From Rhizobium sp. BT03 (GTDB taxonomy: Bacteria > Pseudomonadota > Alphaproteobacteria > Rhizobiales > Rhizobiaceae): a DNA stretch of 64,000 bases. The stretch spans positions 2,989,501-3,053,500 of the forward strand of contig NZ_CP125640.1 of NCBI RefSeq assembly GCF_030053155.1, given 5' to 3'. Positions 1 to 64,000 of this stretch are shown piece after piece (position 1 is the stretch's first letter; each line of letters opens with the position of its first letter). The translations under genes were made by a program, and so were the position numbers. Below the pieces are notes generated by a model. The model was given only the letters and a program-made list of their open reading frames with translations. It made no database searches and had not been told where the DNA came from.

Positions 1-1083
1 CTCAAGGCCATCGACGCGCTGATCCCGGTCGGCCGCGGCCAGCGCGAGCTGGTCATCGGCGACCGCCAGACCGGCAAGACCGCCATTCTTCTCGATGCCT
101 TCCTCAACCAGAAGGCCATTCACGACAACGGCCCCGAGGGCGAGAAGCTTTACTGCGTCTACGTCGCCGTCGGCCAGAAGCGTTCGACCGTTGCCCAGTT
201 CGTCAAGGTGCTCGAAGAGCGCGGCGCATTGAAGTATTCGATCATCGTTGCCGCCACCGCTTCCGACCCGGCGCCGATGCAGTTCCTGGCTCCGTTCGCC
301 GGCTGCGCCATGGGTGAATATTTCCGCGACAACGGCATGCATGCGCTGATCGGTTACGACGACCTGTCGAAGCAGGCCGTGTCCTACCGCCAGATGTCGC
401 TGCTGCTGCGCCGCCCGCCTGGCCGCGAAGCCTATCCGGGCGACGTTTTCTACCTGCATTCGCGCCTGCTCGAGCGCGCTGCGAAGATGAACGACGACAA
501 GGGCGCCGGTTCGCTGACCGCTCTGCCGGTTATCGAAACGCAGGGCAACGACGTGTCGGCCTTCATTCCGACCAACGTGATCTCGATCACCGACGGCCAG
601 ATCTTCCTTGAAACCGACCTGTTCTACCAGGGTATCCGCCCGGCCGTGAACGTCGGTCTGTCGGTCTCCCGCGTCGGCTCGTCGGCGCAGATCAAGGCGA
701 TGAAGCAGGTTGCCGGCTCGATCAAGGGCGAACTCGCCCAGTATCGCGAAATGGCCGCCTTCGCCCAGTTCGGTTCGGATCTCGACGCTGCGACGCAGCG
801 CCTGCTGAACCGCGGCGCGCGCCTGACCGAACTCCTGAAGCAGCCGCAATTCTCGCCGCTGAAGACGGAAGAGCAGGTCGCGGTGATCTTCGCCGGCGTC
901 AACGGCTATCTCGACAAGCTGCCGGTCGCATCGGTCGGCAAGTTCGAGCAGGGCTTCCTCTCCTATCTGCGTTCGGAAGGCTCCGCCATTCTCGACGCGA
1001 TCCGCACGGAAAAGGCAATCAGCGACGATACCAAGGGCAAGCTCACCGCTGCTCTCGATAGCTTCGCAAAGTCTTTCTCGTAA
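1..1083 (+). CDS. atpA: F1F0 ATP synthase subunit alpha (5' truncated by window edge)
   Basis: Alpha subunit of the F1 sector, the non-catalytic nucleotide-binding partner of beta in the alpha3beta3 ring on the inner face of the cytoplasmic membrane. The reading frame is open from base 1 and gives 360 residues. The usual length is about 510, so roughly the first 150 are outside the window. Seen: P-loop GDRQTGKT at the start of the fragment, then [12 protein letters not shown], the [35 protein letters not shown] block interrupted here as family-typical pieces ([14 protein letters not shown]), and the C-terminal helical domain. The atpG start codon lies 28 bases downstream, so it belongs to the atp operon. 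Confidence 0.98.
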
Positions 1084-1111
1084 TCAGGCCCTAAGTTAGG
1101 ACGGATCACGG

Positions 1112-3455
<2,344 letters not shown>

Positions 3456-3456
<1 letters not shown>

Positions 3457-3695
3457 TGAGCGACGCGCTAAACGAGATATTCTGCTGCGATTCCCTGAAG
3501 GGGGTCGTGGCGGATCTTCCGGAACCTGCCGCGCCGACCATCTATCGCGCCGATAACGGCGTGCTGATGATGGTGGTCGGCCTGGTCCAGAGCGAGGAAG
3601 GCCTCGGTTATCTCGACCAAGCGATAATGCACTGCCCGTTCTGCGGGACCCAATTGCAAGATGCGAAAGCCATAGCCGAGAAGGTAAGTCACTGA
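3456..3695 (+). CDS. Small CxxC (zinc-ribbon-like) protein inside the atp operon
   Basis: A 79-residue protein of unknown function encoded between atpD and atpC. Its ATG overlaps the atpD stop by one base and its stop overlaps the atpC start by one base, so it is translationally coupled on both sides. Seen: a C-terminal CPFCG half zinc-ribbon and two further Cys near the N terminus (FCCD). There is no signal peptide or membrane segment. A TTG one codon earlier (3453) is an alternative start. No function is recognised. The precise fit suggests it is expressed at ATP-synthase levels. Confidence 0.8.
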
Positions 3696-4102
3696 TGGCT
3701 GACAATTTCAACTTTGAGCTCGTTTCGCCCGAGCGTCTGCTGCTGTCGGAAATGGTGACCGAGGTCGTCATTCCCGCGACGGAAGGCGAAATGACCGTCA
3801 TGGCGCACCATGCGCCGACGATGACGACGGTCAAGCCGGGTCTCGTGAGCGTGCGTTCGGCCTCCGGCAAGAAGCAGGACTATGTCGTATTCGGCGGTTT
3901 CGCCGATATCCTGCCGACCGGCTGCACATTGCTTGCCGAATCCGCCGTACCGGTCGAGGAACTCCACAAGGACGAGCTGACCCGTCGCATCGAGGCCGCC
4001 CGCAGGGAACTCGAGCATGCCGAGCTGCACGAGCATAAGTCGAAGCTCGAGCACTTCATCATGGAACTGACGCATCTGAGCGGCATCGTCCAACAGGATT
4101 GA
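3695..4102 (+). CDS. atpC: F1F0 ATP synthase subunit epsilon
   Basis: Epsilon subunit of the F1 stalk, 135 residues. It has the N-terminal beta-sandwich (NFELVSPERLLLSEMVTEVV, EGEMTVMAHHAPTMT) and a C-terminal helical hairpin (ELTRRIEAARRELEHAEL) that in this family can inhibit ATP hydrolysis. It is the last gene of the operon and is followed within 30 bases by a strong intrinsic terminator. Confidence 0.97.
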   Translation: MADNFNFELVSPERLLLSEMVTEVVIPATEGEMTVMAHHAPTMTTVKPGLVSVRSASGKKQDYVVFGGFADILPTGCTLLAESAVPVEELHKDELTRRIEAARRELEHAELHEHKSKLEHFIMELTHLSGIVQQD

Positions 4103-4128
4103 TCGCAATCGATTTTGCAACGATGAAA

Positions 4129-4151
4129 GGCGGCTCAAGAGCCGCCTTTTT
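4129..4151 (+). terminator. Rho-independent terminator of the atp operon
   Basis: The inverted repeat GGCGGCTC / GAGCCGCC forms an 8-bp stem (effectively 7 bp with a CAAG tetraloop) followed by TTTTT, 27 bases after the atpC stop. Confidence 0.9.
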
Positions 4152-4244
4152 GTATTGTTCATCTCTCGGGATGCGCAGGCAAGGTGGGCGGTTTCAAACG
4201 AGAAAGCGGCGGCTATGGCCGCTTTGCCGACATGCCGGATCGGC

Positions 4245-4982
4245 TCAGAAGCCGGTGCCGCCGCGCAGCTCGATGACGAGCGTCTTCAATAGAATCTTCA
4301 AGTCGAGCAACAGGCTGAAATTCCTGACATAATAGATATCGCAGGCGATGCGGGCGCGGGCTTGCAGCGGTCGCGCCGTCGGGCCGCGCCAGCCGCGCGT
4401 CTGCGCAAGGCCGGTGATGCCGGGGCGCATGATGTGGCGCTGGTGGTAGTCCGGCACCAGTTCCTCATAGAGCCTGCCGGCTGCGCGCATATTGATCGCA
4501 TGGCAGCGCGGACCGACCAGCGACATCTCGCCGATAAGGACGTTGAAAAGCTGCGGCAGCTCGTCGATGTTGGTCCTTCGCAGCACAGCGCCGATGCCGG
4601 TCATCCGGCTGTCGCCCTTGACGGTCTGCCGAATGCCGCTCGGATCACAATCTTCGGCCCGCATCGAGCGGAACTTGAAGACCATGATCTTCCGGCCGTT
4701 CAGTCCCCAGCGGATCTGGCGGAAAAATACCGGACCGCCATCGTCGAGTTTGATGAAGAGAGCGATCGCCAGAAAAAACGGCGCCAGCACGATGAGGGCG
4801 CTGACGGAGGCGACGATGTCGAACAGCCGCTTTACGCCCAGTCGCATAGCCATCTTTCTTTCGACAGGCGAAAAGCTGTTCGGCTGGCGAATGTTGGAGT
4901 TCGCGACAACCAAGGTCCTGGTTTTGTCCTGACGCTGAGACGGATCGAAGCGTGAATTCTTCTTCGAAGTAAAAGCATTCAT
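4245..4982 (-). CDS. Undecaprenyl-phosphate sugar-1-phosphate transferase (ExoY/PssA type)
   Basis: Bacterial sugar transferase family. These enzymes move a hexose-1-phosphate from a UDP-sugar to undecaprenyl phosphate and so start assembly of an exopolysaccharide repeat unit. It has 245 residues. Seen: KRLFDIVASVSALIVLAPFF, the single N-terminal membrane helix; then the catalytic region with GGPVFFRQIRWG, KFRSM, RRTNIDELPQLFNVL, GEMSLVGPR and PGITGLAQTRGWRG. Members of this short class lack the four extra membrane helices of the WcaJ/PglC-long forms. The donor sugar cannot be read from sequence. The gene stands alone, so it could be a second ExoY-like priming enzyme rather than the main EPS one. 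Confidence 0.9.
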   Translation of the reverse strand: MNAFTSKKNSRFDPSQRQDKTRTLVVANSNIRQPNSFSPVERKMAMRLGVKRLFDIVASVSALIVLAPFFLAIALFIKLDDGGPVFFRQIRWGLNGRKIMVFKFRSMRAEDCDPSGIRQTVKGDSRMTGIGAVLRRTNIDELPQLFNVLIGEMSLVGPRCHAINMRAAGRLYEELVPDYHQRHIMRPGITGLAQTRGWRGPTARPLQARARIACDIYYVRNFSLLLDLKILLKTLVIELRGGTGF

Positions 4983-5149
4983 TACGCAAGGTCCACAAGT
5001 TTAGCTGCGATACTGAACTACAGGGAGACAGATACATGCTCATCTACCGTTTGTCATCGGTATAAATAAGAATCCCGTAACCCTAAAGAAGCCAAAAATG
5101 GGAGTATCTCGCGGTTAACCTTAACGCCTTAGTTGAAATGACTGGAAAT

Positions 5150-6370
5150 TTATACTTTAAAAGGAGTAGCCCGATTGGGTTGGTGGGGTGTCAGGCGGTT
5201 GCCGAGATCGATCGCCGGTTTCTCCAGCAGGTGGTAGCTGAGGCTGGCGACGAGAAGGACGAGCGCTGCCGCCAGTCCGCAAGACTGCAGCCAGCCGGTG
5301 ACGACATTTTCCGTGGAAGCGCCGAACGAACCGGGCTCGAGCCTCTGGATCGATATCAGGATGATCTCCTGCCAGATATAGATGCCGAAGGAGATCTTGG
5401 CGATGTAGCGGATGGGTGCATTGTCGAGCAGCCTGCCGAGGTGTTGCGAATGGCAGAGCGAAACGAGCGCCGTTGCGATCGCCAGCGGAAAGACCGGAAA
5501 GCCATAAGGGATTTCGAGCCAGCCGTAGGCTTCAGGGGTGCCGCCGGGCGATATGACTAGGCGGTAGCCGGCAACGGCGAGGGCCAGCAGCGCTGCGGCA
5601 TCGAACCAGAAGGAGGGCCGTCTTCCGAGCATGACCTCGACGCCGGCGGCGAACGCACCAAGGGCGAAGACGGAAAAGAAGCCGATCGGATTATATCGCG
5701 GCATCCACTCCTTCGCCCCGCCCTGGAGGCCGTATTGCCAGCCGCGCCCGATGTCGTCGAGCGGAAAGACGATGAGGATCAGCACATGGGCGAGGAGGAC
5801 GCCTGCGATGACGCAAAGCCAGGCGAAGCGGGCAAGCGGCGGACGCTGCCTGAGCAGGGGCAAACGAAACAGCAGGAAAAAGCAGACCGGCAGCAGCACA
5901 TAGCTGGTGACCTCGAAGGGAATCGACCAGAGCGGGCCGTCGGCTTCGACGGGAAAAAATGTGCGCCAATGCCATTGGCTCATGAACAGCAGCCCGGAGA
6001 CGTAGCGGAGCGTCAGCTCCGGCGTCAGCGGCAGGGCAAGCAGCGTCAGGCTGAGGGTGAAGCTGACGGTTGCGGCCACCCAGAAGCCCGGCGCGATGCG
6101 CGCCGCCCTGCGGATCGCGTAATGGCGCAGGCTCGGCATGGCGCGGCCGTCGTCGAGCGCGCGCCAGAAGGGATGGGCGAGAAGAAAGCCGCTGAGCACG
6201 AAGAAGATGGCAACGCCGAAATTGCCGAAGCGGAGGATCTGCGCAGCCGTTCCCAGTTCGTCGGGAATTCTGCGCATATCCAGCCGGAGCGCGAGGTGGT
6301 GGGCGAGCACCAGCAGACAAGCCGTCGCGCGCAGAAAGTCCGCTCCGGCCAGTCTTCCCTGTTGTCGCAT
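5150..6370 (-). CDS. Acyltransferase 3 family membrane protein
   Basis: OafA/ExoZ-type integral membrane O-acyltransferase, 406 residues, which decorates surface sugars with acetyl or similar groups. Seen: near the N terminus the RATACLLVLAHHLALRL segment, the family's first membrane helix with the conserved His, then about ten hydrophobic segments such as FFVLSGFLLAHPFW and YVLLPVCFFLLF. The C-terminal part FGIYIWQEIILI is typical. Acceptor unknown. It faces the same way as the sugar transferase gene and may act on the same polysaccharide, but the 170-base gap gives no proof of co-transcription. Confidence 0.9.
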   Translation of the reverse strand: MRQQGRLAGADFLRATACLLVLAHHLALRLDMRRIPDELGTAAQILRFGNFGVAIFFVLSGFLLAHPFWRALDDGRAMPSLRHYAIRRAARIAPGFWVAATVSFTLSLTLLALPLTPELTLRYVSGLLFMSQWHWRTFFPVEADGPLWSIPFEVTSYVLLPVCFFLLFRLPLLRQRPPLARFAWLCVIAGVLLAHVLILIVFPLDDIGRGWQYGLQGGAKEWMPRYNPIGFFSVFALGAFAAGVEVMLGRRPSFWFDAAALLALAVAGYRLVISPGGTPEAYGWLEIPYGFPVFPLAIATALVSLCHSQHLGRLLDNAPIRYIAKISFGIYIWQEIILISIQRLEPGSFGASTENVVTGWLQSCGLAAALVLLVASLSYHLLEKPAIDLGNRLTPHQPNRATPFKV

Positions 6371-6436
6371 CCTGTCCCTCGCCCTACCCGGTGACTTTGC
6401 CGCGGAACGCGGCGGCGGGCAAGGCCGGGGCTGGGC

Positions 6437-7447
6437 TCAGGCCAAGAGATCGTTGGTATAATAGGTGGAAAAGTCCGGCTTCTCCTTGAGCGCGGCGCCA
6501 TTCGCATCGACCAGAATGCCGTTCTCGAGCAGGAAGCCACCGATGGCATCGGCCTTTGCCGGATCGAGCGTGCCGATCACGCCGGCTTCGGACTTCAGGA
6601 AGTGACCTTCGATCAATGCCTTCTGCGAGGCTTTCACCAGTTCGGTGTTCATCAGCGCGCCATTGCTTTCGGATATCAGCAGCGCGCAGGCCTCGTCGGG
6701 ATGATCGACGGAATAGGCATAACCCTTCAGCGTTGCCTGAATGAAAGCGCGGGCATTGTCCCGATTGGCCGAGAGATAGGCGTCGCTGGAGACGATGACC
6801 GTCGTCTGCTCGTCGGGAATGCCGTAGTCGGAATAGTGGAAGCGGCTGATTTTCCGGTTTTCCAGTTCGGCGGCAACGCCTTCCCAGGTATAGATCTCCA
6901 GGGTGAAATCGATCGAGCCATTGTCCAGCGCCTCGTAGGCGGAGGTGCCGAGCGTGACGGTCTTGACCTCGCCTTTGCCGCCATCGTTGCGGATCATCGC
7001 CGAGATCAGCGCGCTCTCCCAGGTGCCGCCGAAGCCGCCATAGGTCTTGCCGTCGAGATCCCTGGGGCTCTTGATGTCGTCGCGTCCGCCCTTGAAGATC
7101 AGCCGCGCTGTTTCGGTCTGGACGACGCCGTAGACCATCTTCACGTCGCCGCCGGCGGCGCGCTGGGTGATGGCCTCGATCTCGCTGCTGATGCCGAAGT
7201 CGGCGACGCCGTTCGATACCAGCGTTCCGGCGCTGGTATCGGTAAAGGGAAGAATTTCGACATCGAGGCCGGCAGCCTCATAGAAGCCCTTCGCCTTGGC
7301 GACATAGATGCCGATATGGTTGGTGTTGGGCGTCCAGTCGAGGGCGATGCGCGCCTTTGCGGGCGCCGACTGGGCGAAGGCCGGGCGGCCGGCAAGGCTT
7401 GCCGCGATGGCGGCGAAGATCGTCTGGCGACGGGTGAGAAGCAGCAT
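6437..7447 (-). CDS. thiY: Thiamine-precursor (HMP) ABC transporter, periplasmic binding protein
   Basis: NMT1/THI5-like substrate-binding protein, 336 residues. It probably binds formylaminopyrimidine or HMP (pyrimidine precursors of thiamine) in the periplasm. Seen: signal peptide with a twin-Arg (LTRRQTIFAAIAAS, ending AFA-QS), then the family signature LDWTPNTNHIGIYVAKAKGFY and GLDVEILPF. It is the last gene of the riboswitch-led operon and is separated from the ATPase gene by a palindromic repeat. The HMP assignment rests on the TPP riboswitch and the family. Other NMT1 members bind unrelated ligands. Confidence 0.88.
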   Translation of the reverse strand: MLLLTRRQTIFAAIAASLAGRPAFAQSAPAKARIALDWTPNTNHIGIYVAKAKGFYEAAGLDVEILPFTDTSAGTLVSNGVADFGISSEIEAITQRAAGGDVKMVYGVVQTETARLIFKGGRDDIKSPRDLDGKTYGGFGGTWESALISAMIRNDGGKGEVKTVTLGTSAYEALDNGSIDFTLEIYTWEGVAAELENRKISRFHYSDYGIPDEQTTVIVSSDAYLSANRDNARAFIQATLKGYAYSVDHPDEACALLISESNGALMNTELVKASQKALIEGHFLKSEAGVIGTLDPAKADAIGGFLLENGILVDANGAALKEKPDFSTYYTNDLLA

Positions 7448-7466
7448 GGTGACCTCCTCGGGTCTC

Positions 7467-7518
7467 TAGAGCATGATGTTGAAAAGTGTGAGCGATTTTC
7501 TCATGGCATCATGCTCTA
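7467..7518. repeat. Rhizobiales palindromic repeat (AGAGCATGATG type)
   Basis: Perfect 12-bp arms TAGAGCATGATG and CATCATGCTCTA enclose 28 bases of the GAAAAGTGTGAGCG type. From memory this is a very common dispersed intergenic repeat in Rhizobium and relatives. The right arm supplies the stop codon of the upstream ATPase gene (thiZ), and the repeat copy probably extends to about 7555. Confidence 0.8.
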
Positions 7519-8328
7519 ACTCTTTAAATTGGAACGGGATTCAGATTTTAGGCCGACAGGCCTGAAATCATCCTGTTCCAGCGGATGAAGCAGGGTTTGC
7601 AGGATTTCGGTTTCGATCGCCTGGGCCGCCGGCGAGCCGAGATCGGCAATGCTTCTCGGACGGGGCAGGGGAACGTGGAATTCGCGGATGATACGCGCCG
7701 GTCGGGCCGAAAGCACGTAGATGCGGTCGGAGAGGAACACCGCCTCGCGGACATCATGGGTGATCAGCAGCGCCGTCCAGCGGTGTTCGGTCCACATGCC
7801 CTGCAGCCATTCCTGGATCTGCGTGCGCGTCAGCGCGTCGAGCGCGCCGAACGGCTCGTCGAGCAGCAGCATGTCCTGGGTCTGGACGACGGTGCGCAGC
7901 AGGGCGGCGCGCTGACGCATGCCGCCGGACAGTTCGGAGGGATAATGGTGTTCGAAACCGGCAAGACCGAAGCGCTCGAACAGCGGCGCCACCGCGGCGC
8001 GGGCCGCCCGGCGGCTCATGCCCCGCACCTCGAGGCCAAGGGCGGCATTGTCGATGATCCGGCGCCAAGGCATCAGCGCATCGCGCTGCGGCATGAAGGC
8101 GAAGGAGTGCGGCGCCTCTTCCAGCGGCGTGCCTTTGAAAAGCACGGTGCCGGAATTGGGCCGAAGCGCCTGCGTCAGCAAGCGGAGCACCGTCGATTTT
8201 CCGGAGCCGGACGGGCCGACGATCGAGACGAACTCGCCGTTTGCGACGCTGAGCGAGATATCGCCCAGCACCTTCATGCCGTCGAAGGATTTGGCGATAT
8301 TGCGCAGTTCAACCATTCTATCGCTCAT
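7516..8328 (-). CDS. thiZ: Thiamine-precursor ABC transporter, ATP-binding protein
   Basis: ATPase subunit of the SsuB/TauB/ThiZ group, 270 residues. Seen: Walker A GPSGSGKST, Q-loop FMPQRDALMPWR, signature LSGGMRQRAAL, Walker B MLLLDEPFGALD and H-loop LLITHDVREAV. It overlaps the permease gene by 4 bases. The last dozen or so residues (around KSESRSNLKS) come from the adjacent palindromic repeat, whose arm encodes the stop, so the original C terminus was probably replaced. Confidence 0.92.
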   Translation of the reverse strand: MSDRMVELRNIAKSFDGMKVLGDISLSVANGEFVSIVGPSGSGKSTVLRLLTQALRPNSGTVLFKGTPLEEAPHSFAFMPQRDALMPWRRIIDNAALGLEVRGMSRRAARAAVAPLFERFGLAGFEHHYPSELSGGMRQRAALLRTVVQTQDMLLLDEPFGALDALTRTQIQEWLQGMWTEHRWTALLITHDVREAVFLSDRIYVLSARPARIIREFHVPLPRPRSIADLGSPAAQAIETEILQTLLHPLEQDDFRPVGLKSESRSNLKS

Positions 8329-9131
8329 CGGCGCCGCTCCCCGGATGGCTGCCAGGGCATGAGGAGGCGCTGGATCACGAGCGTCAGGCCGAAGAGGCAG
8401 AGGGTGAGCACGGCGCTGACGACGACGGCGGCGAGCACGAGATCGGGACGGAAATTGTTCTTGGCGTTGAGGATGTAGATGCCGAGGCCGCGGGCGGCGC
8501 CGGCATATTCGGCAAAGATCGCCCCGACGACGGCATAGGTGATCGAAATTCTGAGGCCGGCGAAGAAATAAGGCAGCGCGGAGGGAAGCCGTGCCAGGCG
8601 GAAGATGCGCCAGCGGCTCGCCTTCATCGAGTTCAAGAGTTCGGCGATGTCGCGGTCGGTCGATTCATAGCCCTGCAGCAGGGCGACGAGCAGCGGGAAG
8701 AAGGTGACGAGCGCCACCAGCAGGATCTTCGGCAACAGGCCGAAACCGAACCAGAGGACGACAAGCGGCGCGATCGCCACCAGCGGCAGGGTCTGGCTGG
8801 CGATGAAGATCGGCAGCAAGGCCCGGCGCATGAAGGGCATGAAATCCATGAGGATCGAAGCGGCGAAGGCGAAGGCAAGCGACAGCGCGAAACCGCCGAG
8901 CGTCGCGCCGAGCGTCGGCCAGGTGTTCGATATCAGCGCCTCGCGGTTCAGCCAGCCTTGGATGAGAATGCGCGAAGGCGCCGGCAGGATGGAAGGTTTG
9001 ATGCCGGAGAGATCGACATAGACTTCCCATGCCGCCAGAAAGGCGCAGCCCGCGAGCAAGGCGGGTATTGCCCGGTACAGGGCAGTGCCGAGCGCGGCAA
9101 GGCGCGAATCCTGAGGTCGTGGCAGTGTCAT
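8325..9131 (-). CDS. thiX: Thiamine-precursor ABC transporter, permease
   Basis: BPD-type membrane permease, 268 residues, about six membrane helices. The EAA-like loop is seen at ELLNSMKASRWRIFRLARLPSALPYF-type sequence (about residues 160-190). It pairs with the ATPase encoded downstream. Its ATG overlaps the stop of the 42-residue YkoF-like gene by one base (TGATG), which indicates translational coupling to that leader gene. Confidence 0.92.
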   Translation of the reverse strand: MTLPRPQDSRLAALGTALYRAIPALLAGCAFLAAWEVYVDLSGIKPSILPAPSRILIQGWLNREALISNTWPTLGATLGGFALSLAFAFAASILMDFMPFMRRALLPIFIASQTLPLVAIAPLVVLWFGFGLLPKILLVALVTFFPLLVALLQGYESTDRDIAELLNSMKASRWRIFRLARLPSALPYFFAGLRISITYAVVGAIFAEYAGAARGLGIYILNAKNNFRPDLVLAAVVVSAVLTLCLFGLTLVIQRLLMPWQPSGERRR

Positions 9132-9259
9132 CAGCGTCTGATTTCAGTCTCGATGCGCAGCCGGTCGTGATCGGGATCGAGCGCCTCGACGGCATCGAGA
9201 ATGATGCCGGCGACATTGCCGGATATCGGATAGAATGACACTTGTGCGCGTGAGAACAT
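9131..9259 (-). CDS. 42-residue YkoF-like thiamine-binding domain remnant / leader
   Basis: Short gene between the TPP riboswitch and the permease. It starts MFSRAQVSFYPISGNVAG and ends at RIETEIRR. The beginning resembles the first strand and helix of the YkoF/MTH1187 thiamine-binding fold (family normally about 90-200 residues), which is often co-transcribed with thiamine transporters. The rest of the fold is absent. It has a good ribosome-binding site (GGAGCGAGG, 5-6 bases before the ATG) that lies inside the 3' strand of the riboswitch. It is probably a shortened gene kept as the riboswitch-controlled entry point for ribosomes onto thiX. The homology call is from memory of the family. Confidence 0.6.
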   Translation of the reverse strand: MFSRAQVSFYPISGNVAGIILDAVEALDPDHDRLRIETEIRR

Positions 9260-9261
9260 CT

Positions 9262-9356
9262 GAACCTCGCTCCGCTGGCATTACCCAGATCAGCTTTGAA
9301 GGGTCCAGAGGCTTGCGCCTCACATCTCAGCCCCGGCGATACGGAGCTCCCCTGTA
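9262..9356 (-). promoter_or_regulatory. TPP riboswitch (thi box)
   Basis: Reading the minus strand, the aptamer core is clear: GGGGAGCTCCG, GGGGCTGAGATG, a P3-type hairpin AGGCGCAAGCCT, GGACCCTTCAAAGCTGAT and CTGGGTAATGCCAGCGGAG. GCTCCG and CGGAGC can pair as the closing stem. That stem's 3' strand contains the GGAGCGAGG ribosome-binding site of the next gene, so ligand binding should block translation (the usual proteobacterial mode). It controls the thiamine-precursor transporter operon. Confidence 0.95.
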
Positions 9357-9446
9357 TTTCGGCGGAAACTATCACCCGGGTTTTTTTCCCGCAACCGCAA
9401 AATTGCGACCCCGTCCGTCCTGTCGGAGTGGATCTGATGTCAGGGA

Positions 9447-9477
9447 AACACCCGAGCGGAAGTCCCGCTCGGGTGTT
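9447..9477. terminator. 13-bp hairpin between riboswitch and soxR, possible minus-strand terminator
   Basis: Perfect 13-bp stem with a 5-base loop (arms AACACCCGAGCGG and its complement). No plus-strand gene ends here. On the minus strand it lies about 115-145 bases downstream of a SoxR-type promoter and is followed by only a short T stretch (GTGTTTCCC). It could end a short SoxR-driven RNA, or be a partial block ahead of the thiamine operon. Confidence 0.5.
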
Positions 9478-9590
9478 CCTCGGTGGGCCCGTACCTGCCG
9501 GGAACGGGACCGCAGCTTGCTGCCTCAGGCGGCGGTATCGGCATGCGTAAGGGCGCGCGCCCGATCGGCTTTACGATTGCAGGAACAGGG

Positions 9591-9621
9591 GTTATAAAAC
9601 CTCAACTAATATTGAGGTCAA
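9591..9621 (-). promoter_or_regulatory. SoxR-type promoter and SoxR box
   Basis: The 18-bp dyad CCTCAACTAATATTGAGG (9600-9617) matches the arms of the known SoxR site (CCTCAA/TTGAGG). On the minus strand it lies between TTGACC (-35, 9616-9621) and TATAAC (-10, 9591-9596), separated by 19 bp. That overlong spacing is diagnostic of MerR-family activated promoters. On the plus strand, TTTACG (9570-9575), 17 bp and TATAAA (9593-9598) form a likely soxR promoter whose start site falls inside the dyad, which suggests autorepression. Confidence 0.8.
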
Positions 9622-9627
9622 GAGGCG

Positions 9628-10104
9628 ATGGATCGGATTTCGGCAGCGCAGCCCGGCAGGCTGCTGACGGTCGGCGAGGTGGCGGAGCGCAGCGGCCTTG
9701 CCGTTTCGGCGCTGCATTTCTACGAGACCAAGGGTTTGATCTCGAGCATCCGCTCCCGCGGCAACCAGCGGCGCTACGGGCGCGACGTGCTTCGCCGCCT
9801 CGGCATCATCAAGGTGGCGCAGCGTGTCGGTATTCCGCTTGCGGAAATTCAGGCGGCGTTCCAGTCGCTGCCGCAGGGGCGCACGCCGACGGCCGCCGAT
9901 TGGCAGACGCTGTCGGCACGATGGAAGGACGATCTCGACCAGCGAATCGGCCAGCTCAGCCTGCTGCGTGACCGCCTGGCCGGCTGCATCGGCTGCGGCT
10001 GCCTGTCGATCGAAAGCTGTCCGCTGCGCAATCCCTGCGACCGGCTCGGCAGGCAAGGGCCGGGTGCGCGGCTGCTGGAGACCGAAAACGAGCCCGTTGT
10101 TTAG
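9628..10104 (+). CDS. soxR: Redox-sensitive transcriptional activator SoxR
   Basis: MerR-family regulator, 158 residues. Seen: N-terminal winged helix [19 protein letters not shown], a dimerisation helix, and the diagnostic 2Fe-2S cysteines C120, C123, C125 and C131 in [17 protein letters not shown]. Oxidation of the cluster by redox-cycling compounds or superoxide switches it on. The start follows AAGAGG. There is no soxS. In alphaproteobacteria SoxR usually controls a few transport or oxidoreductase genes directly. Its own SoxR box lies 10 bases upstream and faces a leftward promoter. The SDR downstream could also be a target but has no visible box. Confidence 0.95.
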
Positions 10105-10199
10105 TCCTGGCTTTCCCCGGAAAGATCGATGCCTGCCTTTCTTTCGGCCGCGGTGCTCATATGTTAAGGGCAAGTGAAGCAACCGAGGAGGACGGCTTC

Positions 10200-10970
10200 G
10201 TGTTTCATCCCAGACTGTTCGAAAATCGCAATGTCGTCGTCACCGGCGCCGGTCGCGGCATCGGCCTCGAAGTCGCTCGGCAGTTTCTGGATTGCGGCGC
10301 GAAGGTCATCGTTCACACCGGGCGCAAGCCGGGGCGGGACCTGCCGGATTTCCTGCTGACAGCCGAATCGGAAAGACGGGCGCTGCTGCTGCATGCCGAT
10401 TTCTCCGCCGCTGGCGGGGCGGCGCAATTTGCCGAAGATGTTCTCGCTTTCTTCGACAAGGTGCATGTGCTCGTCAACAATGCCGGCACCATGCTCGGCC
10501 GTTTTCCGGCCGCGACGCTGACCGACGCGGAATACGAGGCGGTCGTCCGGCTCAACCAGACATCGGTGGTGGCGCTGACGCGGGCATTGCTGCCGGCATT
10601 GAAGGCGGCCGAGGGTGCTGCCGTCGTCAACACCGTTTCGATCTCGGCGCTGACCGGCGGCAGCCCCGGCTCCTCGATCTATTCGGCCTCGAAAGCCTTC
10701 GTCGCGACCTATTCCAAGGCGCTTGCCCGCGAGCTTGCCCCGGATGGCATCCGCGTCAACTGCGTCTCGCCGGGAACGATCGAGACGGATTTCCACGAGC
10801 GCTATTCCTCCAGGGAAAAGCTGGAGCAGACCCGGAAATCCATCCCGCTGCAGCGGCTCGGCACGGCGGAGGATTGCGCTCCCGCCTATCTGTTCCTGGC
10901 CGCTCCTTTACTCTCGGGATACATTACCGGCCAGGTGATCGAGATCAATGGCGGACAGCTTATCTGCTGA
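10200..10970 (+). CDS. SDR family NAD(P)-dependent oxidoreductase
   Basis: Short-chain dehydrogenase, about 256 residues. Seen: cofactor motif TGAGRGIG, NNAG, the catalytic Ser/Tyr/Lys set (STVSIS-type serine, YSASK) and the C-terminal YITGQVIEINGG. I prefer the GTG at 10200, which has GAGGAGG 8 bases upstream. An in-frame ATG at 10161 would add 13 residues with no good ribosome-binding site. Substrate unknown. It lies 95 bases after soxR on the same strand, so oxidative-stress control is possible but unproven. Confidence 0.88.
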   Translation: MFHPRLFENRNVVVTGAGRGIGLEVARQFLDCGAKVIVHTGRKPGRDLPDFLLTAESERRALLLHADFSAAGGAAQFAEDVLAFFDKVHVLVNNAGTMLGRFPAATLTDAEYEAVVRLNQTSVVALTRALLPALKAAEGAAVVNTVSISALTGGSPGSSIYSASKAFVATYSKALARELAPDGIRVNCVSPGTIETDFHERYSSREKLEQTRKSIPLQRLGTAEDCAPAYLFLAAPLLSGYITGQVIEINGGQLIC

Positions 10971-11003
10971 TTTACTTGGACCTTTTTTGGCATTTCATCA
11001 CTA

Positions 11004-11031
11004 TTGACCAATTCGCTTGTGCGAATATGCT
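11004..11031 (+). promoter_or_regulatory. Promoter with embedded palindromic operator for the ArsR-type gene
   Basis: TTGACC (11004-11009) and TATGCT (11026-11031) are 16 bp apart. The perfect inverted repeat ATTCGC-TTGT-GCGAAT (11011-11026) fills the spacer. A repressor bound here would block RNA polymerase, as expected for an autoregulated ArsR protein. The TTG at 11017 lies inside this operator, so the gene cannot start there. Confidence 0.7.
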
Positions 11032-11073
11032 ATTGTGCTGATCTACCACACCGCCTCCCTTCCGAGATATCGA

Positions 11074-11415
11074 ATGCCGTTGCCTAAACCGGAGCCGGGA
11101 ATGACCGGCCAGGACTTGCACATACTCGCTGGAAAAGCCCATGAAGCGAGCGATTTGCTGAAAGCTTTGGCGCATCACACCCGACTTCTGATCCTCTGCA
11201 TCTTGGCGAAACAGGAGCGGACGGTCGGTGAAATCGAAAATATTCTCGGCATACAGCAGGCGATGGTGTCGCAGCAGCTTGCGCGTTTGCGGCTCGAAGG
11301 CCTGGTCAATACGCGCCGCCAGGGCAGGCTGGTTTATTACAGCATCGGCAATGTCAGCGTGCTTGCCTTCCTCGAATCGCTGTTCGATCTTTTTCCCATT
11401 GCGGAAAACTGTTAG
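11074..11415 (+). CDS. ArsR/SmtB-family winged-helix regulator
   Basis: Small dimeric winged-helix repressor, 113 residues from the ATG at 11074. A second ATG at 11101 has the better ribosome-binding site (GGAG) and would give 104. Seen: ALAHHTRLLILCILAKQERTV and the recognition helix IQQAMVSQQLARLRLEGLV, then the wing RRQGRLVYYSI. The classical metal-binding ELCVCD motif is absent, so the inducer is unlikely to be arsenite or zinc at the usual site. It could instead be a BigR/NolR-like regulator. An operator overlaps its promoter. Confidence 0.85.
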   Translation: MPLPKPEPGMTGQDLHILAGKAHEASDLLKALAHHTRLLILCILAKQERTVGEIENILGIQQAMVSQQLARLRLEGLVNTRRQGRLVYYSIGNVSVLAFLESLFDLFPIAENC

Positions 11416-11483
11416 CGCCGCCTTGCGGAGCACTACTGCTAAGTCGAAGATGAGGCCGGACGCGAAATGTCGCGGGAGACCGG

Positions 11484-12377
11484 ATGATCGACAAGCTGGA
11501 ATTCTTCATCGCCCTTGCCAATGAAAAGCATTTCGGCCGTGCCGCCGAGGAGTGCGGGATTTCGCAGCCGACGCTTTCGGCCGCCATCCGCCAGCTCGAG
11601 GATCAGCTCGGCGTCATGCTGGTGCAGCGCGGCTCGCGGTTTCAGGGGCTGACGCCGGAAGGGCAGCGCGTGCTCGAATGGGCCCGGCGCATCGTCGGCG
11701 ACGCCCGCACCATGCGCGAGGAGATGCGCGCCGCCCGCCGCGGCCTTTCCGGCCATATCCGCCTCGCCGCCATCCCGACGGCGCTTGCCATGCTGTCGCG
11801 CATCACCACGCCCTTTCAGGAACGGCATCCCGGCGTGACCTTCTCGATCGTCTCGCGCAATTCGCTGCAGGTACTGAGCATGCTCGAAAACCTCGAAATC
11901 GATGCCGGCATCACCTATCTCGAAAACGAACCGCTCGGCCGTGTCACCAGCGTTCCGCTTTATGCCGAGCGTTATCATCTGATCACGGCTGCAGGCAGCC
12001 CGCTATCCGATCGCGACAATGTGACCTGGAAGGAGGTCGGCGATCTTCGGCTTTGTCTATTGACCGCCGACATGCAGAACCGCCGAATCATCAATCGGCA
12101 CCTGACGGAAGCAGGCGCGAGTGTGCATCCGACGCTCGAATCCAATTCGATGATCGTGCTGTTTTCGCATGTTCGAACCGGACGCTGGGCGAGCATCATG
12201 CCGCGCAATGTCGCCAAATCTTTTGGTTTTCCAGTGGAAATCCGGATGATTCCGATCGTCGAGCCGGAAGCGCATCATCTGGTCGGGCTTGTCGCGCCTT
12301 ACCGTGAACCCTTCACGCCGCTCGTCTCGGCTTTGCTGCACGAAGCGCGGGTGCTCGTGAGGGACGAGGAACTCTGA
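11484..12377 (+). CDS. fdsR: LysR-family regulator, likely of the formate dehydrogenase operon
   Basis: LysR-type regulator, 297 residues. N-terminal helix-turn-helix FGRAAEECGISQPTLSAAIRQLEDQLG, linker helix, then an OxyR/CynR-like effector domain from about residue 90. It sits 135 bases upstream of fdsG on the same strand. An ATAG-N7-CTAT dyad overlaps its own stop codon and precedes the fds operon. In other bacteria (Ralstonia) a LysR protein called FdsR controls fds genes, and this position fits. The gene symbol is by analogy. Confidence 0.85.
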   Translation: MIDKLEFFIALANEKHFGRAAEECGISQPTLSAAIRQLEDQLGVMLVQRGSRFQGLTPEGQRVLEWARRIVGDARTMREEMRAARRGLSGHIRLAAIPTALAMLSRITTPFQERHPGVTFSIVSRNSLQVLSMLENLEIDAGITYLENEPLGRVTSVPLYAERYHLITAAGSPLSDRDNVTWKEVGDLRLCLLTADMQNRRIINRHLTEAGASVHPTLESNSMIVLFSHVRTGRWASIMPRNVAKSFGFPVEIRMIPIVEPEAHHLVGLVAPYREPFTPLVSALLHEARVLVRDEEL

Positions 12378-12406
12378 TAGGAAAAACCTATCGATCCACA
12401 GGATAG
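12376..12406 (+). promoter_or_regulatory. Putative LysR operator upstream of fdsG
   Basis: GATAGG-AAAAA-CCTATC (12376-12392) contains ATAG-N7-CTAT, the spacing of OxyR-type LysR sites. A further ATAG follows at 12403-12406. The dyad overlaps the regulator's stop codon and lies about 120 bases before fdsG. Confidence 0.55.
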
Positions 12407-12512
12407 CTTTATTGATCGCGCTCGGCTTCCCTGAGATGCTGGTTATGGAATGGTGATTGGCTGGGGGAGTCTGCCATTCCTGTAACGAGCAAGCGGCTGG
12501 GAGGGCTGCCTT

Positions 12513-12992
12513 ATGACCATTCATATCGCCGAAGGCGATATCACAGCGCGCACTCGTGCCATCATCGCCGAGCTTCGCTTCCTTGAAGGGCCGCTGCTTC
12601 CCATTCTGCATGAGGTTCAGGACGAATTCGGCTATATCCCGCAGGAAGCCGTGCCTGTAATCGCGGAGGAACTGAACCTTTCCCGCGCCGAGGTGCATGG
12701 CGTGGTGACCTTCTATCATGATTACCGCGACCATCCGGCCGGCCGGCATGTGCTGAAGCTCTGTCGGGCCGAGGCCTGCCAGTCGATGGGCGGCGATGCG
12801 GTGGCTGAGCGCGTCAAGACGCTGCTCGGCATCGATTTTCACCAGACGACGCTCGACGGCAGCGTGACGCTGGAGCCGGTCTACTGTCTCGGGCTCTGCG
12901 CCTGCGCCCCGTCGGCGATGCTCGACGGCGAGGTCTATGGCCGGGTCGACGATCAGATGGCGGCCGAACTCGTTGCGGAGGCACGCCGATGA
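12513..12992 (+). CDS. fdsG: NAD-dependent formate dehydrogenase, gamma subunit
   Basis: NuoE-like thioredoxin-fold subunit, 159 residues, of the soluble Mo-dependent formate dehydrogenase that oxidises formate to CO2 with NAD+. Seen: LHEVQDEFGYIPQEAV and the four Cys of the 2Fe-2S site in CRAEACQSMGG and VYCLGLCACAPSAM. It overlaps fdsB by 4 bases (ATGA). Confidence 0.95.
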   Translation: MTIHIAEGDITARTRAIIAELRFLEGPLLPILHEVQDEFGYIPQEAVPVIAEELNLSRAEVHGVVTFYHDYRDHPAGRHVLKLCRAEACQSMGGDAVAERVKTLLGIDFHQTTLDGSVTLEPVYCLGLCACAPSAMLDGEVYGRVDDQMAAELVAEARR

Positions 12993-14545
12993 GCATCAGG
13001 ATTTATGTTCCGCGCGATGCCGCTGCGCTGGCGCTCGGGGCCGAAAAGGTGGCAAAGGCGATTGCCCAGGAGATCGCCGCCCGCGGCCTCGATGCCGAGA
13101 TCGTGCGCAACGGCTCGCGCGGAATGTTCTGGCTGGAGCCGCTTGTCGAGGTCGAGGTCGCCGGCAAGCGGATCGGCTACGGGCCGGTGAAGGCGAGGGA
13201 TGTGCCTGCATTGTTCGATGCGGGCATCGTCGATGGCGGCGATCACCCACTCTGTCTCGGGGAGGTTGAAGACCTCCCGTTCCTGAAGGAACAGACCCGC
13301 CTGACCTTTGCCCGCTGCGGCATCACCGATCCGCTTTCGCTGGCCGATTACGAGGCGCATGGCGGCCTTGCCGGCCTTCGCCGCGCCGTTTCGATGACAT
13401 CAGCCGAAGTCGTCAAGGAAGTCACCGATTCCGGCCTGCGCGGCCGCGGCGGCGCGGGTTTCCCCACAGGCATCAAGTGGAAGACCGTTCTCGATGCGGC
13501 CGGCGACCGCAAATATATCGTCTGCAATGCCGACGAGGGCGACAGCGGCACCTTTGCCGACCGAATGATCATGGAGGGTGATCCCTTCGTGCTGATCGAG
13601 GGCATGGCGATCGCAGGCCTCGCCACCGGCGCCACGAAGGGCTTCGTCTACACGCGTTCGGAATATCCGCACGCCATCGCCGCGATGACCGAGGCTGTCG
13701 GCATCGCGCGCCACGCGGGGATACTCGGCTCGTCGGTGCTCGGCTCGGGCCGCGCCTTCGATATCGAGGTGCGCACCGGCGCCGGCGCCTATGTCTGCGG
13801 CGAGGAGACGGCCCTGCTGAACAGCCTCGAAGGCAAGCGCGGCGTCGTGCGCGCCAAGCCGCCGCTGCCGGCGCATAAGGGGCTGTTCGACTGTCCGACC
13901 GTCATCAACAATGTGATCTCGCTCGCTTCGGTGCCTGTGATCATGGAGAAGGGGGCGGCCTTCTATCGCGATTTCGGCATGGGCCGCTCGCGCGGCACCA
14001 TCCCGCTGCAGATCGCCGGCAATGTCAAATATGCCGGTCTTTACGAAACAGCCTTCGGCCTTTCGCTCGGCGATATCGTCGACAGGATCGGCGGCGGCAC
14101 GGCGACGGGGCGGCCGGTCAAGGCCGTGCAGGTCGGCGGGCCGCTTGGCGCCTATTTCCCGCGGGCGCTGTTCGACACGCCGTTCGATTACGAAGCCTTC
14201 GCCGCCCAGGACGGGCTGATCGGCCATGCCGGTATCGTCGTCTTCGATGATACCGCCGACATGCTGAAGCAGGCGCGTTTCGCCATGGAATTCTGCGCCG
14301 TCGAAAGCTGCGGCAAATGCACGCCCTGCCGCATCGGCTCGACGCGCGGCGTCGAGACGGCCGACAAGATCGCCCATGGCATCGAGCCGGAGAAGAACCG
14401 GGCGCTGCTCACCGATCTCTGCAATACGATGAAATTCGGCTCGCTCTGCGCGCTCGGCGGTTTCACGCCCTACCCCGTCATGAGCGCCATGACGCATTTT
14501 CCGGAGGATTTTTCGCCGGCACCGATCGCGGAGGCGGCTGAGTGA
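12989..14545 (+). CDS. fdsB: NAD-dependent formate dehydrogenase, beta subunit
   Basis: NuoF-like diaphorase subunit, 518 residues. It carries FMN, the NAD-binding site and a 4Fe-4S cluster and passes electrons from FdsA to NAD+. Seen: an N-terminal thioredoxin-like domain; the RGRGGAGFPTGIKW glycine-rich FMN/NAD motif; GAYVCGEETALLNSLEG; and the cluster motif SCGKCTPCRIGSTRG near the C terminus. It is followed by a RIME-like repeat, not by a tight junction with fdsA. Confidence 0.96.
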   Translation: MSIRIYVPRDAAALALGAEKVAKAIAQEIAARGLDAEIVRNGSRGMFWLEPLVEVEVAGKRIGYGPVKARDVPALFDAGIVDGGDHPLCLGEVEDLPFLKEQTRLTFARCGITDPLSLADYEAHGGLAGLRRAVSMTSAEVVKEVTDSGLRGRGGAGFPTGIKWKTVLDAAGDRKYIVCNADEGDSGTFADRMIMEGDPFVLIEGMAIAGLATGATKGFVYTRSEYPHAIAAMTEAVGIARHAGILGSSVLGSGRAFDIEVRTGAGAYVCGEETALLNSLEGKRGVVRAKPPLPAHKGLFDCPTVINNVISLASVPVIMEKGAAFYRDFGMGRSRGTIPLQIAGNVKYAGLYETAFGLSLGDIVDRIGGGTATGRPVKAVQVGGPLGAYFPRALFDTPFDYEAFAAQDGLIGHAGIVVFDDTADMLKQARFAMEFCAVESCGKCTPCRIGSTRGVETADKIAHGIEPEKNRALLTDLCNTMKFGSLCALGGFTPYPVMSAMTHFPEDFSPAPIAEAAE

Positions 14546-14561
14546 TGGTTTTTTATTCGAA

Positions 14562-14672
14562 GTTGCCCCTCACCCTAACCCTCTCCCCGCTTGCGGGGAT
14601 CCGAAGGACGGGTCGAGACGCGTGGCTCGACCCCGGGCGGTGCCGGCAGGCGGATGAGGGGCATCCCTCGAC
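14562..14672. repeat. RIME-like mosaic intergenic repeat between fdsB and fdsA
   Basis: It contains CCCCTCACCCTAACCCTCTC, the CCCCGCTTGCGGGG hairpin, the GGGTCGAG...CTCGACCC inverted repeat and CGGCAGGCGGATGAGGGGC. The same building blocks occur in opposite orientation near 26.4 kb. This is the character of Rhizobium-specific intergenic mosaic elements. It splits the fds operon and the hairpins may tune or stabilise the message. Confidence 0.8.
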
Positions 14673-14707
14673 ACAACCGACACAGAAATCTAGCGGAGGA
14701 GCAAGCC

Positions 14708-17587
14708 ATGTCTCTCATCCATGAAATCGACTACGGCACTCCCGCTTCGACATCCGAGGTGATGGTGACGCTCACCATCGATGGGCAGCAGATCAGCGTG
14801 CCGGAGGGCACCTCGATCATGCGCGCTTCGATGGAGGCCGGCATCGAGGTGCCGAAGCTCTGCGCCACCGACATGATCGATGCCTTCGGTTCCTGCCGGC
14901 TCTGTCTCGTCGAGATCGAGGGCCGCGCCGGCACGCCTGCCTCCTGCACGACGCCGGTGGCGGCCAACATGGTGGTGCACACGCAGACGGGACGGCTGAA
15001 GGATATTCGCCGCGGCGTGATGGAGCTTTATATCTCCGACCACCCGCTCGACTGTCTGACCTGTGCGGCCAACGGTGATTGCGAATTGCAGGACATGGCG
15101 GGCGCCGTCGGCCTGCGCGACGTGCGCTATGGCTATGACGGCGACAACCATGTCAGGGCGCGCAACAATGGCGAGATCAATCTGAAATGGACGCCGAAAG
15201 ACGAGTCCAATCCCTATTTCACCTTCGATCCTTCCAAATGCATCGTCTGTTCGCGCTGCGTGCGCGCCTGCGAGGAGGTGCAGGGCACCTTCGCGCTGAC
15301 GATCGAGGGGCGCGGTTTCGGCTCCAAGGTTTCCTCGGGTGCACATGAAGCCTTCATCGATTCCGAATGTGTCTCCTGCGGCGCCTGCGTCCAGGCCTGC
15401 CCGACGGCGACGCTGACGGAAAAGTCGGTGATCGAGATCGGCCAGCCCGAACATTCGGCCATCACCACCTGCGCCTATTGCGGCGTCGGCTGTTCCTTCA
15501 AGGCGGAAATGCGCGGCGAGGAATTGGTGCGCATGGTGCCGTGGAAGGACGGCCAGGCCAATCGCGGCCATTCCTGCGTCAAGGGCCGTTTCGCTTACGG
15601 CTATTCCACCCATAAGGACCGTATCCTCAACCCGATGATCCGCGAAAAGATCAGCGATCCCTGGCGGGAGGTGAGCTGGGACGAGGCCTTCGCGCATGTG
15701 GCGTCGGAGTTTCGCCGCATCCAGTATCAATATGGCCGCGACGCAGTCGGCGGCATCACCTCGTCGCGCTGCACCAATGAGGAAACCTACCTCGTGCAGA
15801 AGCTGGTCCGGGCCGGCTTCGGCAACAACAATGTCGATACCTGCGCCCGCGTCTGCCATTCGCCGACCGGCTACGGCCTCGGCCAGACATTCGGCACGTC
15901 GGCCGGCACGCAGAATTTCGACAGCGTCGAGCAGTCCGATGTCGTCGTCATCATCGGCGCCAACCCGACCGACGGGCATCCGGTATTCGGCTCGCGGCTG
16001 AAGAAGCGGCTGCGCCAGGGCGCCAAGCTCATCGTCATCGATCCGCGCCGCACCGATATCGTCCGGTCGCCGCATGTCGAGGCCTCCTATCACCTGCCGC
16101 TGAAGCCCGGCACCAATGTCGCCGTCATGACGGCGCTGGCGCATGTGATCGTCACCGAAGGGCTCTATGACGAGCGCTTCATCCGCGAGCGCTGCGACTG
16201 GTCGGAATTCGAGGATTGGGCTGGTTTCGTCGCCGAACCGGCGCACAGCCCCGAACAGACCGAGATCTTCACCGGCGTGCCGGCGGCGGATCTGCGCGGT
16301 GCGGCACGGCTCTATGCCAAGGGCGGCAACGGCGCGATCTATTACGGTCTCGGTGTCACCGAACATAGCCAGGGTTCGACCACCGTCATCGCGATCGCCA
16401 ATCTTGCGATGGCGACCGGCAATATCGGCCGTCCGGGCGTCGGCGTGAACCCGCTGCGCGGCCAGAACAACGTGCAGGGCTCCTGCGACATGGGCTCCTT
16501 CCCGCACGAACTGCCGGGCTACCGGCACATTTCCGATGATGCGACGCGCGATATCTTCGAAAAGCTCTGGGGCGTGAAGATCAACAACGAGCCGGGCCTG
16601 CGCATTCCGAACATGCTGGATGCGGCGGTCGACGGTTCCTTCAAAGGCCTCTATGTCCAGGGCGAGGATATTCTCCAGTCCGATCCGGATACGAAACATG
16701 TCGCGGCAGGCCTTGCCGCGATGGAATGTGTCGTCGTGCAGGACTTGTTCCTCAACGAGACCGCCAATTACGCCCATGTCTTCCTGCCGGGCTCGACCTT
16801 CCTGGAGAAGGACGGCACCTTCACCAATGCCGAGCGCCGCATCAACCGCGTGCGCAAGGTGATGACGCCGCGCAACGGTTATGGCGACTGGGAAGTGACG
16901 CAGAAGCTTGCCCAGGCGATGGGGCTCGACTGGAATTACAGCCACCCGTCGGAGATCATGGACGAGATCGCCGCGACGACGCCGAGTTTCGCGCTTGTAA
17001 GCTACGACTATCTCGACAAGATGGGCTCGGTGCAGTGGCCCTGCAACGAGAAGAACCCGCTCGGCTCGCCGATCATGCATGTCAACGGCTTCGTGCGCGG
17101 TAAGGGCAAGTTCATCCGCACCGAATACGTAGCGACCGACGAACGCACCGGTCCGCGCTTTCCGCTGCTGCTTACCACCGGCCGGATCCTCAGCCAGTAC
17201 AATGTCGGGGCGCAGACGCGGCGGACCGAGAATGTCGTCTGGCATGCGGAAGACCGGCTGGAAATCCATCCGCACGATGCCGAGCAGCGCGGCGTTCGCG
17301 ACGGCGACTGGGTGAAGCTCGGCAGCCGCTCCGGCGACACGACGCTCCGGGCGCTGATCACCGATCGTGTGGCGCCGGGTGTCGTCTACACGACCTTCCA
17401 TCACCCCAATACGCAGGCGAATGTCATCACCACCGACTTTTCGGACTGGGCGACGAATTGCCCTGAGTATAAGGTCACGGCGGTGCAGGTCTCGCCCTCC
17501 AACGGGCCCAGCGACTGGCAGATGGAATATGACGAGCAGGCACGGCAATCGCGCCGCATCGCCGGCAAGCTCGAGGCAGCGGAGTGA
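14708..17587 (+). CDS. fdsA: NAD-dependent formate dehydrogenase, alpha (Mo catalytic) subunit
   Basis: Catalytic subunit with bis-MGD molybdenum cofactor, 959 residues from the ATG at 14708 (GGAGGAG upstream). An earlier in-frame ATG at 14591 lies in the repeat and is rejected. Order of sites: plant-type 2Fe-2S with FGSCRLCLVEIEG (about residues 60-70); NuoG-like Fe-S segment; two 4Fe-4S motifs CIVCSRCVRAC and CVSCGACVQACP; the CAYCGVGCSF cluster (about 256); the active-site Cys in RVCHSPTG at residue 383 (Cys rather than selenocysteine); and the C-terminal molybdopterin-binding domain. Cytoplasmic. Confidence 0.97.
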   Translation: MSLIHEIDYGTPASTSEVMVTLTIDGQQISVPEGTSIMRASMEAGIEVPKLCATDMIDAFGSCRLCLVEIEGRAGTPASCTTPVAANMVVHTQTGRLKDIRRGVMELYISDHPLDCLTCAANGDCELQDMAGAVGLRDVRYGYDGDNHVRARNNGEINLKWTPKDESNPYFTFDPSKCIVCSRCVRACEEVQGTFALTIEGRGFGSKVSSGAHEAFIDSECVSCGACVQACPTATLTEKSVIEIGQPEHSAITTCAYCGVGCSFKAEMRGEELVRMVPWKDGQANRGHSCVKGRFAYGYSTHKDRILNPMIREKISDPWREVSWDEAFAHVASEFRRIQYQYGRDAVGGITSSRCTNEETYLVQKLVRAGFGNNNVDTCARVCHSPTGYGLGQTFGTSAGTQNFDSVEQSDVVVIIGANPTDGHPVFGSRLKKRLRQGAKLIVIDPRRTDIVRSPHVEASYHLPLKPGTNVAVMTALAHVIVTEGLYDERFIRERCDWSEFEDWAGFVAEPAHSPEQTEIFTGVPAADLRGAARLYAKGGNGAIYYGLGVTEHSQGSTTVIAIANLAMATGNIGRPGVGVNPLRGQNNVQGSCDMGSFPHELPGYRHISDDATRDIFEKLWGVKINNEPGLRIPNMLDAAVDGSFKGLYVQGEDILQSDPDTKHVAAGLAAMECVVVQDLFLNETANYAHVFLPGSTFLEKDGTFTNAERRINRVRKVMTPRNGYGDWEVTQKLAQAMGLDWNYSHPSEIMDEIAATTPSFALVSYDYLDKMGSVQWPCNEKNPLGSPIMHVNGFVRGKGKFIRTEYVATDERTGPRFPLLLTTGRILSQYNVGAQTRRTENVVWHAEDRLEIHPHDAEQRGVRDGDWVKLGSRSGDTTLRALITDRVAPGVVYTTFHHPNTQANVITTDFSDWATNCPEYKVTAVQVSPSNGPSDWQMEYDEQARQSRRIAGKLEAAE

Positions 17588-17611
17588 CGATGGGGGAGGG
17601 GGCTGGCGTCG

Positions 17612-17785
17612 GCGAGGCTTCCCCTTCTCCCCAGCGGGGAGAAGGTGCCCGAAGGGCGGATGAGGGGGCCTGTGCGCCAAACGGTGCTGCCCCTCGCCTG
17701 CGCTCGGTGCGCTCGCTCCTGTCGTCGCTCGCTCCCCTCATCGCCTCGCCTTGCTCGGCACTTCTCCCCGCTGGGGAGAAGGGGG
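17612..17785. repeat. Mosaic repeat with two CTTCTCCCC hairpins between fdsA and fdsC
   Basis: Two inverted near-copies of a hairpin (CTTCTCCCCAGCGGGGAGAAGG and its mirrored version, each about 22 nt) flank CGGATGAGGGGG and a GCTCGGTGCGCTCGCTCCTG stretch. It is a RIME/REP-like composite and fills most of the 268-base gap. I see no gene in it. Confidence 0.75.
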
Positions 17786-17855
17786 CGCAGGCCGCCGACG
17801 TTCTCCTCCATATAGACCGCACTGCGGAGGAGGGTGTCTTTCATCCTGTCGCCGC

Positions 17856-18683
17856 ATGGTAGATTTCTCCACCACCGCCCATGCTCCCGAAACCGCCCGC
17901 CGCAACGGCATCATACAGACCGGCTCTCGCATCGTGCCGGAAGAAGTGCCGGTTGCCTTTTCCTATGGCGGCAGCTCGCATGCGGTGATGATGGCAACGC
18001 CCGCCGATCTTGAGGATTTTGCCGTCGGCTTCAGCCTGACCGAAGGGATCATCGCGAAGCGGGCGGAGATATCCGGCATCGAGGTCGTCGCGGGCGAGCA
18101 GGGGATCGATGTGCAGGTGAGCCTGGTCGACGACGTCGCCGATCGGCTGCGGGCACGCCGCCGCAGCATGGCGGGGCCGGTCGGTTGCGGGCTCTGCGGC
18201 ATCGAATCGATCGAGCAGGCGGTGCGGCCGGTGCCCGATGTCTCCGCCTCGCCGCTGGCGCTGTCGCATGCCGATATCGTCCGCGCCGTTTCGCTGCTGA
18301 ACGAAGCGCAGCCGCTGCATCGGGAGACGCGGGCGGTGCATGGCGCCGGCTTCTATATTCCCGGCCAGGGACTGGTTGCGGTGCGCGAAGATGTCGGCCG
18401 GCATAATGCGCTGGACAAGCTTTGCGGCGCCGTCATCGGCCTTGGCGAAAGAGGCGGGGACGGCGCCGTCGCCGTGACCAGCCGGCTCTCGGTCGAGATG
18501 GTCCAGAAGGCGGCGATCCTCGGCAGTCCCGTGCTGATCGCCATTTCAGCGCCGACCGCTCTTGCCATCCGCACGGCCGAAACGGCCGGCATGACCCTCG
18601 TCGCGCTGGTGCGCGGCGAAGATTTCGAGATTTTCACCCACCCGCACCGCATCTCGCCCGGAAGCATCGCCGATGTCGCATGA
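17856..18683 (+). CDS. fdsC: Formate dehydrogenase accessory sulfurtransferase (FdhD/FdsC)
   Basis: FdhD-family protein, 275 residues. It transfers sulfur from IscS-type desulfurase to the Mo cofactor so that formate dehydrogenase becomes active. Seen: EEVPVAFSYGGSSHAVMMATP, EDFAVGFSLTEGI, the CGLCG cysteine pair (GPVGCGLCGIESIEQA), EDVGRHNALDKL and SRLSVEMVQKAAI. I chose the ATG at 17856. A GGAGGAGGG lies 22 bases upstream, which is too far for an ideal site, so initiation may be weak. It overlaps fdsD by 11 bases. Confidence 0.93.
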   Translation: MVDFSTTAHAPETARRNGIIQTGSRIVPEEVPVAFSYGGSSHAVMMATPADLEDFAVGFSLTEGIIAKRAEISGIEVVAGEQGIDVQVSLVDDVADRLRARRRSMAGPVGCGLCGIESIEQAVRPVPDVSASPLALSHADIVRAVSLLNEAQPLHRETRAVHGAGFYIPGQGLVAVREDVGRHNALDKLCGAVIGLGERGGDGAVAVTSRLSVEMVQKAAILGSPVLIAISAPTALAIRTAETAGMTLVALVRGEDFEIFTHPHRISPGSIADVA

Positions 18684-18918
18684 TACCAAGACCAAGCTCG
18701 TTTATATGGCAAACCAGATCGCCACCTTCTTCAAGAGCCAGCCGGCAAGCGAGGCGGTCGAGGGGGTCGCCAATCATATCAACAAATTCTGGGAGCCGCG
18801 CATGCGGCGGCAATTGTTCGAAATTCTCGAAAAGGAGGAAAACGGCCTGGATGCCCTCGTGCTGCAGGCCGCTCCGATGATCCGCAAACCGGAGGCGGAA
18901 GCACAGCAGATCCGGTAA
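18673..18918 (+). CDS. fdsD: Formate dehydrogenase delta subunit
   Basis: Small helical subunit, 81 residues, always encoded with fdsGBA(C). Seen: KLVYMANQIATFFKSQP, the ANHINKFWEPRMRRQ core and ALVLQAAP. It is required for activity in Ralstonia-type enzymes, where it may help cofactor insertion. Its start overlaps fdsC by 11 bases, which indicates coupled translation. Confidence 0.93.
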   Translation: MSHDTKTKLVYMANQIATFFKSQPASEAVEGVANHINKFWEPRMRRQLFEILEKEENGLDALVLQAAPMIRKPEAEAQQIR

Positions 18919-18978
18919 TCCGAAGTCGCATGCCGCAGGGGCAGCAGCACGGCTGCCTGCGCCTATGCCATCGCTGGA

Positions 18979-18996
18979 ATTTAAATCGATTTAAAT
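18979..18996. promoter_or_regulatory. 18-bp perfect AT-rich palindrome upstream of the OFA carrier
   Basis: ATTTAAATCGATTTAAAT is a perfect palindrome about 100 bases before the MFS gene, with an extra half site AATTTAAA at about 19011-19018. It stands out in a G+C-rich neighbourhood. It could be an operator or an UP-type promoter element for the transporter gene. Confidence 0.45.
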
Positions 18997-19098
18997 ACAG
19001 ACAAAGCGGAAATTTAAAGTGTTACAGCGTCCTTTGCGCTCCTGAAAAGACGGCAGCGCTCCAATCACAGCAAGGTCTGAAACAAGGAGGAGTTGTTC

Positions 19099-20757
19099 AT
19101 GACTTCGGCGGAAACACGTACGGACGGAGCGGTGGCGGGCTCGGGCCTGCTCGATCGTGAAAGGATCGTCGCAAGACCCGGTTTCAACAGGTGGCTGGTA
19201 CCACCGGCCGCGCTCGCCATCCATCTCTGCATCGGCATGGCTTATGGTTTCAGCGTCTTTTGGCTGCCGCTGTCCAAGTCGCTCGGGATCACCGGCCCGA
19301 CCGCTTGCCCCGATCTGACGCTCGCCTCGGCGCTGTTTACCACCACATGCGACTGGCGCGTTGCCGACCTCGGCTGGATCTATACGCTGTTCTTCGTCCT
19401 GCTTGGGTCGTCCGCCGCCATCTGGGGCGGCTGGCTCGAGCGGGCCGGCCCACGCAAGGCGGGCGTCGTTTCCGCCTGCTGCTGGTGCGGCGGCATCATG
19501 CTTGCCGCCATTGGTGTTATCACCCATCAGCTCTGGCTGATGTGGCTCGGCGCCGGCGTGATCGGCGGCATCGGTCTCGGACTCGGTTACATCTCACCGG
19601 TCTCGACGCTGATCAAATGGTTTCCCGACCGGCGCGGCATGGCGACCGGCATGGCGATCATGGGCTTCGGCGGCGGCGCGATGATCGGCGCTCCGCTTGC
19701 CAACCTGCTGATGAATGCCTTCAAGACCGAGACGTCGATCGGCGTCTGGCAGACCTTCATCGCCATGGCGGCGATCTATTTCGTCTTCATGATGGGCGGC
19801 GCCTTCGGCTATCGCATTCCGCCGGCCGGCTGGCGGCCGGAAGGTTGGACGCCGCCTGCGGCCAAGAGCACGATGATCACCACCAGGCATGTGCACCTGC
19901 GCGATGCCCACAAGACCAAGCAGTTCTGGCTGATCTGGGCGGTGCTTTGCCTCAACGTCTCGGCCGGCATCGGGGTTATCGGCATGGCCTCGCCGATGCT
20001 GCAGGAAATCTTCGCCGGCTCGCTGATCGGCCTGCCGGATGTCGGTTTCGCCCAGCTCGACGCCGGCCAGAAGGCGTCGATCGCGACGATTGCCGCCGGT
20101 TTTGCCGGCCTGCTGTCGCTCTTCAATATCGGCGGGCGGTTCTTCTGGGCGTCACTCTCCGACAAGATCGGCCGCAAGAACACCTATTACTGCTTCTTCA
20201 TCATCGGCATCGCGCTTTATGCGCTGGCGCCCAGCCTTGCCGGCATGGGCAATAAGGCGCTGTTCGTTCTCGCCTTCGGCGTCATTCTGTCGATGTATGG
20301 CGGCGGTTTTTCGACGATCCCAGCCTATCTCGCCGATATTTTCGGGACCCAGTTTGTCGGCGCCATCCACGGACGGCTGCTGACGGCCTGGGCAACGGCT
20401 GGCATCGTCGGTCCCGTCGTCGTCAACTATATCCGCGAGGCGCAGATCGCCGCCGGTGTTGCTCCCGGTCCGAGCCTCTATACCGGCACGATGTACATCC
20501 TCGCCGGCATGCTGGCCCTCGGCCTTGTTGCCAATTCACTGATCAGGCCGCTTTCGGATAAATGGTTCATGTCCGATGGTGAGGTCGCTGCGCTGCAGGC
20601 GAAGTCGGCGGCCGTTAATGCCGGGCCGACGGGTTCCTTCGGCATTGGTACAGGCGGACTGGACGCCAAGGCGGTGCTTGCCTGGGCCGTCGTCGGCATT
20701 CCGCTGCTCTGGGGTGTCTGGGTAACGCTGAAGGCGACCTTCGCGCTGTTCGGGTAA
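19099..20757 (+). CDS. OFA-family (oxalate/formate antiporter-like) MFS transporter
   Basis: Major facilitator of the oxalate:formate antiporter family, 552 residues, with at least 12 membrane helices. Seen: LCIGMAYGFSVFWLPLSKSLG at the first helix, the glycine-rich GVIGGIGLGLGYISPVSTLIKWFPDRRGMATG between helices 4 and 5 (family hallmark), SDKIGRKN loop, and a long C-terminal tail. I chose the ATG at 19099 after AAGGAGGAG. It lies downstream of fds and probably exchanges formate, oxalate or another monocarboxylate that feeds formate dehydrogenase. The inserts after helix 2 (TACPDLTLASALFTTTC) are longer than in OxlT. Confidence 0.88.
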   Translation: MTSAETRTDGAVAGSGLLDRERIVARPGFNRWLVPPAALAIHLCIGMAYGFSVFWLPLSKSLGITGPTACPDLTLASALFTTTCDWRVADLGWIYTLFFVLLGSSAAIWGGWLERAGPRKAGVVSACCWCGGIMLAAIGVITHQLWLMWLGAGVIGGIGLGLGYISPVSTLIKWFPDRRGMATGMAIMGFGGGAMIGAPLANLLMNAFKTETSIGVWQTFIAMAAIYFVFMMGGAFGYRIPPAGWRPEGWTPPAAKSTMITTRHVHLRDAHKTKQFWLIWAVLCLNVSAGIGVIGMASPMLQEIFAGSLIGLPDVGFAQLDAGQKASIATIAAGFAGLLSLFNIGGRFFWASLSDKIGRKNTYYCFFIIGIALYALAPSLAGMGNKALFVLAFGVILSMYGGGFSTIPAYLADIFGTQFVGAIHGRLLTAWATAGIVGPVVVNYIREAQIAAGVAPGPSLYTGTMYILAGMLALGLVANSLIRPLSDKWFMSDGEVAALQAKSAAVNAGPTGSFGIGTGGLDAKAVLAWAVVGIPLLWGVWVTLKATFALFG

Positions 20758-20764
20758 GATAACA

Positions 20765-20797
20765 AAGCGCGCCGCATGGGCCTCATGCGGCGCGCTT
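20765..20797. terminator. Bidirectional terminator between OFA carrier and chemoreceptor genes
   Basis: A 14-bp perfect stem AAGCGCGCCGCATG with its complement and a 5-base loop, between convergent genes. Short T-rich flanks are present on both strands. Confidence 0.75.
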
Positions 20798-20842
20798 CTT
20801 CCTCGCTCTACGCAGAAACAATCGCGAGCTATGGGGCGTGGC

Positions 20843-22621
20843 TCAGAACTCTTCCCAGCTCTGCGCCGTTGCAGCGGCAGCGCCGTGCGCTTTGGCGAGA
20901 CGGGAAACGAGATGCAGCGCCGGCGAGCCTGTCTGTCGTGCTTCCAGCCTGCCGGCGGTCTGAGGCCCGGCCTGGGTCCGGGTCTGACCGGGCAGGCGGA
21001 ATCGTGCCAGCAGGACCCGCAGCGTTTCGGCTTCCTTTGCCAGGCTGTGGCTGGCGGCGGTGCTCTCCTCGACCATGGCGGCATTCTGCTGGGTTGCCTG
21101 GTCGAGCGAATTGACCGCCTGGTTGATTTCCTTGAGCCCGGTTGCCTGTTCCCGTGAGACTTCGACGATGGCAACGACGTTGCCGTTGATATCGCCGACC
21201 TGGGTGACGATCTCCTCGAGCGCCTTACCGGTCTGGCCGACGAGGCCGACACCGTTCTTGACGAGGTCGCTCGACGTATTGATCAGCGCCTTGATCTCCT
21301 TGGCCGCCTTGGCGGAGCGCTGGGCGAGTTCGCGGACTTCCTGGGCTACCACCGCAAAGCCCTTGCCGGCTTCGCCGGCGCGGGCGGCTTCGACGCCGGC
21401 ATTCAGCGCCAGGAGATTGGTCTGGAAAGCGATATCGTCGATGACACCGATGATATTGGTGATTTCGCGCGAGGACTGCTCGATCTGGTCCATGGCGGCG
21501 ACGGCGTTGCGAACCACCACGCCCGACTGCTCTGCGCCCTGCTTGGTCACGGCGACAAGGCGTCCCGCCTCATCGGCGCGGCTACTGGAATCGTTGACGG
21601 TGGTAGTGATTTCCTCCAGCGCGGCTGCGGTCTCCTCGATCGATGCGGCTTGCTGTTCCGTCCGCTTGGAAAAGGAATCCGCCGATGTGCCGATCTGGCT
21701 CGAACCGGCGGCGATCGCAATGGCATTCTCGCCGATCGTCTTCATCGTATCGGCAAGACCTTTGACCGCGGTGTTGAAATCGTGGCGCAACTGCTCCATC
21801 GAGGGGACGAAGGGCGTGTCCACCGTCCTCGTCAGATCACCTTCGGAAAGCTGGCGCAGCGCGCCGCCGAGCTGGGAAATCGCGCTCATCCGCTGGGTGA
21901 CGTCGGTTGCGAACTTCACGACTTTGTAGACTTTGCCGTCGGCATCGACGATCGGATTATAAGCCGCCTGGATCCAGATTTCGCGGCCACCTTTGCCGAA
22001 GCGGACGAATTCGTTGGCAATGAATTCGCCATTGCCAAGACGCTGCCAGAAGCTGCTGTATTCCTCGGTGCGGGTGTGGGCCGGGTCGCAGAACATGCTG
22101 TGATGTTTGCCGGCGATTTCGGCCAGCGAATATCCCATGGCCTGGCAGAAATTCTCGTTCGCGGTCAGGATCTCGCCCTTTGGGGTAAATTCGATCACCG
22201 CCTGCGAGCGCGAGATCGCCTCAAGCTTACCGGAATCCTCGACCGCCTGCTTCTTCGCGGCTGTGATGTCGGCGGCGAATTTCACCACCTTGAACGGCTT
22301 TCCGCCTTTGGAAACGGGATTATAGGACGCCTGGATCCATATTTCCCTGTTGCCTTTGGCGAAGCGCTTATAGGCGCCGGCGTCATATTCGCCGTGTCCG
22401 AGCCGCGCCCAGAAGGCGCGATATTCGGGCGTCGCCGCATAGGCCGGCTCGCAGAACATGCTGTGGTGCTTGCCGACGATCTCGTTGAGGCGATAACCAA
22501 GCGCCTTGCAGAAATTCTCGTTCGCCGTGAGAATATTGCCGTTGAGATCGAATTCGATGATCGCCTGCGACTTGGAGATGGCGTCAAGAATGTAATTCGA
22601 ATCGGAGGCTAGACCAAACAT
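20843..22621 (-). CDS. Soluble methyl-accepting chemotaxis protein with two PAS domains
   Basis: Cytoplasmic chemoreceptor, 592 residues. Two tandem PAS domains with closely similar sequence (about residues 10-115 and 130-240; repeated ILTANENFC, KHHSMFC, REIWIQA) suggest recent duplication. A HAMP-like linker (about 245-300) and the methyl-accepting signalling coiled coil with AFQTNLLALNAGVEAARAGEAG follow. There are no membrane helices, so it senses an internal cue, probably through a PAS cofactor (heme or FAD). The C terminus WEEF is a CheR-docking-like pentapeptide. The ATG at 22621 has AAAGGGAC upstream. cheW lies just upstream on the same strand. Confidence 0.93.
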   Translation of the reverse strand: MFGLASDSNYILDAISKSQAIIEFDLNGNILTANENFCKALGYRLNEIVGKHHSMFCEPAYAATPEYRAFWARLGHGEYDAGAYKRFAKGNREIWIQASYNPVSKGGKPFKVVKFAADITAAKKQAVEDSGKLEAISRSQAVIEFTPKGEILTANENFCQAMGYSLAEIAGKHHSMFCDPAHTRTEEYSSFWQRLGNGEFIANEFVRFGKGGREIWIQAAYNPIVDADGKVYKVVKFATDVTQRMSAISQLGGALRQLSEGDLTRTVDTPFVPSMEQLRHDFNTAVKGLADTMKTIGENAIAIAAGSSQIGTSADSFSKRTEQQAASIEETAAALEEITTTVNDSSSRADEAGRLVAVTKQGAEQSGVVVRNAVAAMDQIEQSSREITNIIGVIDDIAFQTNLLALNAGVEAARAGEAGKGFAVVAQEVRELAQRSAKAAKEIKALINTSSDLVKNGVGLVGQTGKALEEIVTQVGDINGNVVAIVEVSREQATGLKEINQAVNSLDQATQQNAAMVEESTAASHSLAKEAETLRVLLARFRLPGQTRTQAGPQTAGRLEARQTGSPALHLVSRLAKAHGAAAATAQSWEEF

Positions 22622-22857
22622 TCTTGTCCCTTTGAGATGCACAGCTTGCGCTGTTTCGGCTGGAGAAGCGAAGGGGCTGGCGAGGTATGCCGGTGCAGGG
22701 GACAACCGGTCTCCGGTTATCACTCCTCTGTACCGGAGACTTATCATCCGTATGCTTCTCGACCATACTGAGGGAGCGTGGTTAATTTAGCGTATAAAAG
22801 CTATTGCTAATAATATGATGTGATGCGGATGAACGCGGCGATTTACCTGAGACGCGC

Positions 22858-22882
22858 AAAAAAACCGCCCGGGACGGACGGT
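22858..22882 (-). terminator. Rho-independent terminator of cheW
   Basis: On the minus strand an 8-bp stem (ACCGTCCG / CGGGCGGT, one G-U pair) is followed by seven T, 29 bases after the cheW stop. Confidence 0.8.
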
Positions 22883-22910
22883 CTAACTCTTCAAATTGTC
22901 TTGATGGCGA

Positions 22911-23387
22911 TCAGGCCGCCAGTTCATCTGTCTCGTTTTCCTTGAACATCTTGGCGAGGTTCAGGAAGCAGATCATGCCATTTTCCGAAGCGATGATGCC
23001 TTCGCAATAGGCGCGGTCGAAGGAGGCTGTCACTTCGGGCACCGGCTGGACCTGGCTGGAGGAGATGGTGAGAATATCCGAGACGCGGTCGACGAGCATG
23101 CCGATGACCATGCTGTGAACTTCGGCGACGACAATGGCGCTGCGTTCGTTGGCGACGGTGCTCTTCATGCCGAGCTTATAGGCAAGATCGATGATCGGGA
23201 TCACCGAGCCGCGCAGGTTCATGACGCCGATGACATCGGCCGGCGCATGCGGGATCGGCGTCGACGGCGCCCAGCCGCGAATTTCGCGGATGGTCGTGGT
23301 CTTGACGCAGAATTCCTGATCATGCAGGCGGAAGGCAATGATCTCGAGCGTATCGCCGCTGAAGCTAGTGGAATTGATCGTGGTCAT
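22911..23387 (-). CDS. cheW: Chemotaxis coupling protein CheW
   Basis: Links chemoreceptors to the CheA kinase; 158 residues, the usual length. Seen: EIIAFRLHDQEFCVKTTTIREIRGW, the receptor-contact region NLRGSVIPIIDLAYKLG, and VDRVSDILTISSSQVQPVPEV. I chose the ATG at 23387 over an upstream start because the N terminus there matches the family. There is no cheA nearby, so it feeds a chemotaxis complex encoded elsewhere. Its terminator separates it from the chemoreceptor gene. Confidence 0.93.
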   Translation of the reverse strand: MTTINSTSFSGDTLEIIAFRLHDQEFCVKTTTIREIRGWAPSTPIPHAPADVIGVMNLRGSVIPIIDLAYKLGMKSTVANERSAIVVAEVHSMVIGMLVDRVSDILTISSSQVQPVPEVTASFDRAYCEGIIASENGMICFLNLAKMFKENETDELAA

Positions 23388-23583
23388 AGAATTCTTCCCA
23401 ACTGTCGTAAGCCAGGGCAGAAGCGGGCGCGCCACCATTGGCGCGGACGAGCTTTGCCTTCACACCACGCGATGGCTTTGCGCTCGGCCCAGCATCGTTA
23501 CGGTTACGACGACATTAGCGAAAGAGTGTTGCCCAAATCTAAATCGGGAGCGGGATTGCGAAGGTTTTCAGCCCCTATTTACG

Positions 23584-24783
23584 TCAGCCTATGGTCTTTT
23601 CGATCTGCGAGACCGCCCAATCCACCTGTTCCCTGGTGATGACCAGTGGTGGGGCGAGGCGAATCGTATGGTCGTGCGTATCCTTGGCGAGCAGGCCGCG
23701 TTCCTTCAGCGCATGGCAATATTGCCGCGCGCCGCCGGCTTCGGGCTCCAGCTCGATCGCCATCATCAGGCCGCGGCCGCGCACGTCCCTGACGATGTTC
23801 GAGCGGATCGACCTCAGGCCTTCGAGAAAATAGTCGCCCATAGCAGCGGCGTTCTCGATCATGCCCTCTTCCGTCAGCACCTTCAGCGCGGTGCGCGCCA
23901 CCGCGCAGGCAAGCGGGTTGCCGCCGAAGGTAGAGCCGTGCTGGCCGGGCTTCAGTACCCCCAGTACCTCGGAATTCGATAACACGGCGGACACCGGATA
24001 GAAGCCGCCGGACAGCGCCTTGCCGATCAGCGTCACATCGGCCTCGATGCCTTCATGTTCCTCCGCCAGCAGCTTGCCGGTGCGGCCGAGACCGGTCTGG
24101 ATCTCGTCGAGGATGAGGGTGACGTTGTTATCAGTGCAAAGCTCGCGGATGCGGGTAAAATAACCGGCCGGCGGGATGATGACGCCGGCTTCGCCCTGGA
24201 TCGGCTCGATCAGCGCGGCGACCGTATTGCCGTTGATGGCCGCCTCGAACGCTTCAGCATCACCGAAGGGAATGGTTCGAAAGCCCGGCGTGTAGGGGCC
24301 GAAGCCGGTGCGGGCGTCGGGATCGGTGGAGAAACTGATGATGCTCAGCGTCCGGCCATGGAAATTATCGGCGCAGACGATGATCTCCGCTTGGCCTTCC
24401 GGCACGCCCTTGACCTCGTATCCCCATTTGCGCACCGCCTTGATGGCGGTCTCCACGGCTTCGGCGCCTGAGTTCATCGGCAGGATCTTATGCGAGCCGG
24501 TCAGCGCCGCAAGCTCTTCATAGAGATAGGCGAGCTGGTCGTTGCGGAAGGCGCGGGAGGTGAGCGTCAGCCTGCCCGCCTGCTCGACCATGGCGGCAAG
24601 AATCCTCGGATGACAATGGCCCTGGTTGACGGCCGAATAGGCCGAGAGGCAATCGAGATAACGATTGCCGTCGGTATCCCAGACATGAACACCTTCGCCA
24701 CGCGTCAGCACCACGTCGAGCGGCTTGTAGTTGTTGGCGCCGAGCCGCTGTTCGGTGGCGATCAGTTTTTCCGAGGTGGTCAT
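23584..24783 (-). CDS. rocD: Ornithine aminotransferase
   Basis: PLP enzyme of class III, 399 residues. It converts ornithine and 2-oxoglutarate to glutamate-5-semialdehyde and glutamate, the second step of arginine catabolism through arginase. Seen: [23 protein letters not shown], the [11 protein letters not shown] motif with the PLP Asp, and the lysine in [17 protein letters not shown]. The gene lies 29 bases downstream of arginase on the same strand, so the two form an operon. The start follows GGGAAGAACC. Confidence 0.95.
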
Positions 24784-24812
24784 GGTTCTTCCCTCTTTTG
24801 CAGCGCGTGCCT

Positions 24813-25748
24813 TTATGCGGCGCGGGTTGGGCGATCGAAGATGCGGCGGCCGAAGAGGCTTGCCGTCAACTCCACCAGGACGCGGGCGCTCTTGCCGCGA
24901 TCGTCGAGAAACGGATTGAGTTCGACGAGATCGAGCGACGAAACGAGGCCGCTGTCGGACAGCATTTCCATCACCAGATGCGCCTCGCGGAAGGTTGCGC
25001 CGCCGGGTACCGTGGTGCCGACGCCCGGCGCAATGTCGGGATCGAGGAAATCAAGATCAAGGCTGACATGCAGCAGGCCGTTGGCCTTGGCGACGGCCTC
25101 GAGGATCTCACGCATGATGGCGCCGATGCCCTGCTCGTCGATCGCCCGCATATCGAAGACGTTGACGCCGTGTTCGTGGATTTCCTCGCGCTCACGCGCA
25201 TCGACCGAACGGATGCCGACTTGAAAGACATGTTTCGGGTCGACGAAGGGACGGTCTTTCGGCAGAATCTCGGCAAACTCCGCCTCGCCGCAGAAGAAGG
25301 CGACGGGCATGCCGTGGATATTGCCGGAGGGCGAGGTGGCGGGAGAGTTGAAATCGGCATGGGCATCGAGCCAGAGCACGAAAAGCGGCCGGCCTTTGCC
25401 GGCGGCATATCGCGCCATGCCGGAGACGCTGCCCATGGACAGGCTGTGGTCGCCGCCGAGAATCAGCGGGAAACGGCCGGAAGCGGCGACGTCGTAGACG
25501 CTGCTTTCGAGCGCACGGGTGAAGGCGCCGACGATTCGGAGATTATGAGCCTTCGGATGATTCGGCAGGTCCATCGCCGGCACGATCCTGAGATCGCCGA
25601 GATCGGCGACGTCATGGCCGAGCTCGATCAGCGTCTGGTCGACGCCGGCGATACGCAGCGCCGCGGGTCCCATGGCAGCGCCCCTGCGGCCGGAGCCTTC
25701 TTCCAGCGGTGCGCCGATGAGGGTGACAGATCGCGATTGGGCATTCAT
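24813..25748 (-). CDS. rocF: Arginase
   Basis: Binuclear manganese hydrolase, 311 residues: arginine to ornithine and urea. Seen: metal-ligand motifs [15 protein letters not shown] and [17 protein letters not shown], with [15 protein letters not shown] at the N terminus. First gene of the arginase-OAT operon. Divergent from an Lrp/AsnC regulator with a shared 120-base control region, the arrangement known for catabolic arginine genes in Agrobacterium. Confidence 0.95.
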
Positions 25749-25833
25749 TCGAGGGCTCCGCGGTTAGGCCTGTTTCGGCCGATAGTGGGATAAAGGGCTG
25801 ACGGCAAAAAGATGGAAAAGTGTCAGAAATGGA

Positions 25834-25855
25834 TTATGATTGCGCAAAATGATAA
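25834..25855. promoter_or_regulatory. Putative Lrp-type operator between arginase and its regulator
   Basis: A 22-base imperfect dyad with outer arms TTATGATT and AAATGATAA around TTGCGCAA. It is AT-rich at the edges as Lrp/AsnC sites are, and lies 16 bases before the regulator's start and 86 bases before rocF. Confidence 0.5.
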
Positions 25856-25870
25856 ACCTAATTTGACAAA

Positions 25871-26308
25871 GTGATCAGCGTGGACGATCTCGATACCGAG
25901 CTTCTGAGTGCCCTTCGCCATAATGCCCGGATTTCCGTCTCCTCGCTCGCGGCGATGACGGGCGCCTCGCGGGCAACGGTTGCCGCGCGGATCGACCGGC
26001 TGGTCGCCGCCGGCACCATCGTCGGCTTCACCATCCGCACCGGTCATGAGACGCGGTCGGCCGGCGTGCGCGCCATCGTCATGATCGAGGTGCTCGGCAA
26101 ACTCGCCGACCGGGTGGCCGACCAGCTGCGCGGCCTGCCGCAGGTGCGCGCCCTTCATAGCACCAACGGCAAATGGGATTTCGTCGCCGAACTCGAGGAT
26201 CGCGATCTTGCGGCCTTCGACGAAACGCTGCGCCGCATCCGGCTGATCAACGGGATCAATTCGACGGAGAGCAATATTCTGCTGAAGACGAGCAAGACGG
26301 GTTTTTAG
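25871..26308 (+). CDS. Lrp/AsnC-family regulator of arginine catabolism
   Basis: Feast/famine regulator, 145 residues, GTG start. Helix-turn-helix LLSALRHNARISVSSLAAMTGASRATVAARIDRLVAAG at the N terminus, then the RAM ligand-binding domain (VRAIVMIEVLGKLADRVADQLRGLPQVRALHSTNGKWDF region). Divergent from rocF. By analogy with ArcR-type activators it probably induces arginase and OAT when arginine or ornithine is present. A second GTG at 25880 is an alternative start. Confidence 0.88.
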   Translation: MISVDDLDTELLSALRHNARISVSSLAAMTGASRATVAARIDRLVAAGTIVGFTIRTGHETRSAGVRAIVMIEVLGKLADRVADQLRGLPQVRALHSTNGKWDFVAELEDRDLAAFDETLRRIRLINGINSTESNILLKTSKTGF

Positions 26309-26335
26309 CAACGCGACACCCGCCTAGGAAATCGG

Positions 26336-26488
26336 CGAAGCCGGCGCCTCATCCGCCTGCCGGCACCTTCGCCCCGCACGCGGGGCGAAGGTGGAATAGC
26401 CGCAACCTCCCGTCTCTTCTCCTACCTTTCGCATGGCACGTCCCCTCGCCCCGTTTACGGGGAGAGGGTTAGGGTGAGGGGCAGCCGC
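26336..26488. repeat. RIME-like mosaic intergenic repeat
   Basis: Two palindromes: CACCTTCGCCCCGCACGCGGGGCGAAGGTG-type (30 nt) and the CTCGCCCCGTTTACGGGGAG hairpin, with CCTCATCCGCCTGCCGGCACC at one end and GGGTTAGGGTGAGGGGC at the other. It is the reverse-oriented relative of the copy at 14.6 kb. It fills the gap between two converging genes (the Lrp regulator and tamB) and may act as their shared terminator. Confidence 0.8.
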
Positions 26489-26503
26489 AGACGATAAGCC
26501 GGC

Positions 26504-29500
26504 TCAATATTCCCGTTCGTAGACAATACCCGCTTCGCCGGCACCATTGCCGCCGGCAGCACCGCGCAGTTTGACGCCGCGGCCGACGTCGAGGTTGATG
26601 ATCGCCTTGGCGCCGGCCGCGCCGCCCTGCTGCAATTCGAAATAGGTGCGGTCGTTGAGATAGCGGCCGACGCTGACGCTGGTCTGGCCCTTGGAATCGG
26701 TGCTGATGTCGAGATCGTCGACGCCGAGCTGATTGCGCAGGCCTTCGAATAGCGAGGTCGAGCGGTTGCCGGCCAGCTGGCTGACGGCGTCGGCCAGCTG
26801 GGCGATTTGCACCGGCGAGAGTTTCGACATCGACTGGCCGAAGATCAGCTGCGCCAGCACCTCGTCCTGCGGCAGCTGCGGCGAGGAGGAAAAGGTGATT
26901 GCCGGGTCAGTGGCAAGGCCCGCGACATCGACGGTCAGCGTCGTCGAGCCGGAGGTCGAGGTCGCTTCCATATCGAGCGCCGGCGTCAGGTCGCCGGCAA
27001 AGGTGATCCGGCTCTTGTCGGTGAAATCCAGGCGGCGGTTGAGAATGGTCAGCCGGCCGCGGCGCATGGTGAAACCGCCGGTGACGATCGGCGCCGCCGC
27101 CGTTCCGCGGATCGTCACCTTGCCGCCAAGCTCGGCATCGATGCCGCGGCCGCGTGCGAAGATATGCGAGGGGGCGTCGATTTCCAGATCGAGGGTGATC
27201 GTGGAGGATTTCTCGGCGGGTTTCTGCTCGCCGTCGTCGCGCAGCTGCGCCAGCACCGCGCGCGGCGCATTCTTATGGCGGATGTCGATTTCCCTGAGCG
27301 AGGTCGGCAATTTTTCCGGGACGGTGATCGAGGTCTTGTCCAGCCGAAGCTTGCCGCTCAGCGTCGAATTCATGATCGGCCCGCGCAGGCCGAGCGTGCC
27401 GTTGACGGTGGAGACGACGAGGGTTCCATCGACATAGACCGCCTTATCCAGCTTGATCGAAAGATCGGCGGGAAAACCGCCGGCCGGCTGTATGCCGATG
27501 GTGCCGCTTGCCGAAATCGTGCCGCCGCCGCCAAGGTTGCCGCTGAGGCGCGAGATCACGGCTTGGCTGCCGTTGAAGCTCACGGTTGCCGCGAGATCGT
27601 TGACGGCGAGATTGCGCCGGACGTCGACGAGCTTTGCGCCTGATGTCGAGACGGTGCCGTTGATAACAGGTGCCGCGGCCGTTCCGCCGATCTGCAGGTT
27701 GACGGTGGCGACGCCGTCGGCGACGAGGCCCTGCTGCGCCAGTGGTGCGCCGAGCACGGCGAAAGGCAGATTGCCGTTGAAGCGCATGTCGAGGGCGCGA
27801 TTGCCTGTGATCACGACGCTGCCGCCGCCCTTCAGCGACATGCCGGCGTCGCCGGCAAGGCTGGTGTCGATCGTCAGCCGGTCGCCGGCAAGTTTGCCTG
27901 ATGCGCCGATGGTGAACGGCGAAAGGCCGGCGCCTTTTGTCTGGCTCGTCGCTGCGTTCTTCCAGTCGACCTTGAAATCGACCGAGGGCGCCGATAGCGC
28001 GCCGGCGGCCTTTGCGGTCGCGGTGACCGCACCTTCGGCGCCTAGACCGGGCACAAAGCCGTTGGCGATGCCGGCCGGGACATTGGTGGCATTCGCCGTG
28101 ACATCGACCGCGCGGATCGAGGTGCCGGCGATCGAAAGATTGCCGGCGGCTTTCAGCGCAATGCCGCCGCTGCCGCTGAGATCGGCATCGAAATCGAGCC
28201 GGTCACCGGCGTATTTTCCCGTCGCCGCCAGTGCCAGGCGGGAGAGGCCGGCAGCCTTGGTGTGGCTGGTTGCGGCATCCTTCCAGTCCAGCTTGAAATC
28301 GACGATCGGTTTTTCAGGCGTTCCCGACGTGACGGCGTTGGCCGAAACTGTGCCTTCGGCACCGAGGCCGGGCACGAAGGCATTGGCGATATTGGCCGGA
28401 AGGGCGGGAATATCGGCATTGATCGAAAGATCGCGGATGGCCGTTCCGGCGATGGTGACGCCGCCGGTCGCCTTGGCCAGCACCCCGTCCTTGCCGGCAA
28501 GGTTGGCATCGAAGTCGACCCTGTCATTGGCGTATTTTCCGGATGCCGTCGCACTCAGGCCGGAAAGGCCGCTGCTTTTGGTCTGAGCGGTTGCGGCGTT
28601 TTTCCAATCGAGCTTGAAATCGACGGCGGGTTTGGGCAGGGCGCCGGAGGCCGATGCCGTTCCCGATACCGTACCCTCGGCGGCAAGACCGGGGACGAAG
28701 CCGTTGGCCAAGGCTGCCGGCAGGTTGGCAAGATCGGCCTTGACGTCAAGGTTGCGGACCGACGTGCCCGATGTGGCGACATTGCCCTTGGCTTTCAGCG
28801 AGAGGCCGTCCTTGCCACCAAGATCGGCATCGAAATCGAGCCGGTTGTCGGCGAAATGACCCGACGCGGCAAGCGCCAGTCCCGAGAGGCGGGTGCTTCT
28901 GGTGTGGCTGGTCGCGGCATCGGTCCAGGCGAGCTTGAAGTCGGCATTCGGTGCGGCGGGGGTGCCGGCGGCCGACAGCGTGCCCGATATCGTGCCGCCG
29001 GCCGCCAGATCCGGGACGAAGGCATTTGCGAGGCTGGCCGGAATCCTGGCGATCTCGGCATCGACCTTGATGTTTTCGACCGTCGTGCCGGCGAGGGCGA
29101 CATTGCCGGTGCTCTTCAGCGAGAGGCCTTCGCCGCCGCTGGCCGCCGCGGTGAACTCGAGCTTGTTGTCGGCAAATTTTCCCGATGCGGCCAGGCCGAG
29201 AGCGGCAAGCCCGGCACGCTTCGTGTGGCTGGTCGCAGCACCTTTCCAAGCAAGGTCGAAATTGGCGGTCGGAGTGGCAAGCGAGCCTGCGGCCGAGACC
29301 GTTCCGGAGATCGCGCCTTCGGCGGCGAGATCGGCGACGAAGCTGTTTGCGATGCCCGCCGGGATATTGCTGAGCGTTGCGTCGACCTTGACGTTGTTGA
29401 CCGTCGTGCCGGTGACGGCGACATTGCCGTTTGCCTTCAGCGAGAGGCGGTCGGCGCCCGATATCGCCGTGTCGAAATCGAGCTTGCTGTCGGCGAATTT

Positions 29501-32500
29501 ACCGGATGCCTTCACCGCGAGATCAGCAAGGCCGGCCCGTTTCGTGTGGCTGGTCGCAGCACTTTTCCAATCGAGATCGAAATCGGCGATCGGCGCGGAG
29601 AGGGGGCCAGTCGCCGAGAGTTTGCCGGTTATAACGCCTTCGGCGGCAAGATCGGGAACGAAACCATTGGCGATGCGGGCGGGCAGGTTGAGGATATTGG
29701 CGTTGATATCAAGCACGGGCGCTTTCGGGTCAGCGAGTACCACATTGCCGGCGGCCCTGAGGGCCAGGCCGTCACCGCCGCTGATCGTCGTGTCGAAAGC
29801 AAGCTTATTATCGGCGAATTTGCCGCCGGCGGTGATGCCGAGCGGCGCCAGCCCGGCTCCCTTGGTCTGGCCGGTCGTCGCATCCTTCCAGTCGAGCTTG
29901 AAGTCGGCGACGGGTGCGGCCGGTGTTCCGGTCACGGCAATCTTTCCGGAGATCGTGCCGCCGGCCGAAAGGTTCGGCACGAAACCGTTGGCGAGTGCTG
30001 CCGGCAGTTCGTGAATGTCGGCATCAAGCTTCAGCGTCTCGCCGGCCGATCCGGTGACGCTTACCGAGCCGGTGCCGGTTTTCAGCGTCAGCCCGGTCAG
30101 GCTGGCGGTGCCGCCAGCGATTTTGACCTGCGTCGGTGCCGCGAGTTCGACCGGGATATTGCGCGGGCTTGCCGAGAAACGATCGAGGTTGAGGTCGATC
30201 GCGCCGCCCGCCATCTCGATATTGCCGGCGGCCAGCACCGGATTGCCGTCATAGGCGGCATTGAGATCGAAGTCGGTCTGGTTCTGCTGTCTCGTAAAAC
30301 CGAGCGCAAGGCCGGCAAGCTTGTTTGCTCCCGCATTCAGTTCCTCAGCCTTAACAGTGCCGTTTGCCGCGAGAGTGGAGAGATCGCTGACCGTGACGTC
30401 GATATCCGGCTTGACGATAGCAAGCGTATCGCGGCGGATCGAAGCGCCTGATGCACGCAGCTTGAGCGCGATCTTGCCGCCATCGCTTGCGACGCCGAGC
30501 GACCCTTTGAGATCGCCCTCGGCCTTTTGTCCGCCGAGTGCCGCCAGCAGGCCGATATTGGGGAAATCGAAGGTGAGCGCACCCGTCGGCTCCAAGGCGG
30601 GCGAGAATTCCAGATTGCCGGTCAGCCGGTTGCCGCCGATATCGGCGGTCAGCGCCGGAATACGCATCCTGCCGTCCGCAGAGCTTATGTCGCCATTGAT
30701 GCTTATCGGCTGGCCGTCGATCGTGCCGGTGGCGGCCACCTTGCCTTGCGGTGCTTTGGGATCGGCAAGACCCGACAGGTCGATATTGAGATTGCCGAGC
30801 GTACGGTCGGCCATTTCAAGGCTGGGGGCCTTGAGATTGGCCGTCACCGAGATCGCCGGCAGCTCGCCGCCCACTCTCAACGCATAACCCACCCCGCCGC
30901 GGGCGCCTGTCATGAGTTTGCCGATGTCGGGCAGCCGGCCGGAAAGATCGGCATTCACCTTCGAGCCGTCGAGCGCGACGTTGCCGGCGGCCTCCAGCGT
31001 GCCGGAGCTCAAGACGAGGTTGGACAGTGCGAGTTTCGACGGGATGGTGCCGACCAGCTGGCTTTCGAGCGTGATCGGTCCGTCGAACCTGCCCGAGACC
31101 GCAGCCGGCAGGGCTGCCGGAGCGACGGCGAGCTTGACGTTGCCCGTCAGCGCCTGGTCGGCCAGCCGGTAGGAACCGTTGAGGCTGCCGTTGATATTGG
31201 CGCTTTCGACGGTGGTGCCGTTGAAGCCGATGCTGCCGGGCGTGATCTGCAGCGGCGAGGCGATCGTGACCGGGCCCTGGACGGCGCGATTGAGGTTCGG
31301 CTCCGCAAATGTCATGTCGCCGGCAACGAGGCGCAGCTGGACGCTGCCGGAACGGGCGGCGAGATTGAAGGCGTCGCTCTTTGCCGTCAGCTTGACATTG
31401 CCTATATCGGCCTGCGGCAGGGTCGCGGTGTCGAGCGAGCCGCTGACATTCAGTCGGGCCGCCTGGGCATCGCCCGTCAGCGCCAGGTTGAGACCTGATA
31501 TCAGGAAGCGCGCCTCGCCTTCGGCGAGCGGCCAGCGAAAATCGACAGGTCCCGATGTGCCGAGCAGGTTGGCGTTCAGGCTGTTGTTGCCGGCCGGATC
31601 GAGGGTGCCCGAGGCGGCGATGACGACGCTGCCGGTGGCAATATTGCCGGTCTGGATGTCGATCTTGCCGCGGTTATCGAAAGTGGTGGCAAGATCGATA
31701 TTGGTCTGGCCTGAGAAAAGCGGCCGGAATGCCGAAGGAAGCAGCGAGCTCAGGTCGCCGCCACCTTTGAGGTCGAGGTGGTGCAGCCCGTCGGCGCCGA
31801 TCTGATGCCGGGCCTCGATTGCGGCGCGCTGCTGTCCGTCGAGCGCGGCCTGCGCTTTGCCTTTCCAGTCGGATATCGGTCCCTGGCCGTCGAGATCGAT
31901 ATTGACGGCGGGGCTGTCCGGCAGGCCGAGAAAGCCTGCCAGCAGCCCACCCTTCGGTTCGGCAAGCTGCGCCTTCAGCTGCAGCCGGTTTTCAGCCGGC
32001 GCATAGGCGATGTCGGCGGCAAGCCGCGCATCGGGCACCGCGTGGCGGCTGACATTGACGATCGCTTCGCCGCCATCGCGGTTCGCCGACAGGCTGCCTT
32101 CGGCGGCGAGCGCGAAGGCGCGCCCGGCAAAGAGTTCGGACAGTTTGATGTCAGGAAGCGCGACGCGGTCGATATCGACCTTGATCGGAAGGCTGAAGCC
32201 GCCGGAACTTTCCGCTTCGGGCCGCGAGGGCAGGGTGCGCACCGGCTTGCGCAGCACGTCGATCGCTTCGATCTCGAAGCGTTTGGCATGGAAGGTTCCC
32301 GTCAGCAGCGCCAGCGGGTTCCAGTCGATGGCGATGCCGTGGATTTCCGCAAAGACGCCCCTGGTGTCGGAGATCGAGATCTCGGCGGCGCGAAGCCCGC
32401 CGGTCAAAAGACCCTGCGGTTCACGCACCGTAATCGTCATGTCGCGGTTGGACAGCGTCGAGGCTATCTTTTCGGTGACGATGCGGGCGCCAAAGGCGGT

Positions 32501-32641
32501 GAAGCCGAAGATCGCCAGTGCCAGGACGGCAAGAATCAAGGTGGCGCCCACGCCATAGGCGGTGAGCCGCAGGAACCAGTTGACGATTTTTGCCAGCATT
32601 TGCATCGGCGCGGACACTACCCCGTTTTCACGATGGTTCAC
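26504..32641 (-). CDS. tamB: TamB-like inner-membrane translocation and assembly module protein (with long tandem repeats)
   Basis: Very large AsmA/DUF490-type protein, 2045 residues (E. coli TamB is about 1260). It bridges the periplasm as a hydrophobic beta-taco groove and works with TamA in outer-membrane protein or phospholipid delivery. One N-terminal anchor helix (about residues 25-55, VGATLILAVLALAIFGFTAF). Most of the length is beta-repeat. Residues about 911-1660 are seven tandem modules of about 107 residues each. The C-terminal DUF490 domain has the FSSSPQLPQDEVLAQLIFG motif. GTG start at 32641, 18 bases after tamA; an internal ATG at 32605 is possible. Confidence 0.93.
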   Translation of the reverse strand: MNHRENGVVSAPMQMLAKIVNWFLRLTAYGVGATLILAVLALAIFGFTAFGARIVTEKIASTLSNRDMTITVREPQGLLTGGLRAAEISISDTRGVFAEIHGIAIDWNPLALLTGTFHAKRFEIEAIDVLRKPVRTLPSRPEAESSGGFSLPIKVDIDRVALPDIKLSELFAGRAFALAAEGSLSANRDGGEAIVNVSRHAVPDARLAADIAYAPAENRLQLKAQLAEPKGGLLAGFLGLPDSPAVNIDLDGQGPISDWKGKAQAALDGQQRAAIEARHQIGADGLHHLDLKGGGDLSSLLPSAFRPLFSGQTNIDLATTFDNRGKIDIQTGNIATGSVVIAASGTLDPAGNNSLNANLLGTSGPVDFRWPLAEGEARFLISGLNLALTGDAQAARLNVSGSLDTATLPQADIGNVKLTAKSDAFNLAARSGSVQLRLVAGDMTFAEPNLNRAVQGPVTIASPLQITPGSIGFNGTTVESANINGSLNGSYRLADQALTGNVKLAVAPAALPAAVSGRFDGPITLESQLVGTIPSKLALSNLVLSSGTLEAAGNVALDGSKVNADLSGRLPDIGKLMTGARGGVGYALRVGGELPAISVTANLKAPSLEMADRTLGNLNIDLSGLADPKAPQGKVAATGTIDGQPISINGDISSADGRMRIPALTADIGGNRLTGNLEFSPALEPTGALTFDFPNIGLLAALGGQKAEGDLKGSLGVASDGGKIALKLRASGASIRRDTLAIVKPDIDVTVSDLSTLAANGTVKAEELNAGANKLAGLALGFTRQQNQTDFDLNAAYDGNPVLAAGNIEMAGGAIDLNLDRFSASPRNIPVELAAPTQVKIAGGTASLTGLTLKTGTGSVSVTGSAGETLKLDADIHELPAALANGFVPNLSAGGTISGKIAVTGTPAAPVADFKLDWKDATTGQTKGAGLAPLGITAGGKFADNKLAFDTTISGGDGLALRAAGNVVLADPKAPVLDINANILNLPARIANGFVPDLAAEGVITGKLSATGPLSAPIADFDLDWKSAATSHTKRAGLADLAVKASGKFADSKLDFDTAISGADRLSLKANGNVAVTGTTVNNVKVDATLSNIPAGIANSFVADLAAEGAISGTVSAAGSLATPTANFDLAWKGAATSHTKRAGLAALGLAASGKFADNKLEFTAAASGGEGLSLKSTGNVALAGTTVENIKVDAEIARIPASLANAFVPDLAAGGTISGTLSAAGTPAAPNADFKLAWTDAATSHTRSTRLSGLALAASGHFADNRLDFDADLGGKDGLSLKAKGNVATSGTSVRNLDVKADLANLPAALANGFVPGLAAEGTVSGTASASGALPKPAVDFKLDWKNAATAQTKSSGLSGLSATASGKYANDRVDFDANLAGKDGVLAKATGGVTIAGTAIRDLSINADIPALPANIANAFVPGLGAEGTVSANAVTSGTPEKPIVDFKLDWKDAATSHTKAAGLSRLALAATGKYAGDRLDFDADLSGSGGIALKAAGNLSIAGTSIRAVDVTANATNVPAGIANGFVPGLGAEGAVTATAKAAGALSAPSVDFKVDWKNAATSQTKGAGLSPFTIGASGKLAGDRLTIDTSLAGDAGMSLKGGGSVVITGNRALDMRFNGNLPFAVLGAPLAQQGLVADGVATVNLQIGGTAAAPVINGTVSTSGAKLVDVRRNLAVNDLAATVSFNGSQAVISRLSGNLGGGGTISASGTIGIQPAGGFPADLSIKLDKAVYVDGTLVVSTVNGTLGLRGPIMNSTLSGKLRLDKTSITVPEKLPTSLREIDIRHKNAPRAVLAQLRDDGEQKPAEKSSTITLDLEIDAPSHIFARGRGIDAELGGKVTIRGTAAAPIVTGGFTMRRGRLTILNRRLDFTDKSRITFAGDLTPALDMEATSTSGSTTLTVDVAGLATDPAITFSSSPQLPQDEVLAQLIFGQSMSKLSPVQIAQLADAVSQLAGNRSTSLFEGLRNQLGVDDLDISTDSKGQTSVSVGRYLNDRTYFELQQGGAAGAKAIINLDVGRGVKLRGAAGGNGAGEAGIVYEREY
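27660..29908 (-). repeat. Seven tandem ~321-bp repeats inside tamB
   Basis: Each unit begins with a DFKLDWKxAATSxTK-type segment and contains ASGKFADxxLDFD, a DG(L/I)SLKAxGNV stretch, and IANxFVPxLAAEGxxSG. Seven units can be aligned end to end with no gaps, period about 107 codons. Nucleotide similarity is visible but uneven, so the array is old or kept by repeated duplication. Copy number probably varies between strains. Confidence 0.85.
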
Positions 32642-32659
32642 AAATCGACACCGGCCATT

Positions 32660-34588
32660 CTAGAAGGATTGGCCGATGCCGGCGTAGATTCCATAATCTG
32701 TGCCATCTTCGTACTTGTTCAGCGGCATGGCAAAATCAAGCCGCAGCGGGCCGAAAGGTGTGGCATATCGAATTCCGGCGCCGGCGCCGGCGCGGATATC
32801 GGAAAAACCGGGAAAGGTGCTGTCCGATACGGTGCCGACATCGAGGAAGGGCACGATGCCGATCGTATCGGTGATCTTGATGCGGGCCTCCAGCGAAGCC
32901 GTGACATAGGAGCGGCCGCCGGTCGGGTCGCCATTGTCGTTATAGGGCGAGATTTCCTGATAGCTGTATCCGCGCACCGAGCCGCCGCCGCCGGCAAAGA
33001 AGCGCTGCGTGGCCGGAATATTCTCGATGCCGCCGCCGCCGATCAGCACCCCGGCGGCGACCTTGCCGGCCAGCACCAGGCGATCCTCGGCGCCGAAGGG
33101 CAGATAGCCGGAGACCGAGCCCTGGAAGGCCGCATAGGGCGTGGCATTGAAGATCTCGTAGCCGGGCTTGGCCGAAAATGTCGCGCGATAGCCCTCCGTC
33201 GGATTGAACTTGTCGTCGCGGGCGTCGCGGTCATATTGCAGCGGCATGGTGAAGGTCAGATAGTCGTTGGTGCCGAAGGCGTCGTCGTCGCGCTCCCAGC
33301 TGACCTCGCCGCTCGCCGAGACGGTGTCCCGGTCGGTCAGCTCGTAGGAGAGGCCGAGCGAGGCGGTGACGAGCGTCGCATTGTAGGCATCCGGATTTTC
33401 GGTCTTGGCGACGATGCCGGCCTTCAGTGTGGCGGCGGGGAAGAAGGCGCCGGGCTTGGTGAAGAGGATGCCGGCGGAATAGTCGAGGCTGCCGACATCG
33501 GTGGTTTCGCCAAGCCGCGACACCGATCCTTCGATCCGCAGCGTTTCAGCTTCCCCGAACAGGTTGCGATGGCCCCAATAGCCCTGAACCCCGAAGCCGT
33601 CGGTGGTGGAATATTGGGCGCCGACGCCGAAATAACGCCGCTTGCCTTCGGACACCTCGATCGTCATCGGCAAGGTGCCATCCGGCGCCAGCGCATCGCC
33701 TTCGTGAATGGTGACGCTCGAAAAGACGCCGAGGGCGCGAAGCCGCTCGCCCGCCTTCTTCAGCGCCTCAGGAGAATAGGCTTCGCCCTTGTCGAGCCGG
33801 GAATAGCGCTGGATGAACCCGGGTTTGACGGTCTTTTCGCCGGTGACGCCGACATCGCCGATCGGAGCGACCGGGCCGCCTTCGGCTGCAAGCACGATAT
33901 CGACGGTGTCACTCCTGTGGTCGGCGACGACCTTGCGTTCGGTCAGCTTGGCGAAGGGCCGGCCCTCGCTCTTCAGCTGCTCGACGATCTTGTCGCCGGC
34001 CTTGATGATGACGAGCGAGCCGGCTTCGGCGCCGGGGGCCAGATCGTAATCGGCGGGGTTGTGGTTTGCGGCATCGCCGCCGAACTGGACCTCCCTGACC
34101 TTGAAGACCGGGCCGGGCGCGATGTCGACGGTGACGGGGACCGGCCCGGATCGGTCGAAGCTCGGATTGGGCGGCAGGTCGTCGATATTCTTGCCGTCGA
34201 CGGTGATCGTCACCACGCCGCCATACCGGGCCTTTTCATACAGGGTGGCGATCAGCCGTTCGCGGTCGTCGCGGGCCTTGACGACGATGCCGAGATCGCC
34301 GGACACCGGCTGCTTCTGGTCGCCCACAAGCCGGGAACTGTTCTGCAGCGCTTCTTTGAGGTCGGGATCGGCGGTGTCGGCTTTGAGGTTGACGCTATAG
34401 CGCACCGGATCGGGCACCTGCTGCGTTTCGTCCTCGTCCTTGCCGAAAATGGTGATGCCGAAAAGCTTGAAGGCGTAAGCGTCGCCGATCAGGACCGGTG
34501 AGAACGCAGCTGCCGCTGCGACCACCATCATGGTGCCTGTTCGCCGATACGCAGTACCTGTTTTCGGGCCTGTCCCTCTAATCCGCAT
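32660..34588 (-). CDS. tamA: TamA-like outer-membrane assembly factor (Omp85 family)
   Basis: Omp85-family outer-membrane protein, 642 residues, partner of TamB. Seen: N-terminal signal segment (TMMVVAAAAAFSPVLIGDAYA), POTRA-like domains in about residues 60-310, then a 16-strand barrel ending in the typical GIGQSF (C-terminal Phe). It has the barrel motifs GGGSVRGY and GPLRLDFAMPL. Transcribed with tamB, with only 18 bases between them. Confidence 0.94.
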   Translation of the reverse strand: MRIRGTGPKTGTAYRRTGTMMVVAAAAAFSPVLIGDAYAFKLFGITIFGKDEDETQQVPDPVRYSVNLKADTADPDLKEALQNSSRLVGDQKQPVSGDLGIVVKARDDRERLIATLYEKARYGGVVTITVDGKNIDDLPPNPSFDRSGPVPVTVDIAPGPVFKVREVQFGGDAANHNPADYDLAPGAEAGSLVIIKAGDKIVEQLKSEGRPFAKLTERKVVADHRSDTVDIVLAAEGGPVAPIGDVGVTGEKTVKPGFIQRYSRLDKGEAYSPEALKKAGERLRALGVFSSVTIHEGDALAPDGTLPMTIEVSEGKRRYFGVGAQYSTTDGFGVQGYWGHRNLFGEAETLRIEGSVSRLGETTDVGSLDYSAGILFTKPGAFFPAATLKAGIVAKTENPDAYNATLVTASLGLSYELTDRDTVSASGEVSWERDDDAFGTNDYLTFTMPLQYDRDARDDKFNPTEGYRATFSAKPGYEIFNATPYAAFQGSVSGYLPFGAEDRLVLAGKVAAGVLIGGGGIENIPATQRFFAGGGGSVRGYSYQEISPYNDNGDPTGGRSYVTASLEARIKITDTIGIVPFLDVGTVSDSTFPGFSDIRAGAGAGIRYATPFGPLRLDFAMPLNKYEDGTDYGIYAGIGQSF

Positions 34589-34701
34589 ACGCCGCTTTTG
34601 GTTCGGTCTACAATGAAGCTTCGTTGCCCAGCCGTGAACAGCTTAGCGGCAAAATCGCGCGGGGTGTACCATTTTAAATTGCCAGCGCGCTAATTTAGCA
34701 C

Positions 34702-34730
34702 AAAAAATCCCGGAGCTGTGTCCGGGATTT
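34702..34730. terminator. Bidirectional terminator downstream of the lipoprotein gene
   Basis: A 10-bp stem (AAATCCCGGA / TCCGGGATTT) with a 6-base loop. A run of six A on the left becomes a T run on the minus strand, about 30 bases after the lipoprotein stop. Confidence 0.85.
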
Positions 34731-34757
34731 CCTGTTTTTGCGATTTTGCAACCGCCC

Positions 34758-35015
34758 TCAGCGCGGGCAGGTGTCGATGTAGCGGCGGCCGTAGCGGTCG
34801 CGATAGTAGCACTGGCCGGGCTGTTCGGCGACGCTGCCGATGAGAGCGCCGGACACACCGCCGATCGCGGCCCCGACGGCTGCGCCGCGAACATCGCCGG
34901 TGACCGCGCCGCCGATGACGGCGCCTGAGGCAGCACCGATACCGGCTCCCTGCTGGGTCGGCGTGCAGCTTGCGACCGACAGGCCGATCAATGCGAGTAT
35001 GACAGCTTTTTTCAT
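34758..35015 (-). CDS. Glycine-zipper outer-membrane lipoprotein
   Basis: 85-residue lipoprotein. Signal peptide MKKAVILALIGLSVASC with lipobox VASC, then a glycine-zipper core (GAGIGAASGAVIGGAV, GAAVGAAIGGVSGALIG) and a short Tyr/Arg-rich tail (CYYRDRYGRRYIDTCPR) with two more Cys. The family is related to YMGG/OmpA-linked glycine-zipper proteins of the rhizobial envelope. Start chosen at the ATG with AGGAGAAAAG upstream. Exact role unknown. Confidence 0.85.
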   Translation of the reverse strand: MKKAVILALIGLSVASCTPTQQGAGIGAASGAVIGGAVTGDVRGAAVGAAIGGVSGALIGSVAEQPGQCYYRDRYGRRYIDTCPR

Positions 35016-35342
35016 CTCTTTTCTCCTGGGTTGTCGCCCGATGGGCATAGGCCGTCCCTAGTCTTTTTTTGCCACGCTAGTGCGAAAACTATGTCGGAAG
35101 AAAGGGTTGTCCACTCTTGTGCCCATTTTTTTGCAATATGGAACATTGTCGCCGCCGGACGGTTTTCGCCAATTTCACGCGTCTCTGCCGCATCGATTCG
35201 TTGATCCGCGCTTGCGTATTTTTTTATCTGGAATCATTCAAAAAACTGGGCCTTTTGCCGCAGTTGATGTTAAAGCAAAGGGTAAGCATTGACGCGCGGA
35301 CGTCCGGTCGGCAAGAACGGCCGCGCGATACTGGAGCAGATG
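35016..35342. other. Intergenic region between lipoprotein gene and hemA
   Basis: It should hold both divergent promoters. I see T-rich tracts (near 35060, 35127 and 35221) but no FNR/FixK box (TTGAT-N4-ATCAA) and no convincing gene. Confidence 0.4.
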
Positions 35343-36557
35343 ATGGATTTCGAAGCGTTTTTCAAAAACGAGCTGGACGGGCTTCACGCCGAGGGCCGTT
35401 ACCGCGTTTTTGCCGATCTCGAGCGCCACCGTGGCAATTTTCCGCGCGCAACGCGCCATACCGCCGATGGCGAAAAGGAAGTCACGGTCTGGTGCTCCAA
35501 CGACTATCTCGGCATGGGCCAGAACCCGAAGGTGATCGAGGCGATGAAAAACGCCATCGACCACTGTGGCGCGGGTGCGGGAGGCACCCGGAATATTTCT
35601 GGCACCAACCACTACCACGTCATGCTCGAGCGTGAGCTTGCCGATCTGCACGCCAAGGAATCGGCACTGATCTTCACCTCGGGCTATGTGTCCAACTGGG
35701 CAGCACTCGGCACGCTCGGCGCCAGGATCCCCGGCCTGGTCATCTTCTCCGACGCGCTGAACCATGCCTCGATGATCGAAGGCATCCGCCATGCCAAGTG
35801 CGGCAAGGTGATCTGGAAGCACAATGACGTCGCCGATCTCGAAGCCAAGCTTGCGGCCGCCGATCCCAAGGCGCCGAAGCTGATCGCCTTCGAGAGCGTC
35901 TATTCGATGGATGGCGACATCGCCCCGATCAAGGAAATCTGCGACCTCGCCGACAAATACGGCGCGATGACCTATCTCGACGAAGTGCATGCGGTTGGCA
36001 TGTACGGCCCGCGCGGCGGCGGCATTGCCGAGCGCGAGGGGTTGATGGACCGGCTGACCGTCATCGAAGGCACGCTCGGCAAGGCTTTCGGCGTGATGGG
36101 CGGCTATATCGCCGCGTCGGCCGCCCTTTGCGATTTCATCCGTTCCTTCGCCTCCGGCTTCATCTTCACCACGGCGCTGCCGCCGGCGCTTGCCGCCGGT
36201 GCGGTCGCCTCGATCCAGCACCTGAAGGTCAGCCAGTTCGAGCGCGCCCGCCATCAGGACCGGGTGCGCAAGCTTCGGATGCTGCTCGATCAGAGCGGCA
36301 TTCCGCATGTGCCCAATCCAAGCCATATCGTGCCGGTGCTGGTCGGCGATGCCGCCAAGTGCAAGTGGATCTCCGACCTGCTGCTCGACAATTGCGGCGT
36401 CTACGTCCAGCCGATCAACTATCCCACCGTGCCGAAGAAGACCGAGCGGCTGCGCATCACCCCGACGCCGCTGCATTCGGATGCCGATATCGCCCATCTG
36501 GTCGAGGCGCTCCATTCGCTCTGGTCGCGCTGCGCGCTGGCCAGGCACGTCGCCTGA
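35343..36557 (+). CDS. hemA: 5-aminolevulinate synthase
   Basis: PLP-dependent ALAS, 404 residues. It condenses glycine and succinyl-CoA to 5-aminolevulinate, the first step of heme synthesis in alphaproteobacteria. Seen: [48 protein letters not shown], the active lysine in [14 protein letters not shown] and the C-terminal [12 protein letters not shown]. Start chosen at MDFEAFF (a GGAG lies 7 bases before); ATG at 35340 would add one Met, and a TTG at 35289 is rejected. The 328 bases upstream have A/T runs but no operator I can assign. Confidence 0.97.
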
Positions 36558-36577
36558 TTTTTCGGTGACCGCGCCAT

Positions 36578-36602
36578 TCAGGACCTCCATCGGAGGTCCT
36601 GA
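36578..36602. terminator. 11-bp hairpin after hemA
   Basis: TCAGGACCTCC and GGAGGTCCTGA pair around an ATC loop, 20 bases after the hemA stop. There is no T run, so if it terminates transcription it is not a canonical intrinsic terminator. Confidence 0.5.
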
Positions 36603-36761
36603 CGGTGATCCGCCGTGCGCCTCCGCGGCCGGCCAATCTTCTTGCCCTGACTCCGCGATCATCCGCTCGGCGCCGCTCGATGCCGCCGATGCGCGTGGCT
36701 CCTTCTCTGCATTTAGGCCTTGCCGCCGACCGTCCTCCCGCTGACAACGCCTGAACTATAT

Positions 36762-36810
36762 GGGAAAACCTTTTCTCACTTGACACAGCGGTTGGTAAAA
36801 GCTTTTCTCA
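36762..36810 (+). promoter_or_regulatory. Twin LacI-type operators around a TTGACA promoter element
   Basis: Two 17-mers, GGGAAAACCTTTTCTCA (36762-36778) and GGTAAAAGCTTTTCTCA (36794-36810), differ at two positions and start 32 bp apart (three helical turns). TTGACA (36780-36785) lies between them. The position suggests autoregulation by the LacI protein encoded next, with a repressor dimer or tetramer on both sites. The -10 is weak and overlaps the second copy. Confidence 0.65.
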
Positions 36811-36833
36811 AGCCACTTCAGAAGGAGGATAGT

Positions 36834-37871
36834 CTGAACATATCGGGAGGAAAAAGAGGCAGGATCACCATCCATGAGGTGGCGGCGGCTGCCGCGGTGA
36901 GCATATCGACCGCGTCGAAGGCGCTTAACGACACCGGCCGGATGGGCGCGGAAACCCGCGAGCGGGTGAAGCGGATCGCCGGCGAAATCGGATATCGGCC
37001 GAATGCGCTGGCAAGAGGTCTTCTCAGCAAGCGCAGCTTCACCATCGGTCTCTTGACCAACGACACTTACGGCCGTTTCACCCTGCCTGTGATGGCGGGT
37101 ATCTCGGACGCGCTGGTCGACCATGGGGTTTCGGTCTTCCTCTGCGCCATCGAAGACGATCCGGCGCTCGCCCAGATCCATGTCGATGCGATGCTCGACA
37201 AGCAGGTCGACGGCATCATCGCCACGGGAAAGCGGCTGGACAGGCGCCTGCCGGTCGATCTGTCGAATTTGCATGTGCCTGTCGTCTACGCCTTCACCGA
37301 GGGGACGCAGAACAGCGTGACCTTTCGTTCGGACGACGAGCAGGGTGCGAGGCTGGCGGTGGAATGGCTCGCCAAGATCGGACGGCGGCGGATCGCCCAT
37401 ATCACCGGTCCGGAGGATTTCTTCTCGGTGCGGGAACGCGCCGGCGCCTATCACGAGGTGGCAGGTCACCGCGAGCCGGTGCTTTACGGCGTCTGGTCGG
37501 AAAGCTGGGGCCATGAGGCGGTCGAGAAGCTTTGGAAGCGGCCGGGAGAAAAGCCCGACGCGCTGTTCTGCGGCAACGACCAGATCGCCCGCGGTGCCGC
37601 CGATGCGCTGCGCGAGCGCGGCGTCAAGGTGCCGCAGGATGTCTCCGTGATCGGCTTCGACAATTGGGAGATTGTTGCGGCCCAGACGCGGCCGCCGCTG
37701 ACGACGGTAGATATGGAGTTGAAGGAGCTCGGGCGGCAGGCCGGATTGACGGTGCTGGCGCTTGCGGAAGGACGGCCCGTCGAGCCGGGAGTGAGGAAAT
37801 TGCCGTGCCGGCTGATCGTCCGGCAGTCATGCGGGGGCAAAACCTCGGATGATCAAGGGAATGAGATCTAG
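36834..37871 (+). CDS. LacI-family sugar-operon regulator
   Basis: LacI/GalR regulator, 345 residues: helix-turn-helix TIHEVAAAAAVSISTASKALNDTG and hinge helix (GYRPNALARGL), then a periplasmic-binding-like ligand domain. There is no in-frame ATG before the helix-turn-helix. The best ribosome-binding site (AGGAGGA, 36823-36829) sits 4-5 bases before a CTG (36834) and 10 before an ATA (36840). TTG codons at 36720, 36780 and 36792 lie in or upstream of the promoter/operators. So a rare start codon is likely. It probably controls the ABC/GH127 operon that begins 47 bases downstream. Confidence 0.85.
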   Translation: MNISGGKRGRITIHEVAAAAAVSISTASKALNDTGRMGAETRERVKRIAGEIGYRPNALARGLLSKRSFTIGLLTNDTYGRFTLPVMAGISDALVDHGVSVFLCAIEDDPALAQIHVDAMLDKQVDGIIATGKRLDRRLPVDLSNLHVPVVYAFTEGTQNSVTFRSDDEQGARLAVEWLAKIGRRRIAHITGPEDFFSVRERAGAYHEVAGHREPVLYGVWSESWGHEAVEKLWKRPGEKPDALFCGNDQIARGAADALRERGVKVPQDVSVIGFDNWEIVAAQTRPPLTTVDMELKELGRQAGLTVLALAEGRPVEPGVRKLPCRLIVRQSCGGKTSDDQGNEI

Positions 37872-37918
37872 GGAATGAGCAAAGGCGCAGGGAGATGCGC
37901 CATATCGGGAGGAGTGTC

Positions 37919-39157
37919 ATGATCAAGCGTCTTTTGGCGGCGACCAGCATCGCTACCTTGTGCCTGTTTTCGGCTGCGTCGGCGGCTGAAAATGTCGAAA
38001 TGTGGGTTCGTTCGGGCATCGGCGACGCCTTCAAGAAGGTCGTCGAAGCCTATAATGCCGGCCATGAGAACAAGGTCGTGATGACCGAGGTGCCGTTCTC
38101 CGAGCTGGTGCAGAAATATGCAACGGCGATCGCCGGCGGACAGGCACCCGACGCCCTGTCGATGGATCTGATCTATAATCCCGCCTTTGCCGCGGCCGGC
38201 CAGCTTGAGGATCTGACGGACTGGGCGAAATCGCTGCCCTATTTCAATTCGCTGTCGCCTTCGCATGTCCGCCTCGGCACCTATCAGGACAGGATTTACG
38301 GCCTGCCGCTCTCGGTGGAGACATCGGTCTTTGCCTGGAACAAGGATCTCTACAAGAAGGCCGGCCTCGACCCGGAAAAGGCGCCGACCAATTGGGACGA
38401 AATCACCGCCAATGCCGAGAAGATCCGGGCGCTCGGTGACGATACCTACGGCTTCTATTTCTCCGGCGGCGGCTGTGGCGGCTGCATGATCTTCACCTTC
38501 ACGCCGCTCACCTGGGGTGCCGGCGCCGATATCCTGTCGGCCGACAGCAAGACGGCGACGCTCGATACGCCTCAGATGCGCAAGGCCGTCGACATCTACC
38601 GCAACATGGTCAAGAAGGACCTGGTGCCGGCGGGGGCGGCCAGCGACACCGGCGCCAACTTCCTGACCTTCACCAATGGCAAGATCGGCCAGCAGAGCCT
38701 CGGCGCCTTTGCCATCGGCACGCTGGTGACCGAGCATCCCGACATCAATTTCGGCGTGACCCTCATTCCGGGCGTCGACGGCAAGCCGTCGTCCTTTGCC
38801 GGCGGCGATAATTTTGTCATCACCAAGGGCACGAAGAAGATCGACGCGGTGAAGGGCTTCCTCGAATATGTCTATTCGGAGGACGGCCAGAAGATCATGG
38901 CGAAATACGGCAGCCTGCCGACGCGCGGCGATATTGCCGACAAGGTGCTGGAAGGTCTCGATCCGCGCATGCAGGTCGGCCTCAAGGCGATCAGTGTCGC
39001 CAAGACGCCCTATACGCTGCAGTTCAACGACCTGATCAACAGCGCCAACGGCCCGTGGGCAAGCTTCACCAACGCTGCGATCTTCGGCGACGATGTCGAC
39101 GGCGCGTTTTCGAGCGCCCAGTCGGAAATGCAATCGATCATCGATAGCGGCCAGTAA
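37919..39157 (+). CDS. Sugar ABC transporter, extracellular binding protein (CUT1 type)
   Basis: Family-1 solute-binding protein, 412 residues. Signal peptide MIKRLLAATSIATLCLFSAASAA (cleaved before ENVEMW). Maltose/arabinose-oligomer type motifs include YGLPLSVETSVFAWNKDLYKKAGL. Good ribosome-binding site GGGAGGAG before the ATG. First gene of the uptake operon. Ligand unknown; the GH127 gene downstream suggests an L-arabinose-containing di- or oligosaccharide. Confidence 0.92.
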   Translation: MIKRLLAATSIATLCLFSAASAAENVEMWVRSGIGDAFKKVVEAYNAGHENKVVMTEVPFSELVQKYATAIAGGQAPDALSMDLIYNPAFAAAGQLEDLTDWAKSLPYFNSLSPSHVRLGTYQDRIYGLPLSVETSVFAWNKDLYKKAGLDPEKAPTNWDEITANAEKIRALGDDTYGFYFSGGGCGGCMIFTFTPLTWGAGADILSADSKTATLDTPQMRKAVDIYRNMVKKDLVPAGAASDTGANFLTFTNGKIGQQSLGAFAIGTLVTEHPDINFGVTLIPGVDGKPSSFAGGDNFVITKGTKKIDAVKGFLEYVYSEDGQKIMAKYGSLPTRGDIADKVLEGLDPRMQVGLKAISVAKTPYTLQFNDLINSANGPWASFTNAAIFGDDVDGAFSSAQSEMQSIIDSGQ

Positions 39158-39159
39158 CT

Positions 39160-39182
39160 CTCCCCCGGCCGCGGCCGGGGAG
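39160..39182 (+). promoter_or_regulatory. GC-rich hairpin between binding-protein and permease genes
   Basis: CTCCCCCGGCCG meets CGGCCGGGGAG, a near-perfect palindrome. Such hairpins after binding-protein genes commonly slow 3' decay and raise binding protein over permease. No T run follows. Confidence 0.55.
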
Positions 39183-39231
39183 CGGTGGCAGCTTCCCGGC
39201 CAATCCCAACCGACAGATGCGGAGCGTTTCG

Positions 39232-40149
39232 ATGACCGGTTCCGGTTCAGAGACCCTATTGCCTCGGCGCAGGCGACGGCGCCAATCGAATTGGCGCGGC
39301 CTTGCCTATATCGCCCCGGCCATGGCGCTGGTCATCGTCTTCTTCATCATGCCGGTGCTGTTCACCGGATGGATGAGCCTGCACAACTGGCCGCTGATGG
39401 GAGCATCGCGCTGGATCGGCTTCAACAATTATTACCGCATGGTCAACGACACGCGCTTCGTGACGGCGCTGAATTTCACCGCCTATTATACGGTGATCGT
39501 CACTATCGCCATCTTCGCCGTCGCCTTTCCGCTGGCGATCTTCGTCGAGAAGGAACGGCAGTTCGTCAGCGCCTATCGCACCGTCATCTTCCTGCCGGTC
39601 GTCGTCGGCCTCGCCACCGCCTCGCTGCTCTGGGTCTGGCTTGCCAATGTCGATAGCGGCTTCATCGGCCCTGCCCTGAGGGCGCTCGGCCTTGTCGAAA
39701 AGAGCCCCAATCTGCTGGCGACCTTCGACACCGCCTTCCTGACCATCGTGGTGATGGTCGTCTGGAAGATCGCCGGCTTCACCATGATCATTCTTCTGAC
39801 CGGGCTGCAGGCCATCCCGTCCGAACTGACGGAGGCCGCCCGCATCGACGGCGCCGGCCGCTGGCAGCGTTTCCGGCATCTGACGCTGCCGCTGATGCGC
39901 AAGACGATCGCTTTGGCGCTGATCGTCTCCGTCACCGGCTCGATCCTCGCCTTCGACCAGTTCTACATCATGACCTCGGGCGGGCCGCAGAACAAGATGA
40001 TCTCGGTGGTCTATTACATCTTCAACCAGTCCTTCGTGTCGTTCAATCTCGGTTATGGCGCGGCACTGTCGATCGTGCTGCTCGCCATCCTGGTGGCGAT
40101 CAGCATCGTGCAGCTCTGGTTGCTGCGCGTCGGGGAGGAGCGGCCATGA
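39232..40149 (+). CDS. Sugar ABC transporter permease 1 (MalF/LacF type)
   Basis: CUT1 permease, 305 residues, six membrane helices. The EAA loop is at ELTEAARIDGAGRWQRFRHLTLPLM. The start at 39232 has GGAG 7 bases upstream; ATG 39217 is the alternative. It overlaps the second permease by 4 bases. Confidence 0.93.
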   Translation: MTGSGSETLLPRRRRRRQSNWRGLAYIAPAMALVIVFFIMPVLFTGWMSLHNWPLMGASRWIGFNNYYRMVNDTRFVTALNFTAYYTVIVTIAIFAVAFPLAIFVEKERQFVSAYRTVIFLPVVVGLATASLLWVWLANVDSGFIGPALRALGLVEKSPNLLATFDTAFLTIVVMVVWKIAGFTMIILLTGLQAIPSELTEAARIDGAGRWQRFRHLTLPLMRKTIALALIVSVTGSILAFDQFYIMTSGGPQNKMISVVYYIFNQSFVSFNLGYGAALSIVLLAILVAISIVQLWLLRVGEERP

Positions 40150-41009
40150 GCACCTCGAGGGAACGCCGCGCCCGCAAGGCCTTCCGCGTGAAATCGGCCT
40201 ATCATCTCACCGGCATCGCCATCTCGATCTTCTTCCTGGCGCCGTTTGCAATCACGCTGCTCGCCTCCTTCCGCCAGGGGACCGAAGCCAGCCTGCCGCC
40301 GCTGCCGCCATGGCCGACATCGGGCGTCAGCTTCGATGCCTATGCGCTGCTCGATACGTTCGGCGCCGGCATCTGGCGGCACATGATCAATTCGCTGTTC
40401 GTCTCGGTCGCCACCGTGGTGCTGACCGTCGGCGTCAGCCTGCTCGCCGGCTACGGCTTCTCGCGCTATCGCTTCCCGATGAAGAATGCGCTCTTCGTGC
40501 TGATCATCGCCACGCTGATGATCCCGTTCCAGTCGATCCTGACGCCGCTCTTCATCATCCTGGCAAAGCTCGGCCTCAACAATTCGCTCATCGGGCTGAC
40601 GCTCGTCTATGTGACGCTGCAGTTGCCCTTCTCCGTCTTCATGATGCGCAACGCCTTCGATGCGGTGCCGAAGGAAATCGAGGAGGCCGCCCGCATCGAC
40701 GGCGCCCGCGATCTCAGGCTTCTCGCCCGCGTTTTGCTGCCGCTGGTGCTGCCGGGCGTGGCGACGGTGGCGATCTTTGCCTTCCTCAATGCCTGGAACG
40801 AGTTTCTCGCCGCCCTGGTACTGCTCTCCAGCAATGAGAAATACACCCTGCCGGTGCTGATGACGGCGGTGCGCGCCGGGCGGCTCGGCGCCATCAACTG
40901 GGGAGCGGTGCAGGCCGGTGTTGTCGTCATGACGATCCCTTGCCTGATCGTCTTCCTGCTCCTGCAACGCTACTACATGCGCGGGCTGATGGCCGGCGCG
41001 GTGAAATAA
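40146..41009 (+). CDS. Sugar ABC transporter permease 2 (MalG/LacG type)
   Basis: Second CUT1 permease, 287 residues, six membrane helices, EAA loop at EIEEAARIDGARDLRLLARVLLPLV. It forms the membrane channel with permease 1. ATGA overlap with the preceding gene. Confidence 0.93.
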   Translation: MSTSRERRARKAFRVKSAYHLTGIAISIFFLAPFAITLLASFRQGTEASLPPLPPWPTSGVSFDAYALLDTFGAGIWRHMINSLFVSVATVVLTVGVSLLAGYGFSRYRFPMKNALFVLIIATLMIPFQSILTPLFIILAKLGLNNSLIGLTLVYVTLQLPFSVFMMRNAFDAVPKEIEEAARIDGARDLRLLARVLLPLVLPGVATVAIFAFLNAWNEFLAALVLLSSNEKYTLPVLMTAVRAGRLGAINWGAVQAGVVVMTIPCLIVFLLLQRYYMRGLMAGAVK

Positions 41010-41029
41010 CCACAGGGAAAGTCGAACCC

Positions 41030-42952
41030 ATGACCAAATCAAGCAACGACCGCCAGTTTCGTCCCGTCGCCGTTCCCGACGTGGAGCTCGGCGGCTTCTG
41101 GGGCAAATGGCAGGACGCCGTCTGCAATTCCACCGCCGAAACCCTGCTCGACCGCTGCGTCGAGGCCGGCATGCTGAAGGCGATCGATGTCGACCAGCCG
41201 AGCCCCGGCGTCGTCATTCCCATTCAGCCCTGGGGCGGGACGACGCAGATGTTCTGGGATTCCGATCTCGGCAAGTCGATCGAGACCATCGCCTATTCGC
41301 TCTATCGCCGGCCGAACCCGAAGCTGGAGGCCCGCGCCGATGAGATCATCGACATGTATGAGAGACTGCAGGATAAGGACGGCTATCTCAACGCCTGGTT
41401 CCAGCGCGTCGAGCCTGCCCGCCGCTGGACCAACCTGCGCGACCATCACGAGCTCTATTGCGCCGGCCATCTGATGGAAGCCGCGGTCGCCTATTACCAG
41501 GCGACCGGCAAACGCAAGCTGCTCGATATCATGTGCCGTTTTGCCGATTACATGATCACTATGTTCGGCCATGGCGAAGGCCAGCTCCCCGGCTATTGCG
41601 GCCATGAGGAGGTCGAGCTTGCGCTGGTCAAGCTCGCCCGCGTCACCGGCCAGAAGAAATATCTCGAACTGTCGAAATTCTTCATCGACGAGCGCGGCAC
41701 CGAGCCGCACTTCTTCACGGCGGAAGCCGCTCGCGACGGCCGGAGCGCCGCCGACTTCCATCAGAAGACCTATGAGTATGGCCAGGCGCATCAGCCGGTG
41801 CGCGAGCAGACCAAGGTCGTCGGCCATGCCGTGCGCGCCATGTATCTCTATTCGGGGATGGCCGATATCGCCACCGAATATAAGGACGACAGCCTGACGG
41901 CGGCGCTGGAAACGCTATGGGACGATCTGACCACCAAGCAGATGTACATCACCGGCGGCATCGGCCCGGCCGCCTCCAACGAGGGCTTCACCGATTATTA
42001 CGACCTGCCCAATGCCACGGCCTACGCCGAGACCTGCGCCTCGGTCGGCCTGGTCTTCTGGGCAAGCCGCATGCTCGGGCGCGGCCCGGACCGGCGTTAT
42101 GCCGACATCATGGAGCAGGCGCTTTATAACGGCGCGCTGCCCGGCCTTTCCACCGACGGCAAGACCTTCTTCTACGACAATCCGCTCGAAAGTGCGGGCA
42201 AGCATCATCGCTGGAAATGGCACCATTGCCCCTGCTGCCCGCCGAATATCGCCCGGCTGGTGACCTCGATCGGCTCCTATATGTATGCCGTTGCCGACGA
42301 CGAGATCGCGGTGCATCTCTATGGCGAAAGCACTGCGCGGCTGAAGCTTGCCAACGGCGCCGAAGGCGAGTTGCAGCAGACCACCAACTATCCCTGGGAC
42401 GGTGCGGTGGCGTTCACGACCAGGCTCAAGACCCCGGCGAGATTCGCGCTGTCGCTGCGCATTCCGGATTGGGCAGAAAGGGCCACCCTCAGCGTCAACG
42501 GGGAGATGCTCGATCTCGCCGCCAATATCCGGGATGGATATGCCAGGATCGATCGTCAATGGACCGACGGCGATCGTGTCGCCCTCCACCTGCCGCTGGC
42601 GCTTCGTCCGCAATATGCCAATCCTAAGGTGCGCCAGGATGCCGGCCGCGTCGCTCTGATGCGCGGGCCCCTGGTCTATTGCGTCGAAACGACCGACAAT
42701 GGCAAGGATCTCAACGCCATCGTCCTGCCCCGCGAGCTTCCGATCGCCGAAACGGTGGTGCTGAAGGATCTCAACGATGCCGTCGCCCTTGATCTCAAGG
42801 TCGAGCGCGAGGAGACGTCGAACTGGGGAACACCGCTCTACCGCAATGCGCCGGCCGAAAGGCAGGTCGCCACCGCGCGTTTCGTGCCCTATCATCTCTG
42901 GGACAACCGCGCGCCCGGAGAGATGCTCGTCTGGGTCCAGTCGGACAAGTAG
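41030..42952 (+). CDS. Glycoside hydrolase family 127, beta-L-arabinofuranosidase
   Basis: GH127 (former DUF1680), 640 residues, no signal peptide. HypBA1 of Bifidobacterium (about 658 residues) removes beta-L-arabinofuranose from arabino-oligosaccharides of plant hydroxyproline-rich glycoproteins, with a Zn-bound Cys nucleophile. Matching ligands here: E334 and C336 in YAETCAS, C402 and C403 in HHCPCCPPNIAR. An (alpha/alpha)6 barrel is expected. Cytoplasmic location plus the adjacent transporter implies import first, then cleavage. The substrate is an inference from the family; GH127 also has other activities. Confidence 0.92.
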   Translation: MTKSSNDRQFRPVAVPDVELGGFWGKWQDAVCNSTAETLLDRCVEAGMLKAIDVDQPSPGVVIPIQPWGGTTQMFWDSDLGKSIETIAYSLYRRPNPKLEARADEIIDMYERLQDKDGYLNAWFQRVEPARRWTNLRDHHELYCAGHLMEAAVAYYQATGKRKLLDIMCRFADYMITMFGHGEGQLPGYCGHEEVELALVKLARVTGQKKYLELSKFFIDERGTEPHFFTAEAARDGRSAADFHQKTYEYGQAHQPVREQTKVVGHAVRAMYLYSGMADIATEYKDDSLTAALETLWDDLTTKQMYITGGIGPAASNEGFTDYYDLPNATAYAETCASVGLVFWASRMLGRGPDRRYADIMEQALYNGALPGLSTDGKTFFYDNPLESAGKHHRWKWHHCPCCPPNIARLVTSIGSYMYAVADDEIAVHLYGESTARLKLANGAEGELQQTTNYPWDGAVAFTTRLKTPARFALSLRIPDWAERATLSVNGEMLDLAANIRDGYARIDRQWTDGDRVALHLPLALRPQYANPKVRQDAGRVALMRGPLVYCVETTDNGKDLNAIVLPRELPIAETVVLKDLNDAVALDLKVEREETSNWGTPLYRNAPAERQVATARFVPYHLWDNRAPGEMLVWVQSDK

Positions 42953-42975
42953 GTCGTTTGGGGATGACGAACGGT

Positions 42976-44049
42976 ATGGCTAACAAGAGCGTCGTGCTCC
43001 AGGACGTGCGCAAAAGCTATGGCAATCTGCAGGTGGTCCACGGGATCGACCTGACGATCGAAGAGGGTGAATTCGTCGTCTTCGTCGGCCCGTCCGGCTG
43101 CGGAAAGTCGACGCTGCTTCGCATGATCGCCGGCCTCGAGGACGTGACCGACGGCGAGGTCGAGATCAAGGGACGCATGGTCACCGATCTCGATCCCTCC
43201 GAGCGCGGCATCGCCATGGTCTTCCAGTCCTATGCGCTCTATCCGCATATGAGCGTGCGTGACAATCTGGCCTTCGGGCTGAAGATGGCGCGCACCCAGC
43301 CGGCCGAGATCGAAACCCGGGTGAAGGCCGCCTCCGCCATCCTGAAGATCGACCATCTTCTCGACCGGCGGCCGGGGCAGCTTTCGGGCGGCCAGCGGCA
43401 GCGCGTGGCGATCGGCCGGGCGATCGTGCGCAAGCCCGATGTCTTCCTGTTCGACGAGCCGCTGTCCAATCTCGATGCGGAACTCAGGGTGTCGATGCGC
43501 ATCGAGATCGCCCGCCTGCACCGCGAACTCGGCAATACGATGATCTATGTCACCCACGACCAGACCGAGGCGATGACGCTCGCCGACAAGATCGTCGTGC
43601 TGCGTGACGGCCGCGTCGAGCAGGCCGGAACGCCAAGGCAGATCTACGAAGATCCCGCCAATACCTTCGTGGCGGGCTTCATAGGCTCGCCCCGGATGAA
43701 CCTCTTGAACGCCCGCTGGGGCGAGGGAGGCGTGGTCGAGGTCGCCGGCTCTCGCATCGAAACCGCCTTGGTCAGCACGGCCCGGCCGGCCGGAGGCGCG
43801 GTGACGCTTGGCCTGCGGCCGGAACATCTGAAGGTGGCATCCGACCATGCGGGCAGCCTGACGGCAAAAGTCGATTTCTCGGAATATCTCGGCGGAACGC
43901 AATATCTCTATTGCCAGCTCGCCGACGGCCAGTCGCTGACCGTCGAGCACCGCTCACCGATCAGCATCGCGGCGGGCGAGCAGGTCGGCCTGCTGTTCGA
44001 ACCGTCGGATTGCCGGTTGTTCGATGAGGCCGGCAACCGGCTGCGGTAA
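42976..44049 (+). CDS. Sugar ABC transporter ATP-binding protein (UgpC/MsmK type)
   Basis: CUT1 ATPase, 357 residues. Walker A GPSGCGKST, Q-loop MVFQSYALYPH, signature LSGGQRQRVAIGRA, Walker B FLFDEPLSNLD, then the C-terminal TOBE/MalK-like regulatory domain (GFIGSPRMNLLNA). Powers the permeases upstream. Starts at 42964 or TTG 42958 are possible; the ATG at 42976 gives the usual MANKSVVLQDVRKSYG beginning. Confidence 0.94.
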   Translation: MANKSVVLQDVRKSYGNLQVVHGIDLTIEEGEFVVFVGPSGCGKSTLLRMIAGLEDVTDGEVEIKGRMVTDLDPSERGIAMVFQSYALYPHMSVRDNLAFGLKMARTQPAEIETRVKAASAILKIDHLLDRRPGQLSGGQRQRVAIGRAIVRKPDVFLFDEPLSNLDAELRVSMRIEIARLHRELGNTMIYVTHDQTEAMTLADKIVVLRDGRVEQAGTPRQIYEDPANTFVAGFIGSPRMNLLNARWGEGGVVEVAGSRIETALVSTARPAGGAVTLGLRPEHLKVASDHAGSLTAKVDFSEYLGGTQYLYCQLADGQSLTVEHRSPISIAAGEQVGLLFEPSDCRLFDEAGNRLR

Positions 44050-44052
44050 GCT

Positions 44053-45240
44053 TCAGCCCGCGATTTCCAGTTTCATGAGGTCTGCGGCCCTTTGCCGGGC
44101 CTGCCGGTCGGCGGCGAAGACATCGTCCATCTCGGCGGCCGGCGGCAGGCCGGCCAGATCGTCCATGACCCTTTCGGTAATCTCGGCCATGGCCAGGAAC
44201 GGCAGCCGCCCTTCGATGAAGGCTTCGAGCGCCACTTCCTTGGCGCCATTCAGCACCGCGCCTTGAACGCCGCCGCGCGTCATCGCCAGGCGGGCGAGCC
44301 GCAAGGCCGGAAACCGCAGCTCATCCGGCGCCTCGAAATCCAGTCTGGCGAGCCTGGCAAAATCCAGCCGCTCGATCGGCAGGTTCGGCCGGCGCGGAAA
44401 GGACAGGGCATAACCGATCGCGGTGCGCATATCGGGGGCGCCGAGCTGGGCCAGCACCGATCCGTCGGTATAGCCGACCATCGAATGGATGATCGATTGC
44501 GGATGGATGATGACCTCGATCTGCTCGGGCGTGAGGCTGAAAAGATGACGGGCTTCGATCATCTCCAGCGCCTTGTTGAACATCGAGGCGCTGTCGATCG
44601 AGATCTTCAATCCCATCGACCAGTTCGGGTGGGCGCGTGCGGTTTCCGCCGTCACGCCGGCCATTTCCTTCAGCGAGGCGGTGCGGAAGGGCCCGCCCGA
44701 AGCCGTCAGCACGACCCGTTCGATGGCATGGCGCTGGTTTTCCTCAAGCACCTGGAAAATCGCATTGTGTTCGCTGTCGACAGGAAGCAGCCTGCCGCCG
44801 CCCTTGCGGATCGCGCCGATGAACAGGTCGCCGGCCGAGACCAGGCATTCCTTGTTGGCAAGGGCGATATCGGCGCCGCGCTTTGCTGCGGCCAGCGTCG
44901 GCGCCAGGCCGGCGGTGCCGACGATCGCCGCCATCACCCAGTCGGCCTCGCGGTCGGCCGCTTCCATCAGGCCGGATTTTCCGGATGCGACTTCGATGCC
45001 GCTGCCGGAAAGCGCGCTTTTCAGCGATTGGTAATGCCGGTCGCTTGCCGTCACCGCCATCCCAGCGCCTGAGGCTTTCGCCTGCCGGGCCAGCAATTCG
45101 ACATTGCCGTTGCCTGTCAGCACGGAGATTTCGAAATTCTTCCGTCCGCCCAGGTGATCGACGACATTGAGGGTGTTCTGGCCGATCGAGCCGGTCGAGC
45201 CGAAGATGCTGAGGCGCCGCGGCGCGGTTTTGCCGGTCAT
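44053..45240 (-). CDS. dxr: 1-deoxy-D-xylulose 5-phosphate reductoisomerase
   Basis: MEP (non-mevalonate) isoprenoid pathway, NADPH- and metal-dependent, 395 residues. Seen: SIFGSTGSIGQNTLNVV NADPH motif, LANKECLVSAG, PVDSEHNAIFQ with metal ligands, SGGPF and NWSMGLKISIDSASMFNKALE. Start at the ATG 45240. Not next to other isoprenoid genes; it ends 4 bases from the convergent ABC ATPase gene. Confidence 0.95.
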   Translation of the reverse strand: MTGKTAPRRLSIFGSTGSIGQNTLNVVDHLGGRKNFEISVLTGNGNVELLARQAKASGAGMAVTASDRHYQSLKSALSGSGIEVASGKSGLMEAADREADWVMAAIVGTAGLAPTLAAAKRGADIALANKECLVSAGDLFIGAIRKGGGRLLPVDSEHNAIFQVLEENQRHAIERVVLTASGGPFRTASLKEMAGVTAETARAHPNWSMGLKISIDSASMFNKALEMIEARHLFSLTPEQIEVIIHPQSIIHSMVGYTDGSVLAQLGAPDMRTAIGYALSFPRRPNLPIERLDFARLARLDFEAPDELRFPALRLARLAMTRGGVQGAVLNGAKEVALEAFIEGRLPFLAMAEITERVMDDLAGLPPAAEMDDVFAADRQARQRAADLMKLEIAG

Positions 45241-45595
45241 TATCTGCAATTTCGCGAAAATTTTTCTCGTAGGCTCAGGCTCTACTAGGCTTTGCAGGGG
45301 GCGGCAAGTGTGCGGTGCAGCAGATTTCGACCTTGAAGGGGTTTACAGTGCGACGGTTGGATGTGATCCTTGCACCGTTGCTGGCGGATTCGAAATTCGT
45401 CGCGCCGTTCACGGTCGCATGGCAATTCAGGACGCCGCGGCGTCCTTCGGAAACGGGCACCGAAGTGCCGTTAGCTTTCCGGCAAACAAATCGAGGATGA
45501 ACCGGGATGGGCGGCTTGGCCGCAATCCCTCATCGCGTCGCTGCGGGCGCATTCATGTGCGCTGCAGCCCTGTGTCCGTGGAAATGTTGGATTTC
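45241..45595. other. Gene-free stretch between dxr and the secreted beta-rich protein
   Basis: About 355 bases. It must hold the leftward dxr promoter. It contains a 16-base palindrome GGACGCCGCGGCGTCC (45430-45445) and a hairpin CGGGCAC-CGAA-GTGCCGT nearby (about 45454-45471). No coding frame or known RNA is recognised. Confidence 0.45.
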
Positions 45596-46246
45596 ATGAC
45601 GATATTCAAAACAGCTTGCCTTCTCTTCGCCATCCTCTTCTCGCTCGCCTCGGCGGCGAGGGCCGATGACCTGCTGATCTGGGCGCCGGCCAAACTCTCC
45701 GACCGGTCCTACAAGGCGACGATGGGTTTCCGCCTGCCGGCGGAATGGGAAACCAGCGCCGGCGCCGATATCGCGCTCGCCTCGACCAAAGGCGGGGCGC
45801 CGCTGCCCGATTCCGAGCAGGCAATGCTCTGGGGCAGGATCGTCAGGACAAACGTCACGCCATCAGGCCAATCGCAGCGGGGCGCAAGGATCAGTGTCGA
45901 TACGCTGCGCGGCAGCGGCGCGCTGACGCTCAGCCGTTCACGCAGCTGGATCCTGTCGGATTCGCTCGATATGCAGTCGAGCCGGTCCATCAGCGTCCAA
46001 TACGACGCGGTCGATATCAAACGGGCCTCGGTGACGGCGTCGCAGGCGCTGAAGCTGATTCATCCCTGGACGGGCACCTCGCTTTCGGCAGGCGCCGGCA
46101 TCAGCAATGCCAGCGGCGATTTTTCGAGTTCGGTTGCCGTCAACCAGGCAATCCTGCCCAACCTCAATCTCGATGCATCGGTCAGCAATCCGTTTTCGGC
46201 AGATGAGGCCGGCAGCGTCAATCTGCGCTATCGCCTCAACTGGTAG
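45596..46246 (+). CDS. Secreted beta-rich protein of unknown function
   Basis: About 216 residues from the ATG 45596 (45584 also possible). Signal peptide MTIFKTACLLFAILFSLASAARA, then DDLLIWAPAKLSDRSYKATMGFRLPAEWETSAGADIAL-type alternating strands and a C terminus ending NLRYRLNW. The alternating pattern and terminal aromatic suggest a small outer-membrane beta-barrel, which is an inference. Family not recognised. Confidence 0.75.
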   Translation: MTIFKTACLLFAILFSLASAARADDLLIWAPAKLSDRSYKATMGFRLPAEWETSAGADIALASTKGGAPLPDSEQAMLWGRIVRTNVTPSGQSQRGARISVDTLRGSGALTLSRSRSWILSDSLDMQSSRSISVQYDAVDIKRASVTASQALKLIHPWTGTSLSAGAGISNASGDFSSSVAVNQAILPNLNLDASVSNPFSADEAGSVNLRYRLNW

Positions 46247-46321
46247 CCGCCCTGCAACCAAAACCGGCCGACGGGCGTTTCCTCCGCAGGTTTGACGCTC
46301 GGATATGAGGAGAAACGGATC

Positions 46322-46612
46322 ATGGTTTTCAAGGAGCAGACATTTCACGGGCTCGAGCCCGAGATGGAAGCGGAAATTGCCAATCGCGCATCGGTCGAAG
46401 CGGCCGTCGCCAACGCGCTGGCGATTGCCGGCGGCATCGATGCATCAGATGTCGAAGTGACGATGGAAAACGAGCACATCGTGCTGACCGGTACGGTCGG
46501 CACCGTCGGCGAGATCGAACGGGCGACCGCGGTTGCCAGGGCCGTCGAAGGCGTGCATGCGGTGCAGAACCGGATCCTGCTCGGCGGGCCTCCGCTTAAC
46601 GAGCGGCATTGA
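46322..46612 (+). CDS. BON-domain protein
   Basis: 96 residues with one BON (OsmY/secretin-type) domain: VEVTMENEHIVLTGTVGTVGEIERATAVARAVEGVHAVQN. No signal peptide seen, unlike OsmY. Ribosome-binding site GGAGAAACG before the ATG. BON domains bind phospholipid membranes. It follows the secreted protein gene by 75 bases on the same strand. Confidence 0.85.
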   Translation: MVFKEQTFHGLEPEMEAEIANRASVEAAVANALAIAGGIDASDVEVTMENEHIVLTGTVGTVGEIERATAVARAVEGVHAVQNRILLGGPPLNERH

Positions 46613-46645
46613 TGCGTCGTCGTCTCTCACTCAGCGCTCAGCCGA

Positions 46646-46798
46646 TCAACCGGCGAAGCGCTCGACGAGGAAGGACGAACCGGCCATGCGATCCGTCTTC
46701 TGCAGGGCCACCGGCCCGTGCGGCTGATAGGCGATGGCAAGCAGCACGGCGCTGACGGCGACATAAGCGATTGCCAGAAGAGTCATCTTGATACGCAT
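46646..46798 (-). CDS. 50-residue single-pass membrane protein
   Basis: Begins MRIKMTLLAIAYVAVSAVLL and ends SFLVERFAG: one N-terminal hydrophobic helix (about residues 5-24) followed by a short polar tail with QPHGPVALQKTDRM. Strong AAAGGAG 9 bases before the ATG. No family recognised. Confidence 0.7.
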   Translation of the reverse strand: MRIKMTLLAIAYVAVSAVLLAIAYQPHGPVALQKTDRMAGSSFLVERFAG

Positions 46799-46863
46799 GA
46801 CGCTTACTCCTTTCGCGAATAACGCGGCCGATATGGCGAAGTTCCGCGTGACGAAATCGGATG

Positions 46864-46889
46864 AAAAGCCCGGCCGATCAGCCGGGCTT
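46864..46889 (-). terminator. Terminator of the small secreted-protein gene
   Basis: On the minus strand AAGCCCGGC pairs with GCCGGGCTT around a 6-base loop, followed by TTTC, 15 bases after the stop of the next gene to the right. Confidence 0.75.
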
Positions 46890-46903
46890 CGTGCGTGGAT
46901 CGC

Positions 46904-47167
46904 CTATCGGCAGACCCTGGTTTCCTTGATGACCGTATGGCCATGGCGGCGTATTTTTTCCGTCTTGTTAAAGCAGTCGCGGGAAACGTAACGCCGACGC
47001 ATGTCGTGGCGGTAATAGGGGCTGTGATGGCGGTAATAGGGACGTTCCGAATCACGGTAGTACGGGCGTTCATCACCCGTGGTGATCGTCACACTGGCCG
47101 CCTGGGACGGCATTGCGGAAAAGATGGATGCGGCAGCGAGTGTGCAGGCAAGGATAATCTGTTTCAT
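46904..47167 (-). CDS. Small secreted Tyr/Arg-rich protein
   Basis: 87 residues: signal peptide MKQIILACTLAAASIFSAMPSQA, then ASVTITTGDERPYYRDSERP with repeated PYYRHH/RPYYR units (three copies) and a C terminus with two Cys (RDCFNKTEKIRRHGHTVIKETRVCR). The PYYR/HDMRRRY pattern is common in small rhizobial periplasmic proteins of unknown role. Confidence 0.8.
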   Translation of the reverse strand: MKQIILACTLAAASIFSAMPSQAASVTITTGDERPYYRDSERPYYRHHSPYYRHDMRRRYVSRDCFNKTEKIRRHGHTVIKETRVCR

Positions 47168-47333
47168 GACAAGCCTCTCTTTCTCAGTTGCTCATAGGAG
47201 CAACTCATTGGTCACGGGAGCAACTCGCCGGAAGCGCTGTCGGTTCAATCACATAGCGTTACGGATTGTGTCGAAGAGAAACCTTTGCGGCCACGGATCG
47301 TTACTTCTGGAGAGCGCCGGAGGCATCGAGAGA

Positions 47334-47852
47334 ATGAGATCGATTGCAAGGATCATCGCCATCGTCGCCGGGCTTGCCGGCGGCACGGTCTTTTCGCAGG
47401 CGCCGGAATTTGCCCAGCAATACCGCCAGCGGATCGGCGGCGCGATCGACGAATTGCGCGTCATCGTCGAGGATTTCAACAGACAGGCAGCCGACCACCA
47501 CCTCGATCGCCAGCAGGCGCTGAACACCTACGCGCACTCCTCCGACGATTTCCTCCGCGACCGCGGCGTCTCGATGCAGAGCACGATCACGCGCTACGAG
47601 ACGCTGCTGGCGCAGCAATTGAAACTCGGCACTGCGGACCCGGTCGCCAAGCCCCTCGTGCTGATGCGGGAACCGGATGATGTCGTTTTCGCCAATACCT
47701 GGCGCGATTTTGTGCCGAGTGTGCCGGTCAGCTTCGCAGGTCTTGTCTGGGGTGCGATTGGTTTTGTCGGTGGGTGGGTTGTGGCTGTGTTGCTCGGGGT
47801 GGGGGCGCAGCGAGTTGTGCGTGGGCGACGGGCCTATCGTCAGGCGTCGTAA
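47334..47852 (+). CDS. DUF2937-family membrane protein
   Basis: 172 residues. N-terminal hydrophobic segment (ARIIAIVAGLAGGTVFSQAPEFAQQYRQRIGGAIDEL, family hallmark), a central amphipathic helical region with DRGVSMQ, and a C-terminal helix (AGLVWGAIGFVGGWVVAVLLG). Two membrane helices with the helical domain between them. Function unknown. Last core-like gene before the accessory region. Confidence 0.85.
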   Translation: MRSIARIIAIVAGLAGGTVFSQAPEFAQQYRQRIGGAIDELRVIVEDFNRQAADHHLDRQQALNTYAHSSDDFLRDRGVSMQSTITRYETLLAQQLKLGTADPVAKPLVLMREPDDVVFANTWRDFVPSVPVSFAGLVWGAIGFVGGWVVAVLLGVGAQRVVRGRRAYRQAS

Positions 47853-47900
47853 GTACGGTGGCATTTTTGCGCTATTTGCTGCAGGCAATTCCTTTAGTTT

Positions 47901-48848
47901 TCAAGTCGTTAGATGGCGGCAAAAAATGCCAACTGTTATTTTGCCGCCGCCCGGGACCTCATCTGGCCAGATATGAATCCGGTTCTGATGCGGCTCCAGC
48001 TTAGTATGCCACCAAAAAAAGCGCTCCTCGCCGGCTATTATGATACAACGTTCCTGGCGAGCCGTCCCATTTTGCTTGGTTCCGCCGGTTTCGTCGGAAA
48101 TCTCTATACCCAATGACCCAAATTCGGCCGGAGCCTGTTGCCAAGACCCTCCAAAAATACGCTGTCCCTCATCAGACAAAGTACCCAAGTGCTTCACGAT
48201 CACTCGCGCCAAATCGCGATACTGTCCGGTCATTGCGCGGATACCGGTCCAGCAGCCATCCGCAAAATTCAAATTCTTAAACGACGCAAGCGCAAGTTCG
48301 GCCATCCCTGCGGGGGAGCCTGAATGTTCGGAGCTTATCCACCTGTAGAAAAGCTCGGCGTCCCGGTCCGTTTCTATAAACCATATCGGCCTCGAAACCG
48401 CACCGCTTAGTACGTCACGAAGGCCGGTATATCCTCGTGTTGAAGACGATATGCATGCGACAAGCTCCGTGTTGGGGTTCGCATTACGGAAATGCGCCCA
48501 CGCAACCGAAGGAAGATTCTGAACAGCCTGTCCATCAACGGACACATCGAAGTTGTCTGGCCATTCACCAGTTTCGTCCCATCGTGCTAAGGGGCCAAAT
48601 GCTGCCGCAGCTCGCTCTTGCAGATGCTTCGGGAGGACGATTGGTGCTGTTGGGTCGCATAAATCCCAAAAACACAAGTCACCAAGGATGGGTGTCTCAA
48701 AGAACTCGCTTGAATAGAGTACGTCCTTGCCCGCGAGGGCGGCATCGTCGACACGATCGAGAAACTGTTCCAGTACCTCAATACCGTTCAGCGGTGTGAG
48801 CCCATCAAGCCCTAGTGATGTTTCGTCCATAACGAAGCGGATCGTCAT
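47901..48848 (-). CDS. Unrecognised protein, third gene of the DUF262-ATPase operon
   Basis: 315 residues, no signal peptide or membrane helix. The N terminus RFVMDETSLGLDGL followed by LEQFLDRVDDAALAGKDVLYSSEFFE has early acidic residues, faintly like PIN-type nucleases; I cannot confirm this. Later: a WxH-rich tail (ERFFWWHTKLEPHQNRIHIWP). Its start overlaps the ATPase stop by 4 bases (ATGA), so it needs the two partners. In such operons the last gene is often the effector. Function unknown. Confidence 0.8.
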   Translation of the reverse strand: MTIRFVMDETSLGLDGLTPLNGIEVLEQFLDRVDDAALAGKDVLYSSEFFETPILGDLCFWDLCDPTAPIVLPKHLQERAAAAFGPLARWDETGEWPDNFDVSVDGQAVQNLPSVAWAHFRNANPNTELVACISSSTRGYTGLRDVLSGAVSRPIWFIETDRDAELFYRWISSEHSGSPAGMAELALASFKNLNFADGCWTGIRAMTGQYRDLARVIVKHLGTLSDEGQRIFGGSWQQAPAEFGSLGIEISDETGGTKQNGTARQERCIIIAGEERFFWWHTKLEPHQNRIHIWPDEVPGGGKITVGIFCRHLTT

Positions 48849-49921
48849 CGAGATCTTCGGACCCGGTTCAGGCGAGCTACGTCGAGTTGATATTGATCAA
48901 AAAATCCCGTGGGCCAATTCGAGAAACCACCCGAAGGAGTGAAAACAAGTGATTGGGCCGGTTTGTCTGCATTCTCAAAGAAATGAATGATGCCGTCATC
49001 GGAGTTTAGGATTCGTTGCTCACCCACAGCGCGTCGAATACCATTTAAGACGTGATCCGAATGGGTTTCTAGCAAGATTTGGACTCCAGCCGCCGCCATT
49101 CTCGCAAGGAAAATACCGATCTCCGACTGACCCGCAGGATGGAGATGTGCTTCAGGATTCTCGACAATCAACAGCCCGCCCATAGAGGCACTCAACGCGG
49201 CTACAACAATTGGGAGAACGTAGGTTACCCCAAAGCCCATGTTTGTAGGCCTTACAAACTCGCCTCCTGGCGCCCGGAACACGATTCCCGCAACTCCAGT
49301 ATCCGGGAACGTCGAGGTGTCGATTTGAACGGACGTCACAATGGCCGATAGCCATTGCTCTATTTGTGCCTTTAGTAGGGGCGGATTTTCTTCACCGCCC
49401 GGAAACCGCCGACCCCTATCTACAACTGTGCTGCCCAATTTGTCGATGACTTGCGCCGTATACTGCCCCTGCCAACCAACTTGGAGCTTCTCACGGGGAA
49501 GGGCTGCCGACGATTGAACGATTCGAGGACCGAGTCGTTCAGCACCCAGATACTGAAAACCCAGCGCGTCAGAAAATGCTCCCTGAAGGGGCAGCCTTAC
49601 GGAGGCGTAGAGTTCAGTGTCCCCTTCCTCGAATTTCCATGAAGCGCTTTCCGTTGCGTCCAGTTCAATCTCAACAGAGAATGAATTTTCTACTGAGCTT
49701 GTATTGACAAGACTGCCAAACCACCCAAGCTCAAGTCCGAATGGACCATTCAGTTCGGCTACACCATCGCCACGTTGGCTTGCCGCGAAGGCAAGGAGGA
49801 GGGCGTGGATTGTAGAGGTTTTTCCTGAACCGTTACGGCCTGCAAGAATTGTCAGTGGACGAAATTCAAGTTTCTCGGACCTGAATCTTTTGAAACCATG
49901 AATTGACAGAGAGGTGATCAT
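48845..49921 (-). CDS. OLD-like AAA family ATPase (DUF3696 type)
   Basis: 358 residues from the ATG at 49921 (coupled by ATGA to the DUF262 gene). Seen: ITSLSIHGFKRFRSEKLEF, Walker A LAGRNGSGKTSTI, ABC-type signature region, Walker B GGLLIVENPEAHLHPAGQSEIG and the H-loop LLETHSDHVLNGIRRAV. There is no TOPRIM domain, so it is an ATPase without the OLD nuclease. Such SMC/OLD-like ATPases serve as sensors in phage-defence operons (Septu, PARIS, retron partners). It sits between a DUF262 gene and an unknown gene. Confidence 0.9.
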   Translation of the reverse strand: MITSLSIHGFKRFRSEKLEFRPLTILAGRNGSGKTSTIHALLLAFAASQRGDGVAELNGPFGLELGWFGSLVNTSSVENSFSVEIELDATESASWKFEEGDTELYASVRLPLQGAFSDALGFQYLGAERLGPRIVQSSAALPREKLQVGWQGQYTAQVIDKLGSTVVDRGRRFPGGEENPPLLKAQIEQWLSAIVTSVQIDTSTFPDTGVAGIVFRAPGGEFVRPTNMGFGVTYVLPIVVAALSASMGGLLIVENPEAHLHPAGQSEIGIFLARMAAAGVQILLETHSDHVLNGIRRAVGEQRILNSDDGIIHFFENADKPAQSLVFTPSGGFSNWPTGFFDQYQLDVARLNRVRRSR

Positions 49922-51105
49922 TGCACGATTGCCTCGACACACTTCCGAGTCATGTTCAAACGGCGCTCTACCTTTCTAACATCACCCGTGCCAGCTCGAA
50001 CGGCACTGTCATAATTGGGGTCGTCGAATAGGTCTCGAAAAGCACCAACGATTTTTTGCTTATGAGGGAGCAGGCTCTCAACATCGTAATCGGCCAAGGC
50101 AAGTGCTTGAGCCTCAAAGATTGCCCGGTTTATCGGGCCGCGTCGTGCCGCGTTAGGTGGCCATCGACGAAACGCTGCTTCTTCAAGAATGGCCGCACAA
50201 TTCTGCATCGATCTCTCGAACGCAGCTTCCAGCCAGATAAGGTTCAGTGGTGACAGAAGGTCGCTTCTGGTAGTGTCTATTTGCCGAGTAAAGTCGAGCA
50301 AAAAACCATCAAGACTCGCGGCCTTTTCGTATTCTGCAATTGGCACTGTTCGAAATGCGCAAAACCTGAGCGCCATCTCACGGTCGGCCATTCTCTGATT
50401 GTCTCGAACAGGTGTTCCGTTTGGGTCTTTCGTCCAGAACGCAAAGCTGGTCGCTCTATCAAAGCTGCCTCGCTCAACCAGCGACTTCAAGAAATCCCGA
50501 GATTCGGTCTTGCTCATGCAATGGCGAATCTCCTGGGCGGTCAGCGGACTTCCCCCGGTATTTACCCTGTTAAAGATATCGTATTTTACCTCGTCTGGGG
50601 TTTGAGGTTCAATCACGTGAGCAACAATCTGCGTGCTGGCAAACCGCCGCCGAACGGGTGCGTCCAAGGTATCGTAGGTCTGTCCTTCAAGATCTTTCAG
50701 ATACTCAAGATGTGTATTGTGAAGCGATAAAGCATTAGACATAAAGAGCTTCACAGTCGTTAATCGTTGTACGCCATCAATGACCTGGTGGGCGCCTTGG
50801 CTGTCTTGGTTGAAATAGAAGGCGGGCAGTGGAATTCCGAGCAGAACAGATTCAATTAGTCTGATCTGCTGGCGATCCTTCCAGACAAAGCTACGCTGAA
50901 AATCCGGCGCCAAGTCGAGTTCGTCATGTTCGATCTGACTATAGATTTCTCGAATCGTGAAGTTTTTTGTGGTGATCCGTATCTGCTTTGGATCCCAAGG
51001 CTTTACGCCTTCGGTCTCCGTTTCTTCCGGTTCAACGGCGACCTCAATTTGGGTCATCAACGGGGCGAACAAATCATTTGCGTTTTCGGGATGCGCTCCG
51101 CTCAT
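49918..51105 (-). CDS. DUF262 (ParB/Srx-like) domain protein
   Basis: 395 residues. The N-terminal DUF262 core is clear: FTIREIYSQIEHDELDLAPDFQRSFVWKDRQQIRLIESVLLGIPLPAFYF (about residues 49-98) and VIDGVQRLTTVKLF, where the family norm is DGQQR (here Q to V). DUF262 proteins such as GmrS, SspE and BrxU-type enzymes use NTP hydrolysis to sense modified or phage DNA. The usual DUF1524 HNH nuclease partner domain is absent; the C-terminal 200 residues are helical with no visible nuclease. First gene of the operon, followed by ATGA coupling. Confidence 0.88.
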   Translation of the reverse strand: MSGAHPENANDLFAPLMTQIEVAVEPEETETEGVKPWDPKQIRITTKNFTIREIYSQIEHDELDLAPDFQRSFVWKDRQQIRLIESVLLGIPLPAFYFNQDSQGAHQVIDGVQRLTTVKLFMSNALSLHNTHLEYLKDLEGQTYDTLDAPVRRRFASTQIVAHVIEPQTPDEVKYDIFNRVNTGGSPLTAQEIRHCMSKTESRDFLKSLVERGSFDRATSFAFWTKDPNGTPVRDNQRMADREMALRFCAFRTVPIAEYEKAASLDGFLLDFTRQIDTTRSDLLSPLNLIWLEAAFERSMQNCAAILEEAAFRRWPPNAARRGPINRAIFEAQALALADYDVESLLPHKQKIVGAFRDLFDDPNYDSAVRAGTGDVRKVERRLNMTRKCVEAIVQ

Positions 51106-51451
51106 AATATCTCTTCTCGATTGCTGAAGCTTTGTATTCTGGATTCCAGGACCCTACAAGATAAGGCTTCGTCTCATGTATGCTAAACCTTCCAAATTAT
51201 GCGTGCGTCTTGCGTGTGAGCGCCGTCTCATTTTCCTCAATGCCCAGTTCAGTTCTTCGACGACAACGCCGAGAGCCGCGACAATTGTTCTCCTTGCTCT
51301 TGGCATCACTGTAATAAGTGGCAGCTTGCGTCACCGATTTGTGCAGCGATTGCCGCATGGCAACTACTGACCCAAATATGGATCAGCAAGGCCGCCTAAA
51401 GGGAGCACCATAGCAAAGGCAATATTTGGCAATTGAAATTTTCAATCTTCA
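51106..51451. other. Promoter region of the DUF262 operon and flank of attL
   Basis: About 345 bases without a supported gene. It should hold the leftward operon promoter. A 15-base inverted repeat ATTGAAATTTTCAAT (51431-51445) ends 7 bases left of the tRNA fragment's CCA and may once have terminated the tRNA. Confidence 0.4.
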
Positions 51452-51496
51452 TGGTGATCCCGGCGCGATTCGAACGCGCGACCCCCAGATTAGGAA
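51452..51496 (-). other. attL: 3' fragment of tRNA-Arg(CCT)
   Basis: Minus strand, reading leftward: anticodon loop TTCCTAA, TCTGG, variable loop, T arm GCGCG-TTCGAAT-CGCGC, acceptor CGGGATC, discriminator A and encoded CCA. Position counting from the T arm puts CCT at 34-36. The preceding bases cannot pair with TCTGG, so only the 3' part is present. It is the displaced tRNA end left by phage integration. The intact tRNA should lie at the far right end of the prophage. Confidence 0.85.
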
Positions 51497-51556
51497 ACCG
51501 CTACAAATCCATATAGCACACGGCGTTCCGCGTTCCTTGTCGCATCCATGTTGCAG

Positions 51557-52792
51557 TCACGCCATGAATGCCTTCTCCGCGGCCGCCAATTCGTCGGCGT
51601 CATTGTCTTTCGGAAACAGATGTCCGTAGGTATCCATCGTCATCGCAATGGTTGAGTGGCCCATGCGCTCCTGAACCATCTTCGGCGTCAGGCCAAGGCC
51701 GCCGTCTTCTTTTCGGTTGATGCACCAGGAGGCATAGAAATGTCGTAAGGCGTGCATGCCCGTATATTTGGGCGCGAGGATCGCCTTGCCCTTCTTGTCG
51801 ACTCTGCCACTGTCCACGGCGATGCCGGCGGCAACCCAGGCCGGGTGCAGACCGCGCCGCAGGATGTTGTTCAGCTGTTCGACTCTGCCGGTGCCATTCG
51901 GGAATACGAGATCGAGCACCAGGATCGGTTCGCCGACTGCGTCCTTCTTGCCGGTATTTCGCTTCGGGCAGGCGAGCTTCCATTCTTTCAGGGCGTTGAT
52001 GACCATAGGTGGCGCTGGAACCGTCCGCTCGCTGGATTCCGACTTCGGCCGGCCGATGTCATTGAACCGATCGGCACGCTGGCGGACGTGGATCTCGCGT
52101 TTGTCGAGGTCGACATCCGGCCACCTCAGCCCTCGCAACTCCGATGCACGCAGACCGCAGAAGATCGCCATCATGATCATTGGGCGCCAACGGCCCACCA
52201 GAACGGCTAGGATCGCCTTGACGTCCTGGCGGGTGGGAATATCCACTCCGACCTTCAGTTTGCCCTTCTGACGCTTCTCCTGCTTCTTGTCGCCCGAACC
52301 TCGCCGCCGCTTCATGTCCCGCGCCACGTTTCTCGCAACAAGACCAAGTTCCTGAGCGTCAGTAATGAGTGTGCCGAGGCTCACCAGAACCTTCTTAATC
52401 ATTGCTGGCGATCGGCTTGCCTCCCTCAGGTCATCCTCGAATGCGCGCACCTTGGCGATCGAGAGGCTGGGCAGTTTCGTCTTGCCGATGAAAGGATTGA
52501 TGTGCAGCCTGAGGTGGCGCTCGTAGTCTTCGATGGTCGCGCGCTCGAGCCCCGCCGCCTTGGCGCTGACTATCCAGAGCTTCCCAGCCTCCTCGACGGT
52601 GACGCTGGCGCTCTCGGCTACATGCACCCCCTCCCGGATTTCGACTGACGCCGTTGCTGCAAAAGAATCGGCAGCTTTCTTTTTTTTAAATGTTTTCAGC
52701 CTGCGTTTGCCGGCGGAGTCTGTATAGTCCACTACCCAGGCCGACTTTTGAATGCCTTTCGGCGTTGTCCACTCGCGTTTGCGGACGCTCAT
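51557..52792 (-). CDS. int: Phage tyrosine integrase
   Basis: 411 residues. N-terminal SAM-like/AP2-like arm-binding region, core-binding domain, and C-terminal catalytic domain with R in LRASELRGLRW, the HALRHFY (HxxR-type) and GHSTIAMTMDTYGH with the nucleophilic Tyr. It recombines the phage site with the tRNA-Arg 3' end, whose fragment lies 60 bases downstream. Transcribed toward the att site. A T-rich low-complexity run (KKKKAAD) occurs near residue 37. Confidence 0.95.
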   Translation of the reverse strand: MSVRKREWTTPKGIQKSAWVVDYTDSAGKRRLKTFKKKKAADSFAATASVEIREGVHVAESASVTVEEAGKLWIVSAKAAGLERATIEDYERHLRLHINPFIGKTKLPSLSIAKVRAFEDDLREASRSPAMIKKVLVSLGTLITDAQELGLVARNVARDMKRRRGSGDKKQEKRQKGKLKVGVDIPTRQDVKAILAVLVGRWRPMIMMAIFCGLRASELRGLRWPDVDLDKREIHVRQRADRFNDIGRPKSESSERTVPAPPMVINALKEWKLACPKRNTGKKDAVGEPILVLDLVFPNGTGRVEQLNNILRRGLHPAWVAAGIAVDSGRVDKKGKAILAPKYTGMHALRHFYASWCINRKEDGGLGLTPKMVQERMGHSTIAMTMDTYGHLFPKDNDADELAAAEKAFMA

Positions 52793-53338
52793 CTATTCCT
52801 CACGAGTTTGAGCTTTGTGTTTCCTTGTCTGCTCCTGATACCAGCGTACAAGCCGCGCGTACTCCCGATCCCTATCGCCACCGCTTTGCCTGTCGGCGTC
52901 GAATACAGCGACTCGGAAGCTTACGGTCTCAACACCGGCGGCCTTCGCGGTACGGTGGATATGCGCGGCAATCTCTGGCCACGAGATTGGATGCCCTTTG
53001 GCGTCTAAAACCATGTTGAATATTGGTTCTTCTTGAGATGGAGCGTGATCCTGGCGGGCTTCGTCCGCCCTATCTAGTCGTTCGATCAGATCAGCTTTTA
53101 GAGCTTCGAGATATTCATTCACGCCGATAGCTTCGTCCAGTTTTGCCTGAAGCGATTCAATCAGAGCATTGGCTTCTTTTTGTCCGTCTTCCTCCCATTG
53201 CAGAGATCTATCGAGGCGGTGAAGGATCTCTGCATTCATAGAGCGACCAGAAGCGTCGCTGGCTTCCTTTAATTCGTCTCGCAGTCCTTCGGTGAGCCGA
53301 AGTGTGATTCTTACTTCGTCGTTTTCAGCCATTGCCAT
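52793..53338 (-). CDS. Arc-like ribbon-helix-helix protein
   Basis: 181 residues from the ATG at 53338 (53332 is next). Ribbon-helix-helix domain at about residues 3-55 (VRITLRLTEGLRDELKEASDASGRSMNAEILHRL), then a coiled-coil helix and a C-terminal region with DAKGHPISWPEIAAHI. Phage Arc/Mnt-type repressors bind operator pairs, and repeated TGGTGT sites precede this gene. Likely the lysogeny or integrase-region repressor. Stop lies 1 base from the integrase start, so co-transcribed with int. Confidence 0.8.
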   Translation of the reverse strand: MAMAENDEVRITLRLTEGLRDELKEASDASGRSMNAEILHRLDRSLQWEEDGQKEANALIESLQAKLDEAIGVNEYLEALKADLIERLDRADEARQDHAPSQEEPIFNMVLDAKGHPISWPEIAAHIHRTAKAAGVETVSFRVAVFDADRQSGGDRDREYARLVRWYQEQTRKHKAQTREE

Positions 53339-53374
53339 CGGGTTCCAATTAACGTTTGTGAATGCCGATACCAC

Positions 53375-53426
53375 CATTTTGACACCATGTCTTGACACCA
53401 AAATGGTGTGACACTAAGATGGTGTC
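53375..53426. promoter_or_regulatory. Cluster of TGGTGT-type operators in the divergent control region
   Basis: ACACCA-AAA-TGGTGT (53395-53400 / 53404-53409) and ACACTA-AGA-TGGTGT (53411-53425), both with 3-base spacers, plus two further half sites CACCAT upstream (53372-53390). They lie between the Arc-like gene and the rightward helix-turn-helix gene. Phage genetic-switch operator for the ribbon-helix-helix protein is the likely role. Confidence 0.7.
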
Positions 53427-53451
53427 GTTAACCTTAACGGAGTCGCAGGGA

Positions 53452-53643
53452 ATGACAACAGAGAAAGAGCCTAAGCTCGATTTGATCTGGGAGGTGTCGG
53501 AGATCGCGAAACTCATCGGCCGCACTGAACGACAAACATTCCACCTTCTCAGCGGCGGCCAGCTGCCGGCCAAAAAGGTCGGCGGTCGCTGGGTGGCAGA
53601 GCGTGGCAAGCTCATCGCCTTCTTCATGGACTCAGCAGCATGA
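53452..53643 (+). CDS. Helix-turn-helix (excisionase-like) DNA-binding protein
   Basis: 63 residues from the ATG at 53452. WEVSEIAKLIGRTERQTFHLLSGGQLPAKKVGGRWVAERGKLIAFF is an Xis/MerR-like winged-helix fold. First rightward gene after the switch region, so excisionase or early regulator. Overlaps the next gene by 4 bases. Confidence 0.8.
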   Translation: MTTEKEPKLDLIWEVSEIAKLIGRTERQTFHLLSGGQLPAKKVGGRWVAERGKLIAFFMDSAA

Positions 53644-53975
53644 ACCGGAAAACGAAAGGCTCGGCAGAGGCTGCAACCTCTCCGAGCCTGGTCCAATCAA
53701 CCTTGGAAGGATTTGATATGAACGAGACCATCAATAACACGGACGGCGGAGCGACGCCAAGCGTAAACGCGCCAAGGCCTCTTAGGCTCCAACTCGGCTA
53801 CATTTCCGATCTGGCCAGCAATATCGGAAGTATGGTCGATGTAATCGACATGGCGGTTCGCGACATTGACGACAGCCGGCAGCGGAATGCCATGGCAACT
53901 GTATGTGACGTCGTCATGGACAAAATGGACGATCTGAAAAGACAGATTAACGCCGTTCGGGAGGAGCTGAGATGA
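53640..53975 (+). CDS. Small phage protein, unknown
   Basis: 111 residues; helical C-terminal region (IGSMVDVIDMAVRDIDDSRQRNAMATVCDVVMDKMDDLKRQINAVREEL). An internal ATG at 53718 has a much better ribosome-binding site (GGAAGGA) and may be the real start. No family recognised. Confidence 0.65.
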   Translation: MNRKTKGSAEAATSPSLVQSTLEGFDMNETINNTDGGATPSVNAPRPLRLQLGYISDLASNIGSMVDVIDMAVRDIDDSRQRNAMATVCDVVMDKMDDLKRQINAVREELR

Positions 53976-54223
53976 CCGCCACCCTCCTGCAATCCCGCAA
54001 TCGGATCGAAGAACAGATCGAAGCTCTTATCGGTCTCCTCGATTTCCTCGACGATGACCCGGACCTTGAGCCAGACAATGACAACGAGCCATCGTTAGGC
54101 GCCCCGGAACATGTCGTTCAAAGCCACTGGTATGCGCCCGTTTCTGCCGAGGTCTGTGACACAGAACTCGAAAACGAGAACGACGAACAAAATGGTGACG
54201 ACGAACCGGAGGATTTCGAATGA
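53972..54223 (+). CDS. Small acidic phage protein
   Basis: 83 residues, very acidic (DDDPDLEPDNDNE and a C-terminal DEQNGDDEPEDFE). It overlaps both neighbours by 4 bases. An acidic DNA-mimic (anti-restriction-like) role is possible from composition alone; no family match. Confidence 0.65.
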   Translation: MTATLLQSRNRIEEQIEALIGLLDFLDDDPDLEPDNDNEPSLGAPEHVVQSHWYAPVSAEVCDTELENENDEQNGDDEPEDFE

Positions 54224-54441
54224 ACCGGCGAACATTCCTTGGCGGCGTCGCTGCCTCAACCGTACCCACGCAGGCTGCTCCTCCCGTTGTCAAGTCGGCA
54301 ATAGAGATCAGGCGGGACGAGGACGCCTTCATTATCGGCTCTTACGTGATGATGAGCCCGGATAAACGGGCGTTCTTTCGCAAATCGTTGGAACTGATGG
54401 GCGAAAAAAGGCTCGCCGACGCGTTCGCGAGGCTCGCCTGA
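54220..54441 (+). CDS. Small phage protein with Tat-like N terminus
   Basis: 73 residues. Begins MNRRTFLGGVAASTVPTQAA, which looks like a twin-arginine signal (RRTFLGG, Ala-rich, AxA), then a charged helical part ending MGEKRLADAFARLA. Overlaps the previous gene by 4 bases and the next by 1. Confidence 0.65.
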   Translation: MNRRTFLGGVAASTVPTQAAPPVVKSAIEIRRDEDAFIIGSYVMMSPDKRAFFRKSLELMGEKRLADAFARLA

Positions 54442-54764
54442 TGGAGAACCGAGCAATGACAAGAACAGACCATCAGCACGCTGAGGCCGTCATACTGGCG
54501 GCCCAGGCGACTGGCGCGCAATCAGAGCTTCCAGGCCTCACGTCTGCCAAGTCGGATCAGGAAGAGAGGTTCGACTGGAAAGGGTCGGACGTCATCATTG
54601 ATGCACAGCCGACAACGGCGGTCTATCGCAATACTCGCAACGGCATTGTGATCCGACAGGAGATGACTGGCCTCGATGACGAAGATCAGTACGTTTTCTT
54701 CTCAACCGTTGACGACGTCCGCACCCTCATAAACGCGCTCAAGCGCGAGATCGGGGATTCGTGA
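54441..54764 (+). CDS. Small phage protein, unknown
   Basis: 107 residues (or 102 from the ATG at 54456). Central beta-rich part with DVIIDAQPTTAVYRNTRNGIVIRQ. Overlaps the next gene by 4 bases. No family recognised. Confidence 0.6.
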   Translation: MENRAMTRTDHQHAEAVILAAQATGAQSELPGLTSAKSDQEERFDWKGSDVIIDAQPTTAVYRNTRNGIVIRQEMTGLDDEDQYVFFSTVDDVRTLINALKREIGDS

Positions 54765-55504
54765 TGAGAAAATTCGCATCCATCCCGCCCCGTGTCTGGC
54801 AGGCTGACCTGAAAGCCGTCCGCGGTAATCTCGAAGCGCTCGCTGTCCACTATCACCTCACCACGTCTGGGCATGCCAACATGCTCGGGCTGTACTACGT
54901 TCCGGTAACATACATCGCGCACGAGATCGGTTGCCCTCAGGAAGGGGCTTCGAAGGGGCTTCTGGACCTCATAGAGGCGAAGATTTGCTCATACGATCAC
55001 CAGCGCGAACTCGTGTGGGTGCACGAGATGGCCGCAGACCAGATAGCGCCTCAGCTTGCACCAAAAGATAAGCGCGTAAAGGGAGTAGCCGATCAACTAG
55101 CAATGCTACCTATATGCCCGGTAACATTGGGTTTTTACCAGCGGTATCGACTTTCGTTCCATCTATACGACGAGAGGAATCTTGAGGAATTCGAGCTGTT
55201 GATGCCCGAAGATGCGGAAGCCCCTTCGAAGCCCCTTCGAAGCAAGGAGAAGGACAAGGAGAAGGACCTAGGAAAAGGAGAAGGAACATCTGGCTCTAGA
55301 GGGTCAGGAGTATCCCCCGCAGCTTCAGAAACAATGTTCACCCCTTACCCGATCCCGACGTCATCTGCGGAAGCTAAGACGTTCCTGCTAGGCAAGGGAG
55401 TTCCCGCGGACCAGATAGATGCCTGCCTGCGAAATCTGCTCGGCGGCAATTTCACTCCATACGACCTCGAAGGCGTTCTTTCGGACGCAAGGAGCGCCGC
55501 TTGA
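54761..55504 (+). CDS. Phage replication initiation-like protein
   Basis: 247 residues. N-terminal winged-helix-type region (VRGNLEALAVHYHLTTSGHANMLGLYYVPVTYIAHEIG), a linker rich in Lys/Asp/Gly (RSKEKDKEKDLGKGEG), and a C-terminal helical part. This is the layout of DnaD/gpO-like phage initiators. A GTG at 54761 or ATG at 54764 starts it. The low-complexity linker may hold the origin, as in lambda O; not shown here. Confidence 0.6.
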   Translation: MMRKFASIPPRVWQADLKAVRGNLEALAVHYHLTTSGHANMLGLYYVPVTYIAHEIGCPQEGASKGLLDLIEAKICSYDHQRELVWVHEMAADQIAPQLAPKDKRVKGVADQLAMLPICPVTLGFYQRYRLSFHLYDERNLEEFELLMPEDAEAPSKPLRSKEKDKEKDLGKGEGTSGSRGSGVSPAASETMFTPYPIPTSSAEAKTFLLGKGVPADQIDACLRNLLGGNFTPYDLEGVLSDARSAA

Positions 55505-55659
55505 CCCAGTTGCCACCATTTATTCGACATCCATCCCAGCTCCCGCCGAACGTTATCGACGTGATGCCGGCGATCATTCGCAAGATCGCATCTGAGACGA
55601 TCTGGCCCCCCACGCCAAAGGCTGGCGAGCTGGTGCAACTCAAGAGGAGGGTGGCATGA
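55501..55659 (+). CDS. 52-residue phage protein (TTG start)
   Basis: Begins TTG ACC CAG (MTQLPPFIRHPSQLPPNVID) and ends LKRRVA. It overlaps the previous stop by 3-4 bases and the next start by 4 (ATGA), which fits the tight gene packing around it. Unknown function. Confidence 0.55.
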   Translation: MTQLPPFIRHPSQLPPNVIDVMPAIIRKIASETIWPPTPKAGELVQLKRRVA

Positions 55660-56102
55660 GCGTGTTCATCGACATCAAGCCCGGTCAGTGGGTGCTCGCC
55701 TTCGCCGAGCCCTATGGGCCGTATATGCGTTCGATGAAGGAGCAGTTGGAGATGTTTCGCAACCGAGGTGGCGGGTGGGATAGCCACAGCGCAGCGGAGA
55801 TCTTCCACGTCTATCAGGTCACGGTCGTGAATCCCAAGACGTACTTCGTCGGCGAATCCGTCACGCTTCCCAACGCATACGTGAAAGAACGTCAACCCCG
55901 CACCCATGTCATCGCGACCGGCGCCAGTAAGGAAGAGATGACCAACCTCAGGGACCGATTCTTCGCGATCGGTGAGGAGGCCTCAGACAAAATCGAAGCC
56001 GAAATGTATCGGCGCATCGAGAAGTTTTCAGCCAGGGAATCCGCGAAGGCTGAAGTCAAGATCCATCGGCTTTTGCCTCATCACTTCAGGAGCGAGCCAT
56101 GA
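55656..56102 (+). CDS. Small phage protein, unknown
   Basis: 148 residues. No signal or membrane part. N-terminal alpha/beta region (MSVFIDIKPGQWVLAFAEPYG), C-terminal charged helix. Overlaps both neighbours by 4 bases. No family recognised. Confidence 0.65.
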   Translation: MSVFIDIKPGQWVLAFAEPYGPYMRSMKEQLEMFRNRGGGWDSHSAAEIFHVYQVTVVNPKTYFVGESVTLPNAYVKERQPRTHVIATGASKEEMTNLRDRFFAIGEEASDKIEAEMYRRIEKFSARESAKAEVKIHRLLPHHFRSEP

Positions 56103-56536
56103 CCCAGATCCTCAATGTCACCAGGAACGCTGACGGCCAGTACGAAGTCACCGATGTCGGCGGTCGCCTCGTCGACGGACCGTTCGAAACAAATGCTGCG
56201 GCATGGAAGGCGCTCGATCGGCTCGACAATCAGGATGCCAATGTCCCGGACAAGCGTCGATCTAAGAGGCTCGTGCTTTGGGGGCAGCCGGAGAAGGGCA
56301 AATCCAAAAAGCAGGTGAAGCGGGAGAAGAAAATTGCCGCGAAACAGGAGCATCGGATGAAGGTCAACGCTGCAAAAGCGCCTGGCTGGGTTCGAACCGT
56401 CGCTGCAGTCAAGTTTGACCCGGCCGGCGAACGCAAGTTCCGGGATCACAAGCTCGGCACGTTCGGCGCAGCCTCCGAGGTGAAGCGAATTGATCCAGCA
56501 ACGTACCTGGCAGAGAAAGCAGCGAGGGGCGAATGA
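56099..56536 (+). CDS. Small basic phage protein, unknown
   Basis: 145 residues. N-terminal beta motif (LNVTRNADGQYEVTDVGGRLVDGPF) and a strongly basic middle (DKRRSKRLVLWGQPEKGKSKKQVKREKKIAAKQEHRMK region, about residues 50-90). Possibly nucleic-acid binding. Not recognised. Confidence 0.65.
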   Translation: MTQILNVTRNADGQYEVTDVGGRLVDGPFETNAAAWKALDRLDNQDANVPDKRRSKRLVLWGQPEKGKSKKQVKREKKIAAKQEHRMKVNAAKAPGWVRTVAAVKFDPAGERKFRDHKLGTFGAASEVKRIDPATYLAEKAARGE

Positions 56537-56823
56537 CCATCAGGGAAAGGCAGGAACGGGAAGCGCACGACCAAGAAAACCCATGGCGCCCGATGGCAAC
56601 AGCCAAGGCCGACGGGTTGATCTGCGATCTGCTGTTCGACGACATGGCCGGCCACTACCCGACCGATGGTCTCCAGTATTTCCTCGATGCCGACGGCAAC
56701 TGGTATCCAATCAATCCGCCAGTCCAAATGATTTTTATGAAGAAGCCCATTAATTGGCGCCCGTCCTACGTTCGGATGACTCCCGAACGCCGGGCGCTAA
56801 TCAAGAGAAAGGCAAAGGGTTGA
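56533..56823 (+). CDS. Small phage protein, unknown
   Basis: 96 residues, coupled by an ATGA overlap. Contains FFDDMAGHYPTDGLQYFLDADG-type acidic segment and a C-terminal basic tail. Not recognised. Confidence 0.6.
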   Translation: MTIRERQEREAHDQENPWRPMATAKADGLICDLLFDDMAGHYPTDGLQYFLDADGNWYPINPPVQMIFMKKPINWRPSYVRMTPERRALIKRKAKG

Positions 56824-56825
56824 AT

Positions 56826-57374
56826 ATGACGGCAAAGCGGAAGAAGCCGACGGGGGAACTCGAGTGGCAGCCCAAGATGAAGGTCGAAAAGGTTACCATC
56901 GACAATCCGTTCTATTCCAAGGCTCACCAGGGCGTCGAAGCGAACCCGGTGAAGATCCAGGCGCAGATGAACATCCGAGAGAGCGCTATTGTCACGCTTG
57001 CCGCCAGGAAGCAGATCAATGAGGCCCAGCTTGCCGCCGCAACGCGCTTCAGGGCGCTCTACGAGGCCATGGGCGGGGCAGGGGCAGGATCGTTCGACTA
57101 CAGCCGCGAGCCGGTCGACGGTGGCGGATCACGCGAGCCTCTGAGTGAGCAGCAGATCCGGGCAGGCCAGGAGCTTAAGCGCTGCCGCGAGATCCTCGGC
57201 GTTCGAGCCTATGACATCATGAGCAAGGTCGCCGGCCAGGGCTATGCAATCGGCGAGCTTGCAAAGTCGCATCGAGAGCGCACCACCCTTGCAGATTATC
57301 TAAAGGATGGTCTCGACGAATTGGCCCGCAACTGGGGCTATGAAAACCGTGGAGACAGGCGCAAGAGCGCGTAA
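56826..57374 (+). CDS. Phage protein with DUF6456-like helical C terminus
   Basis: 182 residues from ATG 56826. The C-terminal part (RCREILGVRAYDIMSKVAGQGYAIGELAKSHRERTTLADYL) resembles the helix-turn-helix-like DUF6456 region found in rhizobial regulators (from memory). Last gene of the early rightward run, a position where late-gene regulators such as Q antiterminators often lie. Function inferred only from position. Confidence 0.6.
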   Translation: MTAKRKKPTGELEWQPKMKVEKVTIDNPFYSKAHQGVEANPVKIQAQMNIRESAIVTLAARKQINEAQLAAATRFRALYEAMGGAGAGSFDYSREPVDGGGSREPLSEQQIRAGQELKRCREILGVRAYDIMSKVAGQGYAIGELAKSHRERTTLADYLKDGLDELARNWGYENRGDRRKSA

Positions 57375-57413
57375 CTACACTTGCGCCGTTACAACGAATC
57401 GGGTATAGCTTAT

Positions 57414-57986
57414 CTATAGTGGAGAATCTGGTCGAATGCGTGGACCGCCTGCCGCTACCTGCTGCGTAGTGGCAACACGCTGCACGAAGGACCCGATGAA
57501 CGCACCCAACGTCAGTTTTGTGAGATCCATAAACCCTGAGCCAGGCTTATAGAGTTCCAGGGCGGAAAACACGAGAGTCAACGCGACCGTCAGCAGGGGA
57601 AGCCCCGTCAGTCCGAGCTTTGTCGCGGTACCCGTCGTGCCAGATAAGCTGCTCAACCGTACATACTGATCAATAGCCTTCTCATCGCCGGCCTGGATTA
57701 AGGGCTCAAGCAGGTCGCGGTCCAACGACGGAATGACGTCTTTGCGCATGGAAACAGTTGAGATGAGGATGCGCGTACCCATCAGCAGCAGTACGCCTAC
57801 AATAGCCGTGGCGAAACCATAGATAAGAAGAGCGCCCTCAGCTTGCGGTTTGATGCCCGCAACCATGAACCACCAAGCACCGTATGTCGCTGCCCCGATC
57901 ATTCCAATACCGGCAAGCATACCAACAAGCTCGCGGGAACGCCTAGAAAGATTACTTTGGAACCCTTGATTGTCATCAATAGCCAT
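57414..57986 (-). CDS. Prophage membrane protein, reversed block 1
   Basis: 190 residues, four hydrophobic segments (about residues 21-44, 53-72, 120-140, 150-170). A cytoplasmic loop carries SMRKDVIPSLDRDLLEPLIQ. No family recognised. On the strand opposite to the phage genes; a candidate moron. Confidence 0.7.
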   Translation of the reverse strand: MAIDDNQGFQSNLSRRSRELVGMLAGIGMIGAATYGAWWFMVAGIKPQAEGALLIYGFATAIVGVLLLMGTRILISTVSMRKDVIPSLDRDLLEPLIQAGDEKAIDQYVRLSSLSGTTGTATKLGLTGLPLLTVALTLVFSALELYKPGSGFMDLTKLTLGAFIGSFVQRVATTQQVAAGGPRIRPDSPL

Positions 57987-58068
57987 CTAAGTCTCCCCCA
58001 GCCTTTGAAAGGAATTCAACAATCACCGCTTGCAACGCAAAGCCTGTCCACAGGCGGTGGCCTGTATA

Positions 58069-58926
58069 TCAAACGGGACCTTCGTCCCCTTGGCGAGATG
58101 TCACCTCCGAATCCTCGGGAACGGTCTTATTTGGTTTGCGAATCCTCAACCATACCCAGGCTCCAGCACCTATTAAGGTAGCGCCCACGCCTGCTACGGT
58201 GCCGTGTACGGCCGATATATTTGTTGAGAGATGGACCGCACGGTCCCAAAGGCCGACATCGACCGGGATCTTTTCGCGAAGCACGATTGGGTCCGCTGGT
58301 GGGAGCGGCTTCCCCTCTCGCTCAAGGATGGCAGATATTTCGAGGACGAGCATCCGGTCAGGACCGTACGCAATGGGCCGGACATTCCATGCCCATCTAG
58401 TTGCCCGGTCTGGCAAGATAGTCCGCTCCTGCAACCCCGATGGGGTTATTTCAAAATCGGGGCCTGACAAGCTAGCTTGCATCCGCACGGCATAGGGAAC
58501 ATTTGCGAGCTTGCGGACATCGCCCTCAAGGTCGCTGCTCAGCTTGGTGACCGGATCGACTCCCGATTTCTCCGGGGCGAGCGCCAGTTCGATAGGAGTA
58601 TCTGCGTGATACGTCATCCGGCTCGGTCGATTGAAAGCCACAGATGATTTCTCGAGTTGCTTACAGAGGTCGCACGAGTGGAATATTGTTTGAGAGCTGG
58701 AACAGACGCCAATCACTTGCCCATCGGAATTCTTTATAGTCGTGCACTTCGGTTCGGAGTCAGGCCCGGGCTTCGGTTCAACGAGAATTCCACTCAGAGT
58801 GATCTCGCGGTGAATGGGTGGTGGTGGCTCATTCGGCGGCCCCGTGCATGCACCAGAGGCGATGATAACAACCATCACAGCAAACCAGAGCATACTTTGG
58901 TGCCACCTGCTAAGCCCGCAAAGCAT
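58069..58926 (-). CDS. Membrane-anchored protein with conflict-type beta domain, reversed block 2
   Basis: About 285 residues. N-terminal lipoprotein-like signal (MLWFAVMVVIIASGAC, lipobox ASGAC), a cysteine-rich segment with CTTI...FHSCDLCKQL, then a beta domain RMQASLSGPDFEITPSGLQERTILPDRATRWAWNVRPI. From memory this domain follows TIR or caspase-type conflict domains in other bacteria. A C-terminal membrane helix (VAGVGATLIGAGAWVWL) follows. So it may act in the envelope, possibly in superinfection exclusion. Start at 58926 or 58893 uncertain. Confidence 0.65.
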   Translation of the reverse strand: MLCGLSRWHQSMLWFAVMVVIIASGACTGPPNEPPPPIHREITLSGILVEPKPGPDSEPKCTTIKNSDGQVIGVCSSSQTIFHSCDLCKQLEKSSVAFNRPSRMTYHADTPIELALAPEKSGVDPVTKLSSDLEGDVRKLANVPYAVRMQASLSGPDFEITPSGLQERTILPDRATRWAWNVRPIAYGPDRMLVLEISAILEREGKPLPPADPIVLREKIPVDVGLWDRAVHLSTNISAVHGTVAGVGATLIGAGAWVWLRIRKPNKTVPEDSEVTSRQGDEGPV

Positions 58927-59121
58927 TTGCAAACCCCGCTTCGTTGGCTCGTCACACGCGAATGTTGTGACTTGCCGGGAGTGCACCATAGCACGCAGTC
59001 TGGTACCTGTCTTTAAGGTTTGCCTAATGTAATGGCGCGCATCAGTACCGGGAACGGCAACTTCTGCTGTGTGTCCGACCTGTCCTAGCCTGAACTTAAC
59101 GGCTTACTCCGAGAGCCAGCG

Positions 59122-59256
59122 TCAATGGCAGTGATAGCCGCCTGTCTTGTGATTAGTATGGCAGCCGCTGCCATCGGTTCCGCCGCTATGGGCAAAAGAG
59201 CTGATTGCAGACATAGCGAATACGGTCGCTGCGAGAGCGATCCTGACGGTTTTCAC
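59122..59256 (-). CDS. 44-residue secreted YHYH-like protein, reversed block
   Basis: GTG start, KTVRIALAATVFAMSAIS signal peptide, then mature part HSGGTDGSGCHTNHKTGGYH with terminal CH. This matches the HSGGxxxxGCHxxxKxGxYHCH pattern of small YHYH-type secreted proteins (from memory). Ribosome-binding GGGGA 9 bases upstream. The Cys/His pattern suggests metal binding. Confidence 0.7.
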   Translation of the reverse strand: MKTVRIALAATVFAMSAISSFAHSGGTDGSGCHTNHKTGGYHCH

Positions 59257-59427
59257 TGGTTGAGTTCCCCATCCCTTTGTACTCTGAGTAGAGCATGCGC
59301 GGGTACTGGAGTCGAGCGACTTTCAACTAGAAGTCTGCATTTGTGTTGACAAGGTAAACGACGGATAAGTCCAATCCGCTAATTGGGTATATTTCTTGTG
59401 GCGTCCAGATATCACGCTACCCGCGTT

Positions 59428-60330
59428 TCAGTTAGTCAAGTTAGGGGCGTCGATCTTTAACGGTGTCATTGTCGGCTCCGTCCGCTGTCGCGCAGGCTCC
59501 CCCGGAGTTCTAAAGGAGCGGTTGTCCGCCCCATTAAACGGTCCGGCGTAGGTGAAGTTTGAACGAAAGTTATGTTCGGCGCCTGGACTGTTAAAAACTT
59601 TGAATACGCAACCTAGTTCTGTTCTATATATCTGGTCGGACTCAACGCCTTCGTACTCAACCCAGCTCCACACAAGTAGTGTCGCCTGCTTGTCGATAAT
59701 ACGTTGCAGGTCAGCAACTGAAATGTACGGCGTCGACGTGGAGAATGAGCCTTCGCGACCAAATACCCCAGATTTTGAGTTTCTAGTCCAGTCTGGATAG
59801 TCAAAATCGTCTGGAAGACTCCCGCGAGGGCCGTCGACGATCAAGCAGTTTGTCACTGATCGGGCATTAATCGCCAAAGATACTCCAGTATTTTGCCACG
59901 AAATATCGATGCTCCAATTCGTGATGTTCTCGGCATCGTCTGTGTAATACATGAACCTGTAGGACTTATAAGTTAGATAGGGCCTTAGTTCTCGGATTGA
60001 GGTTTCCCGAGCATGAGCTAAGGAAACATTGGCAGCATCAGCTGCGGCGACGGCAGCTTGTGTTGCCTTCGACGAGAGACCTATCGTTATAACCAGGGCG
60101 AAGGTACCAATGGCGGACAACGATATCCCACTCACGGTCGCAATCTGCTGCCACCTGTTGTTCGCTGTCTGCTGGATCTGGAGGCAGCTATCTGTTCCAT
60201 CCGTACAGGGGGGAGCGCTAAATCCCCCCGCAATCGCGAACAGAGCTACACCCAAAATAGTGGCAAGCACGGCCACTCCCGCGAATGCGCAAAACCATTT
60301 AAATATAGTGAGCTTGTCAAATCCAGCCAT
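59428..60330 (-). CDS. Two-helix membrane protein, reversed block 3
   Basis: 300 residues from ATG 60330 (GGAGG upstream). Two N-terminal membrane helices (about residues 14-36 and 66-86), then a soluble domain with an Ig-like beta pattern and two Cys (VTNCLIVDGP, LGCVFKV). No family recognised. Member of the reversed group, possible moron. Confidence 0.7.
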   Translation of the reverse strand: MAGFDKLTIFKWFCAFAGVAVLATILGVALFAIAGGFSAPPCTDGTDSCLQIQQTANNRWQQIATVSGISLSAIGTFALVITIGLSSKATQAAVAAADAANVSLAHARETSIRELRPYLTYKSYRFMYYTDDAENITNWSIDISWQNTGVSLAINARSVTNCLIVDGPRGSLPDDFDYPDWTRNSKSGVFGREGSFSTSTPYISVADLQRIIDKQATLLVWSWVEYEGVESDQIYRTELGCVFKVFNSPGAEHNFRSNFTYAGPFNGADNRSFRTPGEPARQRTEPTMTPLKIDAPNLTN

Positions 60331-60530
60331 CGCGCGAGTGCCTCCAGAAATGATCGAAACATGCGTCATGTAAACACGAGAGTCGATAGAGCTGCGAATT
60401 GATCAAGGCGTAATCACGCGGCCGCAGCGTTTGCACATGTTGCACCAGATTTGTTCAGAGTTGGCGCCGCATACCAGATTGGTCTCCGCCAAAGGTTGTC
60501 AGGCCAGATTAGACCTCAAGGAAAACAGAC

Positions 60531-60767
60531 ATGGACCCTTCGATTGCTCCGGCCTCGCGGGCCGCGGTGGTGACCCCGAACGATACCGCCATCGTCGGCG
60601 CGCGCGCGCTCTATATCGGTACGGCGGGCGACGTTGCTATCGCTCCTCGCCGGGACATGGATCCGGTCATCTTCAAGAGCGTGCCGGCCGGGACGATCCT
60701 GCCGGTTCATGCCGCCATCGTGGCGCTGACCGGGACCACGGCATCCAACATCGTCGCGCTGTTCTAG
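60531..60767 (+). CDS. Small phage structural-type protein
   Basis: 78 residues. VGARALYIGTAGDVAIAPRRDMDPVIFKSVPAGTILPVHAAIV is beta-rich with no signal; such proteins are often encoded near packaging genes of rhizobial phages. Start after AAGGAAAAC. Confidence 0.6.
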   Translation: MDPSIAPASRAAVVTPNDTAIVGARALYIGTAGDVAIAPRRDMDPVIFKSVPAGTILPVHAAIVALTGTTASNIVALF

Positions 60768-60881
60768 TGGACGACGGCAAGAACGTCCCGCTGAACGAGA
60801 TCGGGATACTGGGTAACGCCGCCAAGGTGTCGCCGCCCATTTTCATCACCACCCATCCAGCCGATCAGAAGGCAGGGGACC

Positions 60882-61355
60882 ATGACAGGCAGACCCACCA
60901 AGTTCACGCATTCCCTTGCCGACATCATCTGCGAGCGCATTGCTGACGGCGAAAGCCTCCGATCGATCTGCAGGGATGATGCCATGCCGGCAAAGTCGAC
61001 GGTGTTGGCCTGGCTGGCTGATGACGACAAGACCGCTTTTCGGACCAAGTATGCGCAGGCGCGCGAGATCCAGGCCGACGGCTTCGTCGACGAGATGGTC
61101 GAGATTGCCGACGACGGCACGAACGACTGGATGGAAAAGAAGAACGCCGACGGCGAAACGACCGGCTGGCAGGAGAACGGGGAGGCGCTTCGACGCTCGC
61201 AGCTCCGCATCTCGACGCGGCAGTGGATTGCCGAGAAGCTGAAGCCCAAGAAATACGGCGCCAAGGTCGAGCTGGAACACGGCGTGACCGGCGAGGTGTC
61301 GCAGCTGCTGGAAGCTATCAATGGCAAAACCCGCGGACTTCCAAGCGGCGGTTGA
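60882..61355 (+). CDS. terS: Terminase small subunit
   Basis: 157 residues. N-terminal helix-turn-helix-like DNA-recognition part (ERIADGESLRSICRDDAMPAKSTVLAWLADD), central oligomerisation helix with a KKYGAKVELEH stretch typical of Sf6/terS-like proteins. It recognises pac/cos DNA for packaging. Overlaps terL by 35 bases. Confidence 0.85.
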   Translation: MTGRPTKFTHSLADIICERIADGESLRSICRDDAMPAKSTVLAWLADDDKTAFRTKYAQAREIQADGFVDEMVEIADDGTNDWMEKKNADGETTGWQENGEALRRSQLRISTRQWIAEKLKPKKYGAKVELEHGVTGEVSQLLEAINGKTRGLPSGG

Positions 61356-62892
61356 TCAGTTCTCGGACTGGCGCTGGCGGCTCAACAACCTCTACTGGAT
61401 CACGGACAAGGAAGGCAAACGCGTCCGGTTCGAGATGAACTGGGCTCAGATGACGTTCTTCGAGCAGATGCACTATCTGAACGTGCTGCTGAAGGCGCGC
61501 CAGCTGGGGCTGACGACGTTCATTCAGATATTCATGCTCGATGCCTGCGTCTTCAACCGGGATATTCGCGCCGGCACCATCGCTCACACGCTCGGCGACG
61601 CGCAGACCATCTTCCGGGACAAGGTAAAATATCCTTACGACAACCTGCCAGAGGGCATCCGGGAAGCGGTGCCGATCGTCAGGGATAACCAGACTGAATT
61701 GCTCTTGGCGAACAATTCGAGCATCCGCGTCGGAACGTCTCTTCGATCGGGAACGCTGCAGTACCTGCACATCTCGGAATATGGGAAGCTCTGCGCCAAG
61801 TATCCGGAGAAGGCGAGGGAAGTTCGGACCGGTGCCCTCAATACCGTCCAGGCTGGACAGCTGGTGTTTATCGAGAGCACCGCCGAGGGGCAGGAGGGGC
61901 ATTTCTACAACCTCTGCGAAGACGCTCAGGTAAAGCATCGCCAGGCATCAGCGCTGACGCCGCTCGATTTCAAGTTCCATTTCTTTCCGTGGTGGAAGGA
62001 GCCGCAGTATTCGATCGCGCCCGAGGGCGTCATCATCTCGGAAGCGTTCGCCAAGTACTTCCGCACACTGGCCGACCAAGGCATCGAGCTGACGGACGGG
62101 CAAAAGGCCTGGTACGTCAAAAAGGCTGAAACGCAGCTGGGCGACATGAAACGGGAATATCCGTCGTCGCCGGCGGAAGCGTTCGAAGCCAGCGTAGAGG
62201 GCGCATACTATTCGGATCAGATGGCGGTGGCCGATGCCGAGGATCGGATAGGCATCTATCCGCATGTGGCCGGCTACCCGGTGCACACGATATCCGACAT
62301 TGGCATGGACGACACGAACAGCGTCTGGCTCTTCCAGGTGCTCCCGAGCCGGGTTCGGATGATTGGCTACTTCGAACACACTGGCACCGGCATGGACGGC
62401 ATGCTCGACGAGCTGGAGCGGCGCGGCGGCGAGCACGGATATGTCTATGGCGTGCATAACATGCCGCATGACATCCGCGTCAGGGAGTGGACCCGCGGCG
62501 GTCTAACGCGCATCGAGGTGATGCTGGCGGAGGTCAAGGCGAGAAACCTGGGAACGGTGCGCAAGATCGAACGCGCCTATGTTCACGACCGCATCAACGG
62601 TACGCGGCGCATCCTGGCAAAGATCGAGTTCGACCAGGCGGGATGCACTCAAGGCATCAAGTGCCTCAGGAACTACCGGAAAGAATGGGATGAGGATCTG
62701 AGCGTTTTCCGCGATGTGCCGCTGCACAACTGGGCATCCCACGGCGCCGACGCTTTTGGAGGCCTGGCGATCATCTTCACCGGATTGGCGGCCGAACCGC
62801 TCAAGCCTGAACCAAAGCCGCTGCGGACATTCCAGACCATGACGTTCAACGATTTCGTCAACTCGACACCGACCCAAAGCGAGCACGTTTGA
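61321..62892 (+). CDS. terL: Terminase large subunit
   Basis: 523 residues. ATPase: Walker A-like KARQLGLTT (variant of the terL P-loop), Walker B with YLHISEYGK (ending Glu-Tyr), then RNase H-like nuclease domain with Asp cluster ISDIGMDDTNS and GMDGMLDEL. Powers DNA packaging into the procapsid and cuts the DNA. Followed by 1-base overlap with the portal gene. Confidence 0.93.
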   Translation: MAKPADFQAAVDQFSDWRWRLNNLYWITDKEGKRVRFEMNWAQMTFFEQMHYLNVLLKARQLGLTTFIQIFMLDACVFNRDIRAGTIAHTLGDAQTIFRDKVKYPYDNLPEGIREAVPIVRDNQTELLLANNSSIRVGTSLRSGTLQYLHISEYGKLCAKYPEKAREVRTGALNTVQAGQLVFIESTAEGQEGHFYNLCEDAQVKHRQASALTPLDFKFHFFPWWKEPQYSIAPEGVIISEAFAKYFRTLADQGIELTDGQKAWYVKKAETQLGDMKREYPSSPAEAFEASVEGAYYSDQMAVADAEDRIGIYPHVAGYPVHTISDIGMDDTNSVWLFQVLPSRVRMIGYFEHTGTGMDGMLDELERRGGEHGYVYGVHNMPHDIRVREWTRGGLTRIEVMLAEVKARNLGTVRKIERAYVHDRINGTRRILAKIEFDQAGCTQGIKCLRNYRKEWDEDLSVFRDVPLHNWASHGADAFGGLAIIFTGLAAEPLKPEPKPLRTFQTMTFNDFVNSTPTQSEHV

Positions 62893-64000
62893 TGGACGAC
62901 GAAGCCACGACATTGCCAGGCGGTGAGAATTACGACCTGGCAAAGGTTGGCGCGCACTGGCAGCAGGAGCTTGAGCGCGGACAGCGGTATTTCAAGTCAT
63001 GGGTGGATCGCTGCACCAAGATTGAGAAAATCTATCTTCAGCAGGCTGACCAGGCGAATGCGGCCAAGCGCCGGTTCCCGATGCTCTGGGCAAACATCTC
63101 GGTTCTACAGCCGGCCGTCTATGCCCGTGTCCCGCAGCCCGTCGTTGAGCGCCGCTTCAAGGATTCTCAGCCAGTGGCGCGCATGGCGTCCGAGCTGGTC
63201 GAGCGCAATCTTGCGTTCACCGCCGATGACGCGGATCTGGATTCGCTGATGAGGGCAGTGCGAGACGACTTCCTGCTCTGCGCTCGCGGCACGGTCTGGC
63301 TGCGGTATGAGGCAGATTTCGAGCCGCTCGACATCGGCGTAGAACCTTCGAATGCTCCGGCTCTGGACATGCAGGGCGATGATGGCGGCCCGACACCTGA
63401 GCAGATTACCGATGAACGGGTCTGCATGGACTATGTGCACTGGTCGGACTTCCTGCACTCGCCGGCACGCCGCTGGAAGGATGTAACGTGGGTAGCGCGT
63501 CGCGTTCCCATGACAGACGAGGAGTTCGACAAACGCTTTCCCGAGGGACGGGCAAGGCTGGCAGCGAACGGCGCCGGCTCCAATCACGGGACCAACCAGA
63601 CCGAACGCGCTCAGAACGAGGGCAAGACGTACGTCTGGGAAATCTGGTGCAAGAGCGAGAACTATACGGTCTGGATCGCCGAGGGATCGCCTGTAGCTCT
63701 GGAGGTCTCGGAACCGCCGCTGAAGTTGACGAGGTTCTTTCCGTGCCCGCGGCCGGCGTTCGGAACACTGTCGACCAGCTCGCTAATTCCTGTCCCGGAC
63801 TACGTCTATTACCAACAGCAGTGCGACGAAATCGACATGCTGACCAAGCGCGTCAACAAGCTGACCGATCAGCTGCGCCTGAAGGTGTTCTATCCATCGG
63901 GTGACGGTTCGGTATCGCCTGCGATCGAGAAGGCCATGCGGCCGGAAAACGACACCGTGATGGTGCCAATCCCGGAATGGGCCGCCTTCACTGACAAGGG
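62892..64000 (+). CDS. Portal protein (3' end outside the window)
   Basis: Open to the last base, 369 codons seen. Starts MDDEATTLPGGENYDLAKVG, contains WANISVLQPAVYARVPQPVVERRFKD and VPDYVYYQQQCDEIDMLTKRVNKLTDQLRLK. P22-like portal layout. Forms the 12-mer ring at the capsid vertex that meets the terminase. Confidence 0.85.
   Translation, partial: MDDEATTLPGGENYDLAKVGAHWQQELERGQRYFKSWVDRCTKIEKIYLQQADQANAAKRRFPMLWANISVLQPAVYARVPQPVVERRFKDSQPVARMASELVERNLAFTADDADLDSLMRAVRDDFLLCARGTVWLRYEADFEPLDIGVEPSNAPALDMQGDDGGPTPEQITDERVCMDYVHWSDFLHSPARRWKDVTWVARRVPMTDEEFDKRFPEGRARLAANGAGSNHGTNQTERAQNEGKTYVWEIWCKSENYTVWIAEGSPVALEVSEPPLKLTRFFPCPRPAFGTLSTSSLIPVPDYVYYQQQCDEIDMLTKRVNKLTDQLRLKVFYPSGDGSVSPAIEKAMRPENDTVMVPIPEWAAFTDK

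Follow-up and report, generated by a model that had tools for sequence, protein, structure and literature searches.

Genes and features of the locus

The window analysed in this study, a stretch of 64,000 nucleotides from Rhizobium sp. BT03, carries on its minus strand three consecutive genes, which lie between a DUF2937 gene and one end of a prophage. The features of this region are listed below; the positions are those of the window.

47079..47852, plus strand: DUF2937 gene (PF11157, 1.9e-36), conserved boundary of the cargo spot on the left
47901..48848, minus strand: nsnC, 315 aa, without Pfam family; PADLOC NsnC PDLC03914
47904..48287, minus strand: NsnC residues 188-315, predicted RelE/YafQ/YoeB-like (BECR) domain with R267, H281, K283, R290, H292 and H312
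48339..48848, minus strand: NsnC residues 1-170, N-terminal half, weakly PIN-like in the model
48845..48848, minus strand: ATGA overlap of nsnB and nsnC, read on the minus strand
48845..49921, minus strand: nsnB, 358 aa from ATG; OLD/PtuA-like P-loop ATPase with a C-terminal DUF3696 stretch, without TOPRIM
49918..49921, minus strand: ATGA overlap of nsnA and nsnB, read on the minus strand
49918..51105, minus strand: nsnA, 395 aa; DUF262/GmrSD_N (ParB/Srx-like) protein with the DGVQR motif, without DUF1524
51452..51496, minus strand: 3' part of tRNA-Arg(CCT), att end of the prophage; 45 bases identical in the intact tRNA-Arg
51557..52792, minus strand: tyrosine integrase of the prophage (Phage_integrase, 2.9e-15), not part of the trio system
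61321-62892: terminase-like gene of the prophage, named from the sequence by eye

The trio is real and intact-looking. A sequence-only reading of this DNA had described a three-gene operon with ATGA at both junctions, and the open reading frames at 47901-51105, together with the junction sequence, agree with it; the list of open reading frames also contains an alternative GTG start of nsnB at 49942. Promoter and terminator scans of the region 47700-51600 yielded signals no more numerous than in shuffled sequences, and Rfam, run over 46000-54000, gave a single, sub-threshold match (E 0.092). The G+C content of the trio (0.50-0.53 in 1-kb windows) is lower than that recorded over 40-47 kb (0.61-0.66). 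Low G+C values (0.51-0.59 over 51.5-60 kb) are likewise found in the prophage to the right, and for this reason the earlier statement that the trio is poorer in G+C than its surroundings is true only with respect to the left flank.

The prophage, approximately 38 kb in length, resides in tRNA-Arg(CCT) to the right of the trio, and extends from 51452 to position 89407 on the scale of the window. The segment 51452-51496 can be recognized as one of its ends because the same 45 bases recur in the intact tRNA-Arg(CCT), at C1:3078863-3078907 (window-scale 89363-89407). The intact gene (C1:3078863-3078939; window-scale 89363-89439) is placed outside the window, and ARAGORN detected no tRNA within it. 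The trio had been located beside a tRNA site of phage integration: an att site in a tRNA gene does adjoin it, while the window itself holds only the 3' part of that gene. The trio was rejected as cargo of the prophage, since the att site at 51452-51496 separates it from the integrase and the other prophage end lies at 89363-89407. No second tRNA fragment was found in the window to the left of the trio. A ParB-like ORF (L053:1025-1879) was noticed by eye close to the right-hand prophage end.

A variable-cargo spot

The trio sits in a variable-cargo spot between the DUF2937 gene and tRNA-Arg(CCT). When 120 genomes of the genus were searched, the region of the left gene was matched, at any strength, in 54 others, and 20 of these, taken from the strongest, were compared. 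In all 20 the DUF2937 gene is followed by tRNA-Arg(CCT), which is intact in 18 genomes and represented by the 3' part only in the other two (L074 and L086). The spacer between them varies among these relatives, as the earlier guess of a cargo hotspot had anticipated: it measures 378-389 bp in six genomes and 662-8338 bp in fourteen. The corresponding spacer of the window (3.6 kb, between 47852 and 51452) holds the trio, to which no DNA match was obtained in the spacers of the 20 relatives. Eight cargo proteins were analysed, five of which could be assigned to a Pfam family (NYN twice, metallophosphatase, DUF3800 and HTH) and three of which could not; four proteins of this set had weak or partial matches in PADLOC. 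An extra tRNA 3' fragment is present in one of the loci (L079).

Assignment of the trio to Menshen

The PADLOC models NsnA (PDLC03877), NsnB (PDLC03878) and NsnC (PDLC03914) match the 395-aa, 358-aa and 315-aa proteins with E-values of 1.3e-114 (residues 25-394), 3.5e-96 (residues 1-352) and 2e-82 (residues 4-315), respectively. Each match covers nearly the full protein, and the models follow the gene order A-B-C on adjacent genes. The Nsn names can be equated with Menshen because a Vibrio phage record (PQ189377) annotates three consecutive genes, in the order A-B-C, as Menshen__NsnA, NsnB and NsnC. All three proteins, their order and their adjacency are common to the trio and Menshen, and we regard it as virtually certain that the trio belongs to this system (NsnA-NsnB-NsnC). 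Judging from sequence, this Menshen-type operon is likely an anti-phage system. Menshen domain polymorphism has reportedly been the subject of a study by Li et al. in 2025.

The trio had originally been proposed to form an undescribed three-gene defence system. The third protein, for which neither Pfam nor NCBIfam has a model, speaks in favour of this proposal, which is nevertheless contradicted by the PADLOC models for all three proteins, by the Menshen phage record and by the publication of ptuXYZ (PMC11980606); it was rejected as extremely improbable. The search for a named system with PADLOC, foreseen in the sequence-only reading, ended with a Menshen match for each of the three proteins. 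In the relevant passages of Mariano and Blower 2023 (PMC10952713), Menshen is counted among the DUF262 systems, and resistance is stated to be lost when its DUF262 gene is mutated or deleted. The mechanism of Menshen is given as unknown in the corresponding part of a 2026 review (PMC12926258), and the words “Menshen” and “Nsn” are absent from the main text of an article on OLD nucleases (PMC10568477).

The domain content of NsnA and NsnB proved to be as described. NsnA contains GmrSD_N/DUF262 (3.6e-27), which is its sole Pfam family up to E 1; this agrees with the description of a DUF262 protein devoid of the DUF1524 nuclease part. The motif DG[VIL]QR is present in 6/6 aligned sequences, and FNRVNTGG is kept. 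NsnB contains Pfam AAA_21/AAA_15 and a C-terminal DUF3696 stretch, with no TOPRIM family up to E 1, in accordance with the OLD-like ATPase without TOPRIM that had been postulated. Its match in the PDB to retron-associated PtuA reached 2.3e-07, and the motifs GxNx[SA]GK[ST], [ED][NS]PEAH[LI]HP and [TS]HSDH occur in all six aligned sequences. NCBIfam provided no further name above its cut-offs for the proteins of the trio.

Distribution of the trio

Matches to the NsnA model (1e-20 or better) were found in 35 of 200 related genomes, the own genome included, and 16 of the 34 others were inspected at the locus. In the five relatives with NsnA scores of at least 378 bits (G019, G017, G057, G115 and G023), NsnB invariably adjoins NsnA, the third gene is called NsnC by PADLOC, and the order is A-B-C. 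Co-occurrence in this order was observed in 5/5 relatives with a strong NsnA, as well as in PQ189377. The 11 weaker matches (at most 241 bits; one of them, G103, on a 3.4-kb contig) were accompanied by no NsnB detectable by blastp, and were regarded as DUF262 proteins of another kind.

In a phylum-wide sample, the NsnC profile matched 3 of 397 other genomes at 1e-8, each time with NsnB beside it. The NsnC matches on plasmids also adjoin an NsnB match (4/4), and the trio of Burkholderia glumae p19s3p has 4-base overlaps at both junctions. A scan of genome contigs with NsnC gave no confirmed match. Matches to NsnB at 1e-20 or better also occur in two Vibrio phage records. In PQ189377, the Menshen NsnABC trio (2096-5994) is placed between an integrase and a CI-repressor-type gene. 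In G057 (L038) and G115 (L039), the trio has neighbouring ORFs that resemble, by eye, conjugation genes (TraG-like, TrbB-like).

NsnC is the variable part of the system, because its best models differ among the five relatives: PDLC03914 (G023), 03879 (G019 and G017), 03888 (G057) and 03896 (G115). The NsnC of the window belongs to the PDLC03914-type branch, and only one of the five strong copies in the relatives (G023) has the same best model. The NsnC of G057 (L038:6512-7258) is shorter (248 aa) and has no R-I-H; it represents another NsnC type at the equivalent position of the operon.

Fold and conserved residues of NsnC

The third protein had been said to match nothing known. This holds for Pfam, which gave no match up to E 1, but not for PADLOC, whose NsnC model fits it well, nor for the predicted structure, which is RelE-like. 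In the AlphaFold2 model (pLDDT 93.9), the C-terminal domain appears to adopt the BECR fold of the RelE/ParE superfamily, and the fold predicted for the C-terminal part of a second NsnC family is the same. Two alignments were prepared: A1 comprises 32 of the 37 NsnC matches (P0027 and the shorter P0033, P0035, P0036 and P0037 were left out), and A2 comprises 59 of 86. The alignments of the two families revealed a conserved set of H, R-[IVL]-H and a terminal H or K, which is present in five of the six loci compared, whose NsnC branches are otherwise unlike. P0027 (398 aa), with AAA families and an NsnC cover of 92%, might be an NsnB-NsnC fusion or a joined fragment.

In the N-terminal half, D8 is found in 32/32, E9 in 31/32 and E48 in 22/32 sequences of A1, and in the second family (A2) the D is replaced by N in 58/59. 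This half is probably without a full or working metal site.

RelE-type Pfam families matched none of the 32 NsnC members, hhalign of NsnC against a (shallow) YoeB profile was negative, and PDB sequences searched with the NsnC profile gave no hit better than E 0.07. Foldseek of the first NsnC model against the PDB and BFVD returned no match at E 0.001. The structural matches of NsnC include ParE chains, and the fold is common to ParE according to passages of PMC11980606, so NsnC might be ParE-like, binding gyrase or DNA and cutting no RNA. We find this improbable: ParE is described in the same passages as devoid of the catalytic residues of the RNase members, whereas NsnC keeps invariant H/R/K.

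Relationship to other systems and a possible mode of action

A comparable published system is ptuXYZ, portrayed in parts of Gerdes 2025 (PMC11980606) as a DUF262 protein without DUF1524, a PtuA-like ATPase and a PIN-like plus YoeB-like third protein. The trio likewise has a DUF262 protein without DUF1524 followed by a PtuA-like ATPase, and the third proteins may also correspond, the model of NsnC having a putative YoeB-like BECR domain after the weakly PIN-like half. Neither “Menshen” nor “Nsn” occurs in the main text of PMC11980606, ptuXYZ having been published under another name. Set side by side by description, the two architectures suggest that Menshen and ptuXYZ are one system. We give even chances to the fuller statement that one system was described twice, with a BECR-fold RNase as effector, the H, R-[IVL]-H and terminal H or K set as its active site, and the ABC ATPase and ParB-like NTPase, in place of a small protein, as the “antitoxin”.

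Other systems are more distant. The A protein of PD-T4-2 shares the DUF262 family with NsnA (1.6e-30, PADLOC), but a much better fit is obtained with the NsnA model (1.3e-114), and the other two proteins best match Nsn models. The type IV restriction systems GmrSD, BrxU and SspE have the DUF262 domain in common with the trio, which lacks their DUF1524 nuclease domain, while the TOPRIM domain of the OLD/GajA nucleases was not found in NsnB (up to E 1). PARIS (AriA/AriB) and Septu (PtuA/PtuB) share the OLD/PtuA-like ATPase; no TOPRIM was found in the trio, and the model of NsnC is RelE-like. In PARIS and Septu this type of ATPase is paired with an effector.

We favour, with moderate confidence, an explanation in which NsnC is a toxin of the RNase type, restrained by NsnA and NsnB. 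NsnB, as an ABC/PtuA-like ATPase, would be the scaffold that keeps NsnC inactive, and NsnA (DUF262, ParB/Srx fold, DGVQR) may be the sensor or switch responding to a phage-linked DNA or nucleotide signal. Upon infection, NsnC would be released or switched on, and the active protein would cut mRNA or tRNA, so that the infected cell would be halted before producing phage. Cleavage of tRNA has been reported for AriB of PARIS and for Septu. Because they have similar ATPases, the target of NsnC is, by analogy, likely to be tRNA or ribosome-bound mRNA.

Alternatively, NsnC might not be the killer: the DUF262/ATPase pair would cut or block phage DNA, and NsnC would serve as an adaptor, its RelE-like fold doing no more than binding to RNA or to the complex. 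In favour of this, nsnC varies strongly (four best PADLOC models among the window and five relatives), which would suit a component that confers specificity, and the N-terminal half of NsnC seems degenerate. Moreover, Mariano and Blower (PMC10952713) suggest, in a passage of their article, an NTPase regulating an associated OLD nuclease. This possibility is nonetheless doubtful, as the invariant residues of NsnC include, in two families, the polar H/R/K of the RelE-like domain, and a known nuclease domain is present neither in NsnA (without DUF1524) nor in NsnB (without TOPRIM). For the latter reason, the RelE-like domain of NsnC is the best enzyme-like candidate of the trio, in keeping with the toxin explanation.

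Conclusions

To conclude, as one more copy of a named system the trio is ordinary. It also points to a single architecture behind Menshen and ptuXYZ, which were described under separate names. The residues H281, R290 and H312 of NsnC are named positions at which a RelE-type RNase action of Menshen may be probed, and the mapped Rhizobium cargo spot by tRNA-Arg(CCT) is a place in which further defence genes may be sought.
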